This document shows, in pieces, positions 1-64,000 of a DNA stretch of 64,000 nucleotides. The DNA comes from Bacteroidota bacterium (lineage in GTDB: Bacteria > Bacteroidota > Bacteroidia > Palsa-965), in the NCBI GenBank assembly GCA_020402865.1, contig JADBYT010000033.1, positions 1-64,000 on the forward strand, given 5' to 3'. Each line of letters starts with the position of its first letter. Position 1 is the stretch's first letter. A program made the position numbers and the translations under genes. The notes below the pieces were generated by a model that made no database searches, was not told where the DNA came from, and saw nothing but the letters and a program-made list of their open reading frames with translations.

Positions 1-2710
1 TGCATTAAGTGTAACCTGATCGCCGATGCAGATCGCTGGAACTGAACTCGTAGTTGTTAGCTGAGGAAGTGGGTTAACAGTTACAAGTAGTGTCTGCGTG
101 TTTACGCAACCGGTTACGGTATTTGTGCCAGTTACGGTGTACGTAGTTGTAGAGGTAGGTGATACAATAACTGATGCTCCACTCTGGTTGCCCGGACTCC
201 AAACATACGTGCTGGCACCAGTTGCATTAAGTGTAACCTGATCGCCGATGCAGATCGCTGGAACTGAACTCGTAGTCGTTAGCTGAGGAAGTGGGTTAAC
301 AGTCACAAGTAGTGTCTGCGTATTTACGCAACTGGTTACGATATTTGTGCCAGTTACGGTGTACATAGTTGTAGAGGTAGGTGATACAATAACTGATGCT
401 CCACTCTGGTTGCCCGGATTCCAAACATACGAGCTGGCACCAGATGCATTAAGTGTAACCTGATCGCCGATGCAGATCGCTGGAACTGAACTCGTAGTTG
501 TTAGCTGAGGAAGTGGGTTAACAGTTACAAGTAGTGTCTGCGTATTTACGCAACCGGTTACGGTATTTGTGCCGGTTACGGTGTACGTAGTTGTAGAAGT
601 AGGTGATACAATAACCGATGCTCCACTCTGGTTGCCCGGATTCCAAACATACGTGCTGGCACCGCTGGCTATGAGTGTTGTGGAACTACCAAGACATATA
701 GAAGATGCAAAACTTGTAGCAGAGACTGAAGGGAGTGGGTTTACAGTAATAGTAACCGTAGCGGTATTTGTACAACCAGTTAAAGTATTAATTCCAGTTA
801 CTGTATATGACGTTGTTACGGTAGGAGATACATTGACAGATGAACCGCTTAAGTTACCGGGACTCCATACATAAATATCTCCTCCTGAAGCAGTAAGCGT
901 AGTAGACTCTCCTACACAGATTACTGAAACTGAACTTACGGCAGTAATAATCGGTAATGGATTTACGCTAATCGTAGTTGTTGCTGTGTTTGTACAACCG
1001 GTTGAAGCATTTGTTCCTGTTACTGTATAGGTAGTCGTAGATGTGGGTGATACATTTACAGATGCACTATTTAAATTACCAGGATTCCAAACAAAATTAG
1101 TAGCACCGGTCGCTGATAGCGTGGCTGATCCCCCACTACAAATATTCGGGATAGACGCATTGGCATTTACCAAAGGTAGAGGGTTAACAATAATTGTCGT
1201 TGTAGCAGTATTGATACAACCGGTTGAAGTATTGGTTCCTATTACTGTGTAGGTTGTGCTCGAAGTTGGAGATACGGAAATGGATGCACCATTTTGATTA
1301 CCGGGGTTCCATGTATAAGTATTAGCCCCACTAGCAGATAATATTGCCGAATTGCCTAAACAGATGGGAGAGGCAGATAAGCTAGTTGAAACTATGGGGA
1401 GCGAGCTTACAGTGATTGTCGAAATAGCAGTATTGGAACAACCGGTGAAATTATTTGTTCCTGTTACAGTATAGGTAGTAGTTGTGCTAGGAGAGACACT
1501 TACTGAAGAACCACTAAGATTTCCCGGACTCCAAACATAGGTATCTGCTCCAGAAGCGGATAATATTGTTGAACCTCCGCTACAGATCGTGGTAGCTACA
1601 GCAGAAGCAGTAACGGTAGGTGGTGTGTTAACTGTAATTGTAATAGTTGCTGTGTTGCTGCAACCTGTTAATGAATTGGTTCCGATCACGGTATAGGTAG
1701 TGGTAACAGTTGGTGATACGCTTACCACAGAACCAGTGAGACTGCCTGGAATCCATACGTATGTATCAGCACCATTGGCATTTAGTGATGTTGAGCCGCC
1801 GAAACAAATTGAATTCGATGTTGCATTTGCTGTAACAGTGGGAGTAGGCAATACTGTAACCGCTAAAGTTTGCATGTTACTGCAACCAGTCAGCGTATTT
1901 GTTCCGGTTACAGTGTATGTTGTTGTAGATGTGGGTGTCACACTAACTGATGAGCCAGTTAAATTCCCCGGATTCCAAACGTATGTATTGGCGCCAGTAG
2001 CAGAAAGCGAAACCGGGTTACCATTACAAACTGTAGGAAGAGAACTTAAAGTCGTTATTGTAGGTAAAGGGTTAACAGTAATCAGTAAAGTTTGAGTACT
2101 ACTGCAACCGGTTATGGAATTAGTACCCGTTACTGTGTACGTGGTTGTTGAGGTAGGGGTAACTGTTATCGAACCACCGCTTAGGTTACCCGGATTCCAT
2201 ACATATGTTGATGCTCCAGAAGCGTTAAGTATAGCCGAAGATCCTATACAAATAAATGGAGTAAGTGTAGATGTGGTTATTGTAGGTGGTGGATTAACCG
2301 TAATTGTTATTGTTTGTGAATTGCTACAACCGGTTACTGTATTGGTTCCCGTTACAGTATATGTAGTAGTTGTTGTAGGTGATACACTTATGAAAGAACC
2401 ATTCAAACTACCTGGATTCCATAAATATGTATTTGCACCAGTAGCTGAAAGAGTAGTGAAACTACCCTGACAAATAACTGTAGAAGTTGCAGAAACGGAT
2501 AACGAAGGGGCAGGGGTTACCGTTACCAATACTGATGCGGTGTTAGTACAGCCGGTTAATGCATTTGTTCCTAACACCGTATACGTAGTGGTGATTGTAG
2601 GAGACACACTTACAGATGAACCACTAATATTCCCCGGACTCCATACATAAGTATTGGCTCCAGAAGATGAAAGAGTGGTGGTAGCTCCTGAACAAATGAT
2701 TAATGGAGAA
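1..2710 (-). repeat. Twelve tandem 222-bp repeats encoding Ig/PKD-like domains
   Basis: The conserved TCCA (part of the W-x-P codons) recurs at 198, 420, 642 and so on to 2640, always 222 bp apart, giving twelve copies with no insertion or deletion. Each encodes 74 residues with a pair of cysteines, the ICxG motif, YxWxPG and TTTYTVTGT. The three copies nearest the left edge are almost identical (about nine differences between bases 1-222 and 223-444). The others have diverged strongly. Confidence 0.92.
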
Positions 2711-5700
2711 GCTCCGGCGGTTACAACTGGGGAAGGATTTATTAAGCCAGTGATCTCTATTGATGTAGTTGACTGCCCACTTGTTGTACAGGTTACAACA
2801 CAAACAAAATATGTAGTACTGTTTATAGTGCTTGTTGTATATGTAGGTGAAGTTGCTCCTGCAATATTTGTGTAAGGGCCCCCGGACGAAGCAGATGACT
2901 GCCATTGATAAGTAATACTAGGCCCCGACGAAGCACCTGTAAGAGAAAGTGTAAAAGTTCCGGAACTACAATTTGATAATGGTGATATTGATGCTGTTCC
3001 TGAGGATGGGCTGCCCGCACATATCAGCAAAGAAATACCATCATATTCATCAGCTCCTATATCTGGTGCTGTTGCACCTCCATTAACAGATCCTACAGGA
3101 CCTGGACGAACATCATTGTCATAATCTGATGACACCCCAATAATAGTTGAACCTGCACTTTCAAGAAAATAACTCGACCCGAAGGGAATATGCAAAAAAC
3201 CACTACTTGCACCATTCGTACTTACAAAAACAGGATTTTCAGATACAGATGCATTATCACGTGAAGAGACACGAGTTTTGTAAGAGGCCAATGTCTGATC
3301 CGAATTGGTGCCATCATGAAATATTAAATTAGTGGCTGAAGGTATTCCCGCATAAAATGAATTATTATTTGATGTGGCTGCATAATTGGTAAGTAAACTA
3401 CTGCTCCTGCGATATGCAGTTGTCAGACCGCTTCCTGTCGATGATGACAAGTTGACGATCAGATTATTTTGCATGTCAACTATAGAACTAGTGATTGCAT
3501 AAATACCACTGCTACCAAAGTTGTTGCCTGTGCTACTACCATTCAAATAAATAGTATTAAAATAAACATTTACAGTTGATCCTCCTGTGATGTTTACACC
3601 AATAATCCCATTCGTTGAGTTTGTAGCGGGTGCGCTAAGATTTCCAATAAGATTATTATTAATAGTAATTAAACTCCCCGCACTTGTAGTAATACCCGAT
3701 ATAATACTTGAAGGATTACTACCGCTCAAACTATATATTTTATTCTTCGAAACAGTCACAGGATTACCCTGGCTCAAGCTAATTCCTGTAACAGAAGCAA
3801 TTCCTGTCGATGACAAAGTATGAATTGTGTTTTTCTCAAGTAATACCTCGTTACTCGAGTTTGAATAAAGTAACCCTATTACGTCTCCACCTGTTGATAT
3901 TGAATTTAGATTACTAATTGTATTATCGGTTATCCTTGCTGTAGTTGCGCTTACTCCTCCCGACAGCACCCTAATTCCTGTAATTTTCGCTTCACTAGTA
4001 ATTTGATTAATAACATTATTGTTTACAGTACTCCCATTTGATATTCCAGCAAGTAACATAACAGTTGTTTCTCCACTTCCTCCTGTCCAATTAGTAAAGG
4101 TATTGTTAACAATCGTTTTATTCGAAAAACCATTTCGAGTTTCCCAACCCAAAATTGTTGTTGTTCCTGTCGAAGTAATATTAGAAAAATTATTACCAGA
4201 TATGAGTTGAGTTGTTGTTGAAGGTGAACCAACTCCATCCTCAAATATTGTAATAAAGCCGCCTCCACCATTATTTACAAAAGACCCAACAATAGCATTA
4301 TTACTTACAATTTGAGATCCTCCGCTTGGAAATACCGTACTTGTTTTAAAGAAACAGATATTCTGATTTGTATTAATAATCAATGAAGTAAAAGTATTAT
4401 TACTAATAGTAAGAGTCAATGCATTGTTCCCAGTTTGTATAAAATAAAAACTTGTTGTACTAGGTATTGTTTGATTAATTCCACGAATATCATTCCCTGT
4501 TATCGATAAATTAGTTACGGCAGTACCACTAAGTGAAGATATTGCAACTAAATTTCCTGAATTGGCATTAACATAGGTAATAAAGCCACCTGAAGTATTT
4601 CCGAATTGATTGTTATTGATATTAACATTAGTCGTATTGGCCAAAGAGCCGTCATTTGAAATACCTCTTACATTTCCAGTGGTAGCGGTAGTCGATAGAT
4701 TCTGAATAATATTATTATTAATATTAATTATGCCGGGTGAAGACAAGTTATTAATACCAGATATCATACCACTAGTTGAGATACCGGTTATTGCTGAATT
4801 AATTATTAAGTTATTATTTATATTGATTATGGCTGCAGGCAGATTTATCAATCCTTCGCTACGTATGTGCTCAAGAGTACGATTAGCTACCGCGCCAGTC
4901 ATTGTCAATTTATTATGATTTATATTGATAGTGAAAATACCTATAGGAGAAACAGACGTGTATGCCTTATAAATGCCATAGAAGTTTGTATTCGCAGACA
5001 TTGTAAGATTAGGGGCGCTTTGAATAGTATTAAAAGAAACGTTATCACCCGTTTGATGATTCATCAAAATACAATAATTTGATGTTGTATTTGATGGGTA
5101 TTGTATTAGTGTAGTTGCAGATCCACCCCAATTGACAATGGTATTTCCAGTAGAAAGTGATGTCCCTCCAATATCATTGCCTATATCCATTAGTGATGCA
5201 GTAGGAGAACCAATAAATGCTATTCCAAAATTTACATTACTTATACTATTACTGTAAATTTTATTATTGAAATTAGACCCAGATATAGAAGTTATATCAA
5301 CAAAACTAAGGTTGGATGTGTGACGTACACTACTGTATATCGCCCAACTATTAGGATGCAAACGATTAAGTGAAATCTGGTTATTTATGATTGTATTATT
5401 TTGTGCACCATTTGTAGGAGAGGCATAAAAAAGTGCGATTGCCCATTCAGTCATAATATTCCCTCCTGGATTATTAATAATATTCGACGGGTTTTCTTGT
5501 ATTGTTAATCCTGTAATTGTAATATAATCACCTCCAATAATTTTGAAAATAGCATCACTTAAACTACCTAATGGTTGAGGTGAAAATGCTGTTATCGTAT
5601 TTGTATTACCCTGAATAATAATTGGATTGACGGAAGTACCACTTGCAGTAATTTGATATCCACCAACCGGGGCAGTTTGTGGATTTCCTCCAATAATATT

Positions 5701-5895
5701 AAGAGTTGTGCCGCCCGCCCCTACACCTACATTATTTAGATCGGTAATGGCATCTGCAAGTGTTGCATAATCACCTGGAATATTTTTTACTCCTGTAAGT
5801 TGTGCATTAAGAATAAAAGGTAAAAAAAACAATACAAATAGATTAAAATAAATCAAAATACTTTTAGTTGTTTTTTGTGTCATTGTTTTTTTCAT
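1..5895 (-). CDS. Giant secreted adhesin-like protein, beta-helix plus tandem Ig/PKD-like repeats (3' end outside window)
   Basis: An open frame of 1965 codons starts at the ATG at 5895 and reaches the left edge without a stop. It begins MKKTMTQKTTKS and has a hydrophobic signal peptide ending near LNAQ. Residues about 35-920 are rich in N, T, I and G with recurring NNTI/GNxF-type strands, as in right-handed parallel beta-helix proteins. A stretch with DVRPGP and APDIGADEYDG (around 3020-3120), common at the end of such domains in Bacteroidota, follows. Then comes an Ig-like domain (around 2760-3000), then twelve repeats of 74 residues with motifs ICxG, GAxxYxWxPG and VSPTxTTTYTV. The architecture suggests a cell-surface or secreted T9SS substrate, but the C-terminal sorting domain would lie outside the window. 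It is visibly more A+T-rich than the genes to its right. Exact function is unknown. Confidence 0.9.
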   Translation of the reverse strand, partial: MKKTMTQKTTKSILIYFNLFVLFFLPFILNAQLTGVKNIPGDYATLADAITDLNNVGVGAGGTTLNIIGGNPQTAPVGGYQITASGTSVNPIIIQGNTNTITAFSPQPLGSLSDAIFKIIGGDYITITGLTIQENPSNIINNPGGNIMTEWAIALFYASPTNGAQNNTIINNQISLNRLHPNSWAIYSSVRHTSNLSFVDITSISGSNFNNKIYSNSISNVNFGIAFIGSPTASLMDIGNDIGGTSLSTGNTIVNWGGSATTLIQYPSNTTSNYCILMNHQTGDNVSFNTIQSAPNLTMSANTNFYGIYKAYTSVSPIGIFTININHNKLTMTGAVANRTLEHIRSEGLINLPAAIININNNLIINSAITGISTSGMISGINNLSSPGIININNNIIQNLSTTATTGNVRGISNDGSLANTTNVNINNNQFGNTSGGFITYVNANSGNLVAISSLSGTAVTNLSITGNDIRGINQTIPSTTSFYFIQTGNNALTLTISNNTFTSLIINTNQNICFFKTSTVFPSGGSQIVSNNAIVGSFVNNGGGGFITIFEDGVGSPSTTTQLISGNNFSNITSTGTTTILGWETRNGFSNKTIVNNTFTNWTGGSGETTVMLLAGISNGSTVNNNVINQITSEAKITGIRVLSGGVSATTARITDNTISNLNSISTGGDVIGLLYSNSSNEVLLEKNTIHTLSSTGIASVTGISLSQGNPVTVSKNKIYSLSGSNPSSIISGITTSAGSLITINNNLIGNLSAPATNSTNGIIGVNITGGSTVNVYFNTIYLNGSSTGNNFGSSGIYAITSSIVDMQNNLIVNLSSSTGSGLTTAYRRSSSLLTNYAATSNNNSFYAGIPSATNLIFHDGTNSDQTLASYKTRVSSRDNASVSENPVFVSTNGASSGFLHIPFGSSYFLESAGSTIIGVSSDYDNDVRPGPVGSVNGGATAPDIGADEYDGISLLICAGSPSSGTASISPLSNCSSGTFTLSLTGASSGPSITYQWQSSASSGGPYTNIAGATSPTYTTSTINSTTYFVCVVTCTTSGQSTTSIEITGLINPSPVVTAGASPLIICSGATTTLSSSGANTYVWSPGNISGSSVSVSPTITTTYTVLGTNALTGCTNTASVLVTVTPAPSLSVSATSTVICQGSFTTLSATGANTYLWNPGSLNGSFISVSPTTTTTYTVTGTNTVTGCSNSQTITITVNPPPTITTSTLTPFICIGSSAILNASGASTYVWNPGNLSGGSITVTPTSTTTYTVTGTNSITGCSSTQTLLITVNPLPTITTLSSLPTVCNGNPVSLSATGANTYVWNPGNLTGSSVSVTPTSTTTYTVTGTNTLTGCSNMQTLAVTVLPTPTVTANATSNSICFGGSTSLNANGADTYVWIPGSLTGSVVSVSPTVTTTYTVIGTNSLTGCSNTATITITVNTPPTVTASAVATTICSGGSTILSASGADTYVWSPGNLSGSSVSVSPSTTTTYTVTGTNNFTGCSNTAISTITVSSLPIVSTSLSASPICLGNSAILSASGANTYTWNPGNQNGASISVSPTSSTTYTVIGTNTSTGCINTATTTIIVNPLPLVNANASIPNICSGGSATLSATGATNFVWNPGNLNSASVNVSPTSTTTYTVTGTNASTGCTNTATTTISVNPLPIITAVSSVSVICVGESTTLTASGGDIYVWSPGNLSGSSVNVSPTVTTSYTVTGINTLTGCTNTATVTITVNPLPSVSATSFASSICLGSSTTLIASGASTYVWNPGNQSGASVIVSPTSTTTYTVTGTNTVTGCVNTQTLLVTVNPLPQLTTTSSVPAICIGDQVTLNASGASSYVWNPGNQSGASVIVSPTSTTMYTVTGTNIVTSCVNTQTLLVTVNPLPQLTTTSSVPAICIGDQVTLNATGASTYVWSPGNQSGASVIVSPTSTTTYTVTGTNTVTGCVNTQTLLVTVNPLPQLTTTSSVPAICIGDQVTLNA

Positions 5896-6123
5896 AGTTG
5901 TTTTTTGTCTATTACTACCAGAATAGGAAGTATATTCCAAATTTTCGCTGAATATTTGAGTTTTCATCAAATCATTATTCGTAAAATAATAGGAATCAGC
6001 CATGTCGGATTATTTTATTTTTTTATTTTCTTAGAATAAGAATTGGCCTAACCATTTTAAATGGAACTATAAAGGACAGTAGACTTATTCAAACTAAGGA
6101 TGTTGGATTAGGGTTATTTTAGG

Positions 6124-6155
6124 CAAAATTACTCTACAAAATGAATATTACCAAA
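6124..6155 (-). promoter_or_regulatory. Probable promoter of the giant adhesin gene
   Basis: On the minus strand TTTG (6155-6152) is followed after 20 bases by TAATTTTG (6131-6124). This matches the Bacteroidota sigma-A promoter form TTTG-N19/20-TAnnTTTG. It would give a leader of roughly 225 bases before the ATG at 5895. Confidence 0.55.
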
Positions 6156-6280
6156 GCTCGTTATATAATTTTGTTAACGTTTTCGGTCATGTTCAAAATG
6201 GTTCCTGATCTTAAACAAAATGCCAAAATCAGATTTAATATCCTGATTTTCAATAAGTAAACTGAATGTCAAATTTCCTC

Positions 6281-6306
6281 AAAACGGGGCTATCCAGCCC
6301 CGTTTT
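6281..6306 (+). terminator. Strong hairpin with T-run, possibly an IS insulator
   Basis: Arms aaaacggggc (6281-6290) and gccccgtttt (6297-6306) with a six-base loop, followed by more T. No plus-strand gene ends upstream of it. It sits just ahead of the transposase gene, where several insertion sequences carry terminators that block incoming transcription. Confidence 0.65.
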
Positions 6307-6322
6307 TTTATTCAATCTTCGT

Positions 6323-6347
6323 TACAGACTAATTCTATTGGTCTGTA
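6323..6347 (+). promoter_or_regulatory. Hairpin directly upstream of the transposase start
   Basis: Seven-base arms tacagac (6323-6329) and gtctgta (6341-6347) lie 18 bases before the ATG at 6366. Such structures can limit transposase translation. That role is inferred only from position. Confidence 0.35.
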
Positions 6348-6365
6348 CAATCCTTCGTGTTCAAA

Positions 6366-7063
6366 ATGGTTCCTGCAACCTCCATAGCCTTTATTTGCAA
6401 GTATTGCAGCAGTCCTAAGTGCATCAGAAAAGGAAATCGTGGAAACGCAATTCGGATGTGTTGTAAGTCTTGCGGTAAACATCAACAAACAGCTTATGTA
6501 AACCGCAACTACACCGAGAATGACGAAAACGAAGTACGTAAACATCACAATGAGGGTTTAGGCATCCGTTCTATAAGTCGCTTACTAAACATTCCAGCCA
6601 CCAGCGTACAAATGCTCATGAAATGCAAAGCAGCAAAGCTGACTTTACCCAAACCCACAAAAGAAAACGGTATCTATCTTGTGGATGAATTGCAGACGTT
6701 TGTAGGTCAAAACACAGATTCACACAGACGGTATGTGATTAGTGCGATGGACAAACGCACCGGTGAGATAGTGGCTGTAACTATCGGAAGAAGAAACCAG
6801 AAAGTGATCCGTGAAGTAACAGATCAACTCTGTACACTAAAACCCAAAAGAATTGTTACAGATGGATGGAACGGCTACGCGGCATTGATACCTGAAACTA
6901 TCTATAAATAACTGAATTCGGTATCATCCGTTTAGAGCGTCTGCATATGAATCTTCGGCAGCGATTGAAACGGTTGAGTCGTAAGACGATGTCGTGGTCA
7001 AAGGTTGAGCGAATGTTGGCCGATAGTATTCGGCTTTATTTTGGCGATTATAAAGCCAACTGA
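6366..7063 (+). pseudogene. IS1-family transposase, frameshifted near the C-terminus
   Basis: The first frame (6366-6911; a GTG at 6357 is an alternative start) encodes an N-terminal zinc-finger-like region (CKYC, CCKSC), a helix-turn-helix (IRSISRLLNIPATSV) and the DDE-type core with VDELQTFVG and TDGWNGY. It stops at TAA 6909-6911. The missing end continues in the -1 frame from about 6911 to the TGA at 7061: FGIIRLERLHMNLRQRLKRL and SRKTMSWSK, typical of IS1 C-termini and supplying the third acidic residue. Joined, the product is about 230 residues, the usual IS1 size. No clear slippery heptamer is visible at the junction (TATAAATAAC), so I favour an inactivating single-base change over programmed frameshifting. 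Confidence 0.85.
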
Positions 7064-7066
7064 ATG

Positions 7067-7822
7067 CTACGTTTTCTTAATCATCGGTGCATCCAAAAAC
7101 GCCCTGTTTGCTGCCAATGTACTTATTTCATCATTAGTAAACACTTTCGACAACCGCCAACGTTTCAATTCATTAAGAATAAAAATCAGTCTTCGCCCCC
7201 GCTTATAGTGCGGAATTTGCTTTTGGGACGTTAACTGATAAAGTGTGTCAACAGTAGATTTGAGATAGATAGCCGCCTCCTTAATAATCATTTCATCAGG
7301 AAAATCTGTAATCATAGGTTCCGGATTTACTTCCGGTTCAGTCGCTACAAAGCCAGTGGTTTCTCCTATTGCCTTACGTATTTGCACAGCCTCGCCGGAT
7401 AACGGGTATTTTTGCAAAATGGTGTCAGCCAACAAAATCAGCATATCCAGATAACCAAAATACCGCCGTATCAGTTTGGCTTTATCCCGTTCGGCTGCCC
7501 CGGTGATTTCTGCCGGAGCATTTACCCACAAATCGAATGAACCGGTTTGCTCCATTTCAGAAACGCAACGTTTGCGCCACCGCTCCATCTGATCGAAAAC
7601 AACCGTTACCGGTGCATTTTGACTTTGCCCGGCAATAAAGATTTCTAAAGCGTTTGCAGTGTAGGCATTGTTCATGTAGTGGGCAAAACTGTCACGAAAG
7701 AAATAATACCAATCGGTAATGCTTTCCTGTTGGTCTTGGGCTTGACGGGCAAGCGTTAAACTTTTGTAGGCTAACATCCGGTTATACCGGGGGCGGAAAT
7801 TGAGCGGTTCGGGATTATTCAT
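7067..7822 (-). CDS. Helix-turn-helix (excisionase-like) accessory protein of an integrative element
   Basis: 251 residues. Residues about 175-225 (IIKEAAIYLKSTVDTLYQL, IPHYKRGRRLIF) look like an excisionase/MerR-type winged helix-turn-helix of the HTH_17 kind. The N-terminal part is a helical domain I do not recognise (many W, Y and R). It lies 60 bp downstream of the broken integrase on the same strand, which suggests an element-encoded regulator or recombination directionality factor. Its TAG stop is only three bases from the IS1-like transposase stop on the other strand, so its last residues may have been altered by the insertion. Confidence 0.7.
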   Translation of the reverse strand: MNNPEPLNFRPRYNRMLAYKSLTLARQAQDQQESITDWYYFFRDSFAHYMNNAYTANALEIFIAGQSQNAPVTVVFDQMERWRKRCVSEMEQTGSFDLWVNAPAEITGAAERDKAKLIRRYFGYLDMLILLADTILQKYPLSGEAVQIRKAIGETTGFVATEPEVNPEPMITDFPDEMIIKEAAIYLKSTVDTLYQLTSQKQIPHYKRGRRLIFILNELKRWRLSKVFTNDEISTLAANRAFLDAPMIKKT

Positions 7823-7882
7823 AACACAGGATATAAAAAGCCCGGCTGCTCAAATACAGCCGGGCGGGTGAATTTTACATAC

Positions 7883-9042
7883 TTAACCAATCAAACGCAG
7901 GGATGCTAATTTATCTACGGCTGCTGCTTTATGTCCGTCCAAAACGTGCGCGTAACGCTGTATAGTCGCAACACTCGCATGACCGAGCAGCTCTTTTACA
8001 ACCTGTAAATTACCTGTAAGTTCCAGCATGAGTGTGGCAAAGCTGTGGCGGGCAAGGTGAAAATGTAAACGTTTGGTCAATCCCGCCTGAACGCCCCATA
8101 GTTTTAAAAATGGGTGCATATAAGCATAACCGTGGTGGGATTGAGCATAGCTAATTTGGGGAAGAAATACGAAGAAATAAGCGGGCTAATGCCTTTCTCT
8201 TTTGCCGCCTTTATTTCTTTGCGTTCGTCGTTTAAACGTTCAGCCAGATAGTGTATAGCTTCTTTAGAAAGCGGCTGCTGTGCCGACTGATCGACTTTGC
8301 GTTGTACAAAGGTGTACACCTTGCGCCGTTCACGGCCAATTAGGATAGTTTTTACTCTATTCTTTTCAATTTTAGATACATCCGACCAACGAAGTCCGGT
8401 AAATAATGCCACAAAGAACACCTGTTGCACTTGCCGGGGAATACCGTCTGCATTAGCCATTAATGCCCGAATATCTTCAGAATTAAGCGGGTTTATTTTA
8501 GGCGCTTTTGCCTGTACACGCAGGTGCCGTGGAATATCGGAAAACGGATTTGCCTTTATTAGTCCTTCCGCCTTTGCTTCATTTAGAAGGGTACATATCA
8601 TTTTCATTTTTCCATTTACCGAATTTGCCAGATTGCCCCGCTTGTCAATCATATACTGTTGAACCTCCAATAAAAGTTCCTTATTGATTTGACCAATGGG
8701 AAGGGTTTGGCATCCGGTAAACGCTTGAAGTTGTTCTTTCACCGCCTTACAACGGCTTACCGATTTTCGCCGCTTCATACTTTGGTCAATAAAGGCAAAA
8801 AAACACACGGCTGATTTCTGTACTTGAATTACCGGGTTTTCAGGGCTGAAAATTAACCGGTCTTTGGCATTTCGCCGCCTCAATTCAGCCTCAACCCGGA
8901 TAGCGTTGTCTGTTGTATTGCCCCGCTTACCTGATAGGTATAGTTTGAGGATTTCGTAGCTACGCACCCCGTTGCTGTAAATGTCGAGGTACAGGGAAAT
9001 TCTACCGTCTTTTAGTTTCTTTTGTCTTAATTTTACGCTCAT
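7883..9042 (-). pseudogene. Tyrosine recombinase/integrase, split by one frameshift
   Basis: The first frame (9042-8104) has an arm-DNA-binding N-terminus (MSVKLRQKKLKDGRISLYLD), a SAM-like core-binding domain at about residues 95-190 and the first catalytic arginine in FTGLRWSDVSKI. It runs out of frame after FPKLAMLNPTT. The second frame (8119-7883) supplies LARHSF (H-x-x-R), LLGHAS and the nucleophile region TIQRYAH. Together these give the full R-H-R-H-Y set of a family member near 385 residues. Joining needs one extra base near 8125-8135. Both halves are otherwise intact, so the damage looks recent or could be a sequencing error. Confidence 0.85.
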
Positions 9043-9103
9043 GGCTTGTTGGTTTAATGGTTTCCCCCGTTGGGTAACAAGCCGGGAACAAATTCTGCAA
9101 ACT

Positions 9104-9208
9104 CAGTTCAAATCAGTACAACCGTACACAAACGGGGTCATGTTAATTTAACGCTGAAACCCGCGTGTTTGTTGCATTGAGTTGAATTGACCTGATTTGA
9201 GTTGAATT
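9104..9208. repeat. Short direct and inverted repeats upstream of the integrase
   Basis: TTGAGTTGAATT occurs at 9177-9188 and 9197-9208 (20 bp apart). A related sequence in the opposite orientation, CAGTTCAAATCAG, is at 9104-9116. Arrays like this beside an integrase gene often are recombinase arm sites or part of an attachment region. Confidence 0.4.
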
Positions 9209-9250
9209 TCCCTTTTCATATAAAAAGTTCTGTTTGCACTTTTCCTTTGA

Positions 9251-9334
9251 TTTCCAATACCGTTATTATGCAAAACCTCCGAAGTCAAAAAAGACTTCGG
9301 AGGTTGGAGTAGTCGTTATTTTTGGTATTGGAAA
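9251..9334 (-). terminator. Nested inverted repeat and terminator after the T9SS protein gene
   Basis: The inner hairpin has perfect 11-bp arms cctccgaagtc (9276-9286) and gacttcggagg (9293-9303). On the minus strand it is followed by TTTT. Outer arms tttccaatacc (9251-9261) and ggtattggaaa (9324-9334) enclose it. It begins a few bases after the stop codon at 9338. Confidence 0.75.
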
Positions 9335-9337
9335 TAT

Positions 9338-10912
9338 TTACTCTTTGCTCACAAACAGTTTTTTACTTATTCTTTCACCAGCGGTGCTTACTACCGAAAC
9401 CATATATACACCTGTGGCGGGTATATTGCCTTCGAGTTCAAAACGGTTGCCTCCGGCCTGTGCGGCAAACTGCTGTTCGCTTACCAAACGGCCGCGGCTG
9501 TCGTATAGTGTGATGTGGTAATCCTGTGCAAATGCTGCGCTGATGTTTACAAATAGATTTCCGTTTGCGGCAAAGGCATCAACCACATCGCCACTTACAC
9601 CGCAGGGCGAAACCATGAGTATTGACGATACAGAGCTGCTTCCGTTGAAATCGGTTTGGCGGATGCGGTAGTAGTTTATGGTAGTGAGCGGAAGCGGATC
9701 AATGAACTGATAGTTATTAATCATGCTGCTGTTTCCGCCGCCCTGCACATTGCCGATGGCTGTCCAGGAAGTGCCGTTGATGCTGCGTTCGATGGTGAAG
9801 TAATCGTTGTTTTGTTCGGTGGCAGTGCTCCAGCGCAGCAGGGCGTGGTTGTTTGCACAGTTGCCGTTTATGGAAAGCCATTCCACAGGCAGCGGAGCCA
9901 GTTGTGACGAAAGCACCCACGGTGTGTAGGCAGCGGCAATGCTTACTCCGTTTGCAGTAACAGTGCCCACACCGGCGGTTACACCGGTTCCGCTGCCAAG
10001 TACGGCATTGTCGGGCAGCCATGCACCGGTGGCCCAGTACTGAGCGCCAAGTGTGCCGGTGTTGAAGGCCGGAACCAAAGTATTTTCGGTATTGCCGCGG
10101 TAGCTGAACGTGAGGTTGGCAGTTATTGCAGCCGTGCTGTTTATTTCCCACCAGCGGTCAATTACGGCTTCGTCAGAACCATCCTGCGCCAGCGTGGGAT
10201 CAAACATGTGCGTAACACCGGTGGCCCAGGGCGTGTTGTTGCTGGTGGCGGTGGGACGTGTAGCCACACTTACGGTGGCGGATGTAGCCGGTACTTTATT
10301 AAACGTAAACGGTATAAGAATGCCGGCGCTTGTGCCAAACGGGAATATATGCGCACCGGTGGTGGTAGCCATTTGCCAGCTTACTATGCTGGGATTGGTG
10401 GCTGCATTGGTTTCACTTTGTATGTAGCCGGTGGTATTGGTAATGGCGGCTGCATTGGGATTGGAAACTGTAAGTGTAAACGAATTGAGCACCAGCGGAC
10501 GCGTTCCGAGGCTTAACACACCCGTAAGCGTGGAAATACCGCCAACGGTAGTATTTATGCCAAGTGTTTTGGAGCCTGTGCCCAGCAGCGAAAGATTGAA
10601 GAAAGTGGTAGAAGCACTGCCTCCGATGTTTTGCGCGGCACCGTTTAAAAGCACAGTGGCACCATCGTTTGAGAAGCCTGCATTGCCTGCATTGTTTACC
10701 CAGTTTCCGGCCACATATATACTTCCGCCGGTAGTAGCGTTTGTGATCAGTCCGCCGGCTTGTGAAGTGTAATTTCCGGTAGCGCCGTCAACCACCACAG
10801 CCGAGCCGTTGGTGAGTACAATGCGCGCACCGTTATTGATGAGCCCCTGTGCGCCCAGCGAAAAAGCACTCAGCAACAGGGCGGCTACTATGAAATACCT
10901 GCTCTTTTGCAT
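9338..10912 (-). CDS. Secreted protein with T9SS C-terminal sorting domain
   Basis: 524 residues from the ATG at 10912. A longer frame exists, but this start gives a clean signal peptide (MQKSRYFIVAALLLSAFS, cleavage near GAQG) and lies four bases after the upstream stop. The body is Thr/Asn/Gly-rich beta-structure without a recognised enzyme motif. Residues about 385-440 (LRWSTATEQNNDYFTIERS) match the region commonly preceding T9SS sorting domains. The end (YDSRGRLVSEQQF, GVYMVSVVSTAGERISKKLF) is a type A sorting domain. It is probably exported through the T9SS and attached to or released from the surface. Co-transcribed with the gene at 10917. Function unknown. Confidence 0.85.
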   Translation of the reverse strand: MQKSRYFIVAALLLSAFSLGAQGLINNGARIVLTNGSAVVVDGATGNYTSQAGGLITNATTGGSIYVAGNWVNNAGNAGFSNDGATVLLNGAAQNIGGSASTTFFNLSLLGTGSKTLGINTTVGGISTLTGVLSLGTRPLVLNSFTLTVSNPNAAAITNTTGYIQSETNAATNPSIVSWQMATTTGAHIFPFGTSAGILIPFTFNKVPATSATVSVATRPTATSNNTPWATGVTHMFDPTLAQDGSDEAVIDRWWEINSTAAITANLTFSYRGNTENTLVPAFNTGTLGAQYWATGAWLPDNAVLGSGTGVTAGVGTVTANGVSIAAAYTPWVLSSQLAPLPVEWLSINGNCANNHALLRWSTATEQNNDYFTIERSINGTSWTAIGNVQGGGNSSMINNYQFIDPLPLTTINYYRIRQTDFNGSSSVSSILMVSPCGVSGDVVDAFAANGNLFVNISAAFAQDYHITLYDSRGRLVSEQQFAAQAGGNRFELEGNIPATGVYMVSVVSTAGERISKKLFVSKE

Positions 10913-10916
10913 CGGG

Positions 10917-12383
10917 TTACTGAGGTTTAGCAATTTCTTTTTTCGGTGCAGGCACACGTTCATGCTGTTGGATGGCAGGTTGCATTTCTTCGAGCGGGCC
11001 GGGTGCAGGGCCAAAGCGTACATCGGCAAATTTTGAAATGAGGTTGCCCTGCGCATCACGACTGTCGGCACGGTTGGCGGTTACAAACCAGGTAAAGTTT
11101 ACATTGGAGTTACCGCTTTGTAATTCGATTACATCAAAACCGGTGGCTGTTTTGTTGGTTACAAAAACACCGTTGCAGTCACCTTCAAGCTGGATGATTA
11201 CACGCAGCGGATGCTCGGCATTTACAGCAATATTTTTGGTAAAGTTGGGATCAAGTTCAATATGAGCGCGGCCGTTAACCAACTGCCCTTGTCCGAAATC
11301 CTGAAACAATACTTCGGGAGCTTCGGGGCAATACAGGTTTACCAGTTGATCATTGGTATCGCGCACAATGGTTGACACTGTACCCGGGCCGTTAATTTTG
11401 AAGTTGGTGGCTAAAGTGCGGCCGCCCACATAAGCATAATCAGTTGCCGAGCCGTTGTTAAAATAACCTCCCCAGGTATTGTTTCCGGTATTGTTTGCAT
11501 GTCCGTAAACACCGGTAACGGTGCCGGTAGCCGCAATACCGGTTCCGCCAACAAGAAGACTGGCTGTGGTATTGTTACCCACAAACACGCCGCCGGTGGC
11601 TCCAGCCACAGAACCGAAGCCATATACCCCTGCATTGTTTGACGTAAATGCCCCTCCGCTTCCAGCTAACAAAGTGGCATAGGTGGCCAGGTTATTGCCC
11701 AGCCCTGCTATTGCAGTACCCGTAGCGGCCGAAGAGGCGCCAAAGATACCTGGTCTATTTGCGGCAGTGGCATCGGCATAAACAGCATATCCGGCACTGG
11801 TAGCCACAAACAAACCTGCCATAGAATTGGAACCTGAGGAAGAATTCTCACCATAAACGCCAATACCAATGCCTGAGCCTGAGATATACCCGTTTAAGGC
11901 AAAATTGCCACCTGTGGTGTAAGAAGAAAAAATATCACCTGGAAAATAGCCAAAACCACCGGGCTGGTTGAGTACCACTTCACCACTGCCTGTGCCGACA
12001 ATGCGCATCCGCTCCAGGTTGTTTGTCATAATGCGCACCGGCTGGGCATTGATTGAACCCAGAAACTCTGTACCGGCCAGTGTATTTCCGGCCAGTAACC
12101 ATCCTCCCGAGGATGCCATGAATCGCCACACTGTGCCATCCCAGTAAAAAAATGCGCCCAATGTGGTATCATACACAAAAAGGCCGGCAGCCGGTGCGGC
12201 TATGGCTGTGCGCTGGGCAGTGGTCATTCGGGGTATCAGCGCACCGCGTGTAGTGGATACCACATCAAGCATGGCCGACGCATCAGGCGCAGCGCCCGTT
12301 GCATTGATACCTACGTTTTGAGCATATAGACCGGTAAGACCGGTTGCCGTAAATAATAGTGCAGAGAGTAAACTTTTTTTCAT
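10917..12383 (-). CDS. Secreted surface protein of the NVGINATG family
   Basis: 488 residues from the ATG at 12383, giving MKKSLLSALLFTATGLTGLYAQ as signal peptide. The N-terminal 110 residues contain QNVGINATGAAPDASAMLDV, RGALIPRMTTAQRTAI and GLFVYDTTLGAFFYWDG, a pattern frequent in large secreted Bacteroidota proteins and reminiscent of tail-fibre or collar-like beta-structure. The middle is Gly/Asn/Thr-rich repeats. The C-terminal 130 residues form another beta-rich domain ending in a Pro/Lys-rich tail. I see no sorting domain. It shares its N-terminus with the next gene upstream (12610-14169) and is probably co-transcribed with the sorting-domain protein downstream. Function unknown. Confidence 0.8.
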   Translation of the reverse strand: MKKSLLSALLFTATGLTGLYAQNVGINATGAAPDASAMLDVVSTTRGALIPRMTTAQRTAIAAPAAGLFVYDTTLGAFFYWDGTVWRFMASSGGWLLAGNTLAGTEFLGSINAQPVRIMTNNLERMRIVGTGSGEVVLNQPGGFGYFPGDIFSSYTTGGNFALNGYISGSGIGIGVYGENSSSGSNSMAGLFVATSAGYAVYADATAANRPGIFGASSAATGTAIAGLGNNLATYATLLAGSGGAFTSNNAGVYGFGSVAGATGGVFVGNNTTASLLVGGTGIAATGTVTGVYGHANNTGNNTWGGYFNNGSATDYAYVGGRTLATNFKINGPGTVSTIVRDTNDQLVNLYCPEAPEVLFQDFGQGQLVNGRAHIELDPNFTKNIAVNAEHPLRVIIQLEGDCNGVFVTNKTATGFDVIELQSGNSNVNFTWFVTANRADSRDAQGNLISKFADVRFGPAPGPLEEMQPAIQQHERVPAPKKEIAKPQ

Positions 12384-12609
12384 TGTGCGTACTTTGTCCG
12401 GTAAAAGTTCAAGCACAGGAGGCGAATTGTGCATTTTCTACAATATAGCAAATACAAACTAACAATTAGCAGGATGGCATTAAAATGAGGTATTTATGCG
12501 TGACAGATCGTTTCAATCAAAAAGCTTTAAAACTTATTTCAATTCTTGAACGGGAAAAAAAACAACCCGAAGGCGGATTTCGATCCCGGATAAACCGTTG
12601 TCTATTCAG

Positions 12610-14169
12610 TTAATTCGGTGAGGGCGCAGGAGCGGGGAAACTTGCAGGAGGGGCATCAAAACGTACCTGCTGACCATCCCACCACAGCGAACCCGAAGGG
12701 TCGGCAAAACTCTCATCAAGCATAAGGCGACGGATATATTCGTCGAATGAAGAATCTCTGATTTCGGCAGTCACTTCAGCACCAGAATCTGAAACCGTGG
12801 CTACTGCAATCCAGGTGAATGGTGTGGATGAAAACTGCGTACCATTTTCCTTTACCGTAAAACCTTCGGCGCTGATTTCATCAATATACAAACCGGCTCC
12901 GGGACCAAGCGGGGTAATTGTAACCACCACATCCTGTCCGTTTGCCGTGAGTGCGGCAAAACTGCTGTCGAATTGCACGGTACACTTTCCTGCGGTGAGT
13001 TGACCACGCCCCTTGCTGTACACATCGCGCGTAACTCCGGCAGCTGCATACGTAGCCACACGTGCAGTTGTTCCATTTGATACAGGAATAAACTGTACGA
13101 TGGCATTGTTTGTAATCGTCAAACCATCTACATACACTCCGAAACGATTACCCGAAAGCACGGTGCCGTAAACTTGTCCGTGTATCCACGCCCCCATCAC
13201 ACCACCACTAAGTCCCGCACCAATCCCCCGGTTTACTTCGGCCGGATAAACAGCAAGTGCAGCCGCAGGACTGGCCATACGCCCGGTACCGTTAGCGTTT
13301 GTGGCATTGCTCGAATACACCCCATATGTTAATGAACCCGATGAATAATAGGCAATGCTTGTCCAGGTAGCCGTGCCGTTGTTGGTTTGTCCGAAAACAC
13401 CTCCGGTGCGAATAGAACCATTGGCAGCTGTAGTACCCACCACACCAAAACTATATTGTACGTTATTGCCCAGCGTGCCCCATACCCCACGGTTAAAGCT
13501 CGACGTGTAGTTGGCGCCCTGAGTGGCATTGTTGGTAATGCCATAAACGCCGGATGCTGTAATGGTGCCGGTATTTGTACCGTTAAAGTTGCCATGCACG
13601 CCATACGAACGGCTGGAAGCTGTGCTGTTTATTTCGCCGTAAATGGCACTGTTACCCGTAACCGTTGAGTTTGAAAAGCCGGCAATGGCAATTCGCTCGG
13701 TGGTGGTAGCCACTGCGGTAAAAAGCTGTGCTGTACCCGGCGAAGCCACATTCACACCAATTTGACCGTTGCTCAAAATGCGCAATCGTTCGGCATTGTT
13801 GGAATAAAACAATACCGGCTGCGCATTGATTGAGCCCAAAAATTCAGTTCCGGCAAGTGTATTACCCGCCAGACGCCAGTTTGTATTCGACGCCATTTCC
13901 GTCCAGATGGTGCCGTTGTAAAACCAGAAACTGTTTGTGGTCGTATCATACACATACAAACCGGTTGCAGGCGTGGCAATGGCTGTGCGCTGTGCTGAAG
14001 TCATTCGCGGAATAAGCAAACCGCGCGTGGTGGATACCACATCAAGCATAGCCGAAGCGTCGGGAGTTGCGCCGGTAGCGTTTATTCCTACATTCTGAGC
14101 CGGCAAAACAGAACAGAAAACGATAACTGCAAAAACAGTTATGAAAAGACTAAAGGCTGGGGCCTTCAT
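12610..14169 (-). CDS. Secreted surface protein, paralogue of the 10917-12383 product
   Basis: 519 residues. Signal peptide MKAPAFSLFITVFAVIVFCS with cleavage near LPAQ. The N-terminal block (QNVGINATGATPDASAMLDV, LLIPRMTSAQRTAIATPATG, NTLAGTEFLGSINAQPV) is nearly identical to that of the following gene. The central and C-terminal parts have diverged. The C-terminus has a conserved-looking beta domain and a Pro-rich tail. The 226 bp between the two genes contain no clear terminator. Tandem duplication followed by divergence of the exposed part is the likely history. Function unknown. Confidence 0.8.
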   Translation of the reverse strand: MKAPAFSLFITVFAVIVFCSVLPAQNVGINATGATPDASAMLDVVSTTRGLLIPRMTSAQRTAIATPATGLYVYDTTTNSFWFYNGTIWTEMASNTNWRLAGNTLAGTEFLGSINAQPVLFYSNNAERLRILSNGQIGVNVASPGTAQLFTAVATTTERIAIAGFSNSTVTGNSAIYGEINSTASSRSYGVHGNFNGTNTGTITASGVYGITNNATQGANYTSSFNRGVWGTLGNNVQYSFGVVGTTAANGSIRTGGVFGQTNNGTATWTSIAYYSSGSLTYGVYSSNATNANGTGRMASPAAALAVYPAEVNRGIGAGLSGGVMGAWIHGQVYGTVLSGNRFGVYVDGLTITNNAIVQFIPVSNGTTARVATYAAAGVTRDVYSKGRGQLTAGKCTVQFDSSFAALTANGQDVVVTITPLGPGAGLYIDEISAEGFTVKENGTQFSSTPFTWIAVATVSDSGAEVTAEIRDSSFDEYIRRLMLDESFADPSGSLWWDGQQVRFDAPPASFPAPAPSPN

Positions 14170-14303
14170 GGATATAAGGGTTTGAGGTTTAAGGTCTAAC
14201 CTCGTGGGTTGTCGATGGCAAGTTAAGCAAAACAGGAAGATAAAAACAAGAAAAACTACGTGATTTTCAATCTTTTAATCTTATTTTATATAGCCAAGCA
14301 ATG

Positions 14304-14311
14304 TATTTTTG
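14304..14311 (+). promoter_or_regulatory. Bacteroidota -7 box of pabB
   Basis: TATTTTTG matches TAnnTTTG and ends seven bases before the ATG at 14319. A longer frame from the ATG at 14301 would overlap this box, so 14319 is the better start and the mRNA is probably leaderless. Confidence 0.6.
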
Positions 14312-14318
14312 CGCCCGT

Positions 14319-15614
14319 ATGCGAAACTGGTACAGCTTCCCGTTTGCTTCCCACAAACTGCTTGATGCACTTACAGCAACTGCGGCTAAGTATGAAACAG
14401 CGTGTATTTGCGGATGCAATATGGGGAATGGCTTTTCGGAAGAAATTATTGGTGGATTTGGGGTGATGGATGAAATTTCGCCCGTTGAAAATGAAGACGC
14501 TTTTACCTGCCTCGAAATGTTTGTGGATGCCCGGCGCGACTGGTATTTCGGGCATTTCAGCTATGATTTAAAGAACCAGATTGAAAAAGGGCTTACCTCT
14601 GAACATCCTGACGGTGTTGACTTTCCACTGCTTTACTTCTTTCGTCCGCAATTTGTAGTTCGCAAACGGAATGCGGACACGATAGAAATTGGCACAGCCA
14701 CTGCTGATGAAGCTTCGCAGTTTTTTTCGCAGCTTGAAACTGCGGAAGTTTCACGGAATGCACTGCATACTTCGCCGGACATTCAGGCACGTACTTCAAA
14801 ACAGGAATACATTCAAGCGGTAAACCAGCTGAAAAAGCACATTGCGCGCGGCGATATTTACGAAACAAATTATTGCATTGAATATTTTGCTGATGCGGTA
14901 AAACTTGATCCGGCTGCATTGCATTTAAGGCTTTGCAGCCTGAGCGAAGCGCCGTTTGCAGCATACTACAAACACAATGAAAAACACCTTTGCTGCGCCA
15001 GCCCTGAACGCTTTTTGCAGAAAATAAAAAGCACGCTGCGCTCGCAGCCCATAAAAGGCACACGACGACGCGGCACAACGCCCGAAGAAGACGGGCAACT
15101 GAAATACGAACTGCAGCACGACGCCAAAGAGCGTTGCGAAAATGTAATGATTGTAGATCTGGTGCGCAACGATCTTTCACGAAGTGCCAGGCGTGGCAGT
15201 GTGCATGTGCCGGAGTTGTTTGGCGTACACACCTTTAAAACCGTCCATCAGCTTATCTCAACCGTGCAGGCCGAACTGCGCGACGATGTACATCCGGTGC
15301 AGGCCATAAAACGTGCGTTCCCGATGGGTTCAATGACCGGTGCGCCCAAAGTGCGGGCCATGCAGCTTTGCGAAGAAACCGAACACATGAAACGCGGACT
15401 TTACTCGGGCGCAGTGGGCTATTTTACGCCCGATGGTGATTTCGATTTCAATGTGGTCATTCGCAGCATTCAGTACAATGCAGCCACGGGACATCTCTCG
15501 CTTAAAACAGGCAGCGCCATTACCGCAGCAGCCGATGCCGAAACTGAGTTTGTAGAATGCAGCCTCAAGGCCGCGGCCATGCTCAATGCGCTTGGCGTAA
15601 AAAATTCAGTGTAG
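14319..15614 (+). CDS. pabB: Aminodeoxychorismate synthase component I (chorismate-binding)
   Basis: 431 residues. It makes 4-amino-4-deoxychorismate from chorismate and glutamine-derived ammonia, for folate. The chorismate-binding core occupies roughly residues 170-425, with GDIYETNYC, PIKGTRRRGTTPEEDG, MIVDLVRNDLSR, PMGSMTGAPKVRAM and YSGAVGYF. The N-terminal part is shortened, as in PabB-type rather than TrpE proteins, and no trp genes are nearby. The partner glutamine amidotransferase and aminodeoxychorismate lyase are not in the window. An anthranilate-synthase role is less likely but not excluded. The tilS GTG follows after nine bases. Confidence 0.88.
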   Translation: MRNWYSFPFASHKLLDALTATAAKYETACICGCNMGNGFSEEIIGGFGVMDEISPVENEDAFTCLEMFVDARRDWYFGHFSYDLKNQIEKGLTSEHPDGVDFPLLYFFRPQFVVRKRNADTIEIGTATADEASQFFSQLETAEVSRNALHTSPDIQARTSKQEYIQAVNQLKKHIARGDIYETNYCIEYFADAVKLDPAALHLRLCSLSEAPFAAYYKHNEKHLCCASPERFLQKIKSTLRSQPIKGTRRRGTTPEEDGQLKYELQHDAKERCENVMIVDLVRNDLSRSARRGSVHVPELFGVHTFKTVHQLISTVQAELRDDVHPVQAIKRAFPMGSMTGAPKVRAMQLCEETEHMKRGLYSGAVGYFTPDGDFDFNVVIRSIQYNAATGHLSLKTGSAITAAADAETEFVECSLKAAAMLNALGVKNSV

Positions 15615-15619
15615 CTTTG
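15612..15619 (+). promoter_or_regulatory. Bacteroidota -7 box of tilS
   Basis: TAGCTTTG overlaps the stop codon of pabB and ends four bases before the GTG start of tilS. This suggests a separate leaderless transcript besides read-through from pabB. Confidence 0.5.
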
Positions 15620-15623
15620 TGCC

Positions 15624-16937
15624 GTGAATAAGCATGCCTTTTTCGATGCTTTTGCAGCTTCGCTTGATCGCCTCGATGCGAGTGAGAAACGCTTTGTACT
15701 TGTAGCTGTAAGCGGTGGCATCGACTCGGTGGTGCTGCTTCATGTGTTGTATGTGCTGGGTGTGCGCTGCGCGGTGGCGCATGTAAACTACCGCCTGCGC
15801 GGGAATGAATCGGAAGAGGATGCCGCCTTTGTGCAGAAGCTGGCAGAAACTTACGGGATGCCCTTTTTTATGCGCGTTTGCAGCGAAGAAGAGATGCAGG
15901 GTTCGGTGCAAAGTACGGCGCGGAAAATACGCTATGCTTTTTTCGAAAAAACGGCAGTGCAGGCAGGTTGCACAAGCATAGCCACGGCACATCATTTCGA
16001 CGATTCGGCCGAAACTTTGCTGCTGCAGCTCGTGCGCGGCACTGGCATCAGCGGTGTAGCAGGTATTGCAGCCCGAAACGACAAACTCATACGCCCGCTG
16101 CTGCAATTTACACGAGCTGAAATTGAGCACTATGCGCAGCAGCAGCAACTACAATGGCGAAACGACAGCAGCAACCAGACCGACAAATACACGCGCAACC
16201 GTATCCGCCACCACGTATTGCCCGAACTGCTGCAAGCCGTGCCGCAGGGCCGCAAGGGCTTACGCCACTCGCTGCAACTGCTTGGCGAAACTCAGTTGCT
16301 GGTAAACCACGCCGCCCGTACATTTGAGCAGGCACATACGCACAGCGAAGCAAAGCATTACTATATACATATTGCTGCACTGCTTGCCCAACCCGCGCCC
16401 GCACTGCTGCTGCACTCCTTGCTGCAAAAGTTTGAACTGCCCGGCTACACTACCGCGCAGGCCATGCAGCTGATTCAGGCCGGTTCAAACAGCAGCATTG
16501 CCGCAGGTAACTATGTAATCACCTGCAGCCGCGACCATCTGGTGATAAGCACACAAACTACGCCAGCCAAGTACACCCTGCTGCCCGATCAACTGCCTGC
16601 TTTTGTAGAAATTGAAGAAATACCCTTACCGCACCATTTTGCCCAAAATCCCTGGCAGGCCACATTTGATGCACACCGCCTGCAGTGGCCGCTCACCCTG
16701 CGGCAATGGCAACCCGCTGATGCCATGCAACCATTAGGCATGCAAGGGCAGAAAAACATCAGCGACATACTTACCGATGCACGCTGGCCCGCACACATCC
16801 GCAAACAAACACTGGTAATGCTTAGCGGCAATGAAATTATCTGGCTGCCCGGCTGCCGCATGGCACACCACACACGCATTACAGAAAACACAACACAAGC
16901 TGTGCGGTTTACGTTTGATGAAGCGTATTATCAATAA
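15624..16937 (+). CDS. tilS: tRNA(Ile)-lysidine synthase
   Basis: 437 residues from a GTG start. It attaches lysine to C34 of the CAU-anticodon tRNA(Ile), which changes its decoding from AUG to AUA; cytoplasmic and essential. The PP-loop AVSGGIDSVVLLHVL is at residues about 27-41. HVNYRLRGNESEEDAAFV, ATAHHFDDSAETLLLQ and RNRIRHHVLPEL follow, as in the TilS N-terminal domain. The C-terminal substrate-binding domain is present (LTLRQWQPADAM, KNISDILTDARW), so the protein has the long E. coli-type form. It follows pabB closely, with its own -7 box. Confidence 0.92.
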   Translation: MNKHAFFDAFAASLDRLDASEKRFVLVAVSGGIDSVVLLHVLYVLGVRCAVAHVNYRLRGNESEEDAAFVQKLAETYGMPFFMRVCSEEEMQGSVQSTARKIRYAFFEKTAVQAGCTSIATAHHFDDSAETLLLQLVRGTGISGVAGIAARNDKLIRPLLQFTRAEIEHYAQQQQLQWRNDSSNQTDKYTRNRIRHHVLPELLQAVPQGRKGLRHSLQLLGETQLLVNHAARTFEQAHTHSEAKHYYIHIAALLAQPAPALLLHSLLQKFELPGYTTAQAMQLIQAGSNSSIAAGNYVITCSRDHLVISTQTTPAKYTLLPDQLPAFVEIEEIPLPHHFAQNPWQATFDAHRLQWPLTLRQWQPADAMQPLGMQGQKNISDILTDARWPAHIRKQTLVMLSGNEIIWLPGCRMAHHTRITENTTQAVRFTFDEAYYQ

Positions 16938-16960
16938 TTAGTAAATCACTGCCAGATGTG

Positions 16961-18040
16961 CTACAGCCTGTATTTACCTATATAAGGCAATTCATCTCCA
17001 CCAATGTATAAATAGCCCTTCTGCTCTTTTACCGCTCCGGCCTCTGGAATTACTTTTCCTTTTGTATCATACAATGCCTGTATCACACAGCCATTAGCCG
17101 CAAGTTTGAAAATCATACCAAACCGTTCGGCTTTGGGTTGAAGAAATCCGGGAAGACCATATACCATTTTTTTCATCGCAGGTTTGGGGTGGATATTATC
17201 CAATGCTGCATTTCGTTTCGTAGTGAAACCCAACCAATAATTACCATTGCCGTCTGCAGATATACCATTCGGAAAGCCTTGCAGATTATCCGCAAAAACC
17301 GCTGTCTGTCCTTTTTTCTCTCCCTTCAGCCAGTACTTTAACACCCTGTATTTTGTAGTTTCTACCATCAGCAAATATGTTTCATCATCAGAAAGCACTA
17401 CGCCGTTTCCAAAATAAGTCCCGTCAATCAGTGTCTTTATCTCGTTCGTGTGAGGATCAAAACAATATAACGCACCATGCGGACGCATTTCTAAAATCAA
17501 CTTACGTCCGTATCTGAGTGTATATCCGGCTACTTCTGATGTGTTGGTGAAATAAATTTTGCCATCCGAAGCAATGTCTATCCCATTGGGAATAAAAAAA
17601 CGGTTTCCCGCTGTATCGTGATCCGCCAGAACCGTAACATTTTTGCTGGTATTGATAGAAATCAAGCCCTGCTTATGACTCAATGCTATTAAATTATGTT
17701 TTGCATCAAAATGCAGGCCGGCTACCCATGAACCGCTATTGTAAAACTCCTCCACATTGCCATTTGTATCAATACGCAAAATGCGCCCGTCGCTAAAATC
17801 CTTATTGTGTACACCGCAATACAAATTCCCCAAACTATCAAACACAATATCTTCCGGTCCGTACCATCCTTTTAAATCTATTTTCTGCGATCGGGTTAAA
17901 TTTTCATTCGGGGTTAATTTTGGATCAACAACATTTATTTCTCCCGGACTCCAAGCAACCGGACGGATGCCACAAGAAAAAAACGAGAACAGCAAACTCA
18001 TTATTACTGTTCCGATAATTAGACAGAAAGGTTTACGCAT
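16961..18040 (-). CDS. SMP-30/strictosidine-synthase-like beta-propeller, probable lipoprotein
   Basis: 359 residues from the ATG at 18040 (MRKPFCLIIGTVIMSLLF); the hydrophobic segment ends in FFSC, a weak lipobox, so a lipid-anchored envelope protein is likely. The body has recurring propeller blades: GPEDIVFDSLGNLYCG, FIPNGIDIASDGKIYFTNT, FGNGVVLSDDETYLLMVET, GFPNGISADGNGNYWLGF. This matches the SMP-30/gluconolactonase/strictosidine synthase (APMAP-like) superfamily. Members include lactonases and arylesterases, but substrate cannot be told from sequence. It follows the Crp-like regulator with about 74 bp between. Confidence 0.75.
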   Translation of the reverse strand: MRKPFCLIIGTVIMSLLFSFFSCGIRPVAWSPGEINVVDPKLTPNENLTRSQKIDLKGWYGPEDIVFDSLGNLYCGVHNKDFSDGRILRIDTNGNVEEFYNSGSWVAGLHFDAKHNLIALSHKQGLISINTSKNVTVLADHDTAGNRFFIPNGIDIASDGKIYFTNTSEVAGYTLRYGRKLILEMRPHGALYCFDPHTNEIKTLIDGTYFGNGVVLSDDETYLLMVETTKYRVLKYWLKGEKKGQTAVFADNLQGFPNGISADGNGNYWLGFTTKRNAALDNIHPKPAMKKMVYGLPGFLQPKAERFGMIFKLAANGCVIQALYDTKGKVIPEAGAVKEQKGYLYIGGDELPYIGKYRL

Positions 18041-18114
18041 GACAGATGTTTTTCCGACAAACATCCGCTTACTGAGAATAAAAAGCATTTACATAGGTAA
18101 AGAAATACGCAAAC

Positions 18115-18693
18115 CTACTTCCGGCCTGCCGTATGCTGCCGGATACGGCTTAATTGTGTGGGCGTTATTCCCAGATAGGAGGCAACATGATACTGCGGAA
18201 TCAGTTGTTCCAGTGCCGGAAATTCCTTTTTGAATATTTCGTAGCGGCTGTTTGCATCCTGCAATACAATTTCCAATTCCTTTCGCTCCTTCTCTATGAA
18301 ATAATACTCCGCCATCTTTCTCACCAGCCTTTCGAGATCCTGAAACCTGTCGAAAAGCGAAACAAGTGAATCATAATTACACGCATACACCACACAATCT
18401 GTCAAAGCCTGCTGCGAAATAAGATTAGGCTTTTTGGTTAGCAGTGATGAATAGGCCCCGATAACCGAATGCCCTACAAAAAACTGTTTATTGTATTCCT
18501 TTCCGGCCGAATCCACAAAATAGGCCCTTACCACACCCGATTCTAAAAAGGCAATATTCCGGGCAACCTCACTTTGCTTTACAAAATAATCGTGCTTTTG
18601 TAATTTCTGCTTTTCAAACAGTGGTAATATCACTTCCCACGTAGCTTCAGACAAAGGAGAAATTGCATTGAAGTATGTTTTCAGAATAGCCAT
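18115..18693 (-). CDS. Crp/Fnr-family transcriptional regulator
   Basis: 192 residues. The N-terminal cNMP-binding fold is at about residues 10-120 (YFVKQSEVARNIAFLESG, YNKQFFVGHSVIGAYSSLL). A long connecting helix follows (LVRKMAEYYFIEKERKELEI), then a C-terminal helix-turn-helix (YHVASYLGITPTQLSRIRQ). This form is typical of small Bacteroidota Crp-like regulators that usually do not keep all cAMP-binding residues. The gene directly upstream of the beta-propeller gene on the same strand makes that gene a plausible target. Confidence 0.85.
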   Translation of the reverse strand: MAILKTYFNAISPLSEATWEVILPLFEKQKLQKHDYFVKQSEVARNIAFLESGVVRAYFVDSAGKEYNKQFFVGHSVIGAYSSLLTKKPNLISQQALTDCVVYACNYDSLVSLFDRFQDLERLVRKMAEYYFIEKERKELEIVLQDANSRYEIFKKEFPALEQLIPQYHVASYLGITPTQLSRIRQHTAGRK

Positions 18694-18985
18694 TCATGTC
18701 AATAATACGAAATCGGTTCATTCTTTAGTCAAGCTGATTATTTGGCAATAAAAACTAAATGAGCCAGACCCTAAACGTTTAGCCGGGATGCCGCCTGTAC
18801 ACTGGATTGCGGGACTGAATTCCGTTGGCGAACCTTCAATGACCAGGCTCACTGCTTTAACGGAAAAATCAATGTTGCGCAAATAACTACAGCCGGTTCA
18901 TTTGGCTATCTGGCGCGACAATACAACCGGCACACAATCAATTTCAAGCACAGGCATGGCAATACAGGCAAATTGCTCCTGCAGG
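18694..18985. other. Intergenic stretch, no clear gene
   Basis: Contains a perfect 12-bp palindrome ctaaacgtttag at 18771-18782. A plus-strand frame (18902-19147) mostly overlaps the DHFR-like gene and has no gene-like features. I see no coding content that I would defend. Confidence 0.4.
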
Positions 18986-19531
18986 TCATTGCATATTCAA
19001 GCTCTCACTTTTCACATCGTACCAAAGCTGAACCAGTCCGGAGGGAAAGGTCAGGCTCTTTTTAAACCGAAGCTGCTGTTCCACATTGTTTGCTTTAAAC
19101 AGGCGTACACCATCGCCAAGCAGGTGCGGAATTACACTCACAATTAACCTGTCGATAAGCTTATGGTTGAGAAGTTCAAACACAATCTCCGCACCACCGT
19201 CGCAGTAAATGTCCTTACCGGGTTCTGCTTTCAGTTTTTTCACCAATTGCACCACATCATCCGCATATTCGGCATGTTCGTGCTTGCCGGTACGCGAACG
19301 GGAAATTACAAACACACTTTTATCGGCATGCGGCAGCGCGCCTCCAAACGAAAGCACCTTGTCGAATGTTTTGCGTCCCCATATTACGGTGTCAATCTCC
19401 TGCAAAAAAGCAGCATAGCCAAAATCCTCACCGGGCGTTTCCACCACAGATAAAAAATCAATATTATCGTCTTTGCCGGCAATGTAACCGTCGAGACTCA
19501 TCGCGATATAGAGATTTACTTTTCTGTCCAT
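18986..19531 (-). CDS. Dihydrofolate-reductase-fold protein (RibD C-terminal-like)
   Basis: 181 residues. Motifs LYIAMSLDGYIAGKDD (N-terminus), DTVIWGRKTFDKVLSFGG (about residues 46-63), KSVFVISRS and IYCDGGAEIVFELLNHKL belong to the bacterial bifunctional deaminase-reductase C-terminal / DHFR-like family that binds NADPH. It is not a canonical folA, because these stand-alone proteins are usually of unknown substrate. It stands alone between two intergenic gaps. A role in folate salvage or drug reduction is possible but not shown. Confidence 0.8.
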   Translation of the reverse strand: MDRKVNLYIAMSLDGYIAGKDDNIDFLSVVETPGEDFGYAAFLQEIDTVIWGRKTFDKVLSFGGALPHADKSVFVISRSRTGKHEHAEYADDVVQLVKKLKAEPGKDIYCDGGAEIVFELLNHKLIDRLIVSVIPHLLGDGVRLFKANNVEQQLRFKKSLTFPSGLVQLWYDVKSESLNMQ

Positions 19532-19666
19532 GATTGTATTCTGTTACAATATGAAAGCATATCAGCCAATATCACAAAAGACCATTTATCGTAACCCGCA
19601 TTTTTTTGACAAGTGGCCGCCTAAATACTTAGCATGCCATGCAACGGCTAAAGATATTGGTAAAAA

Positions 19667-19792
19667 TTAATCAGACAGCAGCAGTTCAAATTCATTACTT
19701 TTAACATCGTAAACATAGAACTGCAATTCTTCAGTTACGGCAAATTTCTTCAGGCTGTTTTCTGATTTTTTCACACCGGCAATTGACAGCAT
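19667..19792 (-). CDS. Possible 41-residue ORF or gene remnant
   Basis: ATG at 19792 to TAA at 19667. The translation MLSIAGVKKSENSLKKFAVT...ELLLSD has a balanced, protein-like composition and fits the local codon use. Its first ten bases overlap the start of the membrane-protein gene on the plus strand, so both starts cannot easily be efficient. No promoter was found. It could be the surviving end of a larger gene. Confidence 0.28.
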   Translation of the reverse strand: MLSIAGVKKSENSLKKFAVTEELQFYVYDVKSNEFELLLSD

Positions 19793-20331
19793 CCGAACAC
19801 ATCTATTTCGACGAGCGGCAGTACCACGGCTTAAACCGCCATTCTATACTTCGCCGCCTGCTGCTGGCTACGTTTTGCTTTGTGGGCTACTACTGGTCGG
19901 AAAACCCGAAGCCGGTGGAACTTGAGTTTTTTCGCATCGGCGAGTATCCGGGCAACGACCGCTCAGGCGAGTTGTTTTTTGTACTTGGGCTGGCCGTACT
20001 GGTACTTTCGGTAGGGCTGCTTTTTGTGATGCACATGCGCACACAAATTTTGCCGCAGGCGGTATTGGTTGACGGGCGCTGGCCGGTGAAACGGGTGCGT
20101 ATTGATTTAAACGGCATTAAATCTATACGGCGTGTTAGGCTTCGCCCTTCCTTTTTTAACCGGCCGGTGTATAATCTTTTCAACCGCGGAATGATTCGTT
20201 TTTACACCCACGGCAATGATGCAGTGGAACTTACCACCCACGATAATATTATTTATCGTATTGGTACCCAGCGCCCCGAAGAAATGATCAACTGCATCAG
20301 TCAACGCCTCAGCGAGCTGCAAACTAAATAA
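19783..20331 (+). CDS. Predicted membrane protein, uncharacterised
   Basis: 182 residues, starting from TTG at 19783. No ATG lies between the in-frame stop at 19702 and residue about 85, and the early sequence EHIYFDERQYHGLN looks conserved, so an unusual start is likely. Two hydrophobic segments lie at about residues 26-42 and 63-84, followed by a cytoplasmic basic region (VKRVRIDLNGIKSIRRVRLR) and a soluble end with THDNIIYRIGTQRPEEMIN. I do not recognise a named family. It resembles uncharacterised Bacteroidota membrane proteins with a PH-like tail. Confidence 0.7.
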   Translation: MTASEHIYFDERQYHGLNRHSILRRLLLATFCFVGYYWSENPKPVELEFFRIGEYPGNDRSGELFFVLGLAVLVLSVGLLFVMHMRTQILPQAVLVDGRWPVKRVRIDLNGIKSIRRVRLRPSFFNRPVYNLFNRGMIRFYTHGNDAVELTTHDNIIYRIGTQRPEEMINCISQRLSELQTK

Positions 20332-20482
20332 TAGCATCTGATTTTTAGCCTCTACCCGGGAAATATTTATTAGCGGCATACGGGACTCTTGTTACTAACA
20401 ATTCTTGACTTTCTGGAAACGTATCCTTAATTTCATCGTACAAATACACACACTCACACCTCACATTTTAACGCTTATCGAT

Positions 20483-20773
20483 ATGTCAGCTATTCCTTCA
20501 CTCATCAACATCGAGAAAGAGCAGGTGCGGGATCTCCGCTTCCCTGCCGGAGAAGTACTTCACAGCGAAGAGGCCCGCCACCGCAGGCAGTCTGAGCTAG
20601 ACAGGGCGCTTGTGCTGGGAAACATCGACCATAATAAGGTACGCATCATTTTCAGTGATTCCGAGGGTTTGAAGGAGGTTCAAACCACAATCTGGGCCGT
20701 TACCGACGAACGGATTATCCTCAAAAGCGGCATGGTAATTCCCATCCGACGCATCGTAGAAGTAATTACCTGA
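20483..20773 (+). CDS. Small conserved hypothetical protein
   Basis: 96 residues from the ATG at 20483 (MSAIPSLINIEKEQVRDLRF). The sequence is soluble and charged, ending in VTDERIILKSGMVIPIRRIVEVIT, which looks like a small beta-barrel or SH3-like element. It is followed at once by a strong terminator, so it ends a transcript. No function can be assigned. An in-frame upstream extension to 20405 exists but lacks a good start. Confidence 0.65.
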   Translation: MSAIPSLINIEKEQVRDLRFPAGEVLHSEEARHRRQSELDRALVLGNIDHNKVRIIFSDSEGLKEVQTTIWAVTDERIILKSGMVIPIRRIVEVIT

Positions 20774-20791
20774 CATAAAAAGCAGTTCAGG

Positions 20792-20820
20792 AAAGTCCGG
20801 GAAAGTAACCCGGACTTTTT
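20792..20820 (+). terminator. Rho-independent terminator
   Basis: Arms aaagtccggg (20792-20801) and cccggacttt (20809-20818) with a seven-base loop, followed by T. It lies 18 bases after the stop of the 96-residue protein gene. Confidence 0.85.
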
Positions 20821-20837
20821 TTATCCGTAAAATGAAA

Positions 20838-20845
20838 TAGTTTTG
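20838..20845 (+). promoter_or_regulatory. Bacteroidota -7 box before the DsbD-alpha paralogue
   Basis: TAGTTTTG matches TAnnTTTG and lies just after the preceding terminator. It would give a leader of about 85 bases. Confidence 0.45.
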
Positions 20846-20855
20846 ATTTACACCT

Positions 20856-20894
20856 CCGGCCACACACCGGAACCGTGTACCGGCCACACACCGG
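20856..20894 (+). repeat. Direct repeat in the leader of the DsbD-alpha paralogue
   Basis: ccggccacacaccgg occurs at 20856-20870 and again at 20880-20894, 24 bp apart, inside the predicted 5' leader. It is followed by a CA-rich run up to the ATG. Confidence 0.6.
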
Positions 20895-20936
20895 TTGTAA
20901 TACACACATAAACAACACACGCACACACACAATCCC

Positions 20937-21425
20937 ATGCTTACCCCTATTGCTGTTCGTCGCGTTATCGCGGCCTTTGTCTTCGTCGGTTTACTTACCG
21001 TTTTCAGTGCCTTCCGCTCCCATCGCATGAACGCTGTGCGCGTAAAATGGAGCACGCAGGTAGTTAAACTCTCCGAAACCGAAGCCGAACTCCGTTTTAC
21101 AGCCCAGATTCCCGGTGGCTGGCACATGTTTTCCCAAACCGTGCCTGATGTAAACGGACCGATGGCACTTAACTTCGAATTCGACGCGTCTGCCGAATAC
21201 GAAACCGTGGGTCAGCCTGTAGAAAATGGTAAAGTAAAACCCGTTTACGAACCCGCAATTGATATGCAGGTAAACAGCCTTGAAGGCCAGGTTATGTATA
21301 TCCAGAAAGTAAAGCTTAGTCCCGGTAAACAACCCGTAATCCGTGGCGTGATTAACTACATGCTGAGCAACACCAACGAAATGCTTCCGCCCGACGAAGA
21401 GGAGCTGGAAATCAGCATAAACTAA
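20937..21425 (+). CDS. DsbD N-terminal-domain (DsbD-alpha-like) protein lacking cysteines
   Basis: 162 residues with an N-terminal membrane anchor or signal peptide (AAFVFVGLLTVFSAF). The rest aligns with the first domain of the DsbD encoded just downstream: VKWSTQVVKLSETEAELRFT and GGWHMFSQTVPD correspond to VKWSASVIKTGDGTAELVVQ and NWHLYTQNPGD. In DsbD this domain carries the redox pair in GMSCDDSRC. The equivalent region here reads NYMLSNTNEM, and the protein contains no cysteine at all. It therefore cannot perform the usual thiol exchange and may act as a chaperone, decoy or structural partner of DsbD. Confidence 0.8.
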   Translation: MLTPIAVRRVIAAFVFVGLLTVFSAFRSHRMNAVRVKWSTQVVKLSETEAELRFTAQIPGGWHMFSQTVPDVNGPMALNFEFDASAEYETVGQPVENGKVKPVYEPAIDMQVNSLEGQVMYIQKVKLSPGKQPVIRGVINYMLSNTNEMLPPDEEELEISIN

Positions 21426-21467
21426 CCAAATTCACTCTTCCACATCATTTTTTACGATAATAAACGC

Positions 21468-21520
21468 AAAGATCGTGGAGAAACCCTTACTTTTGGGTTT
21501 GCTCAACGATCTTTTCCTTT
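21468..21520 (+). terminator. Hairpin with T-rich tail containing a -7 box in its loop
   Basis: Outer arms aaagatcgt (21468-21476) and acgatcttt (21506-21514) and inner arms aaaccc (21481-21486) and gggttt (21495-21500), followed by ttttccttttat. The loop and first base of the right arm spell TACTTTTG (21488-21495), a match to the TAnnTTTG promoter box 28 bases before the dsbD start. Confidence 0.6.
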
Positions 21521-21523
21521 TAT

Positions 21524-23692
21524 ATGAAAGTAAACAACCTCATCCGACTACCCTTGCTGGCTGCGGTACTGCTTTTTGCGGTAGCGCCTGTTTGGGGACA
21601 AATCCTTAATCCGGTTAAATGGTCAGCCTCGGTGATAAAAACCGGCGACGGCACAGCTGAACTCGTGGTTCAGGCCAGCATTCAGAAAAACTGGCACCTC
21701 TACACACAAAACCCGGGCGACGGTCCGCTGCCCACTTCATTTGCTTTTAAACCCTCGGCCGATTATCAGCTGGTGGGCGGTGTAATTGAGGGCAAGTCGA
21801 TAAAAAAGTTTGAGGAAATGTTTGGCGGCGAAATCAGCTACTACGAAAACTCCGCCACGTTCCGCCAGAAAATAAAAGTGCTCAACGCAAAACCGTTTAC
21901 CATCACCGGCACGGTAGAAGGCATGTCGTGCGATGATTCGCGCTGTGTACAGCTTGATCCGACCAAGCTGGTGTTTGAGGTGAAGGATGTGCTGAGCGGA
22001 GCCGGAGCGCCGGCAGCAAACGGGCCTACGGGAGCAACGGGTGCAACCGGCGAAATGCCTTTGAAAGCCGATCTGGGTACTACAGCTTCGGGTGGTGACG
22101 CATCAGGCTGCGGCTGTGATTCGCTTAAAGCCATGATAGCCGGACTAAGCGTAAATGGCGACGGCAACAGCAAAAAGAAAATTGCCTACACTGGCGGCCC
22201 CTGCAAGTTTGAACTGAACAAACCGATGGATGTGAAACTCGAAGATGCGGGTGTAGCTGAAGACAAATCGTTCTGGGGCATTTTCATTGCAGGCTTTATT
22301 GGCGGTTTTCTTGCACTGCTCACTCCCTGCGTGTTCCCGATGATTCCGATGACGGTGAGCTTCTTTACCAAACGCAGTAAAGACCGCGCCACAGGTATTC
22401 GTAATGCTGTTATTTATGCACTTTCCATCATTGGCATTTATGTTACACTCGGCCTGCTGGTAACCAGCATTTTTGGTTCCGATGCACTCAACGAAATGTC
22501 GAGCAACGTGTTCTTCAACCTGTTGTTCTTTGTGGTGTTCATTGTGTTTGCCGTATCGTTTTTTGGGGCGTTTGAAATTGTACTGCCCAGCAGTCTGGTA
22601 AACAAAGTGGATCAGGCCTCAGACCGTGGCGGACTCATCGGCATTTTGTTCATGGCGTTTACGCTTTCGCTCGTGTCGTTTTCGTGTACTGGTCCCATTA
22701 TTGGCACCCTGCTTGTAGAAACCGGCCGCGATGGCAATTTCCTCGGACCTGCCATTGGCATGTTTGGTTTCTCGCTGGCGCTGGCATTGCCTTTTGCCTT
22801 GTTTGCCATGTTTCCGGGCTGGCTCAATACACTTCCCAAATCAGGTGGCTGGCTTAACTCGGTGAAAGTTACACTGGGCTTTGTTGAACTTGCCCTCGCG
22901 CTTAAATTCCTTTCTACCGTTGACCTGGCTTACCATTGGGAATTCTTAACCCGGGAAGTGTTTCTGGCGCTCTGGATTATCATTGCTTTCCTGCTGGGCC
23001 TTTATCTTATTGGAAAAATCAAATTCTCGCACGACAGTGAGCTTAAACATGTAAGTGTGCCGCGCATCATGCTGGCCATAATTACATTCTCGTTTGGTGT
23101 GTATATGATTCCCGGTTTGTTTGGTGCGCCCACTAACTTCATCAGCGGTTATCTTCCCCCTTCGTATTACAAAGAGTGGAAAGATCCGAATGAAGGGGAC
23201 TGCCCGATTGGCCTGAGCTGCTTTCACGATTTTGAAGAAGGCATGTGTTACGCCAAAAGTGTGGGCAAGCCCGTGCTGGTTGACTTTACCGGCTATGCCT
23301 GCGTAAACTGCCGCAAAATGGAAGACAACGTTTGGCCGCAGCCCGAAGTGTATAAGCACATCAGTAATGATTACGTACTTATTTCATTGTATGTGGATGA
23401 TAAAAAAGAACTGCCTGCCGACAAGCAGTTTACCACTGCCGACGGGGTAAAAATTACCACCTATGGTAAAAAATGGAGTTTGATGGAGCGTGAAAATTTC
23501 AATCAGAACTCCCAGCCGCTTTATGTGTTGATGGACAACAACGGTAAAGTACTCGCCAAACCGCAGGGCTACACACCCAACGCCTCTGAGTATGCCCTGT
23601 TTCTCGAAAAAGGTTTGAAAGTTTACAACGAACGCATGAAACAGGCTGAAGCAGAAGAAGCTCCGAAAGCCGATTCAACCGCCAAAAAATAA
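21524..23692 (+). CDS. dsbD: Thiol:disulfide interchange protein DsbD
   Basis: 722 residues. It moves electrons from cytoplasmic thioredoxin across the inner membrane to envelope thiol proteins. Order: signal peptide (to about residue 25), DsbD-alpha domain to about 155 with both cysteines (GMSCDDSRC), a flexible Gly/Ala stretch with an extra GCGCDSL, the eight-helix membrane domain (about 245-545) with the cysteine motifs TPCVFPMIPMTVSFF and SFSCTGPIIGTLL, and a C-terminal thioredoxin-like domain with YACVNCRKME. All three redox pairs are present. The preceding gene encodes a cysteine-free copy of the first domain. A terminator follows at once. Confidence 0.93.
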   Translation: MKVNNLIRLPLLAAVLLFAVAPVWGQILNPVKWSASVIKTGDGTAELVVQASIQKNWHLYTQNPGDGPLPTSFAFKPSADYQLVGGVIEGKSIKKFEEMFGGEISYYENSATFRQKIKVLNAKPFTITGTVEGMSCDDSRCVQLDPTKLVFEVKDVLSGAGAPAANGPTGATGATGEMPLKADLGTTASGGDASGCGCDSLKAMIAGLSVNGDGNSKKKIAYTGGPCKFELNKPMDVKLEDAGVAEDKSFWGIFIAGFIGGFLALLTPCVFPMIPMTVSFFTKRSKDRATGIRNAVIYALSIIGIYVTLGLLVTSIFGSDALNEMSSNVFFNLLFFVVFIVFAVSFFGAFEIVLPSSLVNKVDQASDRGGLIGILFMAFTLSLVSFSCTGPIIGTLLVETGRDGNFLGPAIGMFGFSLALALPFALFAMFPGWLNTLPKSGGWLNSVKVTLGFVELALALKFLSTVDLAYHWEFLTREVFLALWIIIAFLLGLYLIGKIKFSHDSELKHVSVPRIMLAIITFSFGVYMIPGLFGAPTNFISGYLPPSYYKEWKDPNEGDCPIGLSCFHDFEEGMCYAKSVGKPVLVDFTGYACVNCRKMEDNVWPQPEVYKHISNDYVLISLYVDDKKELPADKQFTTADGVKITTYGKKWSLMERENFNQNSQPLYVLMDNNGKVLAKPQGYTPNASEYALFLEKGLKVYNERMKQAEAEEAPKADSTAKK

Positions 23693-23708
23693 ATTTCCCT
23701 CACAAAAA

Positions 23709-23738
23709 ATCCCGCATCACACACGATGCGGGATTTTT
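23709..23738. terminator. Bidirectional terminator between dsbD and the HD-domain gene
   Basis: A-rich arm aaaaaatcccgcatc, loop acacac, and gatgcgggatttttt form a perfect stem flanked by A and T runs on both sides. It serves two converging genes. Confidence 0.88.
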
Positions 23739-24401
23739 TTATGCCTCACTGCTTCCGTTCCACTCGGCATAAAACTGATCGAGGAACTGAAGCATAAACT
23801 GGTGCCGCTGTTCGGCCAGTTGTTTGCCGGTGGCGGTGTTCATACGGTCTTTCAGCAGCAGCAGTTTTTCGTAGAAATGATTGATGGTGGGCGCTGTGGT
23901 GTGTTTATATTCCTCGCGGCTCATAGTGAGGTTGGGAGGAATTGCCGGATTGTAAAGCTCGCGGTTTTTGTGCCCGCCGTAAGTGAATGCGCGCGCAATG
24001 CCAATAGCGCCAATGGCATCGAGCCGGTCGGCATCCTGCACCACCTGCATTTCGGGCGAGGTGAACACCTGCTCGCCAAAGCTGGCTTTAAACGACATGT
24101 AGCGGATGATGTTTTGCACATGTACAATGCGCGCATCGTCGAGCCCTTCGGCTTTCAGAAATTCGCCGGCCAGTTGTGGGCCAAGCTCTTCATTACCATT
24201 ATTAAACTTACTGTCGGCAATATCGTGCAGCAGGGCAGTAAGCTCAACCACAAGTGCATCTACATGTTCGGTTTTGCTGATGAGCCTTGCTGTGTTGCGC
24301 ACACGTTCAATATGCCACCAGTCATGCCCGGCCTCGGCATTTTGCAAGGTCTTGCGCACGTACGCTTCTGTACGTTCGAGAAGTGTTTCGTGAAAAGACA
24401 T
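23739..24401 (-). CDS. HD-domain phosphohydrolase
   Basis: 220 residues. The metal-binding histidines and aspartates of the HD family are visible: GHDWWHIERVRNTARLI (residues about 23-39), LTALLHDIADSKF with the HD pair, and VVQDADRLDAIGAIGIARAF. It resembles the YpgQ/YedJ-type group that hydrolyses nucleotides or phosphorylated small molecules, substrate not predictable. The start lies eight bases after the lptB stop, so it is probably co-transcribed with lptB. Confidence 0.85.
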   Translation of the reverse strand: MSFHETLLERTEAYVRKTLQNAEAGHDWWHIERVRNTARLISKTEHVDALVVELTALLHDIADSKFNNGNEELGPQLAGEFLKAEGLDDARIVHVQNIIRYMSFKASFGEQVFTSPEMQVVQDADRLDAIGAIGIARAFTYGGHKNRELYNPAIPPNLTMSREEYKHTTAPTINHFYEKLLLLKDRMNTATGKQLAEQRHQFMLQFLDQFYAEWNGSSEA

Positions 24402-24409
24402 AAACGGAA

Positions 24410-25138
24410 TTAAATACGGCGTAATTCGAAATTCATACCGAGATACACTTTGCGCACCTGTTCGTCGGCGGCAAGTTCTTCGGCGGTGCCGGCTTTGAGT
24501 ATCTGCCCTTCAAACAGCAGGTAAGCGCGGTCAACCAGTGCCAGCGTTTCGTGCACGTTGTGGTCGGTGATGAGAATGCCGATGTTTTTTTTCTTCAAAC
24601 TATACACCACCTGCTGAATATCTTCCACCGCAATCGGATCCACTCCGGCAAACGGCTCATCGAGCAGGATAAAGTTGGGCGAGGTAGCCAGCGCGCGGGC
24701 AATTTCGGTACGGCGGCGCTCGCCACCCGAAAGGTTATCGCCGGCATTTTTACGGATGTGGTGCAGCGCAAACTCATCAAGCAGCGTTTCGAGTTTCTGC
24801 TCCTGCTCGCCTTTGGTGAGTTTAGTCATTTGCAACACCGCGCGTATGTTGTCTTCCACACTCAGCTTGCGGAATACCGATTTTTCCTGCGCCAGATAAC
24901 CAATACCCAGCTGTGCACGACGATACATCGGCTCATGGGTAATGTCTTTATCGTCGAGGTAAATGCGGCCTTCGTTTGGTTTCACCATGCCCACAATCAT
25001 GTAAAACGAAGTGGTTTTACCCGCACCGTTTGGCCCGAGCAGCCCTACTACTTCGCCCTGACGCACCTCAATGGATACATCTTTCACGACTGTGCGGCCT
25101 TTGTAGCGTTTTACAATGTGTTCGGCTCCGAGAATCAT
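24410..25138 (-). CDS. lptB: Lipopolysaccharide export ABC transporter ATP-binding protein
   Basis: 242 residues from the ATG at 25138 ([14 protein letters not shown]). It is the ATPase of the LptBFG complex, which extracts lipopolysaccharide from the inner membrane. Walker [10 protein letters not shown] (about residues 36-44), Q-loop region [20 protein letters not shown], signature [16 protein letters not shown], Walker [14 protein letters not shown] and switch histidine [10 protein letters not shown] are all present. The [14 protein letters not shown] segment is typical of LptB. A CATCTTTG box, one mismatch from TAnnTTTG, ends six bases before the ATG. Other lpt genes are not nearby. Confidence 0.93.
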
Positions 25139-25197
25139 GCGTTGCAAAGATGCAGAAAAAGTATAAACTGAGGTGTTAAGAAGTGTGAGCAAACAGA

Positions 25198-27660
25198 TCA
25201 GAACAAAATCTGCAGCGAAAGCCTCACACCTACTTTCTGGATGCCGGGATGATCGAGGTAGCGCAAACGCCAGAATACATCAACGCGGAAAAACTTGAAG
25301 ATGTTTTCAATGCCCGCGCCCGCTTCAAGGTACGGCCCGCGATTGAGGGTATAAAGCTGATTGGGAAAAAGAAGCTCTTCGCGGTTGTCTAACCGCGCGC
25401 TGCCAATTACGCCCCGGAACGAAGCTACCTCGCGCCACTTCAGCTTACGCATGAGCGGAATTTTATTGAGGAAAAATCCGTCGAAATGGTGAATGAGAAT
25501 GCACTGCGCATACTGATCGCTGGCAAACTCAAAATAGTTCATGGTATTGAATGCGGCCCAGTCGTATATGATGGTTTCGTTGCCCGCATGCAGCACCATG
25601 AGCGGAAACGGTACAGTGCCCCAGATTTTTCCGGCCTCCAGTACATAATTTATGTAGCCAATTGGATTGATGCGGATACGGTCGTCCACATTAATACTCA
25701 GCCGGTGATACGCGTAATCACTTCCAAACACGCCCTTCAAACCGGCATTGTACTGCACCTGCACAATCGGGTAAATTGTACCCAAACTCACGCGCGAAAA
25801 CACACTCTCCACATACCGCTCCTGATAGGCAAAACGTGTGGTAAGCTGAATTTCGGAAGCCGTAATGCCGGGTTTGTATTCGTTATTGCCGTTACCTATC
25901 GGATGCAGATAAACTGTGGCGCCAAGCGGAAACAGATTTTTATGTACCAGATTGAGCTTGGTATTCAGGCCCGGAAACCAGTCGCGCTCATACCACAAAC
26001 TGTACTGCTCCACGCGCAGCATATTGTCGAGCGGTGTGCGGCGGAAAAGTGCGGCAAGGCCGTTATCAGCAGTAAACGCATTGTTGCTCTGACCTAATAT
26101 TTCGTAGTCGTTTTTGTAATTGCCACCCACCAGCTGCCTCGGCTTTTTGGTGATGAATGATTTGAAGGCAAACGAATACTTGAAATCATCATCGCGGAAA
26201 CCATATGCCGCATAGCCGCTAAACTCTACCCATTTACTGAAATTGTTACTGGTTCGTCCGCCCAAACGCACACGCCAGCCTTCAATGCGGTTGTTGCTCA
26301 CCGTGTTGTACCACGGACCAAATTCAAACGGGCCAATGACTTTGTAACCTGTGTAAGCCGTGATTATGATATTCTCCCACGATTTATAAATGGGCAAATG
26401 CTGTATGGAATCAACCATTGCATAAATCTGCCTTTCGGTAGCATTCAGCGAATCGTGGCGGGCATTGACCCAGAATGCACTGTCGCGTTTTTCGGCGCCT
26501 TCCTGCACCACCAGATTATCGGTGCGTGTATAAAACTCCACATCGCGCGGCTTGCTGACAATGATGTTTTTGTACGACGATGTTTTTCGACCATACATGC
26601 CAAGCTGTTTATCCTGCAAGGCAAAATCGGCCACCATTTTCTCTTTCACCAGCATCCATTTTCCCGACGCGTCATCAAACTCCTGAATTATCGAAAATGC
26701 ATTTACATAGTTAATGTTTGCATCATCGGTAATTTTCATCTCAATGCGTTTAAGCGCAAAAGCCGTATCGGCAATCCACATATTCCCTTCAAACAACAGT
26801 TCCTGCTTGCGGCGTGGCTTAAACTGAATGTGATAGCACCAGTGATTGTCGATCAGCAAACTATCATTGAGGTAATATTTGTAGTAGAAAATACCGTTAT
26901 CAGAAATCGGACTCACGAAGAGTTTGCCAAAGAGCATGATGTTGTTGTCATACAAATTGGCATTCTGATACATTTCGCCGGTAAGTTTGGAAATGCTGGC
27001 ATCTTCCACACCAGAAACTTTCGAGCCTTTAATTACTTCCTTGCGCAAACGCGGATCGGTACGGTAGTAAAAATCGGAAACCGACTCGCTGAAGAAAAGC
27101 GGGAGTTTGGGTTTTTCGGTGGGATTGGTGGAGTCGATATTATCAAAAATAAACTTTACCGGTTGCAGCACTTTTCGTTTCTGAAAATCTTCGGTAATGT
27201 TATTGAGGTCGAACTCCATTTTGTTATAGACCTCGTATTCATAAGCATCGTATTTCTCTTCGTTGTTATTATCGCGGTTTGCCCACACGCCCCGCAGAAT
27301 GCGGTAGGCAGGGTTTTCGCCGGGGCGGATAACCACTTCGGCAAGGCTGTTGGCATTGACTTCCATGCCAATATTAACCACCTGTGCGGCTGCATTTTTT
27401 TTGAGCGGAAGTGTAATGGTTTTGTAGCCGATGTAATTGGCCCGGATGGAGTCTGTAAGCCGAGAGGATGTAATGCGGTAGTTTCCTTCCACATCAGAAA
27501 CCGCACCAATATTGGTTCCGAGCAGATATACACTTACAAAGGGCATCGGCTCGTTGGTATTCTTATCGTATATTTTTCCGGATATGCGGTATTGTTGCTG
27601 TGCCCACAGGCTGCACGCACACAAAACCAACATCACCACGCACAGTAGTCGTTGAAGCAT
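25198..27660 (-). CDS. DUF5686/CarboxypepD_reg outer-membrane protein
   Basis: 820 residues from the ATG at 27660, giving signal peptide [20 protein letters not shown]. Residues about 25-110 are a carboxypeptidase-regulatory-like domain ([30 protein letters not shown]). The rest matches the DUF5686 family: a periplasmic middle part followed by a C-terminal beta-barrel with alternating aromatic strands ([20 protein letters not shown]) and a final phenylalanine. Such proteins are common in Bacteroidota outer membranes. Their function is not established. It lies about 60 bp upstream of lptB on the same strand. Confidence 0.85.
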
Positions 27661-27741
27661 TTTACTCAGAGGGCTTGGGAATTCTAAGATAAGCACTCTT
27701 TTGGAAAGAAAAACCAGATTTTCTGTGGCGGCAGTAATTTT

Positions 27742-28263
27742 TCAGGCTGTAATTGCAAACGCCCGTTCAGCAATAATCTTAAACCATGCCGTAAACTTTT
27801 CAGGTTCGGCAGACATTTCAGCCAGTAAATCATCTCTGCGTACCCATCTCCAGTCCATTACTTCAGCCGGATCAGGCTGCGGGTTGGTGTCGGAAATACC
27901 TGTAAATACATGATCGAGTTCATGTTCGGTAAGTTCATGATCAAGATCAGCGCGGTAAATGAACTGGAACTGATGTGTGAGTTCGCAAACCATTCCCATT
28001 TCTTCGCGCAGGCGGCGCACGGCGGCCTCACCGGCAGTTTCACCATCGCGGGGATGGCTGCAGCAGGTGTTTGTCCAAAGCCCGCCCGAATGGTATTTCT
28101 CAAGTGCGCGGCGATGTATGAGCAATTCGCCCCGGCTGTTGAACACGAAAACCGAAATAGCCCGGTGCAGGAGTCCTTTACGGTGTGCATCAAGCTTTTC
28201 CATGAGCCCTGTCTGACGATCGTGTTCGTCAACCAGCACAACAAACTCGGTGGTGTTGATCAT
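27742..28263 (-). CDS. idi: Isopentenyl-diphosphate delta-isomerase (type 1)
   Basis: 173 residues. It interconverts isopentenyl and dimethylallyl diphosphate, supplying the carotenoid pathway encoded just upstream. The Nudix-like fold shows VFNSRGELLIHRRA, the catalytic cysteine region GGLWTNTCCSHPRDGE, RRLREEMGM, the catalytic glutamate region HELTEHELDHVF, and PAEVMDWRWV. Length is normal for bacterial type 1 enzymes. Its ATG overlaps the stop of the preceding gene by four bases (ATGA), so it is translationally coupled in the crt operon. Confidence 0.92.
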   Translation of the reverse strand: MINTTEFVVLVDEHDRQTGLMEKLDAHRKGLLHRAISVFVFNSRGELLIHRRALEKYHSGGLWTNTCCSHPRDGETAGEAAVRRLREEMGMVCELTHQFQFIYRADLDHELTEHELDHVFTGISDTNPQPDPAEVMDWRWVRRDDLLAEMSAEPEKFTAWFKIIAERAFAITA

Positions 28264-28796
28264 TTCTTAACGGGCGATACTTTTAAAATGGCCGCGAGTT
28301 GCTGCTTTTCGGCAGCACTTAGCTGTGTGCTTTGTTCGAGGTATTTGGCAATGCGGCAATAAAGATCGTAATCATCAGCCGATAATTGACTGAGGCCTTC
28401 AAGCAAAAACTTTTTATCGGCGGCAAGCTGTGTGTTGTAGCCCAGAAAAGAAGGTGCGCCGCACTGTACCGTAAATCGAAGGTAACGCAGCTCCATCAGC
28501 TGAGGCTGTTTTGTCACTGCGGCTTCGAGTTTGGCCTTGCCCGAATTGAAACGGGAAAGCTTGGTGTACGGGTTTGCCGAAAATTGCGCATGAATTGTTT
28601 CACCCGCACCCAGATAACCGTGCATTACTGCATTGCTTTCAACCGTATGCCCGCGCACCATACCAAGCAATGATTCGCAAAGCGTTTCTCCTTTGCTGGC
28701 ATTTTCGAAACGGTTGCGCACCTGCAACAACGTGGGCGATGGCGCACCGGCCGCCACGGCTGTAAGCAGTAAAAGCAGCATTGCAGCTATACGCAT
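28260..28796 (-). CDS. Uncharacterised exported protein inside the carotenoid operon
   Basis: 178 residues with signal peptide MRIAAMLLLLLTAVAAGAPS. The remainder is mostly helical (ETLCESLLGMVRGHTVESNA, LEAAVTKQPQLMELRYLRF, LSADDYDLYCRIAKYLEQ) with three cysteines. I do not recognise a family. It overlaps both neighbours (one base with crtB, four with idi), so it is firmly part of the operon, yet an exported protein is not an expected pathway enzyme. Not a beta-carotene hydroxylase: no histidine boxes. Confidence 0.75.
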   Translation of the reverse strand: MRIAAMLLLLLTAVAAGAPSPTLLQVRNRFENASKGETLCESLLGMVRGHTVESNAVMHGYLGAGETIHAQFSANPYTKLSRFNSGKAKLEAAVTKQPQLMELRYLRFTVQCGAPSFLGYNTQLAADKKFLLEGLSQLSADDYDLYCRIAKYLEQSTQLSAAEKQQLAAILKVSPVKK

Positions 28797-29632
28797 CAGA
28801 TCAGGTTAAGGCTGTGGCGCACGTACGACGTAACAAACAATGCATACTTGCGGCGGTTGGGAATACGCACACGCTCATCAAGAATATGTCTGGGCGCAAG
28901 CGATTTGATTTTGCGAAACAGTGAGAAATAGTAGATATAAGCCACATACACACCAAACCTTGCCTTACGCGAAAGTTTGAGAATGCCTTCGTAACCGTTT
29001 CTGAAATCAACCTCAATATCTTCTTCCACGCGGCGTTTGGTTTCCTCGTCCCAGCGTGTAATATCCACACCCGGAAAATACGTGCGCCCCATTCCCACAT
29101 AATCATCACGCATATCGCGCAGGAAGTTGATTTTCTGAAATGCCGAACCCAGCCGCATTGCATACCAGCGCAGTTCTTCGTATTTCGCATTATCCCCTTC
29201 CACAAATACTTTCAGGCACATCAGGCCCACCACTTCAGCCGAGCCAAGAATATACTTTTCGTATTCGTCCTGACTATACTCGCGCTTACCCAGATCCATT
29301 TCCATACTGAACAGAAATGCATCAATGAGCTCACGGTCTATACCGTAGCGGTTTACTACTTCCTGAAAGCTTTGCAGGATGGGATTGAGGCTGATACGCT
29401 GTTCGATGGCGAGATAGGTATCACGCTTAAAATCGGCAAGCAGTTGTTTCTTGTCGAAATCGTGAAACGTATCTACAATTTCGTCGGCAAAGCGCACAAA
29501 GCCGTAGATGGAGTAAATCGGATCACGGAATTCTTTGGCAAGGAAGCGAATGCCCAGCGAGAACGAGGTACTGTAGGCGCGCGTTACCTGCCGGCTGGTG
29601 CGGATACAAACGTGGTCATACAAGCTTTTCAT
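28796..29632 (-). CDS. crtB: Phytoene synthase (squalene/phytoene synthase family)
   Basis: 278 residues. It condenses two geranylgeranyl diphosphates to phytoene. The two aspartate-rich sites are present: FVRFADEIVDTFHDFD (about residues 47-62) and INFLRDMRDDYVGMGRTYF (about 170-188). The motifs YSTSFSLGIRFL and EVVGLMCLKVF also fit trans-isoprenyl synthases. Its start overlaps the crtI stop region by 17 bases, the usual crtI-crtB arrangement of Bacteroidota. Squalene synthase activity is less likely given the neighbour. Confidence 0.92.
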   Translation of the reverse strand: MKSLYDHVCIRTSRQVTRAYSTSFSLGIRFLAKEFRDPIYSIYGFVRFADEIVDTFHDFDKKQLLADFKRDTYLAIEQRISLNPILQSFQEVVNRYGIDRELIDAFLFSMEMDLGKREYSQDEYEKYILGSAEVVGLMCLKVFVEGDNAKYEELRWYAMRLGSAFQKINFLRDMRDDYVGMGRTYFPGVDITRWDEETKRRVEEDIEVDFRNGYEGILKLSRKARFGVYVAYIYYFSLFRKIKSLAPRHILDERVRIPNRRKYALFVTSYVRHSLNLI

Positions 29633-31124
29633 GGGCTTTTGCTTTTTGTTCGTGAGCTACAAGATCACTTACCACCAAGCCGGAAATGAGTGACGGCGGC
29701 ACTCCCGGGCCGGGCACAGTAAGCTGTCCGGTATAGTAGAGGTTGGAAATTTTGTTGCTTTTTACAGATGGTTTCATAAATGCAGTTTGCCGCAGTGTAT
29801 TGGCCAAACCGTAAGCATTGCCGCGGAACGAGTTGTAATCATTTACAAAATCGCGGTGGGCATAGCTGCGTTTATACACAATGTGCGAACGAATATCATG
29901 CCCGGCCTGACGTTCAAGACGGTCCATGATGAGATTGAAATATTTTTCACGCACCGCTTCAGTGTCGTTGTCGAGACCCGGCGCTACAGGTATGAGCAGG
30001 AACAGATTTTCACATCCTTCGGGCGCAACGGTCGTATCTGTTACCGAAGGTGCTGACACATAAAACAAAGGCTTTGAGGGCCAGCGTGGCTCATCGTAAA
30101 TTTCAACTGCATGCGCATCAAACGATTCGTCGAAAAACAGGTTATGATGCAGCAAATTGTTTACACGCCGGTTTACGCCTACATAATAAAGTAAGCACGA
30201 CGGTGCCATGCGGCGTTTGTTCCAGTAAGCTTCAGAATAACGTCGTTCCGCCTGACCGAGAAGTTTTTGTTCCACATGGTGGTAGTCGGCACCGGCCACC
30301 ACCACATCGGCATTAATTATATCGCCGTTTTCAAGGCGCACGCCGGTAGTTTTGTTTCCGGCCGTAACAATACGATTAACAGGTGCATTGAATCTGAACT
30401 TCACACCGTTTTCTTCGGCAAGTTTCACCATGCCTTCCACAATGCGATGCATGCCGCCCGGCGGATACCAGGTACCCAGTGCAATATCGGCATAGTTCAT
30501 CAGGCTGTACAGGGCCGGTGTACGGCGGGGTGTTTCGCCCAGAAACAGCACCGGAAATTCCATGAGGGCGGTAATTTTCGGATGCGTGAAATATTTCCGT
30601 ACATGCTTGTGCATGTTGCGGAACATATCGAGCTTAAATAAGCTGGTTACAATTCTGAAATCGGCAAACTCACGCAGTGACACACTTGGTTTGTACACGA
30701 ATTCATTAATACCTACTTCATACTTGTAACGTGCTTCTTCCAGAAAACTGCGAAGTGCGGCAGCACTGCCCGGTTCGATTTTTTCAAGCTCTTTTCCAAG
30801 TTCCGCAATACTTGCCGGAACATCAAGTACATCATCAACACCATAAATTACCCGATACGAAGGATCAAGGCGAACAAGCTCATAATAATCGGAAACTGAT
30901 TTGCCGAACCGGTTGAAATAACTTTCAAACACATCAGGCATCCAGTACCAGCTTGGGCCCATATCAAACATAAAACCCGACTCACTGAACTTTCGTGCAC
31001 GGCCACCGGGAGTTGCGTTTTTCTCCACAATTGTCACGTCGAATCCATGCCGCGCCAAACCGGTGGCGGCAGAAAGTCCGGCAAAACCCGAACCAATTAC
31101 AACAGCTGTTTGCTTTTTCGACAT
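29616..31124 (-). CDS. crtI: Phytoene desaturase
   Basis: 502 residues from the ATG at 31124 (MSKKQTAVVIGSGFAGLSAA). It introduces double bases into phytoene to give lycopene or neurosporene. The FAD-binding Rossmann motif GSGFAGLSAATGLARHG is at residues 11-27, followed by VVEKNATPGGRARKF-type residues and DMGPSWYWMPDVFE. The C-terminal CrtI signature is clear: NLYYTGQLTVPGPGVPPSLISG. First gene of the operon crtI-crtB-unknown-idi. No lycopene cyclase or hydroxylase is in the window, so the final pigment cannot be predicted. Confidence 0.93.
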   Translation of the reverse strand: MSKKQTAVVIGSGFAGLSAATGLARHGFDVTIVEKNATPGGRARKFSESGFMFDMGPSWYWMPDVFESYFNRFGKSVSDYYELVRLDPSYRVIYGVDDVLDVPASIAELGKELEKIEPGSAAALRSFLEEARYKYEVGINEFVYKPSVSLREFADFRIVTSLFKLDMFRNMHKHVRKYFTHPKITALMEFPVLFLGETPRRTPALYSLMNYADIALGTWYPPGGMHRIVEGMVKLAEENGVKFRFNAPVNRIVTAGNKTTGVRLENGDIINADVVVAGADYHHVEQKLLGQAERRYSEAYWNKRRMAPSCLLYYVGVNRRVNNLLHHNLFFDESFDAHAVEIYDEPRWPSKPLFYVSAPSVTDTTVAPEGCENLFLLIPVAPGLDNDTEAVREKYFNLIMDRLERQAGHDIRSHIVYKRSYAHRDFVNDYNSFRGNAYGLANTLRQTAFMKPSVKSNKISNLYYTGQLTVPGPGVPPSLISGLVVSDLVAHEQKAKAHEKLV

Positions 31125-31226
31125 AGGCAATTCAAAATCAGGAGACTGCAACTGTTTATACCTAGCACATTCTCCAACACTTTCCATTAAACAAGCCGAG
31201 GCTCTTATTGTTGTTTATGTGAATAA

Positions 31227-31250
31227 GCGGATCAATAATTTTTAATCCGC
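31227..31250. other. Orphan hairpin between divergent crtI and purB
   Basis: Arms gcggat (31227-31232) and atccgc (31245-31250) around an A+T-rich loop. It lies between two divergent genes and so is not an obvious terminator. It may be regulatory. Confidence 0.3.
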
Positions 31251-31369
31251 ACAGCGCCACACACCCTATTAAAACCCAAACCGGGCCTGATTGTTCAAAA
31301 ATGTTCTTTTTTTTATGCTTTGGTCGTTTTTCAGTCCGAACGACCTGCCTTTATAGCCCTGATCTTTTG

Positions 31370-31377
31370 TACCTTCG
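31370..31377 (+). promoter_or_regulatory. Probable -7 box of purB
   Basis: TACCTTCG, one mismatch from TAnnTTTG, lies 22 bases before the ATG at 31400. The same variant precedes the E1 dehydrogenase gene at 63477-63484. Confidence 0.45.
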
Positions 31378-31399
31378 CGCTTTCTTTTTAACAAGCAGT

Positions 31400-32743
31400 A
31401 TGGCATTCGAATCGCTTCAGGCAATTTCTCCGGTTGACGGACGCTACCGTCGGCACACAGCCGTTTTGGCTGATTATTTTTCCGAATCGGCGTTGATCCG
31501 CTACCGCATTCGAATTGAAACTGAATATCTGATAGCCTTGTGCCGTTTGCCTCTGCCTCAGTTAAGCGGCATCAGCGAAAGCCGTTTTGCTGACCTGCGT
31601 GCTGTAATGTACGAGAATTTTACGCAGGCAGATGCCGAGGCGGTTAAACAGATTGAACAAACCACCAACCACGATGTAAAAGCCGTGGAGTATTTTATGA
31701 AAGAAAAGCTCGATTTGCTTGGTCTTTCTGAATACAAGGAGTTTGTTCATTTCGGCCTTACCTCGCAGGATGTAAACAACACCGCCACACCGCTGCTTTT
31801 GCGCGAAGCGCACGAACAGGTGCTGCTGCCACTGATCAACGAAACGCTTGCCCTGCTCGAAAAGCAGGCCGCCGATTGGGAAAACGTACCCATGCTGGCA
31901 CGCACACACGGGCAGCCCGCCTCGCCCACCCGCCTGGGCAAAGAAATACGCGTATTTACCGAACGCCTCCGCGCACAGCTTGAACTACTGGCACAGGTTC
32001 CGTTTGCAGCCAAGTTTGGCGGCGCCACCGGCAATTTCAATGCGCATCACGTGGCGTATCCGCAAACCAACTGGAAAAAGTTTGGCGATGATTTTGTGGC
32101 TTCACTCGGCCTGAAACGATCGCATCCCACTACGCAAATTGAACACTACGATCATCTGGCGGCTTATTTCGACGGACTCAAGCGTATTAACACCATACTG
32201 GTAGATCTGAGCCGCGATTTCTGGGCCTACATTTCCATGAACTACTTCCGCCAGCAGATCAAAGCCGGCGAGGTAGGCTCATCGGCCATGCCGCACAAGG
32301 TAAATCCCATCGACTTTGAAAATGCCGAGGGAAATTTTGGCATTGCCAACGCGCTGTTTGAACATCTCAGCGCCAAGCTCCCCATCTCGCGCCTGCAGCG
32401 TGATCTTACCGACTCTACCGTGCTGCGCAATGTAGGCGTGCCGGTGGCGCATACGGTAATTGCGCTGCGCTCACTGCAAAAAGGCCTGAGTAAAGTACTG
32501 CTTAACGAAGCCGCCCTCCACGCCGATCTTGAAGCCAACTGGGCCGTAGTGGCCGAAGCCATTCAAACCATCCTGCGCCGCGAAGGCTATCCGCAGCCTT
32601 ACGAAGCCCTCAAAGGCCTTACACGCACCAACGAAGCCGTAACCGCCTCCACCATTGCCGCGTTTATTGATACGCTGAATGTGAATGATTTGGTGAAGGA
32701 TGAATTAAAAGCGATTTCGCCGTTTAATTACACGGGGATTTAA
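31400..32743 (+). CDS. purB: Adenylosuccinate lyase
   Basis: 447 residues from the ATG at 31400 (MAFESLQAISPVDGRYRRHT). An earlier in-frame start would overlap the promoter box. It cleaves adenylosuccinate to AMP and SAICAR to AICAR in purine synthesis. Visible motifs are EFVHFGLTSQDVNNTA, LARTHGQPASPTRLGKE and the fumarase/aspartase signature SSAMPHKVNPIDFENAEG (about residues 293-310). Length and the DGRY N-terminus match the longer PurB type seen in E. coli. The glycosyltransferase gene follows after four bases. Confidence 0.94.
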   Translation: MAFESLQAISPVDGRYRRHTAVLADYFSESALIRYRIRIETEYLIALCRLPLPQLSGISESRFADLRAVMYENFTQADAEAVKQIEQTTNHDVKAVEYFMKEKLDLLGLSEYKEFVHFGLTSQDVNNTATPLLLREAHEQVLLPLINETLALLEKQAADWENVPMLARTHGQPASPTRLGKEIRVFTERLRAQLELLAQVPFAAKFGGATGNFNAHHVAYPQTNWKKFGDDFVASLGLKRSHPTTQIEHYDHLAAYFDGLKRINTILVDLSRDFWAYISMNYFRQQIKAGEVGSSAMPHKVNPIDFENAEGNFGIANALFEHLSAKLPISRLQRDLTDSTVLRNVGVPVAHTVIALRSLQKGLSKVLLNEAALHADLEANWAVVAEAIQTILRREGYPQPYEALKGLTRTNEAVTASTIAAFIDTLNVNDLVKDELKAISPFNYTGI

Positions 32744-32747
32744 CCTC

Positions 32748-33620
32748 ATGTTCATCTCCGGCTTCACCATCGTCCGCAATGCCATCCGCTTCGACTACCC
32801 GGCGGTGGAAGCCATACGCTCAATTCTCCCGCTTTGCGATGAAGTGATTGTGGCTGTGGGCAAATCAGACGATGAAACGCTGCAGCTGATACGTAATATA
32901 AACGATCCGAAAATCCGCATCATTGAAACGGTATGGGACGATTCGCTGCGTGAAGGCGGGCGTGTGCTTGCAGTAGAAACCGATAAAGCCTACGCAGCCA
33001 TTTCGCCGCAGGCCGACTGGTGTATTTATATTCAGGCCGACGAAGTGTTTCACGAGGCCGATTATCAGGCTATACGTGAAACCATGCAGCGGTGGAAAGA
33101 AGACAAGTCGGTGCAAGGGCTGCTTTTCCGTTACCGGCATTTCTATGGCTCCTACAGCTACGTGGGCGATTCGCGGCGGTGGTACAGAAACGAAATACGC
33201 ATTGTGCGTAAAACCGACAACATCTGCTCCTACCGCGATGCGCAGGGATTTCGCACACGCAGCAATGAAAAACTGCGTGTAAAACCGGTAAACGCTACCG
33301 TTAATCATTATGGCTGGGTAAAACCGCCCGAAGCACAACAGGCTAAGCAGCAATCGTTTCATAAAATGTGGCACGATGATGAATGGATGAAACGAAACAT
33401 TCCGCAGGTAAACCAATTCGATTACTCGCAAATTGATTCGCTGGTTCATTTTACAGGCACACATCCGAAAGTAATGCAGCCACGCATTGACCGGATGAAC
33501 TGGGAATTTACATTCGACCCCACAAAGCGGAAAATGAGTGTAAAAGTTCGGTTGCTGATGTGGATTGAAAAACTCACCGGCTGGCGGCCGGGTGAGTATA
33601 AAAACTATAAGCTCGGTTAG
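32748..33620 (+). CDS. Glycosyltransferase family 2
   Basis: 290 residues. N-terminal GT-A fold: ISGFTIVRNAIRFDYPAVE, EAIRSILPLCDEVIVAVG and DWCIYIQADEVFHEADY, in which QADEV occupies the place of the DxD metal site. The end is basic and helical (RLLMWIEKLTGWRPGEYKNY) without membrane segments. It probably transfers a sugar to a surface glycan or lipid. Donor and acceptor cannot be told. It starts four bases after purB and is likely co-transcribed, although the functions are unrelated. Confidence 0.85.
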   Translation: MFISGFTIVRNAIRFDYPAVEAIRSILPLCDEVIVAVGKSDDETLQLIRNINDPKIRIIETVWDDSLREGGRVLAVETDKAYAAISPQADWCIYIQADEVFHEADYQAIRETMQRWKEDKSVQGLLFRYRHFYGSYSYVGDSRRWYRNEIRIVRKTDNICSYRDAQGFRTRSNEKLRVKPVNATVNHYGWVKPPEAQQAKQQSFHKMWHDDEWMKRNIPQVNQFDYSQIDSLVHFTGTHPKVMQPRIDRMNWEFTFDPTKRKMSVKVRLLMWIEKLTGWRPGEYKNYKLG

Positions 33621-33846
33621 CTTACACGCCACTGCTTTATCCAAAAATTATTTTGAGATATCCGCTGTGTTAATAGTTTACACCGGAGCGATTTTACATT
33701 TACATATGCATTAATAATTCGTGCATCAAAACCTTTGAATCAGCTAAAAACAATCAGTTTATCAGCATCTTCGGTTGCGGATTCAGGATTTACGAATTCT
33801 TGTTTTTGAATTTACCTTGCTTCATGCTGACGTAATACAGCGGGAA

Positions 33847-33854
33847 TAGTTTTG
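33847..33854 (+). promoter_or_regulatory. Bacteroidota -7 box of the PhoX-like gene
   Basis: TAGTTTTG lies 21 bases before the ATG at 33876. No well-spaced TTG was found upstream. The remaining 33621-33846 region is A+T-rich and empty. Confidence 0.5.
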
Positions 33855-33875
33855 CGGACGTAAACAATTACACAC

Positions 33876-36092
33876 ATGACCACAAAACTACACCTCACTG
33901 CATTTGCAGTAATGCTTGCAGGCGCGGCCGTTGCACAGGTAAACCTCCAGCAGCATTCGGTAACACCGCCTCTTGTGACCCTCAACACATCTGCATTTCC
34001 CAACACGCAGGTGTATGGATTAATTGGCAGCCGTGATTCGCTGGCCGCTTCTCCCGGCTATCGTTTCGGTGGCTCGGCCGACGGTGCGGGCATTATCCGC
34101 AATGCCGACGGTTCATTTACCATGGTTGTGAACCACGAAGATAATTTCGCTGTATCACGCCTTCAGCTGAACAGCAATTTTGCCCCTGTGCGCGGCGAGT
34201 ATCTGCTGAACTCAAATGCCGGCATGTGGCGTCTCTGCTCGGCCACACTGGCTACACCGCAGGAACACGGCTTCGGTCCTACATTCCTTACCTGCGGCGA
34301 ATCGGGCGTGGAATCAATGACACACAGCGTAAACCTTTTCGCCAATCCGCTTACCGATTCACTCTCGGCAGCTAATTCAACCATTGCCCGCGGACTTGGC
34401 CGCTGGAGTGCTGAAAACGCAGTACCGCTTCCGGCTGCTACCTACAACAAAACCATCGTAATTATTGGCGACGACGACAGCGGCCCGAACGGTGGCCAGC
34501 TTGCCATGTATATGAGTAATGTAATAGGTGATCTGAACAACGGCAAAATTTACGTACTCCGCCGCACCGATCTCAACCAGCGCGAACGTTCTATCATACC
34601 CGGCCAAACCTACGCCGTTGAATTTGTAGAAGTGCCCAATGGCGCCTCGCTTACAGGTGCACAGCTTGATGCCTACAGCAGTCAGACACTCAGCTGCATT
34701 GAGTTTCAGCGCGTGGAAGATATCGACTACCGCAAAGGCGGACCCGCTGCTGCACGCGAAATTTATTTTAACGCAACCGGTGCAGCCAACGCCGACTCAC
34801 TTGACCGTACGGTGTGGGGACGCGTATATCGTCTTGTGCTTGATCCCAACAATCCGCTTCAGGGCACACTCGAATGCATTATCAACGGCGACGATAAGAG
34901 CGCGTCAAATCCTTACCGCGAACTTTATCAGCCCGACAATATCTGCGTAACGCAGGATTATATATATGTGCAGGAAGACCCCAATGGTTACAGCTTTGCC
35001 GCTGCCCTTCCTTATGTACACGATGCACGTATTTATCAGTACGACATACAGACAGGTGCATGGACTACACTCATGGAACTTAACCACCACCGCTCTATGG
35101 TTGACAGTGCAGTTTACAACCGCAACAGTGCCGGCACTGCATTTTCGCGCAGCGGTATTGGCAGCTGGGAATATGGTGCAATGATTGATCTTACTCCGGC
35201 CGAAATCCCCAACGCATTCCTGATCTGTCTGCAGCCCCACACCTGGCGATATCCTGAATTCTCAGGCGTTGACGGTGGCACACTTCGTCCTACCGAAAAG
35301 CAGGGCAGCATGCTCATTACCGTAACCAACATTCCCCGTGTAAAAATTACCACACCCGTGGTAAGTGCCGACAGCATTTGCACAGGCAATACAGCTGTAC
35401 TCAGCGCCACCGGAGGCAACTCATTCTGGGCTACCAACGGTACACGCTACCACTGGTACACACAACCCACCGGCGGCACACCTGTGTTTACCGGCGCTAC
35501 ATACAACACACCCGCACTCAGCACAAGCGTAACCTATTATGTTGAAGTTGAAGTTGACGGCGTGGTTGGCAGCAGCCGCACACCGGTTACAGCAACTGTA
35601 AATCAGGTTCCGGCAATGCCTGTAATTAATCAGAGCGGAACTGTGCTTGTATCAAGCTCAACAGCGGGTAACCAGTGGTACCGCAACGGCGTGGCTATGC
35701 CCGGCATTACCACACCTTCAATTGTAGTAACTCAGGACGGCTACTATTCAGTAGTAGTAACCATCAACGGATGTGAGTCGCCTGCTTCACAGGAAGTATT
35801 TATGAATGTTACTTCGGTAGAGGAAACCGTACTCAATAATAATGTGCGTGTATTCCCCAACCCGAACGATGGTTCATTTACCCTCAATTTCAACAGCAAT
35901 GAACCTACAGAGAGTTTCCGCGTGGAAGTTGTAAACAGTGTGGGACAAACTGTATATACCGAGAAAGTAGCCCGTTTCAACGGCCGCTACAACCAGCAGC
36001 TCGATCTGAGCATGGAAGCTGACGGCGTATATATTGTAAATATTTATACTGATAATGGTGTATTCCAGCAGCAACTGGTTAAACAGCACTAA
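33876..36092 (+). CDS. PhoX/DUF839-like secreted protein with Ig-like and T9SS sorting domains
   Basis: 738 residues with signal peptide MTTKLHLTAFAVMLAGAAVA. Residues about 45-480 resemble the DUF839/PhoX alkaline-phosphatase-like beta-propeller (YRFGGSADGAGIIRNADGSF, NHEDNFAVSRLQL, VIIGDDDSGPNGGQLAMYM, LYQPDNICVTQDYIYVQED). Two Ig-like stretches follow (STSVTYYVEVEVDG; NQWYRNGVAMPGITTPSI). The last 80 residues (VRVFPNPNDGSFTLNF to QQLVKQH) are a T9SS type A sorting domain. It is likely an exported phosphatase or phytase-like enzyme. The catalytic residues were not verified. Confidence 0.83.
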   Translation: MTTKLHLTAFAVMLAGAAVAQVNLQQHSVTPPLVTLNTSAFPNTQVYGLIGSRDSLAASPGYRFGGSADGAGIIRNADGSFTMVVNHEDNFAVSRLQLNSNFAPVRGEYLLNSNAGMWRLCSATLATPQEHGFGPTFLTCGESGVESMTHSVNLFANPLTDSLSAANSTIARGLGRWSAENAVPLPAATYNKTIVIIGDDDSGPNGGQLAMYMSNVIGDLNNGKIYVLRRTDLNQRERSIIPGQTYAVEFVEVPNGASLTGAQLDAYSSQTLSCIEFQRVEDIDYRKGGPAAAREIYFNATGAANADSLDRTVWGRVYRLVLDPNNPLQGTLECIINGDDKSASNPYRELYQPDNICVTQDYIYVQEDPNGYSFAAALPYVHDARIYQYDIQTGAWTTLMELNHHRSMVDSAVYNRNSAGTAFSRSGIGSWEYGAMIDLTPAEIPNAFLICLQPHTWRYPEFSGVDGGTLRPTEKQGSMLITVTNIPRVKITTPVVSADSICTGNTAVLSATGGNSFWATNGTRYHWYTQPTGGTPVFTGATYNTPALSTSVTYYVEVEVDGVVGSSRTPVTATVNQVPAMPVINQSGTVLVSSSTAGNQWYRNGVAMPGITTPSIVVTQDGYYSVVVTINGCESPASQEVFMNVTSVEETVLNNNVRVFPNPNDGSFTLNFNSNEPTESFRVEVVNSVGQTVYTEKVARFNGRYNQQLDLSMEADGVYIVNIYTDNGVFQQQLVKQH

Positions 36093-36119
36093 GCTCAGTA
36101 TATACAGTCTATTTCATTC

Positions 36120-36151
36120 AAACACCTCTGCAAAAATTTGCAGAGGTGTTT
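36120..36151. terminator. Perfect hairpin between the PhoX-like and peroxidase genes
   Basis: Arms aaacacctctgcaaa (36120-36134) and tttgcagaggtgttt (36137-36151) are perfectly complementary with a two-base loop. It lies 27 bases after the stop of the PhoX-like gene. Confidence 0.75.
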
Positions 36152-36185
36152 GGTATTGATACCGGTAATTAATCTTTTTTGTCCG

Positions 36186-38105
36186 ATGAAAATAAAATCA
36201 ATCCGGATTCTTCTTGCCGCACTTCCTTTACTGTTTGCGCTGTTTGCATTTAATGAAAAAGCTCCTGCGCCCTCAAAAACAGAAACTGCACTTGTATTTT
36301 TTGCAGGAGATGCAGACCAGTTGCTCAAAGAAGCCAAACTTCTTCAGCAACTTGTCACAGCAGGAAATACATCATCCGAAAATCTGCAGCAGCAGCTTGC
36401 CCGCACACGAAAAGCCTACAAACGTACCGAGTTAATTACAGCCTATTTCTATCCGGCTACGGAACAGATGCTCAACGGACCTCCCATTCCGGAAGCCGAT
36501 GAGGAAGAGGGAACACAGCTGGTGCGTACACCCGATGGCTTGCAACATATTGCGGAATTGATTTATGCCGATCGTTTAAATGAGGATGAAAAAGCAGATC
36601 TGGTTACCAGTTGCAAACGCTTTACAGCCACCTGTTTTCGTTTGCCGCAAATGGCGCAGCAGGCTAAGTTTGAAGAATGGCAGCTCATGGAAGCAATTCG
36701 GCTTGAAATAATCCGCATTTATACACTTGGACTTACCGGCTTTGATGCTCCCGGCTACGACGTGGCGCTGAACGATGCAAAAGCTGCGGCAGAAAGTGTG
36801 GAAAAGTATGCGCTGCTTTTTTTGAATGAGGTGAAGCCCAGGAATAAAAAGCTGGAGAAGGATTGCCGAGCTGCGCTAAAAGCATTTGTGGGGAGTATCA
36901 ATTTAAACGCAAGTGAAGATACGTTTGACCGGCTTTCGTTCATCCGTACAAAAGCAAATCCGCTCACGCGGCAGCTTACGCGTGTGGCCGTACTGCTAAA
37001 CCTGAAACCGGCTGTAAACACCACTGCACTTCGGTTTGAGGCGGGTACACCGTTTGATAACGATGCCATTGATCCGTGGTTTTATGCACGCTACAACAAT
37101 GCAATTCACAAACGCAGCGAAGTAGCAGCACTTGGTCGTTTGCTTTTTTTCGAACCGTTGCTTTCGGGCGATGGCCAACGCTCGTGTGCATCGTGCCACA
37201 ATGCCGACCGTTTTTTTACCGACGGGAATGCGCGCAGTACGGCTTTTACCGGAAACGGCACCGTGCTGCGCAATGCACCTACGTTGTGGAATGCCGCTTT
37301 GCAGCCGGCTTATTTTTACGATGCACGTGTGCCCTCGCTCGAAGATCAGGCGCGCCTTGTGGTGGCCAACAGCATTGAGCTGCATGGCGATATTCAGGCT
37401 GCATCATCGCTGCTGATGCAGAGCAGTGAATATATACAGCTCTTCCGCAATGCCTTTGCCGGCAGCGAAGACACTGTAATTTCGCCGCGCAGCATTTTCA
37501 TTGCCATTTCAGCTTATCAGCGCACACTGCTTGCCTTCAATGCACCCTTCTATGCCTACATGCGCGGCGAAACCAATGCCATGAGCAACGATGCAAAAAA
37601 CGGCTTCAATATTTTCACCGGCAAAGCAGCCTGCGCCACCTGCCATTTTCTGCCTTATTTCTCAGGTAATGTGCCGCCGCTTTATGCCAAAGGCGAAGTG
37701 GAAATAATCGGCGTACCTTCGTCAACAGACACACTGCATGCCACGCTCGACAGTGATGCAGGGCGTTACAGCGTAAACGGCATGGAACTTCACCGGCACG
37801 CATTTAAAACGCCGGGACTTTCGCAGGTGGCAAAAACCGCTCCCTACATGCACAACGGCGTGTATGCCTCACTCGAAGAAGTAATTGATTTTTACAACCG
37901 TGGCGGCGGCACCGGACTCGGCATAGCGCCTGTAAATCAAACATTGCCTGAAGACAAACTCGGTCTTACGCCAAAGGAGAAAGCAGAACTGATTGCATTC
38001 CTGCACACACTCACCGATACCACTGCAAAAGCAACTGCACCCGCACGTTTGCCTGCATTTGGAAACGAGCAGTATGACAACCGCAAACCGGGAGGTCTGT
38101 ACTGA
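36186..38105 (+). CDS. Imelysin-like domain fused to di-haem cytochrome c peroxidase
   Basis: 639 residues from the ATG at 36186 (signal peptide MKIKSIRILLAALPLLFALF). Residues about 30-280 are helical with ELITAYFYPATEQMLNG and TPDGLQHIAELIY. The HIAE there matches the HxxE of imelysin (M75) proteins. Residues about 300-625 are a CcpA/MauG-type peroxidase with two haem sites, CASCH (RSCASCHNADRF) and CATCH (ACATCHFLPYF), plus TPGLSQVAKTAPYMHNGVY containing the distal methionine region. It acts in the periplasm, reducing peroxide or oxidising a partner. Imelysin domains elsewhere occur with iron uptake peroxidases, so an iron or metal role is possible. Confidence 0.82.
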   Translation: MKIKSIRILLAALPLLFALFAFNEKAPAPSKTETALVFFAGDADQLLKEAKLLQQLVTAGNTSSENLQQQLARTRKAYKRTELITAYFYPATEQMLNGPPIPEADEEEGTQLVRTPDGLQHIAELIYADRLNEDEKADLVTSCKRFTATCFRLPQMAQQAKFEEWQLMEAIRLEIIRIYTLGLTGFDAPGYDVALNDAKAAAESVEKYALLFLNEVKPRNKKLEKDCRAALKAFVGSINLNASEDTFDRLSFIRTKANPLTRQLTRVAVLLNLKPAVNTTALRFEAGTPFDNDAIDPWFYARYNNAIHKRSEVAALGRLLFFEPLLSGDGQRSCASCHNADRFFTDGNARSTAFTGNGTVLRNAPTLWNAALQPAYFYDARVPSLEDQARLVVANSIELHGDIQAASSLLMQSSEYIQLFRNAFAGSEDTVISPRSIFIAISAYQRTLLAFNAPFYAYMRGETNAMSNDAKNGFNIFTGKAACATCHFLPYFSGNVPPLYAKGEVEIIGVPSSTDTLHATLDSDAGRYSVNGMELHRHAFKTPGLSQVAKTAPYMHNGVYASLEEVIDFYNRGGGTGLGIAPVNQTLPEDKLGLTPKEKAELIAFLHTLTDTTAKATAPARLPAFGNEQYDNRKPGGLY

Positions 38106-38109
38106 AATT

Positions 38110-38601
38110 TTATCCGCGCAAACGCTGCCAGGCGATAAAATCGGTTTGAGGCAGCTTACCTTCAAATCCGCAGCCGCGAAGCAGGGTTACAAGTTGCCCG
38201 CGGTGAAATGTGCCGTGATTGAACAAATGCTGAAGCACATCGGCCACGGGTGTTTCAAAAGCATCGCCGTTTAAGGCACTGTAGCGGATTTCTCCTTCGA
38301 AAAACGAATCAGGCTGCTGCCGGAGGAATGAAAGGAGTGCGCGGCTGCTGCTGTGGTAGTTTGACGGCGCCGGATATTCGCTTTCGGGAAAAGCAGTGAG
38401 CGAAGTGCCCTGCATGCGTTTCATCCACACCATTTCGCCGCCGCTCAAATGATTTGTCGTTTTACGGATTGTGCTGAAACTGCTTTTCTGCTCCTGGTCG
38501 AGCCATTCTACCGGCACTGATGCAATGGCAGTGGCCATCAGTTCGTTTGCCCACGCATTGTAACGGGCCATGCGCATGAGTTGGTGCTGCAGCGTATTCA
38601 T
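38110..38601 (-). CDS. DinB/YfiT-family protein
   Basis: 163 residues from the ATG at 38601 (MNTLQHQLMRMARYNAWANE). Four-helix bundle with the family's metal-binding histidines visible in TTNHLSGGEMVWMKRM and LFNHGTFHRGQLVTLL (H-x3-H). DinB-like proteins include thiol-dependent transferases and damage-induced proteins. The specific role is unknown. It follows the LutA-like gene after about 12 bp on the same strand and is probably the last gene of that operon. Confidence 0.87.
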   Translation of the reverse strand: MNTLQHQLMRMARYNAWANELMATAIASVPVEWLDQEQKSSFSTIRKTTNHLSGGEMVWMKRMQGTSLTAFPESEYPAPSNYHSSSRALLSFLRQQPDSFFEGEIRYSALNGDAFETPVADVLQHLFNHGTFHRGQLVTLLRGCGFEGKLPQTDFIAWQRLRG

Positions 38602-38613
38602 TAGGTACAACAA

Positions 38614-39336
38614 TTAATCCCAGCCGGTGGCCAGTACATCAATAATGTGCATCACCTTAATCTGCTTTTTTTGCTGGGTGATGTAGCCGTTGAGGTGGAG
38701 CAAACAGGAAAGATCGGTAGAGATGATGTACTCGGCTCCGGCTTCTTCGGCGGCGCGCACTTTTTCGTCGGCCATGCCCACCGAAATGTTTTCGTGCTTC
38801 ACGGCAAACAAACCGCCAAAACCGCAGCATACATCGGCCCGTTCCATTTCCTTCACTTCCAGTCCGCGCACTTTCGAAAGCAGCACACGCGGCTCGCGGT
38901 GAATGCCATACTCACGCAGTCCGCTGCATGAATCGTGATACACAGCCGTGCCGTTGAGCACCGCACCGAGATCGGTTATCTTCAGCACATTCACCAGAAA
39001 ATCGGTGAATTCATACATGTTTTTCTGCACCTGCCGGCACTGGTTGTGCAGCACCGAATTGTGAAAAATTTCGCTGTAATAATTACGCACAAAGCCCGGA
39101 CACGAAGCAGAAGGCGAAACAATGTAGCGGTCGTTCTGAAATTCCTTGATGAATTTTTCGCCCACCTCCTTGCAGTGATCCCAGTAGCCCGCGTTAAATG
39201 AAGGCTGACCACAGCAGGTTTGTTCGTGATTGTAATTTACCGAGCAGCCCACCCGCTCCAGCACTTTAATCATATTCAGTGCGGTTTCAGGATACAGCTG
39301 ATCGACAAAGCAGGGTATGAAGAGATCGACGATCAT
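38614..39336 (-). CDS. LutA/LldE-like (Fe-S)-binding protein
   Basis: 240 residues. Two cysteine-rich CCG domains: EQTCCGQPSFNAGYW with SPSASCPGF (about residues 38-82), and VYHDSCSGL with ADVCCGFGGLFAVKH (about 133-177). This is the LutA/YkgE form, part of a three-protein iron-sulfur lactate oxidation complex. LutB and LutC are not next to it here, so partners must be elsewhere or the function differs. The start is three bases from the stop of the MFS gene, indicating one operon MFS-lutA-like-dinB-like. A lactate role would fit a neighbouring transporter but is inference. Confidence 0.83.
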   Translation of the reverse strand: MIVDLFIPCFVDQLYPETALNMIKVLERVGCSVNYNHEQTCCGQPSFNAGYWDHCKEVGEKFIKEFQNDRYIVSPSASCPGFVRNYYSEIFHNSVLHNQCRQVQKNMYEFTDFLVNVLKITDLGAVLNGTAVYHDSCSGLREYGIHREPRVLLSKVRGLEVKEMERADVCCGFGGLFAVKHENISVGMADEKVRAAEEAGAEYIISTDLSCLLHLNGYITQQKKQIKVMHIIDVLATGWD

Positions 39337-39339
39337 GAA

Positions 39340-40644
39340 TTAACGAACGGTTTCTGATTTGGGTACCCGCAGCAGGAGCAGGAAACCGATAATAAAGGTA
39401 ATAATGAGCGATAATACCGAATTGCGGATACCGCCGGTGGCATCTTCAATAAGCCCGAAGGTACTTGTGCCAATTGCCAGACCTATTTTCTCACTTACAT
39501 CAAAGAAGCTGAAGTAAGAAGCATGGTCTTCGGTTTCGGGAAGCATTTTGGAATACGTGGAACGCGAAAGTGCCTGAATGCCTCCCATTACCAAGCCTAC
39601 ACAGGCGGCGGTGATATAGAATTCAACCGGCATATCGACTATAGCAAATACCATTGAACACACACCAACCCACATGGCGATAACAATTCCTAACGTTTTC
39701 AGGTTACCGATTTTTCTTGAAAGGCCTGACATCAGAAACGATCCTGCCACACCCAGAAACTGAATCAGCAGAATACTGATGATCAGACTGGTTTGCATGT
39801 GTTCTTTACTATCCCACGCAATGGCTTTTGTGGCAAAAGGCACGGCCATAATCATTACCGTTTGCACACCCATGTTGTACATAAAGTAAGATCCGAGAAA
39901 GCGACGAAGCTGTTTTCGTGTAAGCACATCACGGAATACTTTCATCAGTTCGGCGTAGCCTTTCGAGAAAACATTGCCTTCTACTTTGTGATTATATACA
40001 TTGTTGGGCAACCGACGAAATGTAAACATCGCAAAGCTGATCCACCAGATACCAACAAGTAAAAAGCCATATTTTATTGGCATTATCTTGGTAAATGACC
40101 CAAGTACAAGAATAATAATCAACAGCAAAGAACTACCAATATATCCCATTGCAAAACCACGGGCACTCACCTTGTCGTGGTCTGCCGGTTCGGCAATTTC
40201 AGGGAGGTAGGCATTATAAAACACAAGACTTCCCCAATATCCAATACTTGCAAAGAGTAACGCAGCCATACTCCACCCGATGTGTGTGGCATCAAAAAAA
40301 CACAGCAAGGAAGAAGACACAGCACCCAGCACACAGAAAAACTGAAGAAAACGTTTCTTGTTGCCTGAATAATCAGCAATGCCCGAAAGCACCGGCGAGA
40401 AAAAAGCGACAATGAGATACGACAGCGCAACTACATAAGACAAAAACGACGTATTGTGAAACTCAATTCCGGCCCAGGTAATCATGTCACTGATTACTGC
40501 TCCGGTTTCAGGATCGCGCTTTGTGGTAACGGTTTCGTAAAAAATCGGGAAAATGGCCGACGAAATTACCAGTGGATAAACCGAGTTGGCCCAGTCGTAA
40601 AACGTCCAGGCACGAATAATTTTAGGGTCACCTTTTTTCAGCAT
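39340..40644 (-). CDS. MFS transporter, UMF1 (Atg22-like) family
   Basis: 434 residues from the ATG at 40644 (MLKKGDPKIIRAWTFYDWANSV). The motif TFYDWANSVYPLVI at the N-terminus is typical of UMF1 proteins. About twelve hydrophobic segments follow, with the loop SGIADYSGNKKRFL in the position of the MFS A-motif. Substrate is unknown; yeast Atg22 exports amino acids from vacuoles. First gene of the operon with the LutA-like and DinB-like genes. A perfect -7 box ends six bases before the ATG. Confidence 0.88.
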   Translation of the reverse strand: MLKKGDPKIIRAWTFYDWANSVYPLVISSAIFPIFYETVTTKRDPETGAVISDMITWAGIEFHNTSFLSYVVALSYLIVAFFSPVLSGIADYSGNKKRFLQFFCVLGAVSSSLLCFFDATHIGWSMAALLFASIGYWGSLVFYNAYLPEIAEPADHDKVSARGFAMGYIGSSLLLIIILVLGSFTKIMPIKYGFLLVGIWWISFAMFTFRRLPNNVYNHKVEGNVFSKGYAELMKVFRDVLTRKQLRRFLGSYFMYNMGVQTVMIMAVPFATKAIAWDSKEHMQTSLIISILLIQFLGVAGSFLMSGLSRKIGNLKTLGIVIAMWVGVCSMVFAIVDMPVEFYITAACVGLVMGGIQALSRSTYSKMLPETEDHASYFSFFDVSEKIGLAIGTSTFGLIEDATGGIRNSVLSLIITFIIGFLLLLRVPKSETVR

Positions 40645-40650
40645 GCATGT

Positions 40651-40658
40651 CAAATGTA
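40651..40658 (-). promoter_or_regulatory. Bacteroidota -7 box of the MFS operon
   Basis: TACATTTG on the minus strand ends six bases before the ATG at 40644. This supports that start over the upstream TTG and suggests a leaderless transcript. Confidence 0.5.
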
Positions 40659-40735
40659 GTCAGGAGCCATCATCCGGCGGCAGGTTGTTGAAAAGTAGGC
40701 TTAGTTGTGAACAGCAACCCGGAAAAAGTCAAAAA

Positions 40736-41605
40736 TTACTTCAAATCGTTAAATTTCCGGATAATCCGGTAAGCGTCATCCGGGGTTCCTGTAATCAGCT
40801 TTATCCGCTCCTGCTTATTTCCACGCCTCCAGGCCGTTAGTGTTTGCTTCACCGGGTTCCAGATGCTAATCCAGCCTCCGGCAGTATCGCGGTAATTCAG
40901 CACACCGAAATCGGGTTTCTCTGTTTCGGGGCAGTAGGTTCCGAACAACTGATCCCAAATCAATAGTACTTTCCCATAGTTTTTATCCAGATATATCAAA
41001 TTTCTGCCATGATGCACCCTGTGCAATGAAGGAGTAATGAGCACCTTTTCCAGAATGCCCCATTTACCGGGTATTTCCGAATGAATCACCAACTGATACA
41101 TACCCTGAATAAAAATCATCAGCAACAGCATTTCCACACTGAATCCAAGCAGCGGAAACACCATATAAAATGCAGCATTAAGTAACGGGATAAGAAAAGA
41201 AGTGCGCAAACCCACGGTGAGATTATATTCTTCGCTCTGATGATGCACCACATGCGCCACCCAGAATAAATTGATACGGTGACAAAGCCGGTGAAATACG
41301 TATTCGATAAAATCGAGCAATACAAATAACGCGAGCGCAGGAAAAAAATCAGACGAGTTAAATTCAAATAAACCGAAATTATCTTTCAGCAGTTGCATAA
41401 ACGGAATTGATGCAAGGGTGAAAAGATAGTTGATAGTAAAGGCGATAATACCGATAGTGAGATTTCGGAGAAAACCCGCCCGTGTAAACAATTTTCTTTT
41501 CCTGTGCCGGTGAATCATCCATTCGGCAAAAAGGAAGAGTAAATAAATTGAAATGAGCACAAACTCAAATGCTGCCGCGCCGTGGCGGAAGTTGAAAATT
41601 TCCAT
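40736..41605 (-). CDS. Sterol desaturase/fatty acid hydroxylase family protein
   Basis: 289 residues with about four membrane helices in the first 190. The histidine clusters of the family are all present: EYVFHRLCHRINLFW (HxxxH), HVVHHQSEEYN (HxxHH), and SLHRVHHGRNLIYLDKNYG (HxxHH). They bind a di-iron centre that hydroxylates or desaturates a lipid in the membrane. The substrate could be a fatty acid, sphingolipid or other lipid. It is not close to the crt genes and is not the CrtZ type. No partner gene is adjacent. Confidence 0.87.
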   Translation of the reverse strand: MEIFNFRHGAAAFEFVLISIYLLFLFAEWMIHRHRKRKLFTRAGFLRNLTIGIIAFTINYLFTLASIPFMQLLKDNFGLFEFNSSDFFPALALFVLLDFIEYVFHRLCHRINLFWVAHVVHHQSEEYNLTVGLRTSFLIPLLNAAFYMVFPLLGFSVEMLLLMIFIQGMYQLVIHSEIPGKWGILEKVLITPSLHRVHHGRNLIYLDKNYGKVLLIWDQLFGTYCPETEKPDFGVLNYRDTAGGWISIWNPVKQTLTAWRRGNKQERIKLITGTPDDAYRIIRKFNDLK

Positions 41606-41849
41606 AACTGAGGTTGATCAGGGTAAATGAATAATCATGCAAAGTCTCATGACTTTGCCCGGTTAACCGGCATTGCCGCACTCAGTTATGCAGAAGGATA
41701 AGAGGTAATGGAAAAGATAGTATTACGGATGCAAAATGCCACTCCTACAGAGGAGCGGCCCTTTTTCAACGTGGAGATAAGTTGAACTGTCATCGAAGCA
41801 AAACTAAAAAGTTTGGAATTGACATCAGTTCTTTTTTCATTTTTTAACA
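41606..41849. other. Intergenic stretch with two palindromes and a possible dispersed repeat
   Basis: Hairpin gcaaagtc/gactttgc (41639-41658), a perfect palindrome ccggttaaccgg (41659-41670), an inverted pair ctcct/aggag inside a segment around 41725-41765, and a TAGTTTTG box on the minus strand (41806-41799). No ORF that I would call. Confidence 0.5.
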
Positions 41850-41890
41850 AAAAGAGAAAGCCTGTCAGAAATCGACAGGCTTTCTCTTTT
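41850..41890. terminator. Strong terminator after the TonB receptor gene
   Basis: Perfect 17-bp arms aaaagagaaagcctgtc (41850-41866) and gacaggctttctctttt (41874-41890), bordered by A and T runs. It lies 20 bases beyond the stop codon at 41910 and works in both directions. Confidence 0.92.
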
Positions 41891-41909
41891 GTTAATATAT
41901 TTATATAGA

Positions 41910-44330
41910 TTAGAAATTCATCGTAACACCAATCATCGCAGTACGTCCTTCGCCGGGAATAATGCCGGGGCCTGGATAGCCGCCTGCGCGGCGTGTGGCA
42001 TAGCGCACATCGGCAATGTTGTTTACAGCAGCTTTGACCACCACATTTTTGGGCAAAGTTACCGTGCAGCCAAAATCAAAAAGCTGGTACGAGGGCAGCG
42101 GACCGGCAGTACCTGAGGCGTTTGCAGCGCTGTTCCGGGCATCGGTATATACATCGTCGATATAGTTCCAGTTGAACGACGCGCTCACTGCTTTGTAGCG
42201 ATACATCAACCCTGCACGCACATTCCAGCGCGGCGCATATTCTACGCGTTTGCCTTCGTTGGCGCCACCGGTGTACCAGGCTTCGAGGTGGCTGCCTGCG
42301 GTGAAAATACTGAGCTCACCGAACGGGTTTTTACGACTGTAGTTCTTTCCGTCGTGCGGGCTGCGATAGGGAATTTTGTAGGGTTTAAATTCCACATACC
42401 ATTCTACGCCGCTGTTGGTGCTGTTGCCGGTGTTGGTACGAAACAGATACGGATTACCGTTTTCGTCAGTCATCGATACATCGCCTATGCGGCCGTCAAC
42501 CAGCAGGAAGAACGCATTTACATCGTAGTAAAAGTATTTGAAAATCTCACCACGGATACCGATGTCCATATTCTGGCCTTTTACCGGGCCCAGACTCTGG
42601 TCGATACGCACCGCAGGCTGGTTGGTCCATACATCGTTAAACGTGGCAGGACGGAATGACTGCGACCAGTTGGCATACGCCACAAGAAGCGATGAGCGTT
42701 CTGACAAACCCTTAAAAAAATTATACTCCGCACCCACTCCGAAAAGAGGCACGCCGTTGGTGCGTTCTTCGCGCTGCAAGGCGGGTGTGCCTTCGGCCGA
42801 GGTGCGGATGTATTCGTAACGCACGCCGGGCACTACTTTCAGCCTTTGAGTAAGTTGCAGAAGTACTTCGGCAAAGGCGGCCATGTTTTCGGCGTTCAGG
42901 TCGAGATCGCGGGTAAGTGTGGCGGTGTAGCTGTAATCGGCATCGCTTCCATCGGTGCCTTTGCCCTGCTCACGGCGGGTGTTGCCGCGGTAGTAGCGCA
43001 GACCGGTGCTTACAAACGATTCCTTTTCGAGCAGTGTAAACGGCATGAGGTAACGCACTTCTGCACCGTAGTTGGTGTAATAATCGCGGTCAACCGTGCG
43101 AGCCGTGCCGGGATCAACTGTATTTGCGGCACCAGTGTAACCTACGCTGCTGCGTTCGCCAAACAGACCAAAGAGTTTTGCACTGAGTTGCGTGCGGTTA
43201 TCGAAACGGTAATTGGCTGTTACGGCAGGCATGTTCCAGCGAATCGTAAACCAGTTGCGCTCGCGGAACGATGCGCGGTGATCTGCAGCAAACAGCGAAT
43301 CAGTTAGGCCACCGGGCTGCTGCAGCTGATAGTGCATGCCGGTAAACTGCATGCCAATGGTAAGACGTTTGTTTATCAGCCAGTTTACATTTACATAACC
43401 GGTGTTGGTGAAATAGGCACTGTTTTCGCGCCATCCGTCGGAACGGCGGTAATTGTAAAAACCATAGTAATTCAGTTTTCCTTTTGTGCCACCCAGCGAG
43501 GTAAACGCATTGCCCATGCCGTAAGAGCCGCCGCTCAGGCTTACTTTTCCTGTAAGTGATTTATCGCGTGAGCCTTCCTGCAACACATAATTCACCATGC
43601 CGCCAAGCTGCGGCCCAAACTGCAACGACGCCGCGCCACGAATAATTTCCACACGGCCTAAGGCTTCTGCCGGCGGCACATAATACGCTTCAGGATACCC
43701 AAAAGCATCCGAACTCATGTCGTAGCCGTTCTGGCGGTTATTAAATTCCCACGAGCGGTTCGGGCTGAGGCCACGGGCGGCTATGGATGTGCCGGTACCG
43801 TTTCCGTCGTTTTCCCAAATCATTAAACCGGGCACTCGCGCAAAAATCTGGCGTGTATTGTTTTGTGCCAGATTGGCATCTGAATTTTGCGGATATATTA
43901 CATCGTTTTTCTTCCCGGCTGCAATAGTAGTGCCGCTTACAGGATGCATTTTTCCCGCCTGCGGATACTCGGCAACAATGGTAATCACCGGCGGGCCAAT
44001 GGATGGGGGCTCCATATCCACCTGTAAATTGATCTCCCTGAATTCATGCCCCGGTTCCAGTTTAATTTCTTTCAATTCTTCTCTGTAACCCACATACGTG
44101 AACGTAAACAGATACGTTCCTAGTGTTAGTTTAACTTCAAATTGTCCCTTCTCATCACTTAGCACGCCTTTCGTCTCGGAGGTTTTGACATTTTCATACT
44201 TTATGTTCACAAAAGACAGTGGTTCACGGGTTTTTGCATCCAGCACGATACCTTTAACAACGCCCGCGTACTGAGCATTCAGCAGCGAGAAGGTCAACAA
44301 GGCAAGCGTAAGCAGTATATATTTTTTCAT
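41910..44330 (-). CDS. TonB-dependent receptor, FecA/siderophore-like
   Basis: 806 residues from the ATG at 44330; signal peptide MKKYILLTLALLTFSLLNAQ. Residues about 22-105 are a CarboxypepD_reg-like domain (VVKGIVLDAKTREPLSFVNI). The plug follows (about 130-260) with NTRQIFARVPGLMIWENDG and EALGRVEIIRGAASLQFGPQ, then a 22-strand barrel ending MIGVTMNF with terminal phenylalanine. The plug wording resembles ferric-citrate/siderophore receptors of the FecA type, so iron or another metal complex is the likely cargo. No FecR/sigma pair is adjacent. Control is more likely through the double inverted repeat at its promoter. Confidence 0.88.
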   Translation of the reverse strand: MKKYILLTLALLTFSLLNAQYAGVVKGIVLDAKTREPLSFVNIKYENVKTSETKGVLSDEKGQFEVKLTLGTYLFTFTYVGYREELKEIKLEPGHEFREINLQVDMEPPSIGPPVITIVAEYPQAGKMHPVSGTTIAAGKKNDVIYPQNSDANLAQNNTRQIFARVPGLMIWENDGNGTGTSIAARGLSPNRSWEFNNRQNGYDMSSDAFGYPEAYYVPPAEALGRVEIIRGAASLQFGPQLGGMVNYVLQEGSRDKSLTGKVSLSGGSYGMGNAFTSLGGTKGKLNYYGFYNYRRSDGWRENSAYFTNTGYVNVNWLINKRLTIGMQFTGMHYQLQQPGGLTDSLFAADHRASFRERNWFTIRWNMPAVTANYRFDNRTQLSAKLFGLFGERSSVGYTGAANTVDPGTARTVDRDYYTNYGAEVRYLMPFTLLEKESFVSTGLRYYRGNTRREQGKGTDGSDADYSYTATLTRDLDLNAENMAAFAEVLLQLTQRLKVVPGVRYEYIRTSAEGTPALQREERTNGVPLFGVGAEYNFFKGLSERSSLLVAYANWSQSFRPATFNDVWTNQPAVRIDQSLGPVKGQNMDIGIRGEIFKYFYYDVNAFFLLVDGRIGDVSMTDENGNPYLFRTNTGNSTNSGVEWYVEFKPYKIPYRSPHDGKNYSRKNPFGELSIFTAGSHLEAWYTGGANEGKRVEYAPRWNVRAGLMYRYKAVSASFNWNYIDDVYTDARNSAANASGTAGPLPSYQLFDFGCTVTLPKNVVVKAAVNNIADVRYATRRAGGYPGPGIIPGEGRTAMIGVTMNF

Positions 44331-44350
44331 TGTGAGTTTGGTTGAGGCTG

Positions 44351-44381
44351 CAAAACTATCCTTACCCGCTTTCAGCGGCAA
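44351..44381 (-). promoter_or_regulatory. Promoter of the TonB receptor gene
   Basis: TTG (44381-44379) and, 20 bases on, TAGTTTTG (44358-44351) on the minus strand. Transcription would begin about 15 bases before the ATG. Confidence 0.65.
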
Positions 44382-44421
44382 TACCCTATCAAGGGTATTC
44401 CGATACCCTGTTTTAGGTATT
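44380..44421. promoter_or_regulatory. Tandem inverted-repeat operator at the TonB receptor promoter
   Basis: Site 1: aataccct (44380-44387) and agggtatt (44392-44399), perfect 8-bp arms, overlapping the TTG element. Site 2: atacc (44403-44407) and ggtat (44416-44420), weaker. ATACCCT and GGTATT each recur exactly 22 bp apart, so two dimers could bind on the same face of the helix. Confidence 0.6.
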
Positions 44422-44476
44422 TTGGGATGTACACATCCTTGCGTATGACGTATCTTGCAGAAAATTCCATACTCCC

Positions 44477-44641
44477 GTGAAAGAACTATTGCGAAACCGT
44501 CAGTTTCTGATTGCGCTGGGCATTACGCTGTTAATGGGTGTGTATTATGCCGTGCAGATGTATCAGGCACAAGGCAATATGTATCTGCCTACCCCGAAAC
44601 AGAAGCAAATTGAAGATTCGGTGAATTCCACCAATGTGTAA
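44477..44641 (+). CDS. Small single-span membrane protein (54 residues)
   Basis: GTG start at 44477, TAA ending at 44641. The sequence MKELLRNRQFLIALGITLLM...QKQIEDSVNSTNV has a charged N-terminus, one hydrophobic helix (about residues 10-27) and a polar tail. It is transcribed away from the TonB receptor gene, whose operator lies about 60 bp upstream and could control both. Its stop is one base from the stop of the converging helicase gene. Unknown function. Confidence 0.55.
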   Translation: MKELLRNRQFLIALGITLLMGVYYAVQMYQAQGNMYLPTPKQKQIEDSVNSTNV

Positions 44642-44642
44642 T

Positions 44643-46052
44643 TCAGGCGTAGAATGCTTCGTTGAAGTTGATGAGATAGACTTTCTCTGTGGTACGCGTG
44701 AGGGCTGTATAAAGCCAGCGTAAAAAATCCTGATTCACCATTTCATCAGTCAGGTAACCTTGTTCAATAAACACGGCTTTCCACTGCCCGCCCTGCGCTT
44801 TGTGACAGGTTACTGCGTAGCCGAATTTCACCTGCAACGCATTAAGCCACGGATCGGCTTTCATGCCGAGGTAGCGGTCGCGTTTGGTGGGTAAATGGAG
44901 GTAATCTTCGGCCACACTTTCGTAGAGTTGCGCCTGCTGCGGACTGGTAAGCGCGGGTGCTTCGGTGTGCAGCGTATCGAGCATGATGCGCGCTTCGAGT
45001 TCGGGTTCTTCGGGGTAATCAGTGAGTTGCAGCACCACATCGGCAAAGCGGAAGCCGTGCATTTCGCGGTACTTGCGGATGCGTTGTATCACGGCGGCAT
45101 CGCCGTTGGCAATAAAGCCCGCTTTCGATTCGTCGGGCAGCCACATGTAATTATTCTTTACGACCATTAAATGATCGCCGGCCGAAATTTCGTCTTCCTG
45201 CCAGCGGATGCGCGCGCGGATCTGCTGATTGTAAAGGTTTGCGCGTTTGTTTGAACGGCAAATTACAATGGTATCTTCTGCGCCGTATGTCCGGTAGGCA
45301 TCTTCGAGCGCATCCAGCAAATCGCCGCCCTGAATGCGGATTACATCTTTGTAGCCTTGCAGTTCAAACTTCGGCTGCACGCTTTTCTCGCCCTGCGCAA
45401 TGTCGATACGCAGCTTGGTGGCATTGTACAGCACACCTGATTCCTGCCCCTGTCTCACCACTTCGCGCAGCTCGAAAGCGCCTACAGGTAAGGCATACGC
45501 GCGTTTCAAAAACTCAGGATCAAGCGCCGGGCTGTGCAGCAGGCCCACCGGCGGAAGCTGTGCCGTATCGCCCACCAGCAGCAGGCGGCAGTTATCGCCA
45601 CCATACACATACTGCATCAGATCATCAAGCAGGCTCTGTTTGGTGAAGCCTTTTTCCGCGCCGCCTTCGCCAATCATCGAGGCTTCGTCCACAATAAAAA
45701 GTGTGTTGCGGTGCGGATTGCTTTGCAAGGCAAAAAAGCCTTCATCGGCCGAAACCGAAGGACGGTAAATCTTTTTGTGAATGGTCCACGCCGTTTGCCC
45801 TGAGTAGCCCGAAAGTACTTTGGCTGCACGCCCGGTAGGTGCCAGCAAAATGCACCGGCGGCGAATTGACGGCAGGGCATTCACAAGCGCACTCACTAAG
45901 CTGGTTTTGCCCGTACCGGCATAACCGCGCAGCAGAAACACCCGCTGCGGATCGGGGTCGGTTACAAATTCGGCCAGCCGCTGCACCACGCGCCGCTGCG
46001 GGTCGGTGGGCTCAAACGGGAACTGGGCGAGGATTTGTTCGGCGAAATTCAT
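44643..46052 (-). CDS. RecD-like superfamily 1B DNA helicase
   Basis: 469 residues. Walker A GYAGTGKTSLV (about residues 43-53), Walker B LFIVDEASMIG, motif III GDTAQLPPVG, and the C-terminal UvrD-like motifs VTCHKAQGGQWKAVFIEQ and RWLYTALTRTTEKVYLINF. This is the short RecD/RecD2-like ATPase found in many Bacteroidota as a stand-alone gene, without RecB and RecC nearby. It probably acts as a 5'-3' helicase in repair or replication restart. It lacks the long N-terminal region of RecD2. Confidence 0.88.
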   Translation of the reverse strand: MNFAEQILAQFPFEPTDPQRRVVQRLAEFVTDPDPQRVFLLRGYAGTGKTSLVSALVNALPSIRRRCILLAPTGRAAKVLSGYSGQTAWTIHKKIYRPSVSADEGFFALQSNPHRNTLFIVDEASMIGEGGAEKGFTKQSLLDDLMQYVYGGDNCRLLLVGDTAQLPPVGLLHSPALDPEFLKRAYALPVGAFELREVVRQGQESGVLYNATKLRIDIAQGEKSVQPKFELQGYKDVIRIQGGDLLDALEDAYRTYGAEDTIVICRSNKRANLYNQQIRARIRWQEDEISAGDHLMVVKNNYMWLPDESKAGFIANGDAAVIQRIRKYREMHGFRFADVVLQLTDYPEEPELEARIMLDTLHTEAPALTSPQQAQLYESVAEDYLHLPTKRDRYLGMKADPWLNALQVKFGYAVTCHKAQGGQWKAVFIEQGYLTDEMVNQDFLRWLYTALTRTTEKVYLINFNEAFYA

Positions 46053-46109
46053 TTCAGGGGTGAAGTTCTGAAATTATTTGGTGAGAATTGATTGCAACGT
46101 TTTTTGTTT

Positions 46110-46138
46110 TTGCAGCCGCCATCCATCACTTACATTTG
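46110..46138 (+). promoter_or_regulatory. Promoter of the PKHD-type dioxygenase gene
   Basis: TTG (46110-46112), 18 bases, then TACATTTG (46131-46138). A leader of about 30 bases runs to the ATG at 46175. This supports that start over the upstream in-frame codon. Confidence 0.62.
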
Positions 46139-46174
46139 TATCAATCAATAAATTATTCCTGTTTAACCTGTTTT

Positions 46175-46843
46175 ATGAACACACACCCCTTCACCATACT
46201 CGACAATTTACTTTCGCCGCAGCAGCTTTCCGCGCTCGATTCGCTCATTGGCGCTGCAAACTTCGCACTTCCTGCCGAGCGTGACGCCGTGCGCAACCAC
46301 CTTCAGATTGCACCCGACGACCGACAGGTGCTGCCGCAGATTCAGCAGCTTATCAATCAGGCGCTCACACAGCATCCCATGTTTCAGGCGTTGTTTGTGC
46401 CGCTGCGCATGTCGCCGTTTGCGGTTTCGCGTTTCGATCAGGGCCACAGCTACGGCTGGCATATCGACCATCCGATCATGGGCAATCCGCCGCTGCGCAC
46501 GGATCTGGCCATTACCATTTTCCTGAGCGAGCCTACCGCCTGCAACGGCGGCGAGCTTGAAATTGAAACCGGCAGCGGCATTCAGCAAATAAAAGCCGCG
46601 CGGGGCAGTGCTGTCATCTATTCGTGCAACAATGTACACCGTGTGGCCGAAGTAACTTCCGGCCGCCGCATAGTGGCCATCAGCTGGCTGCAATGCGCCG
46701 TGCGCGATCCGCAGCAACGCGATATCCTTTTCAACCTTCAGCGCGTGTATCAGTCGCTCGGCGAAAAAGGCCAGCATGCGCCCGAAGCCAATCTGCTGCT
46801 CCAGACCTGGAGCAACCTCATGCGCATGTGGAGCGAAAGCTGA
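46175..46843 (+). CDS. PKHD-type Fe(II)/2-oxoglutarate hydroxylase (PiuC-like)
   Basis: 222 residues from the ATG at 46175 (MNTHPFTILDNLLSPQQLSA). The prolyl-4-hydroxylase-like fold has iron ligands in YGWHIDHPIMG (H and D) and NNVHRVAEVTSGRRIVAISW (second H and the 2-oxoglutarate-binding R). SVIYSCNN-type and GGELEIETGSG segments also fit. PiuC relatives in proteobacteria are iron-regulated and lie beside TonB siderophore receptors. Here a TonB receptor lies only about 2 kb away, across the helicase gene. The substrate is unknown. Confidence 0.88.
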   Translation: MNTHPFTILDNLLSPQQLSALDSLIGAANFALPAERDAVRNHLQIAPDDRQVLPQIQQLINQALTQHPMFQALFVPLRMSPFAVSRFDQGHSYGWHIDHPIMGNPPLRTDLAITIFLSEPTACNGGELEIETGSGIQQIKAARGSAVIYSCNNVHRVAEVTSGRRIVAISWLQCAVRDPQQRDILFNLQRVYQSLGEKGQHAPEANLLLQTWSNLMRMWSES

Positions 46844-46849
46844 GCGGAT

Positions 46850-46936
46850 GCGGTGGCTTCGACAAGCTCAGCCACCGCGACAAGCAATTGTACCCGGTGG
46901 CTTCGATTCCCGCAGGCTTGCGGGAACTCAGCCACT
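46850..46936. repeat. REP-like pair of palindromic repeats
   Basis: Unit 1 (46850-46878): arms gcggtggct and agccaccgc around tcgacaagctc. Unit 2 (about 46894-46936): ggtggct and agccact arms around an inner hairpin ttcccgca/tgcgggaa. Both share ggtggcttcga and ctcagccac. The pair sits between the stop of the hydroxylase gene and the promoter of the next gene, as intergenic mobile palindromes do. Confidence 0.7.
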
Positions 46937-46944
46937 GAAATTGT

Positions 46945-46952
46945 TAACTTTG
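46945..46952 (+). promoter_or_regulatory. Bacteroidota -7 box of the DUF3822-rsmD transcript
   Basis: TAACTTTG ends seven bases before the ATG at 46960, indicating a leaderless or nearly leaderless mRNA. Confidence 0.55.
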
Positions 46953-46959
46953 CCGCCAC

Positions 46960-47829
46960 ATGGCCGCCCGAACTCCCGTTCCAAGCATCAGTTTCCGCGA
47001 TTCTGCCTTCGATCCCGAACGCAGCGAGAGCTTTTGCCTCGTGCTCGAAATTAGTGCCGAAGCCATTTCGCTGGCCGTGCTCGACAATCTCACCAACGAT
47101 TTTCTTGCGTTTGAGCACTACCCGCTGCGCAAAGTGGCCGATGAGCATACGCTGGCGGCTACGGTAGAACTGCTGGCCGCCAATCACGACTGGCTGACCA
47201 ACCGTTTCAAGCGCACTGATTGCATACTGGTCACCGAACGCTTTACGCTGGTGCCGGCGGCCTTGTTCGACAGTGCTTCGGCGGCGCAGTATTTACGTTT
47301 CAACCAGCCGCTGAGCGAGGCCGACGAAGTGCTTACCGATTTACTTCGCCAGCCCGATGCGCGCAACATATACGCAGTGGCCGAAAGCCTCACGGCCGTG
47401 TTGCGCAGGCAGTTTGCCGGCATTCGTTTCCGCAATCACCTCTCGCCGCTCATCGAGCGCACACTCTCGGTAAACAAAAATGCCGAAGGCCGCCGCGTGC
47501 TTGTTCACATCCAGCAGCAGCGGTTTGATTTGCTGATCAGCGATGGTGGCCTGCTGCTGCTGGCCAACACCTATCGCTACCAGAGTGCCGAAGATGTGGC
47601 CTATTACCTGCTCTTTGCCTGCGAACAGCTGCGCCTCAATCCCGAACAGGTGCCCATGGATATAGTGGGCGAAATTGATCCCGATTCGGGCATTTATAAA
47701 CTGCTCACCAAATATGTGCGCCATGTAAAATTTGGCGGCCGCCCGGTGGATGCCCGCTTTGCAGCCGGTTTCGGGCAACTGCTTGCACACTGGCATTTTA
47801 ACCTTTTTGCCCTGCACTACTACGCATGA
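46960..47829 (+). CDS. DUF3822-like protein
   Basis: 289 residues. An ASKHA-like, actin-fold-type pattern is suggested by LVLEISAEAISLAVLDN at the start and VLVHIQQQRFDLLISDGGLLL (about residues 180-200), with NTYRYQSAEDVAYYLLFACE after it. DUF3822 proteins are specific to Bacteroidota and usually lie just upstream of rsmD, exactly as here with a four-base overlap (ATGA). Function is unknown. The linkage suggests a role near ribosome biogenesis or coenzyme A genes but is only positional. Confidence 0.8.
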   Translation: MAARTPVPSISFRDSAFDPERSESFCLVLEISAEAISLAVLDNLTNDFLAFEHYPLRKVADEHTLAATVELLAANHDWLTNRFKRTDCILVTERFTLVPAALFDSASAAQYLRFNQPLSEADEVLTDLLRQPDARNIYAVAESLTAVLRRQFAGIRFRNHLSPLIERTLSVNKNAEGRRVLVHIQQQRFDLLISDGGLLLLANTYRYQSAEDVAYYLLFACEQLRLNPEQVPMDIVGEIDPDSGIYKLLTKYVRHVKFGGRPVDARFAAGFGQLLAHWHFNLFALHYYA

Positions 47830-48380
47830 TCCGAATTATAAGCGGCACACACAAAGGCCGCCGCATTTCAGCGCCGTCAAATCTGCCCGTGCGCCCCACC
47901 ACCGACTTTGCAAAAGAAGGCCTGTTCAACGTGCTCGGCAACCGCATCGACTTTGAAGATGAAACCGTGCTTGATCTGTTTGCCGGCACAGGCAACATCA
48001 GCTACGAGCTTGCCTCGCGCGGATGCAAAAACATTACCTGTGTGGACACCGACGCACGCTGCATAAAATTTATTCAGGACACCGCCGCAAAATTTGAGTT
48101 CCGCAGCATACGCACCCTGCGCAGCGATGTATTTTCGTTCATCCGCAAAGGCGGTAAACCCTACAGCCTCATCTTCGCCGATCCGCCGTTTGACATGACT
48201 GAAACGGCTTCATTACCCAAACTTATTTTCGACAATAATTTACTCGCCCCCGGCGGCTTACTTATTATCGAACATCCCGATACCACACGGTTTACCGACA
48301 CGTCGCATTTGAAAGAAGTGCGTAAGTACGGGAAGGTGCATTTCAGTTTTTTCGGGGATGAAACGGAAGGAGATAACTAA
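47826..48380 (+). CDS. rsmD: 16S rRNA (guanine(966)-N(2))-methyltransferase
   Basis: 184 residues. It methylates G966 of 16S rRNA using S-adenosylmethionine. N-terminal MIRIISGTHKGRRISAP and VRPTTDFAKEGLFNVLGN are typical RsmD. The SAM motif is VLDLFAGTGNISYELASRG (about residues 48-66), and the catalytic motif IV is FADPPFD (about 118-124). Length is normal. Translation is coupled to the preceding gene by overlap. Confidence 0.92.
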   Translation: MIRIISGTHKGRRISAPSNLPVRPTTDFAKEGLFNVLGNRIDFEDETVLDLFAGTGNISYELASRGCKNITCVDTDARCIKFIQDTAAKFEFRSIRTLRSDVFSFIRKGGKPYSLIFADPPFDMTETASLPKLIFDNNLLAPGGLLIIEHPDTTRFTDTSHLKEVRKYGKVHFSFFGDETEGDN

Positions 48381-48390
48381 TCAAAAGTAC

Positions 48391-48423
48391 TTTGATAAAC
48401 TTCTGTTTTCTTTAGTAAATTTG
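48391..48423 (+). promoter_or_regulatory. Promoter of the toxin-antitoxin pair
   Basis: TTTG (48391-48394), 21 bases, TAAATTTG (48416-48423), ending three bases before the antitoxin ATG at 48427. A near-perfect consensus and an apparently leaderless message. Confidence 0.68.
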
Positions 48424-48426
48424 AAT

Positions 48427-48606
48427 ATGAAAAAAGCAGCTGTAATTTCCGCGTTAAATGAATTCCCGAAAGAGTTTAATCTTGATGATTTGGTTGAGCA
48501 ATTAATTGTGATCGAAAAGATTGAAGCCGGATTAGCCGATGTGAAGCAAAACAAAACCACAAGCCATGCCGAAGTAAAAAAACTGGTAAAAAAATGGCGA
48601 AAATAA
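48427..48606 (+). CDS. Antitoxin of a RelBE/ParDE-type pair
   Basis: 59 residues from the ATG at 48427 (MKKAAVISALNEFPKEFNLD). It is helical with the segment DDLVEQLIVIEKIEAGLADV and a basic C-terminus (AEVKKLVKKWRK), as in small antitoxins that wrap the toxin with their tail. The toxin gene starts 13 bases before its stop, so the two are translationally coupled. The promoter at 48391-48423 is expected to be autorepressed by the complex. No clear DNA-binding fold is visible. Confidence 0.8.
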   Translation: MKKAAVISALNEFPKEFNLDDLVEQLIVIEKIEAGLADVKQNKTTSHAEVKKLVKKWRK

Positions 48607-48875
48607 ACTGGTCTAAGCTGGCTATCAAAGATCTCCAATCCATTTATAATTATATTTCCCTTGATTCTGCCCTATATGCAGACAGGCATACAGAACATTT
48701 AATTAACGCTGTTGATCTGTTAGAAACACATCCTCTTTCAGGGCGTATTGTTCCGGAAAAAGGAAATCCGGCAATACGTGAAATCATTTACGGCAATTAC
48801 AGAATTTTCTACAAAATCCAGCGAAAAAATATCATCATTCTTCGTATTCATCACGCAGCAAGAAAAATATCGTAA
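48594..48875 (+). CDS. RelE/ParE-family toxin
   Basis: 93 residues. The family pattern is visible: INWSKLAIKDLQSIYNYI at the start, THPLSGRIVPE in the middle, IREIIYGNYRIFYKIQ and IIILRIHHAARKIS at the end. It may cleave mRNA (RelE) or inhibit gyrase (ParE). The GNYRIFYK and HHAARK wording is closer to ParE-type proteins. The pair lies between rsmD and coaD. Confidence 0.88.
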   Translation: MAKINWSKLAIKDLQSIYNYISLDSALYADRHTEHLINAVDLLETHPLSGRIVPEKGNPAIREIIYGNYRIFYKIQRKNIIILRIHHAARKIS

Positions 48876-48974
48876 GCACTTCAAACGTGCTCATTAAACG
48901 AACCGGTTTTCACCTTACCTAGTAGCAAAATAGTATAACAAGCCCGCCGTTTTTTGGAACTCGAAACCGGAGCC

Positions 48975-49112
48975 ATGCTTTCGGTATGTATGATTGCTCC
49001 GCATGGAACCGGCATGGCTGGCCTGCACGGTTATTCAGGTCCGGAAGAAACAAAATTGCGGTTCGGACATAATTTCACCCGGTTGAGCAAGATTCCCGAA
49101 TCAGCCGAATAA
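48975..49112 (+). CDS. Possible 45-residue ORF or remnant
   Basis: ATG at 48975 to TAA at 49110-49112. The translation MLSVCMIAPHGTGMAGLHGY...SKIPESAE is moderately protein-like, but there is no promoter or conserved motif. It may be what is left of a gene in the 270-bp gap between the toxin and coaD. Confidence 0.2.
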   Translation: MLSVCMIAPHGTGMAGLHGYSGPEETKLRFGHNFTRLSKIPESAE

Positions 49113-49145
49113 TTTACCTTTACTCTGTTCTCATTTATCCGTCAC

Positions 49146-49610
49146 ATGAAAAAAATAGCCATTTTCCCGGGCTCATTTGATCCCTTTACCCGCGGACATG
49201 AATCGCTGGTGCGCCGTGTGCTGCCTTTGTTTGATGAGCTGATTGTGGCCATTGGCATAAACAGCAACAAAAGCTATTTCTTTCCGCTCGAAAAACGGCA
49301 GCGGTGGATTGAGCAAACCTTTGCCGACGAACCCAAAGTGAAAGTGGAAACCTTTTCGGGGCTTACCATTGATTACTGCCGCAAAAAAGGTTCGCAGTTT
49401 ATTGTGCGCGGGCTGCGCACTACGGCTGACCTTGAGTTTGAAAAAGCCATTGCGCAAATGAACAAAGCCATGGCCGATGAAATTGAAACCCTTTTCATTT
49501 TGCCCACTCCCGAACTTTCGGCCATCAACTCCACCATTATCCGCGATATTGTGCGCAACGGCGGCGATGCCTCCAAGTTTGTGCCCGCAGCCATTAACCT
49601 GAGCGAATAA
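49146..49610 (+). CDS. coaD: Phosphopantetheine adenylyltransferase
   Basis: 154 residues. It transfers AMP to 4'-phosphopantetheine, the penultimate step of coenzyme A synthesis. The nucleotidyltransferase motif is FPGSFDPFTRGHESLVRR (residues 7-24), containing T/GxxH. IVRGLRTTADLEFEKAIAQMN and the C-terminal STIIRDIVRNGG are family signatures. Length is usual. A near -7 box (TACCTTTA, 49115-49122) precedes the start. Confidence 0.94.
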   Translation: MKKIAIFPGSFDPFTRGHESLVRRVLPLFDELIVAIGINSNKSYFFPLEKRQRWIEQTFADEPKVKVETFSGLTIDYCRKKGSQFIVRGLRTTADLEFEKAIAQMNKAMADEIETLFILPTPELSAINSTIIRDIVRNGGDASKFVPAAINLSE

Positions 49611-49660
49611 CGGCACGGGAATTGGATTACACCGCAATATCAGTTGCCCGAAAATCGTTT

Positions 49661-51100
49661 ATGAGCGTACAGATGAATTTGCACATGTTTCGTTTTCTGC
49701 TTGCCCTGCTGCTGCTTTCGCCCGCACTGAAAGCGGGCAAGCCTTGCACCGTGGAAGGCTACGCCAAAGGCTTTGAAGGGCAAATGATCAGTTTGCACAC
49801 TTACGAAGAATACATTACCCTGGCCGAACGCAAACTGGGTGAAACACTTATTCAGGGCGATGGTCATTTTGAAATTACCTACGAAGCCGAAGGTGTGGAA
49901 CGCGTGTTTGTGCGTTATGCCAAACTCCGAGGCTTTTTCTTTACCGAGCCCGGCCGCCTTGTACGTATTATGTGCCCGCCCCGCGATTCGGCCCGTATGG
50001 TGAATATGGATGTGGAGTACGAAACCGAACTCACCTGCTTCACCGAAGATTCAACGGATATGAATTTTCTGGCGATCGACTTCAACGCCCGTTTTCAGAA
50101 ATTCTGGAATAAAAACTTCAGCTATTTCGTCGATAAAAATTCATACCACAAACTCGACTCCTTTCACCTTGCCATGCGCAAGCATTATGCGTTTGTAAAG
50201 AATCCGTATTTCCTGCCGTGGATGGATTTTTCGTTTGCTTCGATGGAAGATGCCACCTTTCATCCTGAAAAAAAACTAGCCAAAAACTACCTGCTGGGCA
50301 AGCCGATATTTTATAACAATAACGAGTACATGAACTTCTTCAACAATTTCTTTGAGCAGTACATGTACATGGGCAGCATTCGCAAAGAAGGCGCCGGTAT
50401 TGGTGCGGCCATTAACCAGTGGGTAAGTTATGATTCGCTGATGAATGCCATGAAACCACTGCGCTGGATGGGCAGCGATACCCTGCGCGAACTGGTGATG
50501 CTGAAAGGCCTTTTTGAGTGTTACCACAACCCGGCATTTATTCCGCGAAACATGCTGAGTATTGCCCAGCAAACCACCTCGCGAAGCCGTATTCCGCAGC
50601 ACCGCGAAATTGCCCGCCGCATTGTGGCTTTCTATACCAAACTCAAAGCCGGCAGCATGGCCGCGCATTTCGAAGCCATCGACAAAACCGGCAAAATGAT
50701 TGATCCGGTTACTGAATTTGCCGGAAAGCCGGTTTATCTTTTCTTCTTCAGCGAATGGAACACCAACGCGCAAAATGAAATGCGCCTGATGAGTGAACTG
50801 CATAAACGTTACGGCAAAAAAATGACGTTTGTGGCCGTGTCGGTTGGCAATGATACGCTGGCGTGGAAAAAATTCCTGCGCGAAAACCCGAAATACAACT
50901 GGGTAATGCTGCACTACAATTTCGATGAGCGCACAAAAGAAGCATACAGCATTTACGCCACGCCTGTAGGCTTTCTGATTGACGAAGAAGGCCGCCTGCT
51001 TGCCGCCCCGGCCGATTTACCCAGCGGCGGTGTACTTGAGCCGCAAATTTACAAGCTGCTCAATCCGCGTGCCGCACCGCTGCGTGTGGGCGAACGATAA
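49661..51100 (+). CDS. Thioredoxin-fold (TlpA-like) exported protein lacking CxxC
   Basis: About 479 residues from the ATG at 49661; 49673 is an alternative. Signal peptide MFRFLLALLLLSPALKAG. The N-terminal part (VEGYAKGFEGQMISLHTYEE) resembles the DUF4369-like beta domain found ahead of TlpA domains in Bacteroidota. The last 130 residues are thioredoxin-like: GKPVYLFFFSEWNTNAQNEM, MTFVAVSVGNDTLAWKKFL, ATPVGFLIDEEGRLLA. At the redox site the expected CxxC reads NTNAQ, so it cannot act as an oxidoreductase. The cis-proline (TP) region is kept. Probable periplasmic binding or structural role. Confidence 0.75.
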   Translation: MSVQMNLHMFRFLLALLLLSPALKAGKPCTVEGYAKGFEGQMISLHTYEEYITLAERKLGETLIQGDGHFEITYEAEGVERVFVRYAKLRGFFFTEPGRLVRIMCPPRDSARMVNMDVEYETELTCFTEDSTDMNFLAIDFNARFQKFWNKNFSYFVDKNSYHKLDSFHLAMRKHYAFVKNPYFLPWMDFSFASMEDATFHPEKKLAKNYLLGKPIFYNNNEYMNFFNNFFEQYMYMGSIRKEGAGIGAAINQWVSYDSLMNAMKPLRWMGSDTLRELVMLKGLFECYHNPAFIPRNMLSIAQQTTSRSRIPQHREIARRIVAFYTKLKAGSMAAHFEAIDKTGKMIDPVTEFAGKPVYLFFFSEWNTNAQNEMRLMSELHKRYGKKMTFVAVSVGNDTLAWKKFLRENPKYNWVMLHYNFDERTKEAYSIYATPVGFLIDEEGRLLAAPADLPSGGVLEPQIYKLLNPRAAPLRVGER

Positions 51101-51118
51101 TTCCTGAGAAGATACAGA

Positions 51119-52201
51119 CTAGAACTCGTCGAAGTTCACCACCACATTGTCAGACACCGGATGTGCCTGACAGGTGAGGATGTAACCCTTAGCCACTTCG
51201 TCATCGGTAAGCGCAAAGTTCTGATCCATGCGCACAGTGCCTTCGGTTACTTTGGCGCGGCAGGTGCAGCACACACCGCCTTTGCAGGCAAACGGCACAT
51301 CCATGCCCGCATCGTAAGCCACATCGAGAATGGTGGCGCCGTTTTGGGCAATATCAAACTGCATTTCTTCGCCATCGAGAATTACAGTGACTTTGCTGGT
51401 GCCGGCAGCTGATGCGGTGGCGGCTTTGCTTTCGGCAGCCTGCACGGCTTCAGCTACTGCCTGAAAATATTCAATATGAATTAGCTTGGTATCCACACGA
51501 AGTTGTGTAAGCACCTGCTTCACATTTTCCATCATGGGGCCGGGGCCGCAAATGAAGTATTCATTGTTACCGTTCAGGCCCACATGGTTTTCGATCAGCG
51601 CTTTTACTTTTACCTCGGTAAGCATGCCGGTGTAAAGTTCGGCTGTACCAGCTGCAGGATTTTCGAGCACGTGAAACACGCTGAAACGGCTGCCATGCTG
51701 TGCGGCCAGCGCATCAAGCTGTGCTTTAAAAATTACCGACTGCTCATCGCGGTTGCCATAGAAAAGTGTAATCCGGCTTTTGGGCTCGCTGTGCAGCACG
51801 GTTTTGAGAATGGAAAGCATAGGTGTAATGCCGCTGCCGCCTGCAAAAAGCACATAATGCTTCTCGTTTCCGGCATCCATTGCCGACCAGAAATTGCCCA
51901 TCGGTGTCATTACGTCCAACTTATCACCCGCTTTCAACGAATCGTTGAGCCAGGTTGACGCACGGCCGCCCTCCACTTTTTTTACCGCAATACGCACTTC
52001 CGGATCAGCCACCGGACTGCTGCAAAGCGAGTATGAACGACGAAGTTCTTCGCCGCCCACCTGCAGTTTCAACGTCAGGTATTGCCCCTGAATGTAGGTA
52101 AACTCCTGCTTTGCCGCTTCCGGAATGTCGAAAACGATTGATACACAGTCGGCGGTTTCGCGGGTGATCTCTTTTACGCTGAGCGAATGAAAACGAGCCA
52201 T
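51119..52201 (-). CDS. paaE: 1,2-phenylacetyl-CoA epoxidase reductase subunit
   Basis: 360 residues. It passes electrons from NADPH through FAD and a 2Fe-2S cluster to the PaaABC(D) oxygenase. Ferredoxin-reductase-like FAD domain: GQYLTLKLQVGGEELRRSYS (about residues 38-57). NAD-binding: YVLFAGGSGITPMLSILK and NEYFICGPGPMMENVKQVL. C-terminal plant-type ferredoxin from about residue 270 with cluster cysteines in PFACKGGVCCTCRAKV and the last one in YILTCQAHP. In many bacteria paaE closes a paaABCDE operon. Here it is divergent from paaA. Confidence 0.93.
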   Translation of the reverse strand: MARFHSLSVKEITRETADCVSIVFDIPEAAKQEFTYIQGQYLTLKLQVGGEELRRSYSLCSSPVADPEVRIAVKKVEGGRASTWLNDSLKAGDKLDVMTPMGNFWSAMDAGNEKHYVLFAGGSGITPMLSILKTVLHSEPKSRITLFYGNRDEQSVIFKAQLDALAAQHGSRFSVFHVLENPAAGTAELYTGMLTEVKVKALIENHVGLNGNNEYFICGPGPMMENVKQVLTQLRVDTKLIHIEYFQAVAEAVQAAESKAATASAAGTSKVTVILDGEEMQFDIAQNGATILDVAYDAGMDVPFACKGGVCCTCRAKVTEGTVRMDQNFALTDDEVAKGYILTCQAHPVSDNVVVNFDEF

Positions 52202-52232
52202 ATTTTTTTGGTCAAAATTGGAAAACGGAGCG

Positions 52233-52263
52233 CAAAAATAGGATTATCTGCCCGTTCTGCCAA
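52233..52263 (-). promoter_or_regulatory. Promoter of paaE
   Basis: TTG (52263-52261), 20 bases, then TATTTTTG (52240-52233) on the minus strand. The leader to the ATG at 52201 is about 27 bases. Confidence 0.62.
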
Positions 52264-52610
52264 TTAAGGTTTTTCCCGCACCGACTTTATCCACATCCTC
52301 AGCCCCCGAAAACAGCATCAGCCCGCAAACGCACAGATTGCACTGAGCCAGAACAGCATTGCAAATTGAGTGGTATTTATCAGCCACTATGTTTAAGACG
52401 GGCAGGTACCATTTATAAATTTCTTCCACAAATCTTCAATTCCCTTTTGTACACGAACAATATGCACGCAGGGCGTGTTCAGGCTGATGAAAATCAGTTT
52501 CAAATTTAATTCTGCATGAAATACACACCGGGTGCACAGGTTGAGTGCGGGCACTTCCGCCGTTACGAAAAAGGCATGATAATCGTCAGCACAGGCCCAA
52601 AACCTTTCTG

Positions 52611-52618
52611 TATATTTG
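52611..52618 (+). promoter_or_regulatory. Bacteroidota -7 box of paaABCD
   Basis: TATATTTG lies 25 bases before the ATG at 52644. No good TTG is at the expected distance, which suggests that an activator may help. Confidence 0.5.
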
Positions 52619-52643
52619 TGCATCACAAACTTTTGTAAGCCGC

Positions 52644-53594
52644 ATGGAAAACACCATTCAACTCGAAGAATTATTTGACGCGAAACTCGAACGTGGCGAA
52701 TTCATCGAGCCGAAAGACTGGATGCCGGAGAAATACCGCAAAACCCTTATCCGCCAGATCTCGCAACATGCCCATTCTGAAGTAATTGGTATGCAGCCCG
52801 AGGGCAACTGGATTACCCGCGCCCCGAGTCTGCGCCGCAAAGCCGTACTGCTTGCTAAAGTGCAGGACGAGGGCGGTCATGGTCTTTACCTTTACAGCGC
52901 CTGCGAAACGTTAGGCATCAGCCGCGACGAAGTAATACAGCAACTGCAGTCAGGCAAAGCGAAATATTCAAGCATTTTCAATTACCCCACACTTACCTGG
53001 GCCGATATCGGCGCCATTGGCTGGTTAGTTGACGGCGCAGCCATTATGAATCAGGTAATGCTGCAACGTACATCCTACGGTCCATACTCGCGCGCTATGG
53101 TGCGTATATGCAAGGAAGAAAGTTTCCACCAGCGTCAGGGCTACGAAATTATCTGCGCGCTGGCAAAAGGCTCGCCCGAACAAAAGGCAATGGCGCAGGA
53201 TGCCATAAACCGCTGGTGGTGGCCCACGCTGATGATGTTTGGCCCGAAAGACGCCGAATCGTCAAACAGCGCCGAATCCATCAAATGGAAAATCAAGCGC
53301 GAAACAAACGACGAACTCCGTCAGAAATTTGTAGATCGCACGGTGCCGCAAGCCGAACACATTGGCCTCACCGTTCCTGACAAGGACCTGAAATGGAATG
53401 CCGAGCGGAACAGTTATGATTTCGGTGAAATTGACTGGGAAGAGTTCTGGAATGTGGTAAAAGGCAATGGTCCCTGCAACAAAATGCGTATCGAAAACCA
53501 TATCCGTGCCCACGAAGAAGGCAAATGGGTGCGTGAAGCTGCCGCAGCTTACGCCGCCAAAAAAGCCAAAGCCGCACAGGTGCAGGTAGCCTGA
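52644..53594 (+). CDS. paaA: 1,2-phenylacetyl-CoA epoxidase, catalytic subunit A
   Basis: 316 residues from the ATG at 52644 ([20 protein letters not shown]). The di-iron subunit that epoxidises the ring of phenylacetyl-CoA. Ferritin-like fold with metal-ligand regions [18 protein letters not shown] (about residues 72-89) and [13 protein letters not shown] (about 155-167). The substrate region [20 protein letters not shown] is highly typical of PaaA. The C-terminal [20 protein letters not shown] also matches. First gene of the plus-strand operon with paaB, paaC and paaD. Confidence 0.95.
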
Positions 53595-53632
53595 GTTATT
53601 CTCCCTTTTGTCCAAACCGATTCTACCATAAA

Positions 53633-53929
53633 ATGAGTTCAGTAACCGATAGTCAATGGCCTGTTTGGGAAGTATTCGTACAAACCAAATCAGGTATGCC
53701 GCACAAACACTGCGGCAGTGTACACGCACCCGATAAGGAAATTGCCCTTCAGAATGCGCGCGACGTTTACACCCGCCGCAGCGAAGGCACAAACATCTGG
53801 GTTGTTCCGGCCAACGCCATCACGGCATCCAGCCCGGAAGATATTGGCCCGTTCTTCGACCCTTCGAACGACAAGCCGTATCGTCACCCCACGTTTTACG
53901 AAATTCCCGAAGGCGTTAAATACATGTAA
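53633..53929 (+). CDS. paaB: 1,2-phenylacetyl-CoA epoxidase, subunit B
   Basis: 98 residues. WPVWEVFVQTKSGMPHKHCG, SVHAPDKEIALQNARDVYTR and SEGTNIWVVPANAI are standard PaaB motifs. This small subunit bridges the PaaAC heterodimers and is needed for activity. It starts 38 bp after paaA and ends eight bases before paaC. Confidence 0.95.
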   Translation: MSSVTDSQWPVWEVFVQTKSGMPHKHCGSVHAPDKEIALQNARDVYTRRSEGTNIWVVPANAITASSPEDIGPFFDPSNDKPYRHPTFYEIPEGVKYM

Positions 53930-53937
53930 TTCCCGCC

Positions 53938-54705
53938 ATGAGCGAAACCAATAAACAACAGGCGTTGTTCGAAATTCTGCTTCGCCTTGGCGATAACAGC
54001 CTTGTAATCGGGCACCGGCTTTCCGAATGGTGCAGCAAAGGCCCCATTCTGGAAGAAGATCTGGCACTGGCCAATATTGCACTCGATTGCATTGGTCAGG
54101 CACGCCTGCTGCTTACGTATGCCGGCGAAACAGAAGGCAAAGGCCGGAGCGAAGATGATCTCGCTTATGGCCGCCTCTCGGCCGATTACCGCAATGCCCT
54201 GCTTGCAGAACAGCCTAACGGCGATTTCGGAGTGACCATTGCCCGCCAGCTTTACTACACGGTATTTGCCGATCTGTGCTACAGCGCCCTTCGCCAAAGT
54301 ACCGATGCACAGCTTGCTGGCATTGCCGCTAAAGCACACAAGGAAATTCAATACCACCTGCGCCACTGCACGGAATGGACACTTCGCCTCGGCGATGGTA
54401 CCGAAGAAAGCCACCGCCGCATGCAAAAAGGCATCGACGAGCTTTGGATGTACACCGGCGATTTATTTGCCTCCACCGAAGCCGATGCCCAACTCGTTGC
54501 CGCAGGCATTATTCCCGACATTGCCTCACTTCACGGGCCGTGGAAAAAGCAGCTCGAAAGCATACTCAGCCAGGCCACACTTACACTTCCGCCAGACAGC
54601 TGGATGCAAAAAGGCAGCCGTGAGGGCGTGCATACCGAAGCCCTGAGCTACCTGCTGGGCGAAATGCAAACACTTACCCGCGCCTATCCCGGTGTGAACT
54701 GGTAA
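53938..54705 (+). CDS. paaC: 1,2-phenylacetyl-CoA epoxidase, structural subunit C
   Basis: 255 residues. A ferritin-like partner of PaaA without the catalytic iron site. Motifs: LLRLGDNSLVIGHRLSEWCS-like N-terminus, EEDLALANIALDCIGQARLL, KEIQYHLRHCTEWTLRLGDG and ESHRRMQKGIDELWMYTGDL. Length matches the family (about 250). Third gene of the operon. Confidence 0.94.
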   Translation: MSETNKQQALFEILLRLGDNSLVIGHRLSEWCSKGPILEEDLALANIALDCIGQARLLLTYAGETEGKGRSEDDLAYGRLSADYRNALLAEQPNGDFGVTIARQLYYTVFADLCYSALRQSTDAQLAGIAAKAHKEIQYHLRHCTEWTLRLGDGTEESHRRMQKGIDELWMYTGDLFASTEADAQLVAAGIIPDIASLHGPWKKQLESILSQATLTLPPDSWMQKGSREGVHTEALSYLLGEMQTLTRAYPGVNW

Positions 54706-54748
54706 CAGCCCCCGCCGGCGAAGCGATTGAATGAATAACTGAAAACGA

Positions 54749-55255
54749 ATGCAGCCGGAACAATCCACTCTTGCAGAAACTGCCGCCGTGTGGAATCTCC
54801 TGCGCCGCGTACCCGATCCTGAAATACCCGTGCTGAACGTGGTGGAAATGGGTATTGTACGCAGCGTGGAAGTGAAAGACAACAACGTGTTTGTGGGCAT
54901 TACACCCACCTACAGCGGCTGTCCGGCCATGGATGTAATTGGCGACGAAATAAAACGCAGCCTTACACAGAACGGCTTTGACCAGGTAAGCGTGAAATAC
55001 ATGCTGAGCCCGGCCTGGACTACCGACTGGCTTACCGACGAGGCCCGCGAAAAATTACGTCAATACGGCATTGCACCGCCCGAACACAGCACAGCCGAAA
55101 AAGCCGCATTACACGGCGCCGGCAAAACAGTGCATTGTCCGCGCTGTAAATCGGCACACACCCACATGATCAGCAATTTCGGCTCCACAGCCTGCAAAGC
55201 CCTCTGGCAATGCGACGATTGTAAGGAGCCGTTTGACTATTTCAAGTGCATCTGA
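54749..55255 (+). CDS. paaD: Phenylacetate-CoA oxygenase accessory protein PaaD (PaaJ)
   Basis: 168 residues. N-terminal MIP18/DUF59 domain with DPEIPVLNVVEMGIVRSVEV and TPTYSGCPAMDVIGDEIK (about residues 23-70), then a C-terminal zinc-ribbon-like part with HCPRCKSAHTHM and WQCDDCKEPFDYFKCI. It is thought to help iron-sulfur or metal-centre assembly of the epoxidase. Last gene of the operon, followed directly by a terminator. Confidence 0.93.
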   Translation: MQPEQSTLAETAAVWNLLRRVPDPEIPVLNVVEMGIVRSVEVKDNNVFVGITPTYSGCPAMDVIGDEIKRSLTQNGFDQVSVKYMLSPAWTTDWLTDEAREKLRQYGIAPPEHSTAEKAALHGAGKTVHCPRCKSAHTHMISNFGSTACKALWQCDDCKEPFDYFKCI

Positions 55256-55290
55256 AAAAAGAGACCGGTAATTGCCGGTCTTTTTTTTTG
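55256..55290 (+). terminator. Terminator of the paaABCD operon
   Basis: Arms agaccgg (55262-55268) and ccggtct (55274-55280), with an A-run before and nine T after. It follows the paaD stop directly. Confidence 0.88.
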
Positions 55291-55303
55291 GGGTGAGGCG
55301 GCA

Positions 55304-55331
55304 ATTATTTAGAACATTTGTTCTAAATAAT
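55304..55331. promoter_or_regulatory. 28-bp perfect palindrome overlapping a -33 element (operator)
   Basis: Arms of 13 bp (55304-55316 and 55319-55331) with a two-base centre; core AGAACATTTGTTCT. The TTTG at its centre (55317-55320) is the -33 box of the following promoter. It contains GAAC-N4-GTTC, the form of Gram-positive LexA boxes, but could equally serve a nearby XRE-like regulator. Confidence 0.7.
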
Positions 55332-55349
55332 AAAAAAACACTAACTTTG
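55317..55349 (+). promoter_or_regulatory. Promoter of the 62-residue membrane protein gene
   Basis: TTTG (55317-55320), 21 bases, TAACTTTG (55342-55349). About 16-20 bases remain to the ATG at 55370. Confidence 0.68.
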
Positions 55350-55369
55350 TTTCATAGAACAACCACTTC

Positions 55370-55558
55370 ATGCCTGTACTTGGATTTTTTGGTGCCTTCT
55401 TTTTTCTGGTGCCGCTCACCGCCGCCTTTTTAGCCAAACGCCTTGGACGCTCTTTTGCCGTTTGGTTTGGGATAGGTTGTGTATTGCCGTTTATCGCCGT
55501 ATTTATTCTGCTTATGCTGCCTGAGAAAAAAGGACAGCCTGCTGAAAGTCATGCATAA
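55370..55558 (+). CDS. Small two-span membrane protein (62 residues)
   Basis: MPVLGFFGAFFFLVPLTAAF then a short basic loop (LAKRLGRSF) and a second hydrophobic helix (GIGCVLPFIAVFILLML), ending PEKKGQPAESHA. It has its own strong promoter blocked by the 28-bp palindrome and is closed by a terminator, so it forms a tightly regulated single-gene unit. No family recognised. Candidate roles are a stress-induced membrane or division regulator, or phage-superinfection-type small protein. All inference. Confidence 0.7.
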   Translation: MPVLGFFGAFFFLVPLTAAFLAKRLGRSFAVWFGIGCVLPFIAVFILLMLPEKKGQPAESHA

Positions 55559-55592
55559 AAAATCCCGTCTGCGCTAACAGACGGGATTTTTT
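55557..55592. terminator. Bidirectional terminator
   Basis: Arms aaaaaatcccgtctg (55557-55571) and cagacgggatttttt (55578-55592), six-base loop. It serves the 62-residue membrane protein gene and the converging XRE-like gene. Confidence 0.9.
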
Positions 55593-55608
55593 ATGTGAAG
55601 AAACACCG

Positions 55609-56019
55609 TTACTTGCCTTTTTTGCTGGGGGCGGGGGCAGGAACAGCAGGATCTGCGTCTGATCTTTCTTTCAGCAGTTTATGAATCTCTTTCAGATACG
55701 CGTTTTCGCTGCGCAGAATTTCGAGCTCTTTCTTAGCCGCATCGAGTTCGCGCTGAAGCTCCATGGCAGTCATTACCTGAGCTTTACCATAAGCAGCTTT
55801 GTCTTCATGCACCACAAGTGCCGAAGAAGAATAATATTGAAAGAAATCGTAATTGAGGGTACGCGAAATTTCGCGGAGAAGCTCGGTATCAATTGACTTA
55901 CGCTTGAAAATACCATAGATATTTTGCGGTGAAGTGCTGATACGACGGGCAAACTCGCTTTTCGTCATCCCCAATTCCTCAAGATGCTGGCGAATAATTT
56001 TTCCGATGTGTAATGCCAT
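55609..56019 (-). CDS. XRE-like helix-turn-helix protein with coiled coil
   Basis: 136 residues. Residues 1-60 (MALHIGKIIRQHLEELGMTK, SEFARRISTSPQNIYGIFKR) are a Cro/C1-type helix-turn-helix. Residues about 85-120 form a leucine-rich coiled coil (LQRELDAAKKELEILRSENA, YLKEIHKLL), then a Pro/Ala/Lys tail. It is a paralogue of the next gene upstream (56137-56652) and converges on the palindrome-controlled membrane protein gene. It probably dimerises through the coiled coil and may bind the nearby inverted repeats. Confidence 0.82.
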   Translation of the reverse strand: MALHIGKIIRQHLEELGMTKSEFARRISTSPQNIYGIFKRKSIDTELLREISRTLNYDFFQYYSSSALVVHEDKAAYGKAQVMTAMELQRELDAAKKELEILRSENAYLKEIHKLLKERSDADPAVPAPAPSKKGK

Positions 56020-56136
56020 TTTTGTGGGTCTGTTTGTTTTTGTGGTTTGTAATTAATTGATTCAGCTATTATTTTCAGAACAAAAACGCTAGAGCAATAA
56101 ATCTGCCGGTTCCTTCCCCAAGAAAACGGAGTTATA

Positions 56137-56652
56137 TTATTTGCGTTTGAGCGAACTGCCAGCGGCAGCTTTAGTGGTTTTAGGTTGTTTCTTTGTGTTC
56201 GCTTTGGTGGTTTTAGTGTTTTTTTGTGATACCTGCTTCTGGGACGACTTTTTAGTATCTGACGTTTTTGCCGGTTGTTCAGGCAATTCGAAAGGCAGAC
56301 CTTCGGTTCGACCACGAAGCAGCCTTACTAACTCTTTGAGATATCGGTTTTCCTGCGCAAACAATTCGGTGTCTCGTTTTACCTGAGCCAGTTCCTTGTT
56401 CAGTTCCGAAGCATTCTTGTACGACATTGAATCGTCGTTCAGATAGGCCCCGCCGGAAGTAGTGTAATGCTGAAAAAAATCGTAATTCAATACACGCGAA
56501 ATTTCCCAGAGTAAATCGGTATCTATTGATTCGCGTTTGAAAATGCTGTACACATTTTGCGGTGTAGAGTTGATCCGGCGGGCAAATTCGCTCTTGTTCA
56601 TGCCCGCCTGCTCGATGCGTTTGCGGATTAATTTTCCGATGTGTAGTGCCAT
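56137..56652 (-). CDS. XRE-like helix-turn-helix protein with coiled coil and Lys-rich tail
   Basis: 171 residues from the ATG at 56652. The first 65 residues (MALHIGKLIRKRIEQAGMNK, SEFARRINSTPQNVYSIFKR) closely match the downstream paralogue. The coiled coil follows (NKELAQVKRDTELFAQENRY). The last 45 residues are rich in K, T, Q and A (KKSSQKQVSQKNTKTTKANT), like histone-H1-type tails that bind DNA nonspecifically. The tail is absent from the paralogue. The gene is preceded by an AGAA-N6-TTCT inverted repeat (56676-56689). Confidence 0.82.
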   Translation of the reverse strand: MALHIGKLIRKRIEQAGMNKSEFARRINSTPQNVYSIFKRESIDTDLLWEISRVLNYDFFQHYTTSGGAYLNDDSMSYKNASELNKELAQVKRDTELFAQENRYLKELVRLLRGRTEGLPFELPEQPAKTSDTKKSSQKQVSQKNTKTTKANTKKQPKTTKAAAGSSLKRK

Positions 56653-56675
56653 GCCCAAATCTCAACATTTGCTTG

Positions 56676-56689
56676 AGAATGAGCGTTCT
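56676..56689. promoter_or_regulatory. AGAA-N6-TTCT inverted repeat upstream of the XRE-like gene
   Basis: AGAATGAGCGTTCT lies 24 bases before the ATG at 56652 and shares its outer bases (AGAA, GTTCT) with the palindrome core AGAACATTTGTTCT at 55311-55324. It is a candidate autoregulatory site. Confidence 0.4.
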
Positions 56690-56762
56690 GCAGATTATCA
56701 ATAGTTGTTTCCTGTAGCTAAATAATAATTTCACGGATTGATTTTGATTTCCAATATTGAAA

Positions 56763-57137
56763 ATGAAAGTTACATATTTTTATCGGTGTGTGAGCCCCCC
56801 CAGCAGACAAGTATTTCTGTATAAATTACCCGTTCTGCTTAGGTTTCACATTATTGAGTCAAAGAAATTAAAAAACTTCTTTGGTATCCCCCGAAATTCA
56901 TCAGCGAAAACAAGTATTTTCAAAAAGCGACATTCGCCCAACCTAATAAAATCAGATTATCCGGCCTGTGCTTTCGTTTATTTTGAATTGCATGATATTC
57001 ATACAACTTTCAATGAATACAAGGAAGAAATAGCTAAAGGCTTACCTCTGTTATTCGTTGTTTGTTTAGACAGACCAAACTCATTTTCATTTACAGCCCT
57101 TTCAGAAAAAATGAAACCCGTACTGCAGTTCCGCTAG
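56763..57137 (+). CDS. Doubtful ORF, 124 residues, unknown
   Basis: From the ATG at 56763 (TTG at 56757 possible). Basic, aromatic composition (MKVTYFYRCVSPPSRQVFLY), then KGLPLLFVVCLDRPNSFSFT near the end. It is A+T-rich, with a run of seven C near 56803. No promoter, no known motif. It could be an orphan gene, a remnant or chance. Confidence 0.33.
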   Translation: MKVTYFYRCVSPPSRQVFLYKLPVLLRFHIIESKKLKNFFGIPRNSSAKTSIFKKRHSPNLIKSDYPACAFVYFELHDIHTTFNEYKEEIAKGLPLLFVVCLDRPNSFSFTALSEKMKPVLQFR

Positions 57138-57205
57138 GGTTTGAACCTTCATTTTTTTCTGTTGTTTTTGGAAAAACTTACTGTTATTATCAGTCCGGTT
57201 ATGAA

Positions 57206-57236
57206 AAAAGCCCCGGCTTTTGATGCCGGGGCTTTT
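57206..57236 (-). terminator. Terminator of the pyrE-pruA operon
   Basis: Arms aaaagccccggc (57206-57217) and gccggggctttt (57225-57236), seven-base loop, 28 bases beyond the pruA stop. Confidence 0.9.
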
Positions 57237-57264
57237 CAGAAGAAATAATTGCCGTGGTTATATA

Positions 57265-58890
57265 TTATCCAAGAAAGGGATAACGATAATCAACAGGAGG
57301 CACAAAGGTTTCTTTAATGGTACGGGGTGATACCCAGCGCAGCAGGTTTATCATTGCTCCTGCCTTGTCGTTTGTTCCCGAACCGCGGGCGCCGCCAAAA
57401 GGCTGTTGCCCCACTACTGCTCCCGTAGGCTTATCATTGATGTAGAAATTACCCGCCGCATGTTCGAGCGTTTTGGTGGCCAGTTCAATGGCATAACGAT
57501 CCTGCGCAATAATTGAACCGGTGAGCGCATAAATTGATGTTTTATCCACCAGTTTAAGCGTTTCTTCGAATTTGTGCTCATCATACACATAAATGGTAAG
57601 CACCGGTCCGAAAAGCTCCTCGCACATGGTTACGTACATCGGATCATCCACACGGAGTACGGTGGGCGCAATGTACCAGCCTTTTGATTTATCGTAAGTG
57701 CCGCCAGCCACAATTTCCACGTTCGGATCGTTCTTGGCTGCATCAATAAACGATGCCAGCTTATCGAACGATTTCTCGTCGATTACGGCATTGATGAAAT
57801 TTGAGAAATCTTCGGTGGGGCCCATCTTGAACGAAGCAAGATCGCGCTGCAAACCGGCTTTCACTTCGTCCCAGATATTTGACGGAATGTAGGCGCGGGA
57901 AGCTGCAGAACATTTTTGCCCCTGATATTCAAAAGCACCGCGTGAAAGTGCGGTGATTACTGCAGGCGCTTCGGCCGAACGATGCACCATTACAAAATCC
58001 TTACCGCCGGTTTCGCCCACAATGCGCGGGTACGATTTATAGCGGTGTATGTTTTGACCAATGGTTTTCCAGATGTCCTGAAACACACCCGTAGAACCGG
58101 TGAAGTGAATGCCGGCAAAATCGGGGTGTGCAAAAATAACATCCGCCGCATCCGGGCCTGAAGGATACACCAGATTGATTACACCGGCCGGCACGCCCGC
58201 GCGGATGAAAATTTCCATAAGCACATTGGCGGCATACACCTGTGTGTTGCTGGGCTTCCACACCACTACATTACCCATCAGGGCACATGAGCTGGGCAGG
58301 TTGCCGGCAATGGCGGTGAAGTTAAACGGTGTAAGCGCATAAATAAATCCTTCGAGCGGACGCCATTCCATGCGGTTCCACATGCCGGGCGCCGAGTGGG
58401 GCTGCTGGCGGTAAATCTCGGTCATAAACTGCACGTTGAAGCGCAGGAAGTCGATGATTTCGCAGGCAGAGTCGATTTCGGCCTGGAAAGCGTTTTTCGA
58501 CTGGCCGAGCATGGTGGCGGCATTGAGTTTGGCGCGGTACGGGCCGGCAATCAGATCGGCAGCTTTCAGGAAAATGCTGGCGCGGTGTTCCCAGCTCAGG
58601 TTCACCCATTTTTCGCGTGCGGCAAGTGCCGCATCAATTGCCTGCTGCACATGCGTTTTATCGCTCTTGTGAAAATGCCCGAGTGTATGCTTGTGATCGT
58701 GCGGCGGGGCAAGACGGCTGAGATTGCCGCTGCGCACTTCATGTCCGCCAATGTACATGGGAATATCCAGTTCCTGACTGCGCAGGGTAGCCAGCATTTG
58801 CTGCAATTCGGCACGTTCGGCGCTGCCGGGGGCATAACTTTTCACCGGTTCGTTTACCGGCTGAGGTACATTAAAAAATCCTGTTGCCAT
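57265..58890 (-). CDS. pruA: L-glutamate gamma-semialdehyde dehydrogenase
   Basis: 541 residues. It oxidises glutamate semialdehyde (from proline) to glutamate with NAD+. The aldehyde dehydrogenase motifs are FNFTAIAGNLPSSCALMGNV, VVWKPSNTQVYAANV, FTGSTGVFQDIWKTIG, the glutamate in IVGETGGKDFVMVH and the catalytic cysteine in FEYQGQKCSAASRAYIP. FNDKPTGAVVGQQPFGGARG-type residues near the end are also typical. It is a single-domain form without PutA. Third gene of pyrE-SRPBCC-pruA. The start is preceded by a CA-rich leader. Confidence 0.94.
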   Translation of the reverse strand: MATGFFNVPQPVNEPVKSYAPGSAERAELQQMLATLRSQELDIPMYIGGHEVRSGNLSRLAPPHDHKHTLGHFHKSDKTHVQQAIDAALAAREKWVNLSWEHRASIFLKAADLIAGPYRAKLNAATMLGQSKNAFQAEIDSACEIIDFLRFNVQFMTEIYRQQPHSAPGMWNRMEWRPLEGFIYALTPFNFTAIAGNLPSSCALMGNVVVWKPSNTQVYAANVLMEIFIRAGVPAGVINLVYPSGPDAADVIFAHPDFAGIHFTGSTGVFQDIWKTIGQNIHRYKSYPRIVGETGGKDFVMVHRSAEAPAVITALSRGAFEYQGQKCSAASRAYIPSNIWDEVKAGLQRDLASFKMGPTEDFSNFINAVIDEKSFDKLASFIDAAKNDPNVEIVAGGTYDKSKGWYIAPTVLRVDDPMYVTMCEELFGPVLTIYVYDEHKFEETLKLVDKTSIYALTGSIIAQDRYAIELATKTLEHAAGNFYINDKPTGAVVGQQPFGGARGSGTNDKAGAMINLLRWVSPRTIKETFVPPVDYRYPFLG

Positions 58891-58922
58891 GTGTGGTGTG
58901 TGAATGTGTGTGAAGCAATCGG

Positions 58923-59327
58923 TTAAGGCAGATCTTTCAGCTTACCGATGAGCATATTGAAAAAGTTGCGCAGCGGCGGCTCCACCATGGGGCGCAGAAA
59001 CGGATTAATATCGGCCTGAAACAAAAGCTTGCCGGTACTTCCGCTGCCCGTGGCTGCCGCAGCAATGTGAATATCGAGTGTAAAGGAGAATGGGATTTTA
59101 CCTCCGTCGGAAACCAGATTAATGAGGCTGTGCGGTGTGCTCGAAGCAATGCGCATACCCACCGTGGCCATACCGCCCAAAGTAAACGAACAGGTTTCGT
59201 TGGTTGATTTCCAGTTGGTAACCTGCGACGGCATCAGCTTTTCGAGGTTATTGAGATTGGTGAGGAAGGCAAATACTTCTTCCTGCGACTTTGCTGTGGT
59301 AACGGTTTCGGTTTCGATGCGCGTCAT
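58923..59327 (-). CDS. SRPBCC/START-like small protein
   Basis: 134 residues. MTRIETETVTTAKSQEEVFA and FLTNLNNLEKLMPSQVTNWK fit the beginning of the polyketide-cyclase/START-like helix-grip fold. It ends with PFLRPMVEPPLRNFFNMLIG, as in Bacteroidota relatives found beside pyrE. It may bind a hydrophobic ligand. Function unknown. It lies 15 bp after pyrE and 32 bp before pruA, so it is part of that operon. Confidence 0.82.
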   Translation of the reverse strand: MTRIETETVTTAKSQEEVFAFLTNLNNLEKLMPSQVTNWKSTNETCSFTLGGMATVGMRIASSTPHSLINLVSDGGKIPFSFTLDIHIAAAATGSGSTGKLLFQADINPFLRPMVEPPLRNFFNMLIGKLKDLP

Positions 59328-59342
59328 AAAGCGGTATATGTA

Positions 59343-59984
59343 TTATACTCCCCACCCCGAGGGATTTTTCCTCCAGGCTTCGAGTGTTTCGAGATCTTGT
59401 TCGGTAATATAATTATCGTGTAATGCCTGTCGGATGAGCGAAGGGTAATTGCTCAGCGTAATGAGTTCGACACCTGCTGCAGCAAAATTCTTTTCGGCAT
59501 CCGGAAACCCGTAGGTGAAAATAGCCGCCATGCCTTTTACTTCGCAGCCTGCATCGCGAAGGGCTTCTACAGCTTTAAGGCTGCTGCCGCCAGTAGAAAT
59601 CAGGTCTTCAATAACCACCACCGATTGTCCGGAGGCAATTTCGCCCTCAATCATGTTGCCCAGTCCGTGCTTTTTGGGCTCAGGACGCACATATACAAAA
59701 GGCAGCCCCATTTCTTCGGCCACCAGTGCACCCTGTGCAATGGCTCCGGTGGCAACACCGGCAATTACATCGGGACGGGGAAAATGCGCGTGGATAAGCT
59801 GAACAAACTGCTGACGTATAAAAGTACGTACTTTGGGGTACGAGAGCGTTTTACGGTTATCGCAGTAAATAGGCGATTTCCAGCCAGAGGCCCAGGTAAA
59901 GGGTTGTGCAGGCTGAAGCTTAATTGCTTTAATTTGTAGGAGAAATTCCGCAACTTTAGAAGCGGTCTCGGTGTTCGTGACCAT
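59343..59984 (-). CDS. pyrE: Orotate phosphoribosyltransferase
   Basis: 213 residues from the ATG at 59984 (MVTNTETASKVAEFLLQIKA). A longer frame exists but would overlap the -7 box. It joins orotate to PRPP to give OMP in pyrimidine synthesis. WASGWKSPIYCDNRKTLSYP is typical, as is the PRPP loop VVVIEDLISTGGSSLKAVEA (about residues 118-137). First gene of the operon and divergent from the Nudix gene, whose start lies seven bases away. Confidence 0.93.
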   Translation of the reverse strand: MVTNTETASKVAEFLLQIKAIKLQPAQPFTWASGWKSPIYCDNRKTLSYPKVRTFIRQQFVQLIHAHFPRPDVIAGVATGAIAQGALVAEEMGLPFVYVRPEPKKHGLGNMIEGEIASGQSVVVIEDLISTGGSSLKAVEALRDAGCEVKGMAAIFTYGFPDAEKNFAAAGVELITLSNYPSLIRQALHDNYITEQDLETLEAWRKNPSGWGV

Positions 59985-59988
59985 GCTG

Positions 59989-59996
59989 CAAATGTA
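59989..59996 (-). promoter_or_regulatory. Bacteroidota -7 box of pyrE
   Basis: TACATTTG on the minus strand ends four bases before the pyrE ATG. It lies inside the start region of the divergent Nudix gene. A leaderless transcript is predicted. Confidence 0.52.
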
Positions 59997-60600
59997 TAAA
60001 GTTTTCATCAACAACCGTCCGCTCATACTTGCTCAGGCGCCCTTTGTTGGCAGCTACAAACAAGGCATGCTTTACATACGCTATGATGCGCCGGCGCTTT
60101 TACGTGAAATCATCCTTCAGGCCCACGCATCGGGCGAAAATTTTCCGGAGGTACTGCTTGTTCACGGAAATGTGAATACGCTGCTTGCCGATTTTGAAAA
60201 CTCCTGTACAGTTATTGAAGCAGCAGGTGGCAGGGTGTTGAATAAAAAAGGCCACACGCTGATGATTTTTCGCAGCGGCAGGTGGGATCTGCCCAAAGGT
60301 AAAATAGACCCCGGCGAAACACCTGAACAGGCAGCCCTGCGCGAAGTGGAAGAAGAATGCGGTATTTCGGGACTGCAGATTGAAAAACAGCTTCAAACTA
60401 CCTGGCATACCTACATGCATGGCAACGAACCCATTATAAAAAAAACATACTGGTATCTGATGCATTGCACGGATACACGCAAACTCGTGCCGCAACTGGA
60501 GGAAGGAATTACGCAGGCCGAGTGGCTTGATGATGTAGGCCTTTATCAGGCCATGAAAAACACCTACCGTTCGGTGACCGAAATTATTGGTCAGCCCTGA
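59992..60600 (+). CDS. Nudix hydrolase
   Basis: 202 residues from the ATG at 59992 (MYKVFINNRPLILAQ); the ATG at 59983 is an alternative. An N-terminal domain of about 75 residues precedes the Nudix fold. The Nudix box is complete: GKIDPGETPEQAALREVEEE followed by CGI (G-x5-E-x7-REUxEExGU). It hydrolyses a nucleoside diphosphate derivative of unknown identity. This two-part form is common in Bacteroidota next to pyrE. Confidence 0.88.
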   Translation: MYKVFINNRPLILAQAPFVGSYKQGMLYIRYDAPALLREIILQAHASGENFPEVLLVHGNVNTLLADFENSCTVIEAAGGRVLNKKGHTLMIFRSGRWDLPKGKIDPGETPEQAALREVEEECGISGLQIEKQLQTTWHTYMHGNEPIIKKTYWYLMHCTDTRKLVPQLEEGITQAEWLDDVGLYQAMKNTYRSVTEIIGQP

Positions 60601-60663
60601 TGCCATTGAAACCCGCATGCCCTGCCCTGCGTTACAGTGACACTGCCTTAACCAACCCGCGCT

Positions 60664-62307
60664 ATGATTACACGCCCTGACCTGCATCAGGCTCTTTCGG
60701 CACTGCGAAGCCGGATTTTTTTCACCGCCTATCCTGAACATCCCGGCGCTTATGCCGAAACCGAAAAAAGTCTGGGGCTTGCCGCTTTCGAACAACATCT
60801 GAATAAACCGTTTGCAGATTTGCTTCAACCCGGCACACTGCAATGGGCGGGCGAAGAACGTTCGCCCTGGACCATGCAGCCACTAGGTATTACCTACCCG
60901 GTTTTTGATGCCGGGGCACTGTTGTTGCGCGCCCGAACGGCCCGGCACAGCCTGAGCGACCTTACGCCCGAAAAGCGGGCATCCATACTTATTGATGCAC
61001 TCGAACTTATGCGAGCCCGTTTTTTCGAACTGGCTTTTGCCACGCAGCACACTTCGGGCCAATCGTTTATGATGGCTTTTCAGGCTTCGGGCCCGCACAC
61101 TGCCGACCGCGCGCTGGAGGCACTGGCATCGGCTTACGAGGCTATTACTTACTTCCCGGCCAGTGTGTGGTGGGAAAAACCGTTGGGTAAAACCAGTGTA
61201 AAACTCGAAAAAACCTACAAAGCCGTGGGGCGAGGCATTGCGCTGAGCATAGGCTGCTCCACTTTTCCGACGTGGAATTCGCTGCCGGGCATTTTTGCCA
61301 ACCTCATGTGCGGCAACCCCGTTATCTGGAAACCACATCCGGGTGCTGTTTTGCCTGCGGCTATTGCGGCAAGCTGCATTCAGGACGCTTTTGCCGCCGC
61401 AGGTTCCGATGCGATGGCCTTGCAGCTTGCTCCCGATACCGCTGCCGAGCCGTTGGCTTTTTTACTGGCACAACATCCCCTTGTGCAGATAATCGACTAC
61501 ACCGGCGGCAGCAGTTTTGGACAAACGCTCGAAAGTTTGCCCGGCAAAACCGTGTTTACCGAAAAAGCCGGTGTAAACAGCGTGCTCATCGAATCAGTGA
61601 AAAACCTCGATGAGGTGCTTCAAAACCTTGCATTTTCAGTGTGCCTGTACTCCGGACAGATGTGTACGGCGCCGCAAAACTTCTTTGTTCCTGCTCAGGG
61701 TGTGTGGGATGGCGAAAAACACATTCCGGCCAGCGAGGTAGCCACACGCCTTGCCGACGCCATAAAAGCACTTACCGAAAATCCGAAAACCGGTGCCGGC
61801 ACCCTTGCCACGTTGCAAAACGAACGCACACTCCAACGTGTAGCCAATTCATCCAATCTCGGCGCCGAGGTGCTGCTTCCCTCCGCCTCCGTTGCCCAGC
61901 CCGATTTTCCGCAGGCACTCAGCATTTCGCCGGTGCTGTTGAAAACAACAGCTTCGGAAGAAGCGATATATGCTTCCGAACTGTTCGGGCCCATCAGCAT
62001 TGTGGTGGTAACTACCGATCGCGACGAAGCCCTGCAACTGATTACCCAGCTAGCCCGCAAGCAGGGTGCCATTACCTGTGCGCTTTATACTACCGATGCC
62101 GCCTTCGAGAAAAAAGCCCTTCTGCATCTCGAATCGGCTTTTGTACAGGTTTCGGTAAACCTCACCGGCCACATCTGGGTAAACCAGCACGCCGCTTTTT
62201 CCGACTTACACGTTACCGGCGGCAACCCTGCCGGAAACGCCACCTTCAGCAATCCTGATTTTGTAAACCGGCGCTTTGTGTGGCTTAGTCACCGCAAAGC
62301 CGTGTAA
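60664..62307 (+). CDS. paaN: Phenylacetic acid degradation protein PaaN (aldehyde dehydrogenase type)
   Basis: 547 residues. An aldehyde-dehydrogenase-superfamily protein of the PaaN type (about 550 residues, no hydratase domain, unlike PaaZ of E. coli). It is thought to oxidise the aldehyde formed on ring opening. Visible features: SIGCSTFPTWNSLPGIFANL, GNPVIWKPHPGAVLPAAIA, DYTGGSSFGQTLESL, the active-site region VCLYSGQMCTAPQNFFVP with its cysteine, and SELFGPISIVVVTT. The N-terminal 140 residues are family-specific. It lies about 5.4 kb from paaD but belongs to the same pathway. Confidence 0.88.
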   Translation: MITRPDLHQALSALRSRIFFTAYPEHPGAYAETEKSLGLAAFEQHLNKPFADLLQPGTLQWAGEERSPWTMQPLGITYPVFDAGALLLRARTARHSLSDLTPEKRASILIDALELMRARFFELAFATQHTSGQSFMMAFQASGPHTADRALEALASAYEAITYFPASVWWEKPLGKTSVKLEKTYKAVGRGIALSIGCSTFPTWNSLPGIFANLMCGNPVIWKPHPGAVLPAAIAASCIQDAFAAAGSDAMALQLAPDTAAEPLAFLLAQHPLVQIIDYTGGSSFGQTLESLPGKTVFTEKAGVNSVLIESVKNLDEVLQNLAFSVCLYSGQMCTAPQNFFVPAQGVWDGEKHIPASEVATRLADAIKALTENPKTGAGTLATLQNERTLQRVANSSNLGAEVLLPSASVAQPDFPQALSISPVLLKTTASEEAIYASELFGPISIVVVTTDRDEALQLITQLARKQGAITCALYTTDAAFEKKALLHLESAFVQVSVNLTGHIWVNQHAAFSDLHVTGGNPAGNATFSNPDFVNRRFVWLSHRKAV

Positions 62308-62312
62308 ACACC

Positions 62313-62347
62313 AAAAGAAAGGCGACCGCAAGGGTCGCCTTTCTTTT
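62313..62347 (+). terminator. Terminator after paaN
   Basis: Perfect 15-bp arms aaaagaaaggcgacc (62313-62327) and ggtcgcctttctttt (62333-62347), five-base loop. It serves paaN and the converging MORN-like gene. Confidence 0.92.
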
Positions 62348-62367
62348 CATCATATAATCAAAGTTGT

Positions 62368-62838
62368 TTACTGAGCCTGTGAGCTGTAGTTTTTCTCGCC
62401 GGTGAGTACACCGTTTTCATCCCACATTTTCCAGATACCGGTTTTTGCACCGTTGGCATAATGCATTTCGGTACGAAGTTTTCCGTTTGAATCCCAAACC
62501 AGCCAGCGGCCATTTTTTGCGCCCATCAGATAACTGGCTTCACCTGTTTTGAGTCCACCCTCGTTCCAGCTTTCCCAAATACCATGGCGAAGTCCGTTTA
62601 CATAATTTCCGGCCTCCATGCGTGAACCTGAGTGATGGAAATACACGGCTGTGCCTTCCATTTTACCAAGCACCACTTCAGCGGTAAATTTCTTTTGTCC
62701 GTTTTCATAAAACTCGGTCACCGTACCGGTGTACAACTTACCGTCGGCCGAGGTGTAAAGTCCGTTTACCAGATTAATCTGCTGCGCGTTAAGCGCCAGG
62801 GAAGCTACAAAGGCAAAAACAAGAAATAAGGTTTTCAT
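62368..62838 (-). CDS. Exported MORN-like (YwqK-type) repeat protein
   Basis: 156 residues with signal peptide MKTLFLVFAFVASLALNAQQ. Five or six copies of a 20-25 residue repeat (FYENGQKKFTAEVVLGKMEG, VNGLRHGIWESWNEGGLKTG, NGRWLVWDSNGKLRTEM, KTGIWKMWDENGVLTG), the toxin-antitoxin YwqK/MORN-variant pattern. An antitoxin function is not implied. A -7 box TACTTTTG (62881-62874) and an unusual AAAGGAG sequence ahead of the ATG are present. Confidence 0.8.
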   Translation of the reverse strand: MKTLFLVFAFVASLALNAQQINLVNGLYTSADGKLYTGTVTEFYENGQKKFTAEVVLGKMEGTAVYFHHSGSRMEAGNYVNGLRHGIWESWNEGGLKTGEASYLMGAKNGRWLVWDSNGKLRTEMHYANGAKTGIWKMWDENGVLTGEKNYSSQAQ

Positions 62839-62873
62839 AGCGGTGCTCCTTTCGTTGGATAATTGTTCACTAT

Positions 62874-62881
62874 CAAAAGTA
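62874..62881 (-). promoter_or_regulatory. Bacteroidota -7 box of the MORN-like gene
   Basis: TACTTTTG on the minus strand, 35 bases before the ATG. The leader also contains AAAGGAG at about ten bases from the ATG, one of few Shine-Dalgarno-like sequences in the window. Confidence 0.5.
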
Positions 62882-62967
62882 GATCAACCGGCTACATTCG
62901 CATCATCATTTCATAACATTGAATTTACAAACAGATAAGACCATGATTATCAGTGCAATAAAATTGA

Positions 62968-63001
62968 AAAATCCTCCGAAAAAATAACTTTCCGGAGGAT
63001 T
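62968..63001 (-). terminator. Terminator after the CarboxypepD_reg-like gene
   Basis: Arms aaatcctccg and cggaggattt with extra A/T pairing around one bulge, followed by T-rich sequence on the minus strand. It lies about 20 bases after the stop at 63022. Confidence 0.7.
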
Positions 63002-63021
63002 TGTAAACTTTTCGTTAAGAA

Positions 63022-63360
63022 TCAGCGGCCTTGAAGCTGTATGGTAAGAGCCTCCTGCTGGAAAGAAGATGTTTCGTTAGCGTTTACGTTCACGGACACA
63101 TTTTTTACTTCGTAGAACTGGCTGTGAAACTCAAGCACAACTTCACCTTCGGGTAAATCAGCCAGCGTAAACCGGCCTTCCAGATCGGTAAAGATAACCT
63201 GCGACGAACCTTTGATGTGAATTTCCACACCGGCAAGTGTTTCACCGGTGGCGGCATCTGAAACTGTACCACTGAGAAATACGGGCTGCGTGCCGGGCAC
63301 AGTAGCCGAAACCAGAACGGCCTGAAGAGTAAAGAAGAATATAAACAGGTATTTTTTCAT
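63022..63360 (-). CDS. Small exported CarboxypepD_reg-like protein
   Basis: 112 residues. Signal peptide MKKYLFIFFFTLQAVLVSA, then a single carboxypeptidase-regulatory-like beta-sandwich: VFLSGTVSDAATGETLAGVE, IFTDLEGRFTLADLPEGEVV. The domain usually precedes TonB receptors or DUF5686 barrels. Here it stands alone, so it is a periplasmic or surface module of unknown role. Not a truncated receptor in any obvious way: it has its own promoter and terminator. Confidence 0.8.
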   Translation of the reverse strand: MKKYLFIFFFTLQAVLVSATVPGTQPVFLSGTVSDAATGETLAGVEIHIKGSSQVIFTDLEGRFTLADLPEGEVVLEFHSQFYEVKNVSVNVNANETSSFQQEALTIQLQGR

Positions 63361-63376
63361 TGGCTGAATGCTGATG

Positions 63377-63384
63377 CAAAACTA
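63377..63384 (-). promoter_or_regulatory. Bacteroidota -7 box of the CarboxypepD_reg-like gene
   Basis: TAGTTTTG on the minus strand, 16 bases before the ATG at 63360. Box and flanks (TAGTTTTGC) resemble those of the TonB receptor promoter. Confidence 0.5.
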
Positions 63385-63476
63385 TCTTAACCCGGTGAAA
63401 AAGCAGGTTTATGAATAATGATGCTTATATGATGTTTATGTTAACACACTTCTGAATGCGATGGCCGGAAAAGGCG

Positions 63477-63484
63477 TACCTTCG
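63477..63484 (+). promoter_or_regulatory. Probable -7 box of the E1 dehydrogenase gene
   Basis: TACCTTCG, one mismatch from TAnnTTTG, 24 bases before the ATG at 63509. Identical to the purB box. Confidence 0.42.
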
Positions 63485-63508
63485 GAGGCGAAAAGATTAT
63501 CTGAACCG

Positions 63509-64000
63509 ATGGCGGGATCTATTACGGAAACAAAAGGAAAAACAGGCGCCGTTCCTGTTACTGTTTCGCTTGAAGCGTATGAACTGATGTGTACTGCCGT
63601 GGCTATGGCTGAAATTTATGAAGCCAACCGCGAAGTCACTTCCAAATATGTGCATGCTACCTCACGCGGCCACGAAGCCATACAGCTGGCGCTGGGGCTG
63701 CAGCTGTTGCCGCAGGATTTTCTCTCCGCGTATTACCGCGACGACAGCATTCTGCTCGGCATTGGCATTACACCATACGAACTCATGCTGCAGCTCATGG
63801 CCAAGCGCGACGATCCGTTTTCGGGCGGGCGTACGTATTACAGCCACCCGAGTTTGCGCCGCGATAACATGCCCAAAATACCTATGCAAAGCTCGGCCAC
63901 GGGCATGCAGGCCATTCCGAGCACCGGTGTGGCTATGGGTTTAAAATACCTCGAACAGCAAAAACTGGCGGCCGACTTTGGCGATAAACTTCCCATAATG
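63509..64000 (+). CDS. Thiamine-diphosphate-dependent E1 dehydrogenase, alpha part (3' end outside window)
   Basis: 164 codons are visible from the ATG at 63509. SLEAYELMCTAVAMAEIYEA, YVHATSRGHEAIQLALGLQL and YYRDDSILLGIGITPYELML are typical of the E1 alpha subunit of branched-chain 2-oxo acid or pyruvate dehydrogenase, which decarboxylates 2-oxo acids on thiamine diphosphate. The wording is closest to the long fused alpha-beta E1 of Bacteroidota. The gene runs off the right edge, so fusion and specificity cannot be decided. Confidence 0.85.
   Translation, partial: MAGSITETKGKTGAVPVTVSLEAYELMCTAVAMAEIYEANREVTSKYVHATSRGHEAIQLALGLQLLPQDFLSAYYRDDSILLGIGITPYELMLQLMAKRDDPFSGGRTYYSHPSLRRDNMPKIPMQSSATGMQAIPSTGVAMGLKYLEQQKLAADFGDKLPIM

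Follow-up and report, generated by a model that had tools for sequence, protein, structure and literature searches.

A 28-bp palindrome on the -33 box of a small membrane protein gene is probably the operator of a Bacteroidota TetR-family regulator

TetR-family regulators whose genes lie less than 200 bp from a divergent enzyme gene have been surveyed in Streptomyces (PMC3511530), the SCO7222/SCO7223 monooxygenase locus being one example. In Bacteroidetes, the proven SOS boxes are CTAA-N5-TTAG or GGA-N5-TCC, and the non-canonical LexA that uses them is an S24 repressor controlling recA, umuDC and dinB (PMC8565304). The promoter consensus of Bacteroidota is TTTG/TAnnTTTG (PMC6847099).

In this study we focus on a palindrome found in a 64,000-nucleotide stretch of Bacteroidota DNA, hereafter the window, and on its counterpart between a tetR gene and a monooxygenase gene elsewhere in the same genome. 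Like the Streptomyces systems, the latter locus combines a divergent tetR/monooxygenase pair, a short intergenic region and palindromic operators, and by analogy repression and autoregulation would be expected here. It differs from them by its Bacteroidota motif, TTAGNACANNTGTNCTAA, by its tandem operators and by a further predicted operator, the palindrome of the window, at a small membrane protein gene to which it is not linked. With the non-canonical Bacteroidetes LexA the palindrome shares the phylum and the palindromic form of the operator, and with the Gram-positive DinR/LexA box it shares a GAAC-N4-GTTC string. The features of the window discussed below are as follows.

55264 to 55290, plus strand: terminator-like hairpin with a T-run, after paaA-D, separating the paa genes from the small gene (from the sequence)
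55304 to 55331, no strand: predicted operator, a 28-bp perfect palindrome with core TTAGAACATTTGTTCTAA at 55309 to 55326, matching the TetR motif
55317 to 55320, plus strand: -33 element TTTG at the palindrome centre (sequence and PMC6847099 consensus)
55342 to 55349, plus strand: -7 element TAACTTTG, 21 nt after TTTG (from the sequence)
55370 to 55558, plus strand: 62-codon ORF, the predicted target gene, encoding a small hydrophobic protein
55554 to 55595, plus strand: terminator-like 18-bp hairpin, 3' of the small ORF

The palindrome reads ATTATTTAGAACA-TT-TGTTCTAAATAAT, and the earlier note had described it exactly: two 100% complementary arms of 13 nt, 55304-55316 and 55319-55331, enclose a 2-nt centre. 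As that note also claimed, it lies on the -33 TTTG, which is held in its centre and forms, with the -7 element, a Bacteroidota promoter of the form TTTG-N21-TAACTTTG. The pattern TTTG-N19..22-TAHHTTTG has only four matches on both strands of the window, the promoter at 55317-55349 being one of them, and the 62-codon ORF starts 38 bp after the palindrome ends. Seven perfect inverted repeats with arms of at least 13 nt and loops of up to 8 nt are present in the window, including this one; the others mostly contain G+C and resemble terminator hairpins. The palindrome at 55304-55331 is more than a chance occurrence, and no T-run follows it on either strand. For the 20-bp core of the palindrome, every other match in the genome carries at least two mismatches. 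Elsewhere in the window, at 36119-36152, another perfect palindrome with 16-bp arms and a 2-nt centre, CAAACACCTCTGCAAAAATTTGCAGAGGTGTTTG, lies between two ORFs with no obvious T-run.

Pattern searches, on which all genome-wide statements rest, were run over the 4.89-Mb genome. The best other match to TTTAGAACANNTGTTCTAAA at up to 3 mismatches is TTTAGAACAAATGTACTAAT, on contig C12. Moreover, the motif TTAGNACANNTGTNCTAA, with 14 fixed bases, occurs without mismatch exactly twice in the 4.89 Mb, at the window site and on C12, and the reversed-pattern control gives no match. The exact C12 site is located 64 bp before a tetR gene, and a weaker third copy, CTGGAACATTTGTACTAA, is found 29 bp from it. 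Both lie in the short intergenic region between a gene for an FAD-dependent monooxygenase (PF01494; NCBIfam PRK06753 over cut-off) and the divergent regulator gene.

G000:C12:45444-46073: TetR-family regulator (PF00440 and PF13972), divergent from the monooxygenase gene

The genome encodes eight TetR_N proteins, and the motif is found upstream of the C12 one only. The window site, which matches all 14 fixed bases just as the cognate C12 site does, has the highest symmetry among the three genomic sites, and its centre falls exactly on the -33 box. We therefore consider it very likely that the palindrome is the operator, predicted from sequence, of the TetR protein encoded on C12.

Comparison with other genomes points to the same regulator. 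TetR homologues were collected by protein similarity, not by motif, from named genomes (Chitinophaga, Algoriphagus, Alkanindiges and others) and from relatives within the class; their identity to the C12 TetR is 24-40%. About 24 of the 40 homologues, from Chitinophaga and other Bacteroidota, match the motif at 12-14 of its 14 fixed positions no more than about 80 bp from the gene start; of 300 shuffles, at most 1 did as well. The motif is missing at about 15 of the 40. Its conservation thus extends to the upstream regions of tetR homologues in other genomes, and the 18-mer TTAGAACATTTGTTCTAA of the window is found unchanged upstream of the TetR homologues of G085 and of a Chitinophaga MAG (L067). 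In ten genomes with TetR homologues, the motif at up to one mismatch occurs 1-3 times each, nearly always at tetR. Tandem sites about 30 bp apart accompany a divergent FAD-monooxygenase/TetR arrangement in Chitinophaga arvensicola (L112), G012 (L083) and G197 (L085), and C. cymbidii (L063) has such a divergent pair with one site. Since this genome's own sites supplied the 14-base consensus, a cleaner test is given by a matrix built from 29 foreign sites and trained without this genome: the window site reaches 26.6 bits and the second-best position in the window 4.1, against a maximum of 20.3 bits in 5.1 Mb of simulated sequence. Furthermore, at L067 and L086 the right flank of the operator (TAATTTTG and TAACTTTG) reads as a -7 element, and in the window the TTTG reads as the -33 element; the operator would therefore overlap promoter elements each time. 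The palindromic form, the promoter overlap, the identity to the tetR/monooxygenase sites and the conservation in other genera are all read from the DNA itself.

Other matches seen in this comparison were set aside. Exact motif matches in relatives at L106, L108, L109 and L110 have no adjoining tetR, most lie inside ORFs, and they look like chance. G082 and G088 came from a promoter DNA search in relatives; the palindromes of G082 (L050) have a different spacing and precede another gene, and were judged unrelated. These two tight palindromes, TTATTTAGAACGGTTCTAAATAA and TTATTTAGAACCATTCTAAATAA (L050:1501-1600), stand upstream of a predicted lipoprotein; they share the half-site letters with a shorter centre and probably belong to another regulator. 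In Alkanindiges/Moraxellaceae (L071-L073, L076), a related palindrome, TTTAGAGTAATTGCTCTAAA, is present about 95 bp upstream of proteobacterial TetR homologues, and within the TetR subfamily the operator has apparently drifted.

The earlier note had interpreted the core as a LexA/DinR-type SOS box and the small protein as a possible inhibitor of division induced by DNA damage. The GAAC-N4-GTTC string is literally within the palindrome, and the product is predicted to be a small membrane protein, as this interpretation would have it. However, conservation covers the wider TTAGNACA..TGTNCTAA, the conserved bases reaching TTAG..CTAA, and both CTAA-N5-TTAG and GGA-N5-TCC (PMC8565304) are missing from the palindrome. 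A LexA repressor (PF01726 winged helix plus S24) is not among the S24 matches of the genome, which are two proteins, one UmuD-like and one of HTH_3-type, neither with the LexA winged helix. No exact GAAC-N4-GTTC occurs in the 300 bp upstream of recA or of either S24 gene. The sole near match in these regions has one mismatch and lies 115 bp ahead of the UmuD-like ORF, itself about 1 kb upstream of a gene for a UmuC-like polymerase. The HTH_3-S24 protein (L061:1117-1860, contig C15 of G000) matches the non-canonical Bacteroidetes LexA in architecture (PMC8565304), and no exact copy of the published SOS boxes was found in the 300 bp preceding its gene, recA or the UmuD-like gene; the lineage may use a diverged SOS box. 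Finally, the site is single-copy aside from the tetR locus, the tetR/FAD-monooxygenase intergenic region holding the only other strong site. A unit for SOS response, division arrest or phage defence is not supported. An SOS box with a damage-induced division inhibitor is thus highly improbable.

Control by another local regulator is also quite improbable. The adjacent genes at 55609-56019 and 56137-56658 (both minus strand) encode two Cro/CI-like HTH paralogues of a DNA-binding type (HTH_3), but no further copy of the motif (up to 2 mismatches) is present in the window, including the regions upstream of these HTH genes, and in other genomes the motif tracks TetR genes. The palindrome could in principle act as RNA, as a terminator or leader hairpin, and it would fold (-11.5 kcal/mol, z -7.4); yet the T-run is lacking on both strands, the palindrome is upstream of the transcription start predicted near 55355, and a hairpin would leave the identity to the tetR-upstream sites unexplained, which makes this exceedingly improbable. 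That TetR binds the site without usefully affecting the small gene would agree with a sole distal site that is not conserved before the orthologues in the genus; such a fortuitous site is unlikely, however, given that it is the most symmetric of the three and is centred on the -33 box. On the whole, the palindrome is almost certainly the predicted operator of a TetR regulator, not of LexA, and the protein an ordinary TetR-type repressor.

The mechanism that we infer for the TetR operator comprises TetR binding, repression and not activation, and an inducer. A TetR dimer would bind TTAGAACA-NN-TGTTCTAA, covering the -33 TTTG, and the bound regulator would keep the gene of the 62-codon membrane protein off by occluding its promoter. 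The earlier expectation that binding should block transcription is in line with a predicted protein-binding operator lying across the -33 box, and repression is likelier than activation because a TetR usually represses an enzyme gene that lies divergently within 200 bp of its own, as surveyed in Streptomyces (PMC3511530). A small-molecule inducer would act on the dimer and release both the promoter of the small gene and those of the monooxygenase and tetR genes; this inducer may be a compound on which the monooxygenase acts, aromatic or xenobiotic. The predicted transcription unit would be a single gene, since the terminator-like hairpin at 55554-55595 follows the ORF.

The small protein matches no Pfam or NCBIfam family over cut-off. 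Of its earlier description as a two-span membrane protein of 62 residues, the length is borne out by the 62 codons, and the two spans correspond to hydrophobic stretches recognised by eye. Across the family, two hydrophobic stretches flank a conserved GR motif, and the gene neighbourhoods vary. In the window, phenylacetate degradation genes flank it at 51119-55255 and 57265-62307, with paaE-like (minus strand) and paaABCD-like (plus strand) genes and two large aldehyde-dehydrogenase-like ORFs, and the two HTH paralogues lie between these stretches; names in this region were read from translations, except those of paaD and the HTH genes. Control of the paa genes through the palindrome was considered and rejected, no second copy of the motif being present in the paa cluster.

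Some observations run counter to the TetR operator. The regulator is encoded on a different contig, not adjacent to the window site; identity between the C12 TetR and its homologues is low, and a good third of these have no motif; there is one distal site only, so the regulon would be tiny; and the small gene is not under such an operator in relatives, so its control may be recent. Of the 11 other genomes from the genus or family, 8 encode homologues of the small protein, as does one genome of another family, and the palindrome is absent at the orthologues in relatives, an absence that at the reverse-strand loci (L021, L025-L028) is defined solely by exact-motif search. In G001, the small gene directly follows paaD, without terminator or palindrome. 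Neither a homologue of the C12 TetR (E <= 1e-15) nor an exact copy of the site was found in the 11 other genomes of the genus or family, and among the genomes searched there the two co-occur in this genome only, a point in favour of their pairing. The simplest reading would be that, in the group sampled, only this genome has the regulator module and that the small gene was captured there. Tentatively, the TetR/FAD-monooxygenase module could have taken over a resident small gene through a newly evolved perfect operator, and the small protein could act with the monooxygenase on the same, perhaps aromatic or xenobiotic, compound.

Our literature search found no description of the TTAGNACANNTGTNCTAA operator motif. 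The SOS story thus gives way to a concrete, testable regulator-operator pair, and TTAGNACANNTGTNCTAA is the predicted operator motif of a Bacteroidota TetR subfamily. With the TTTG inside the operator, the locus illustrates how a single palindrome would put a Bacteroidota promoter under TetR control.
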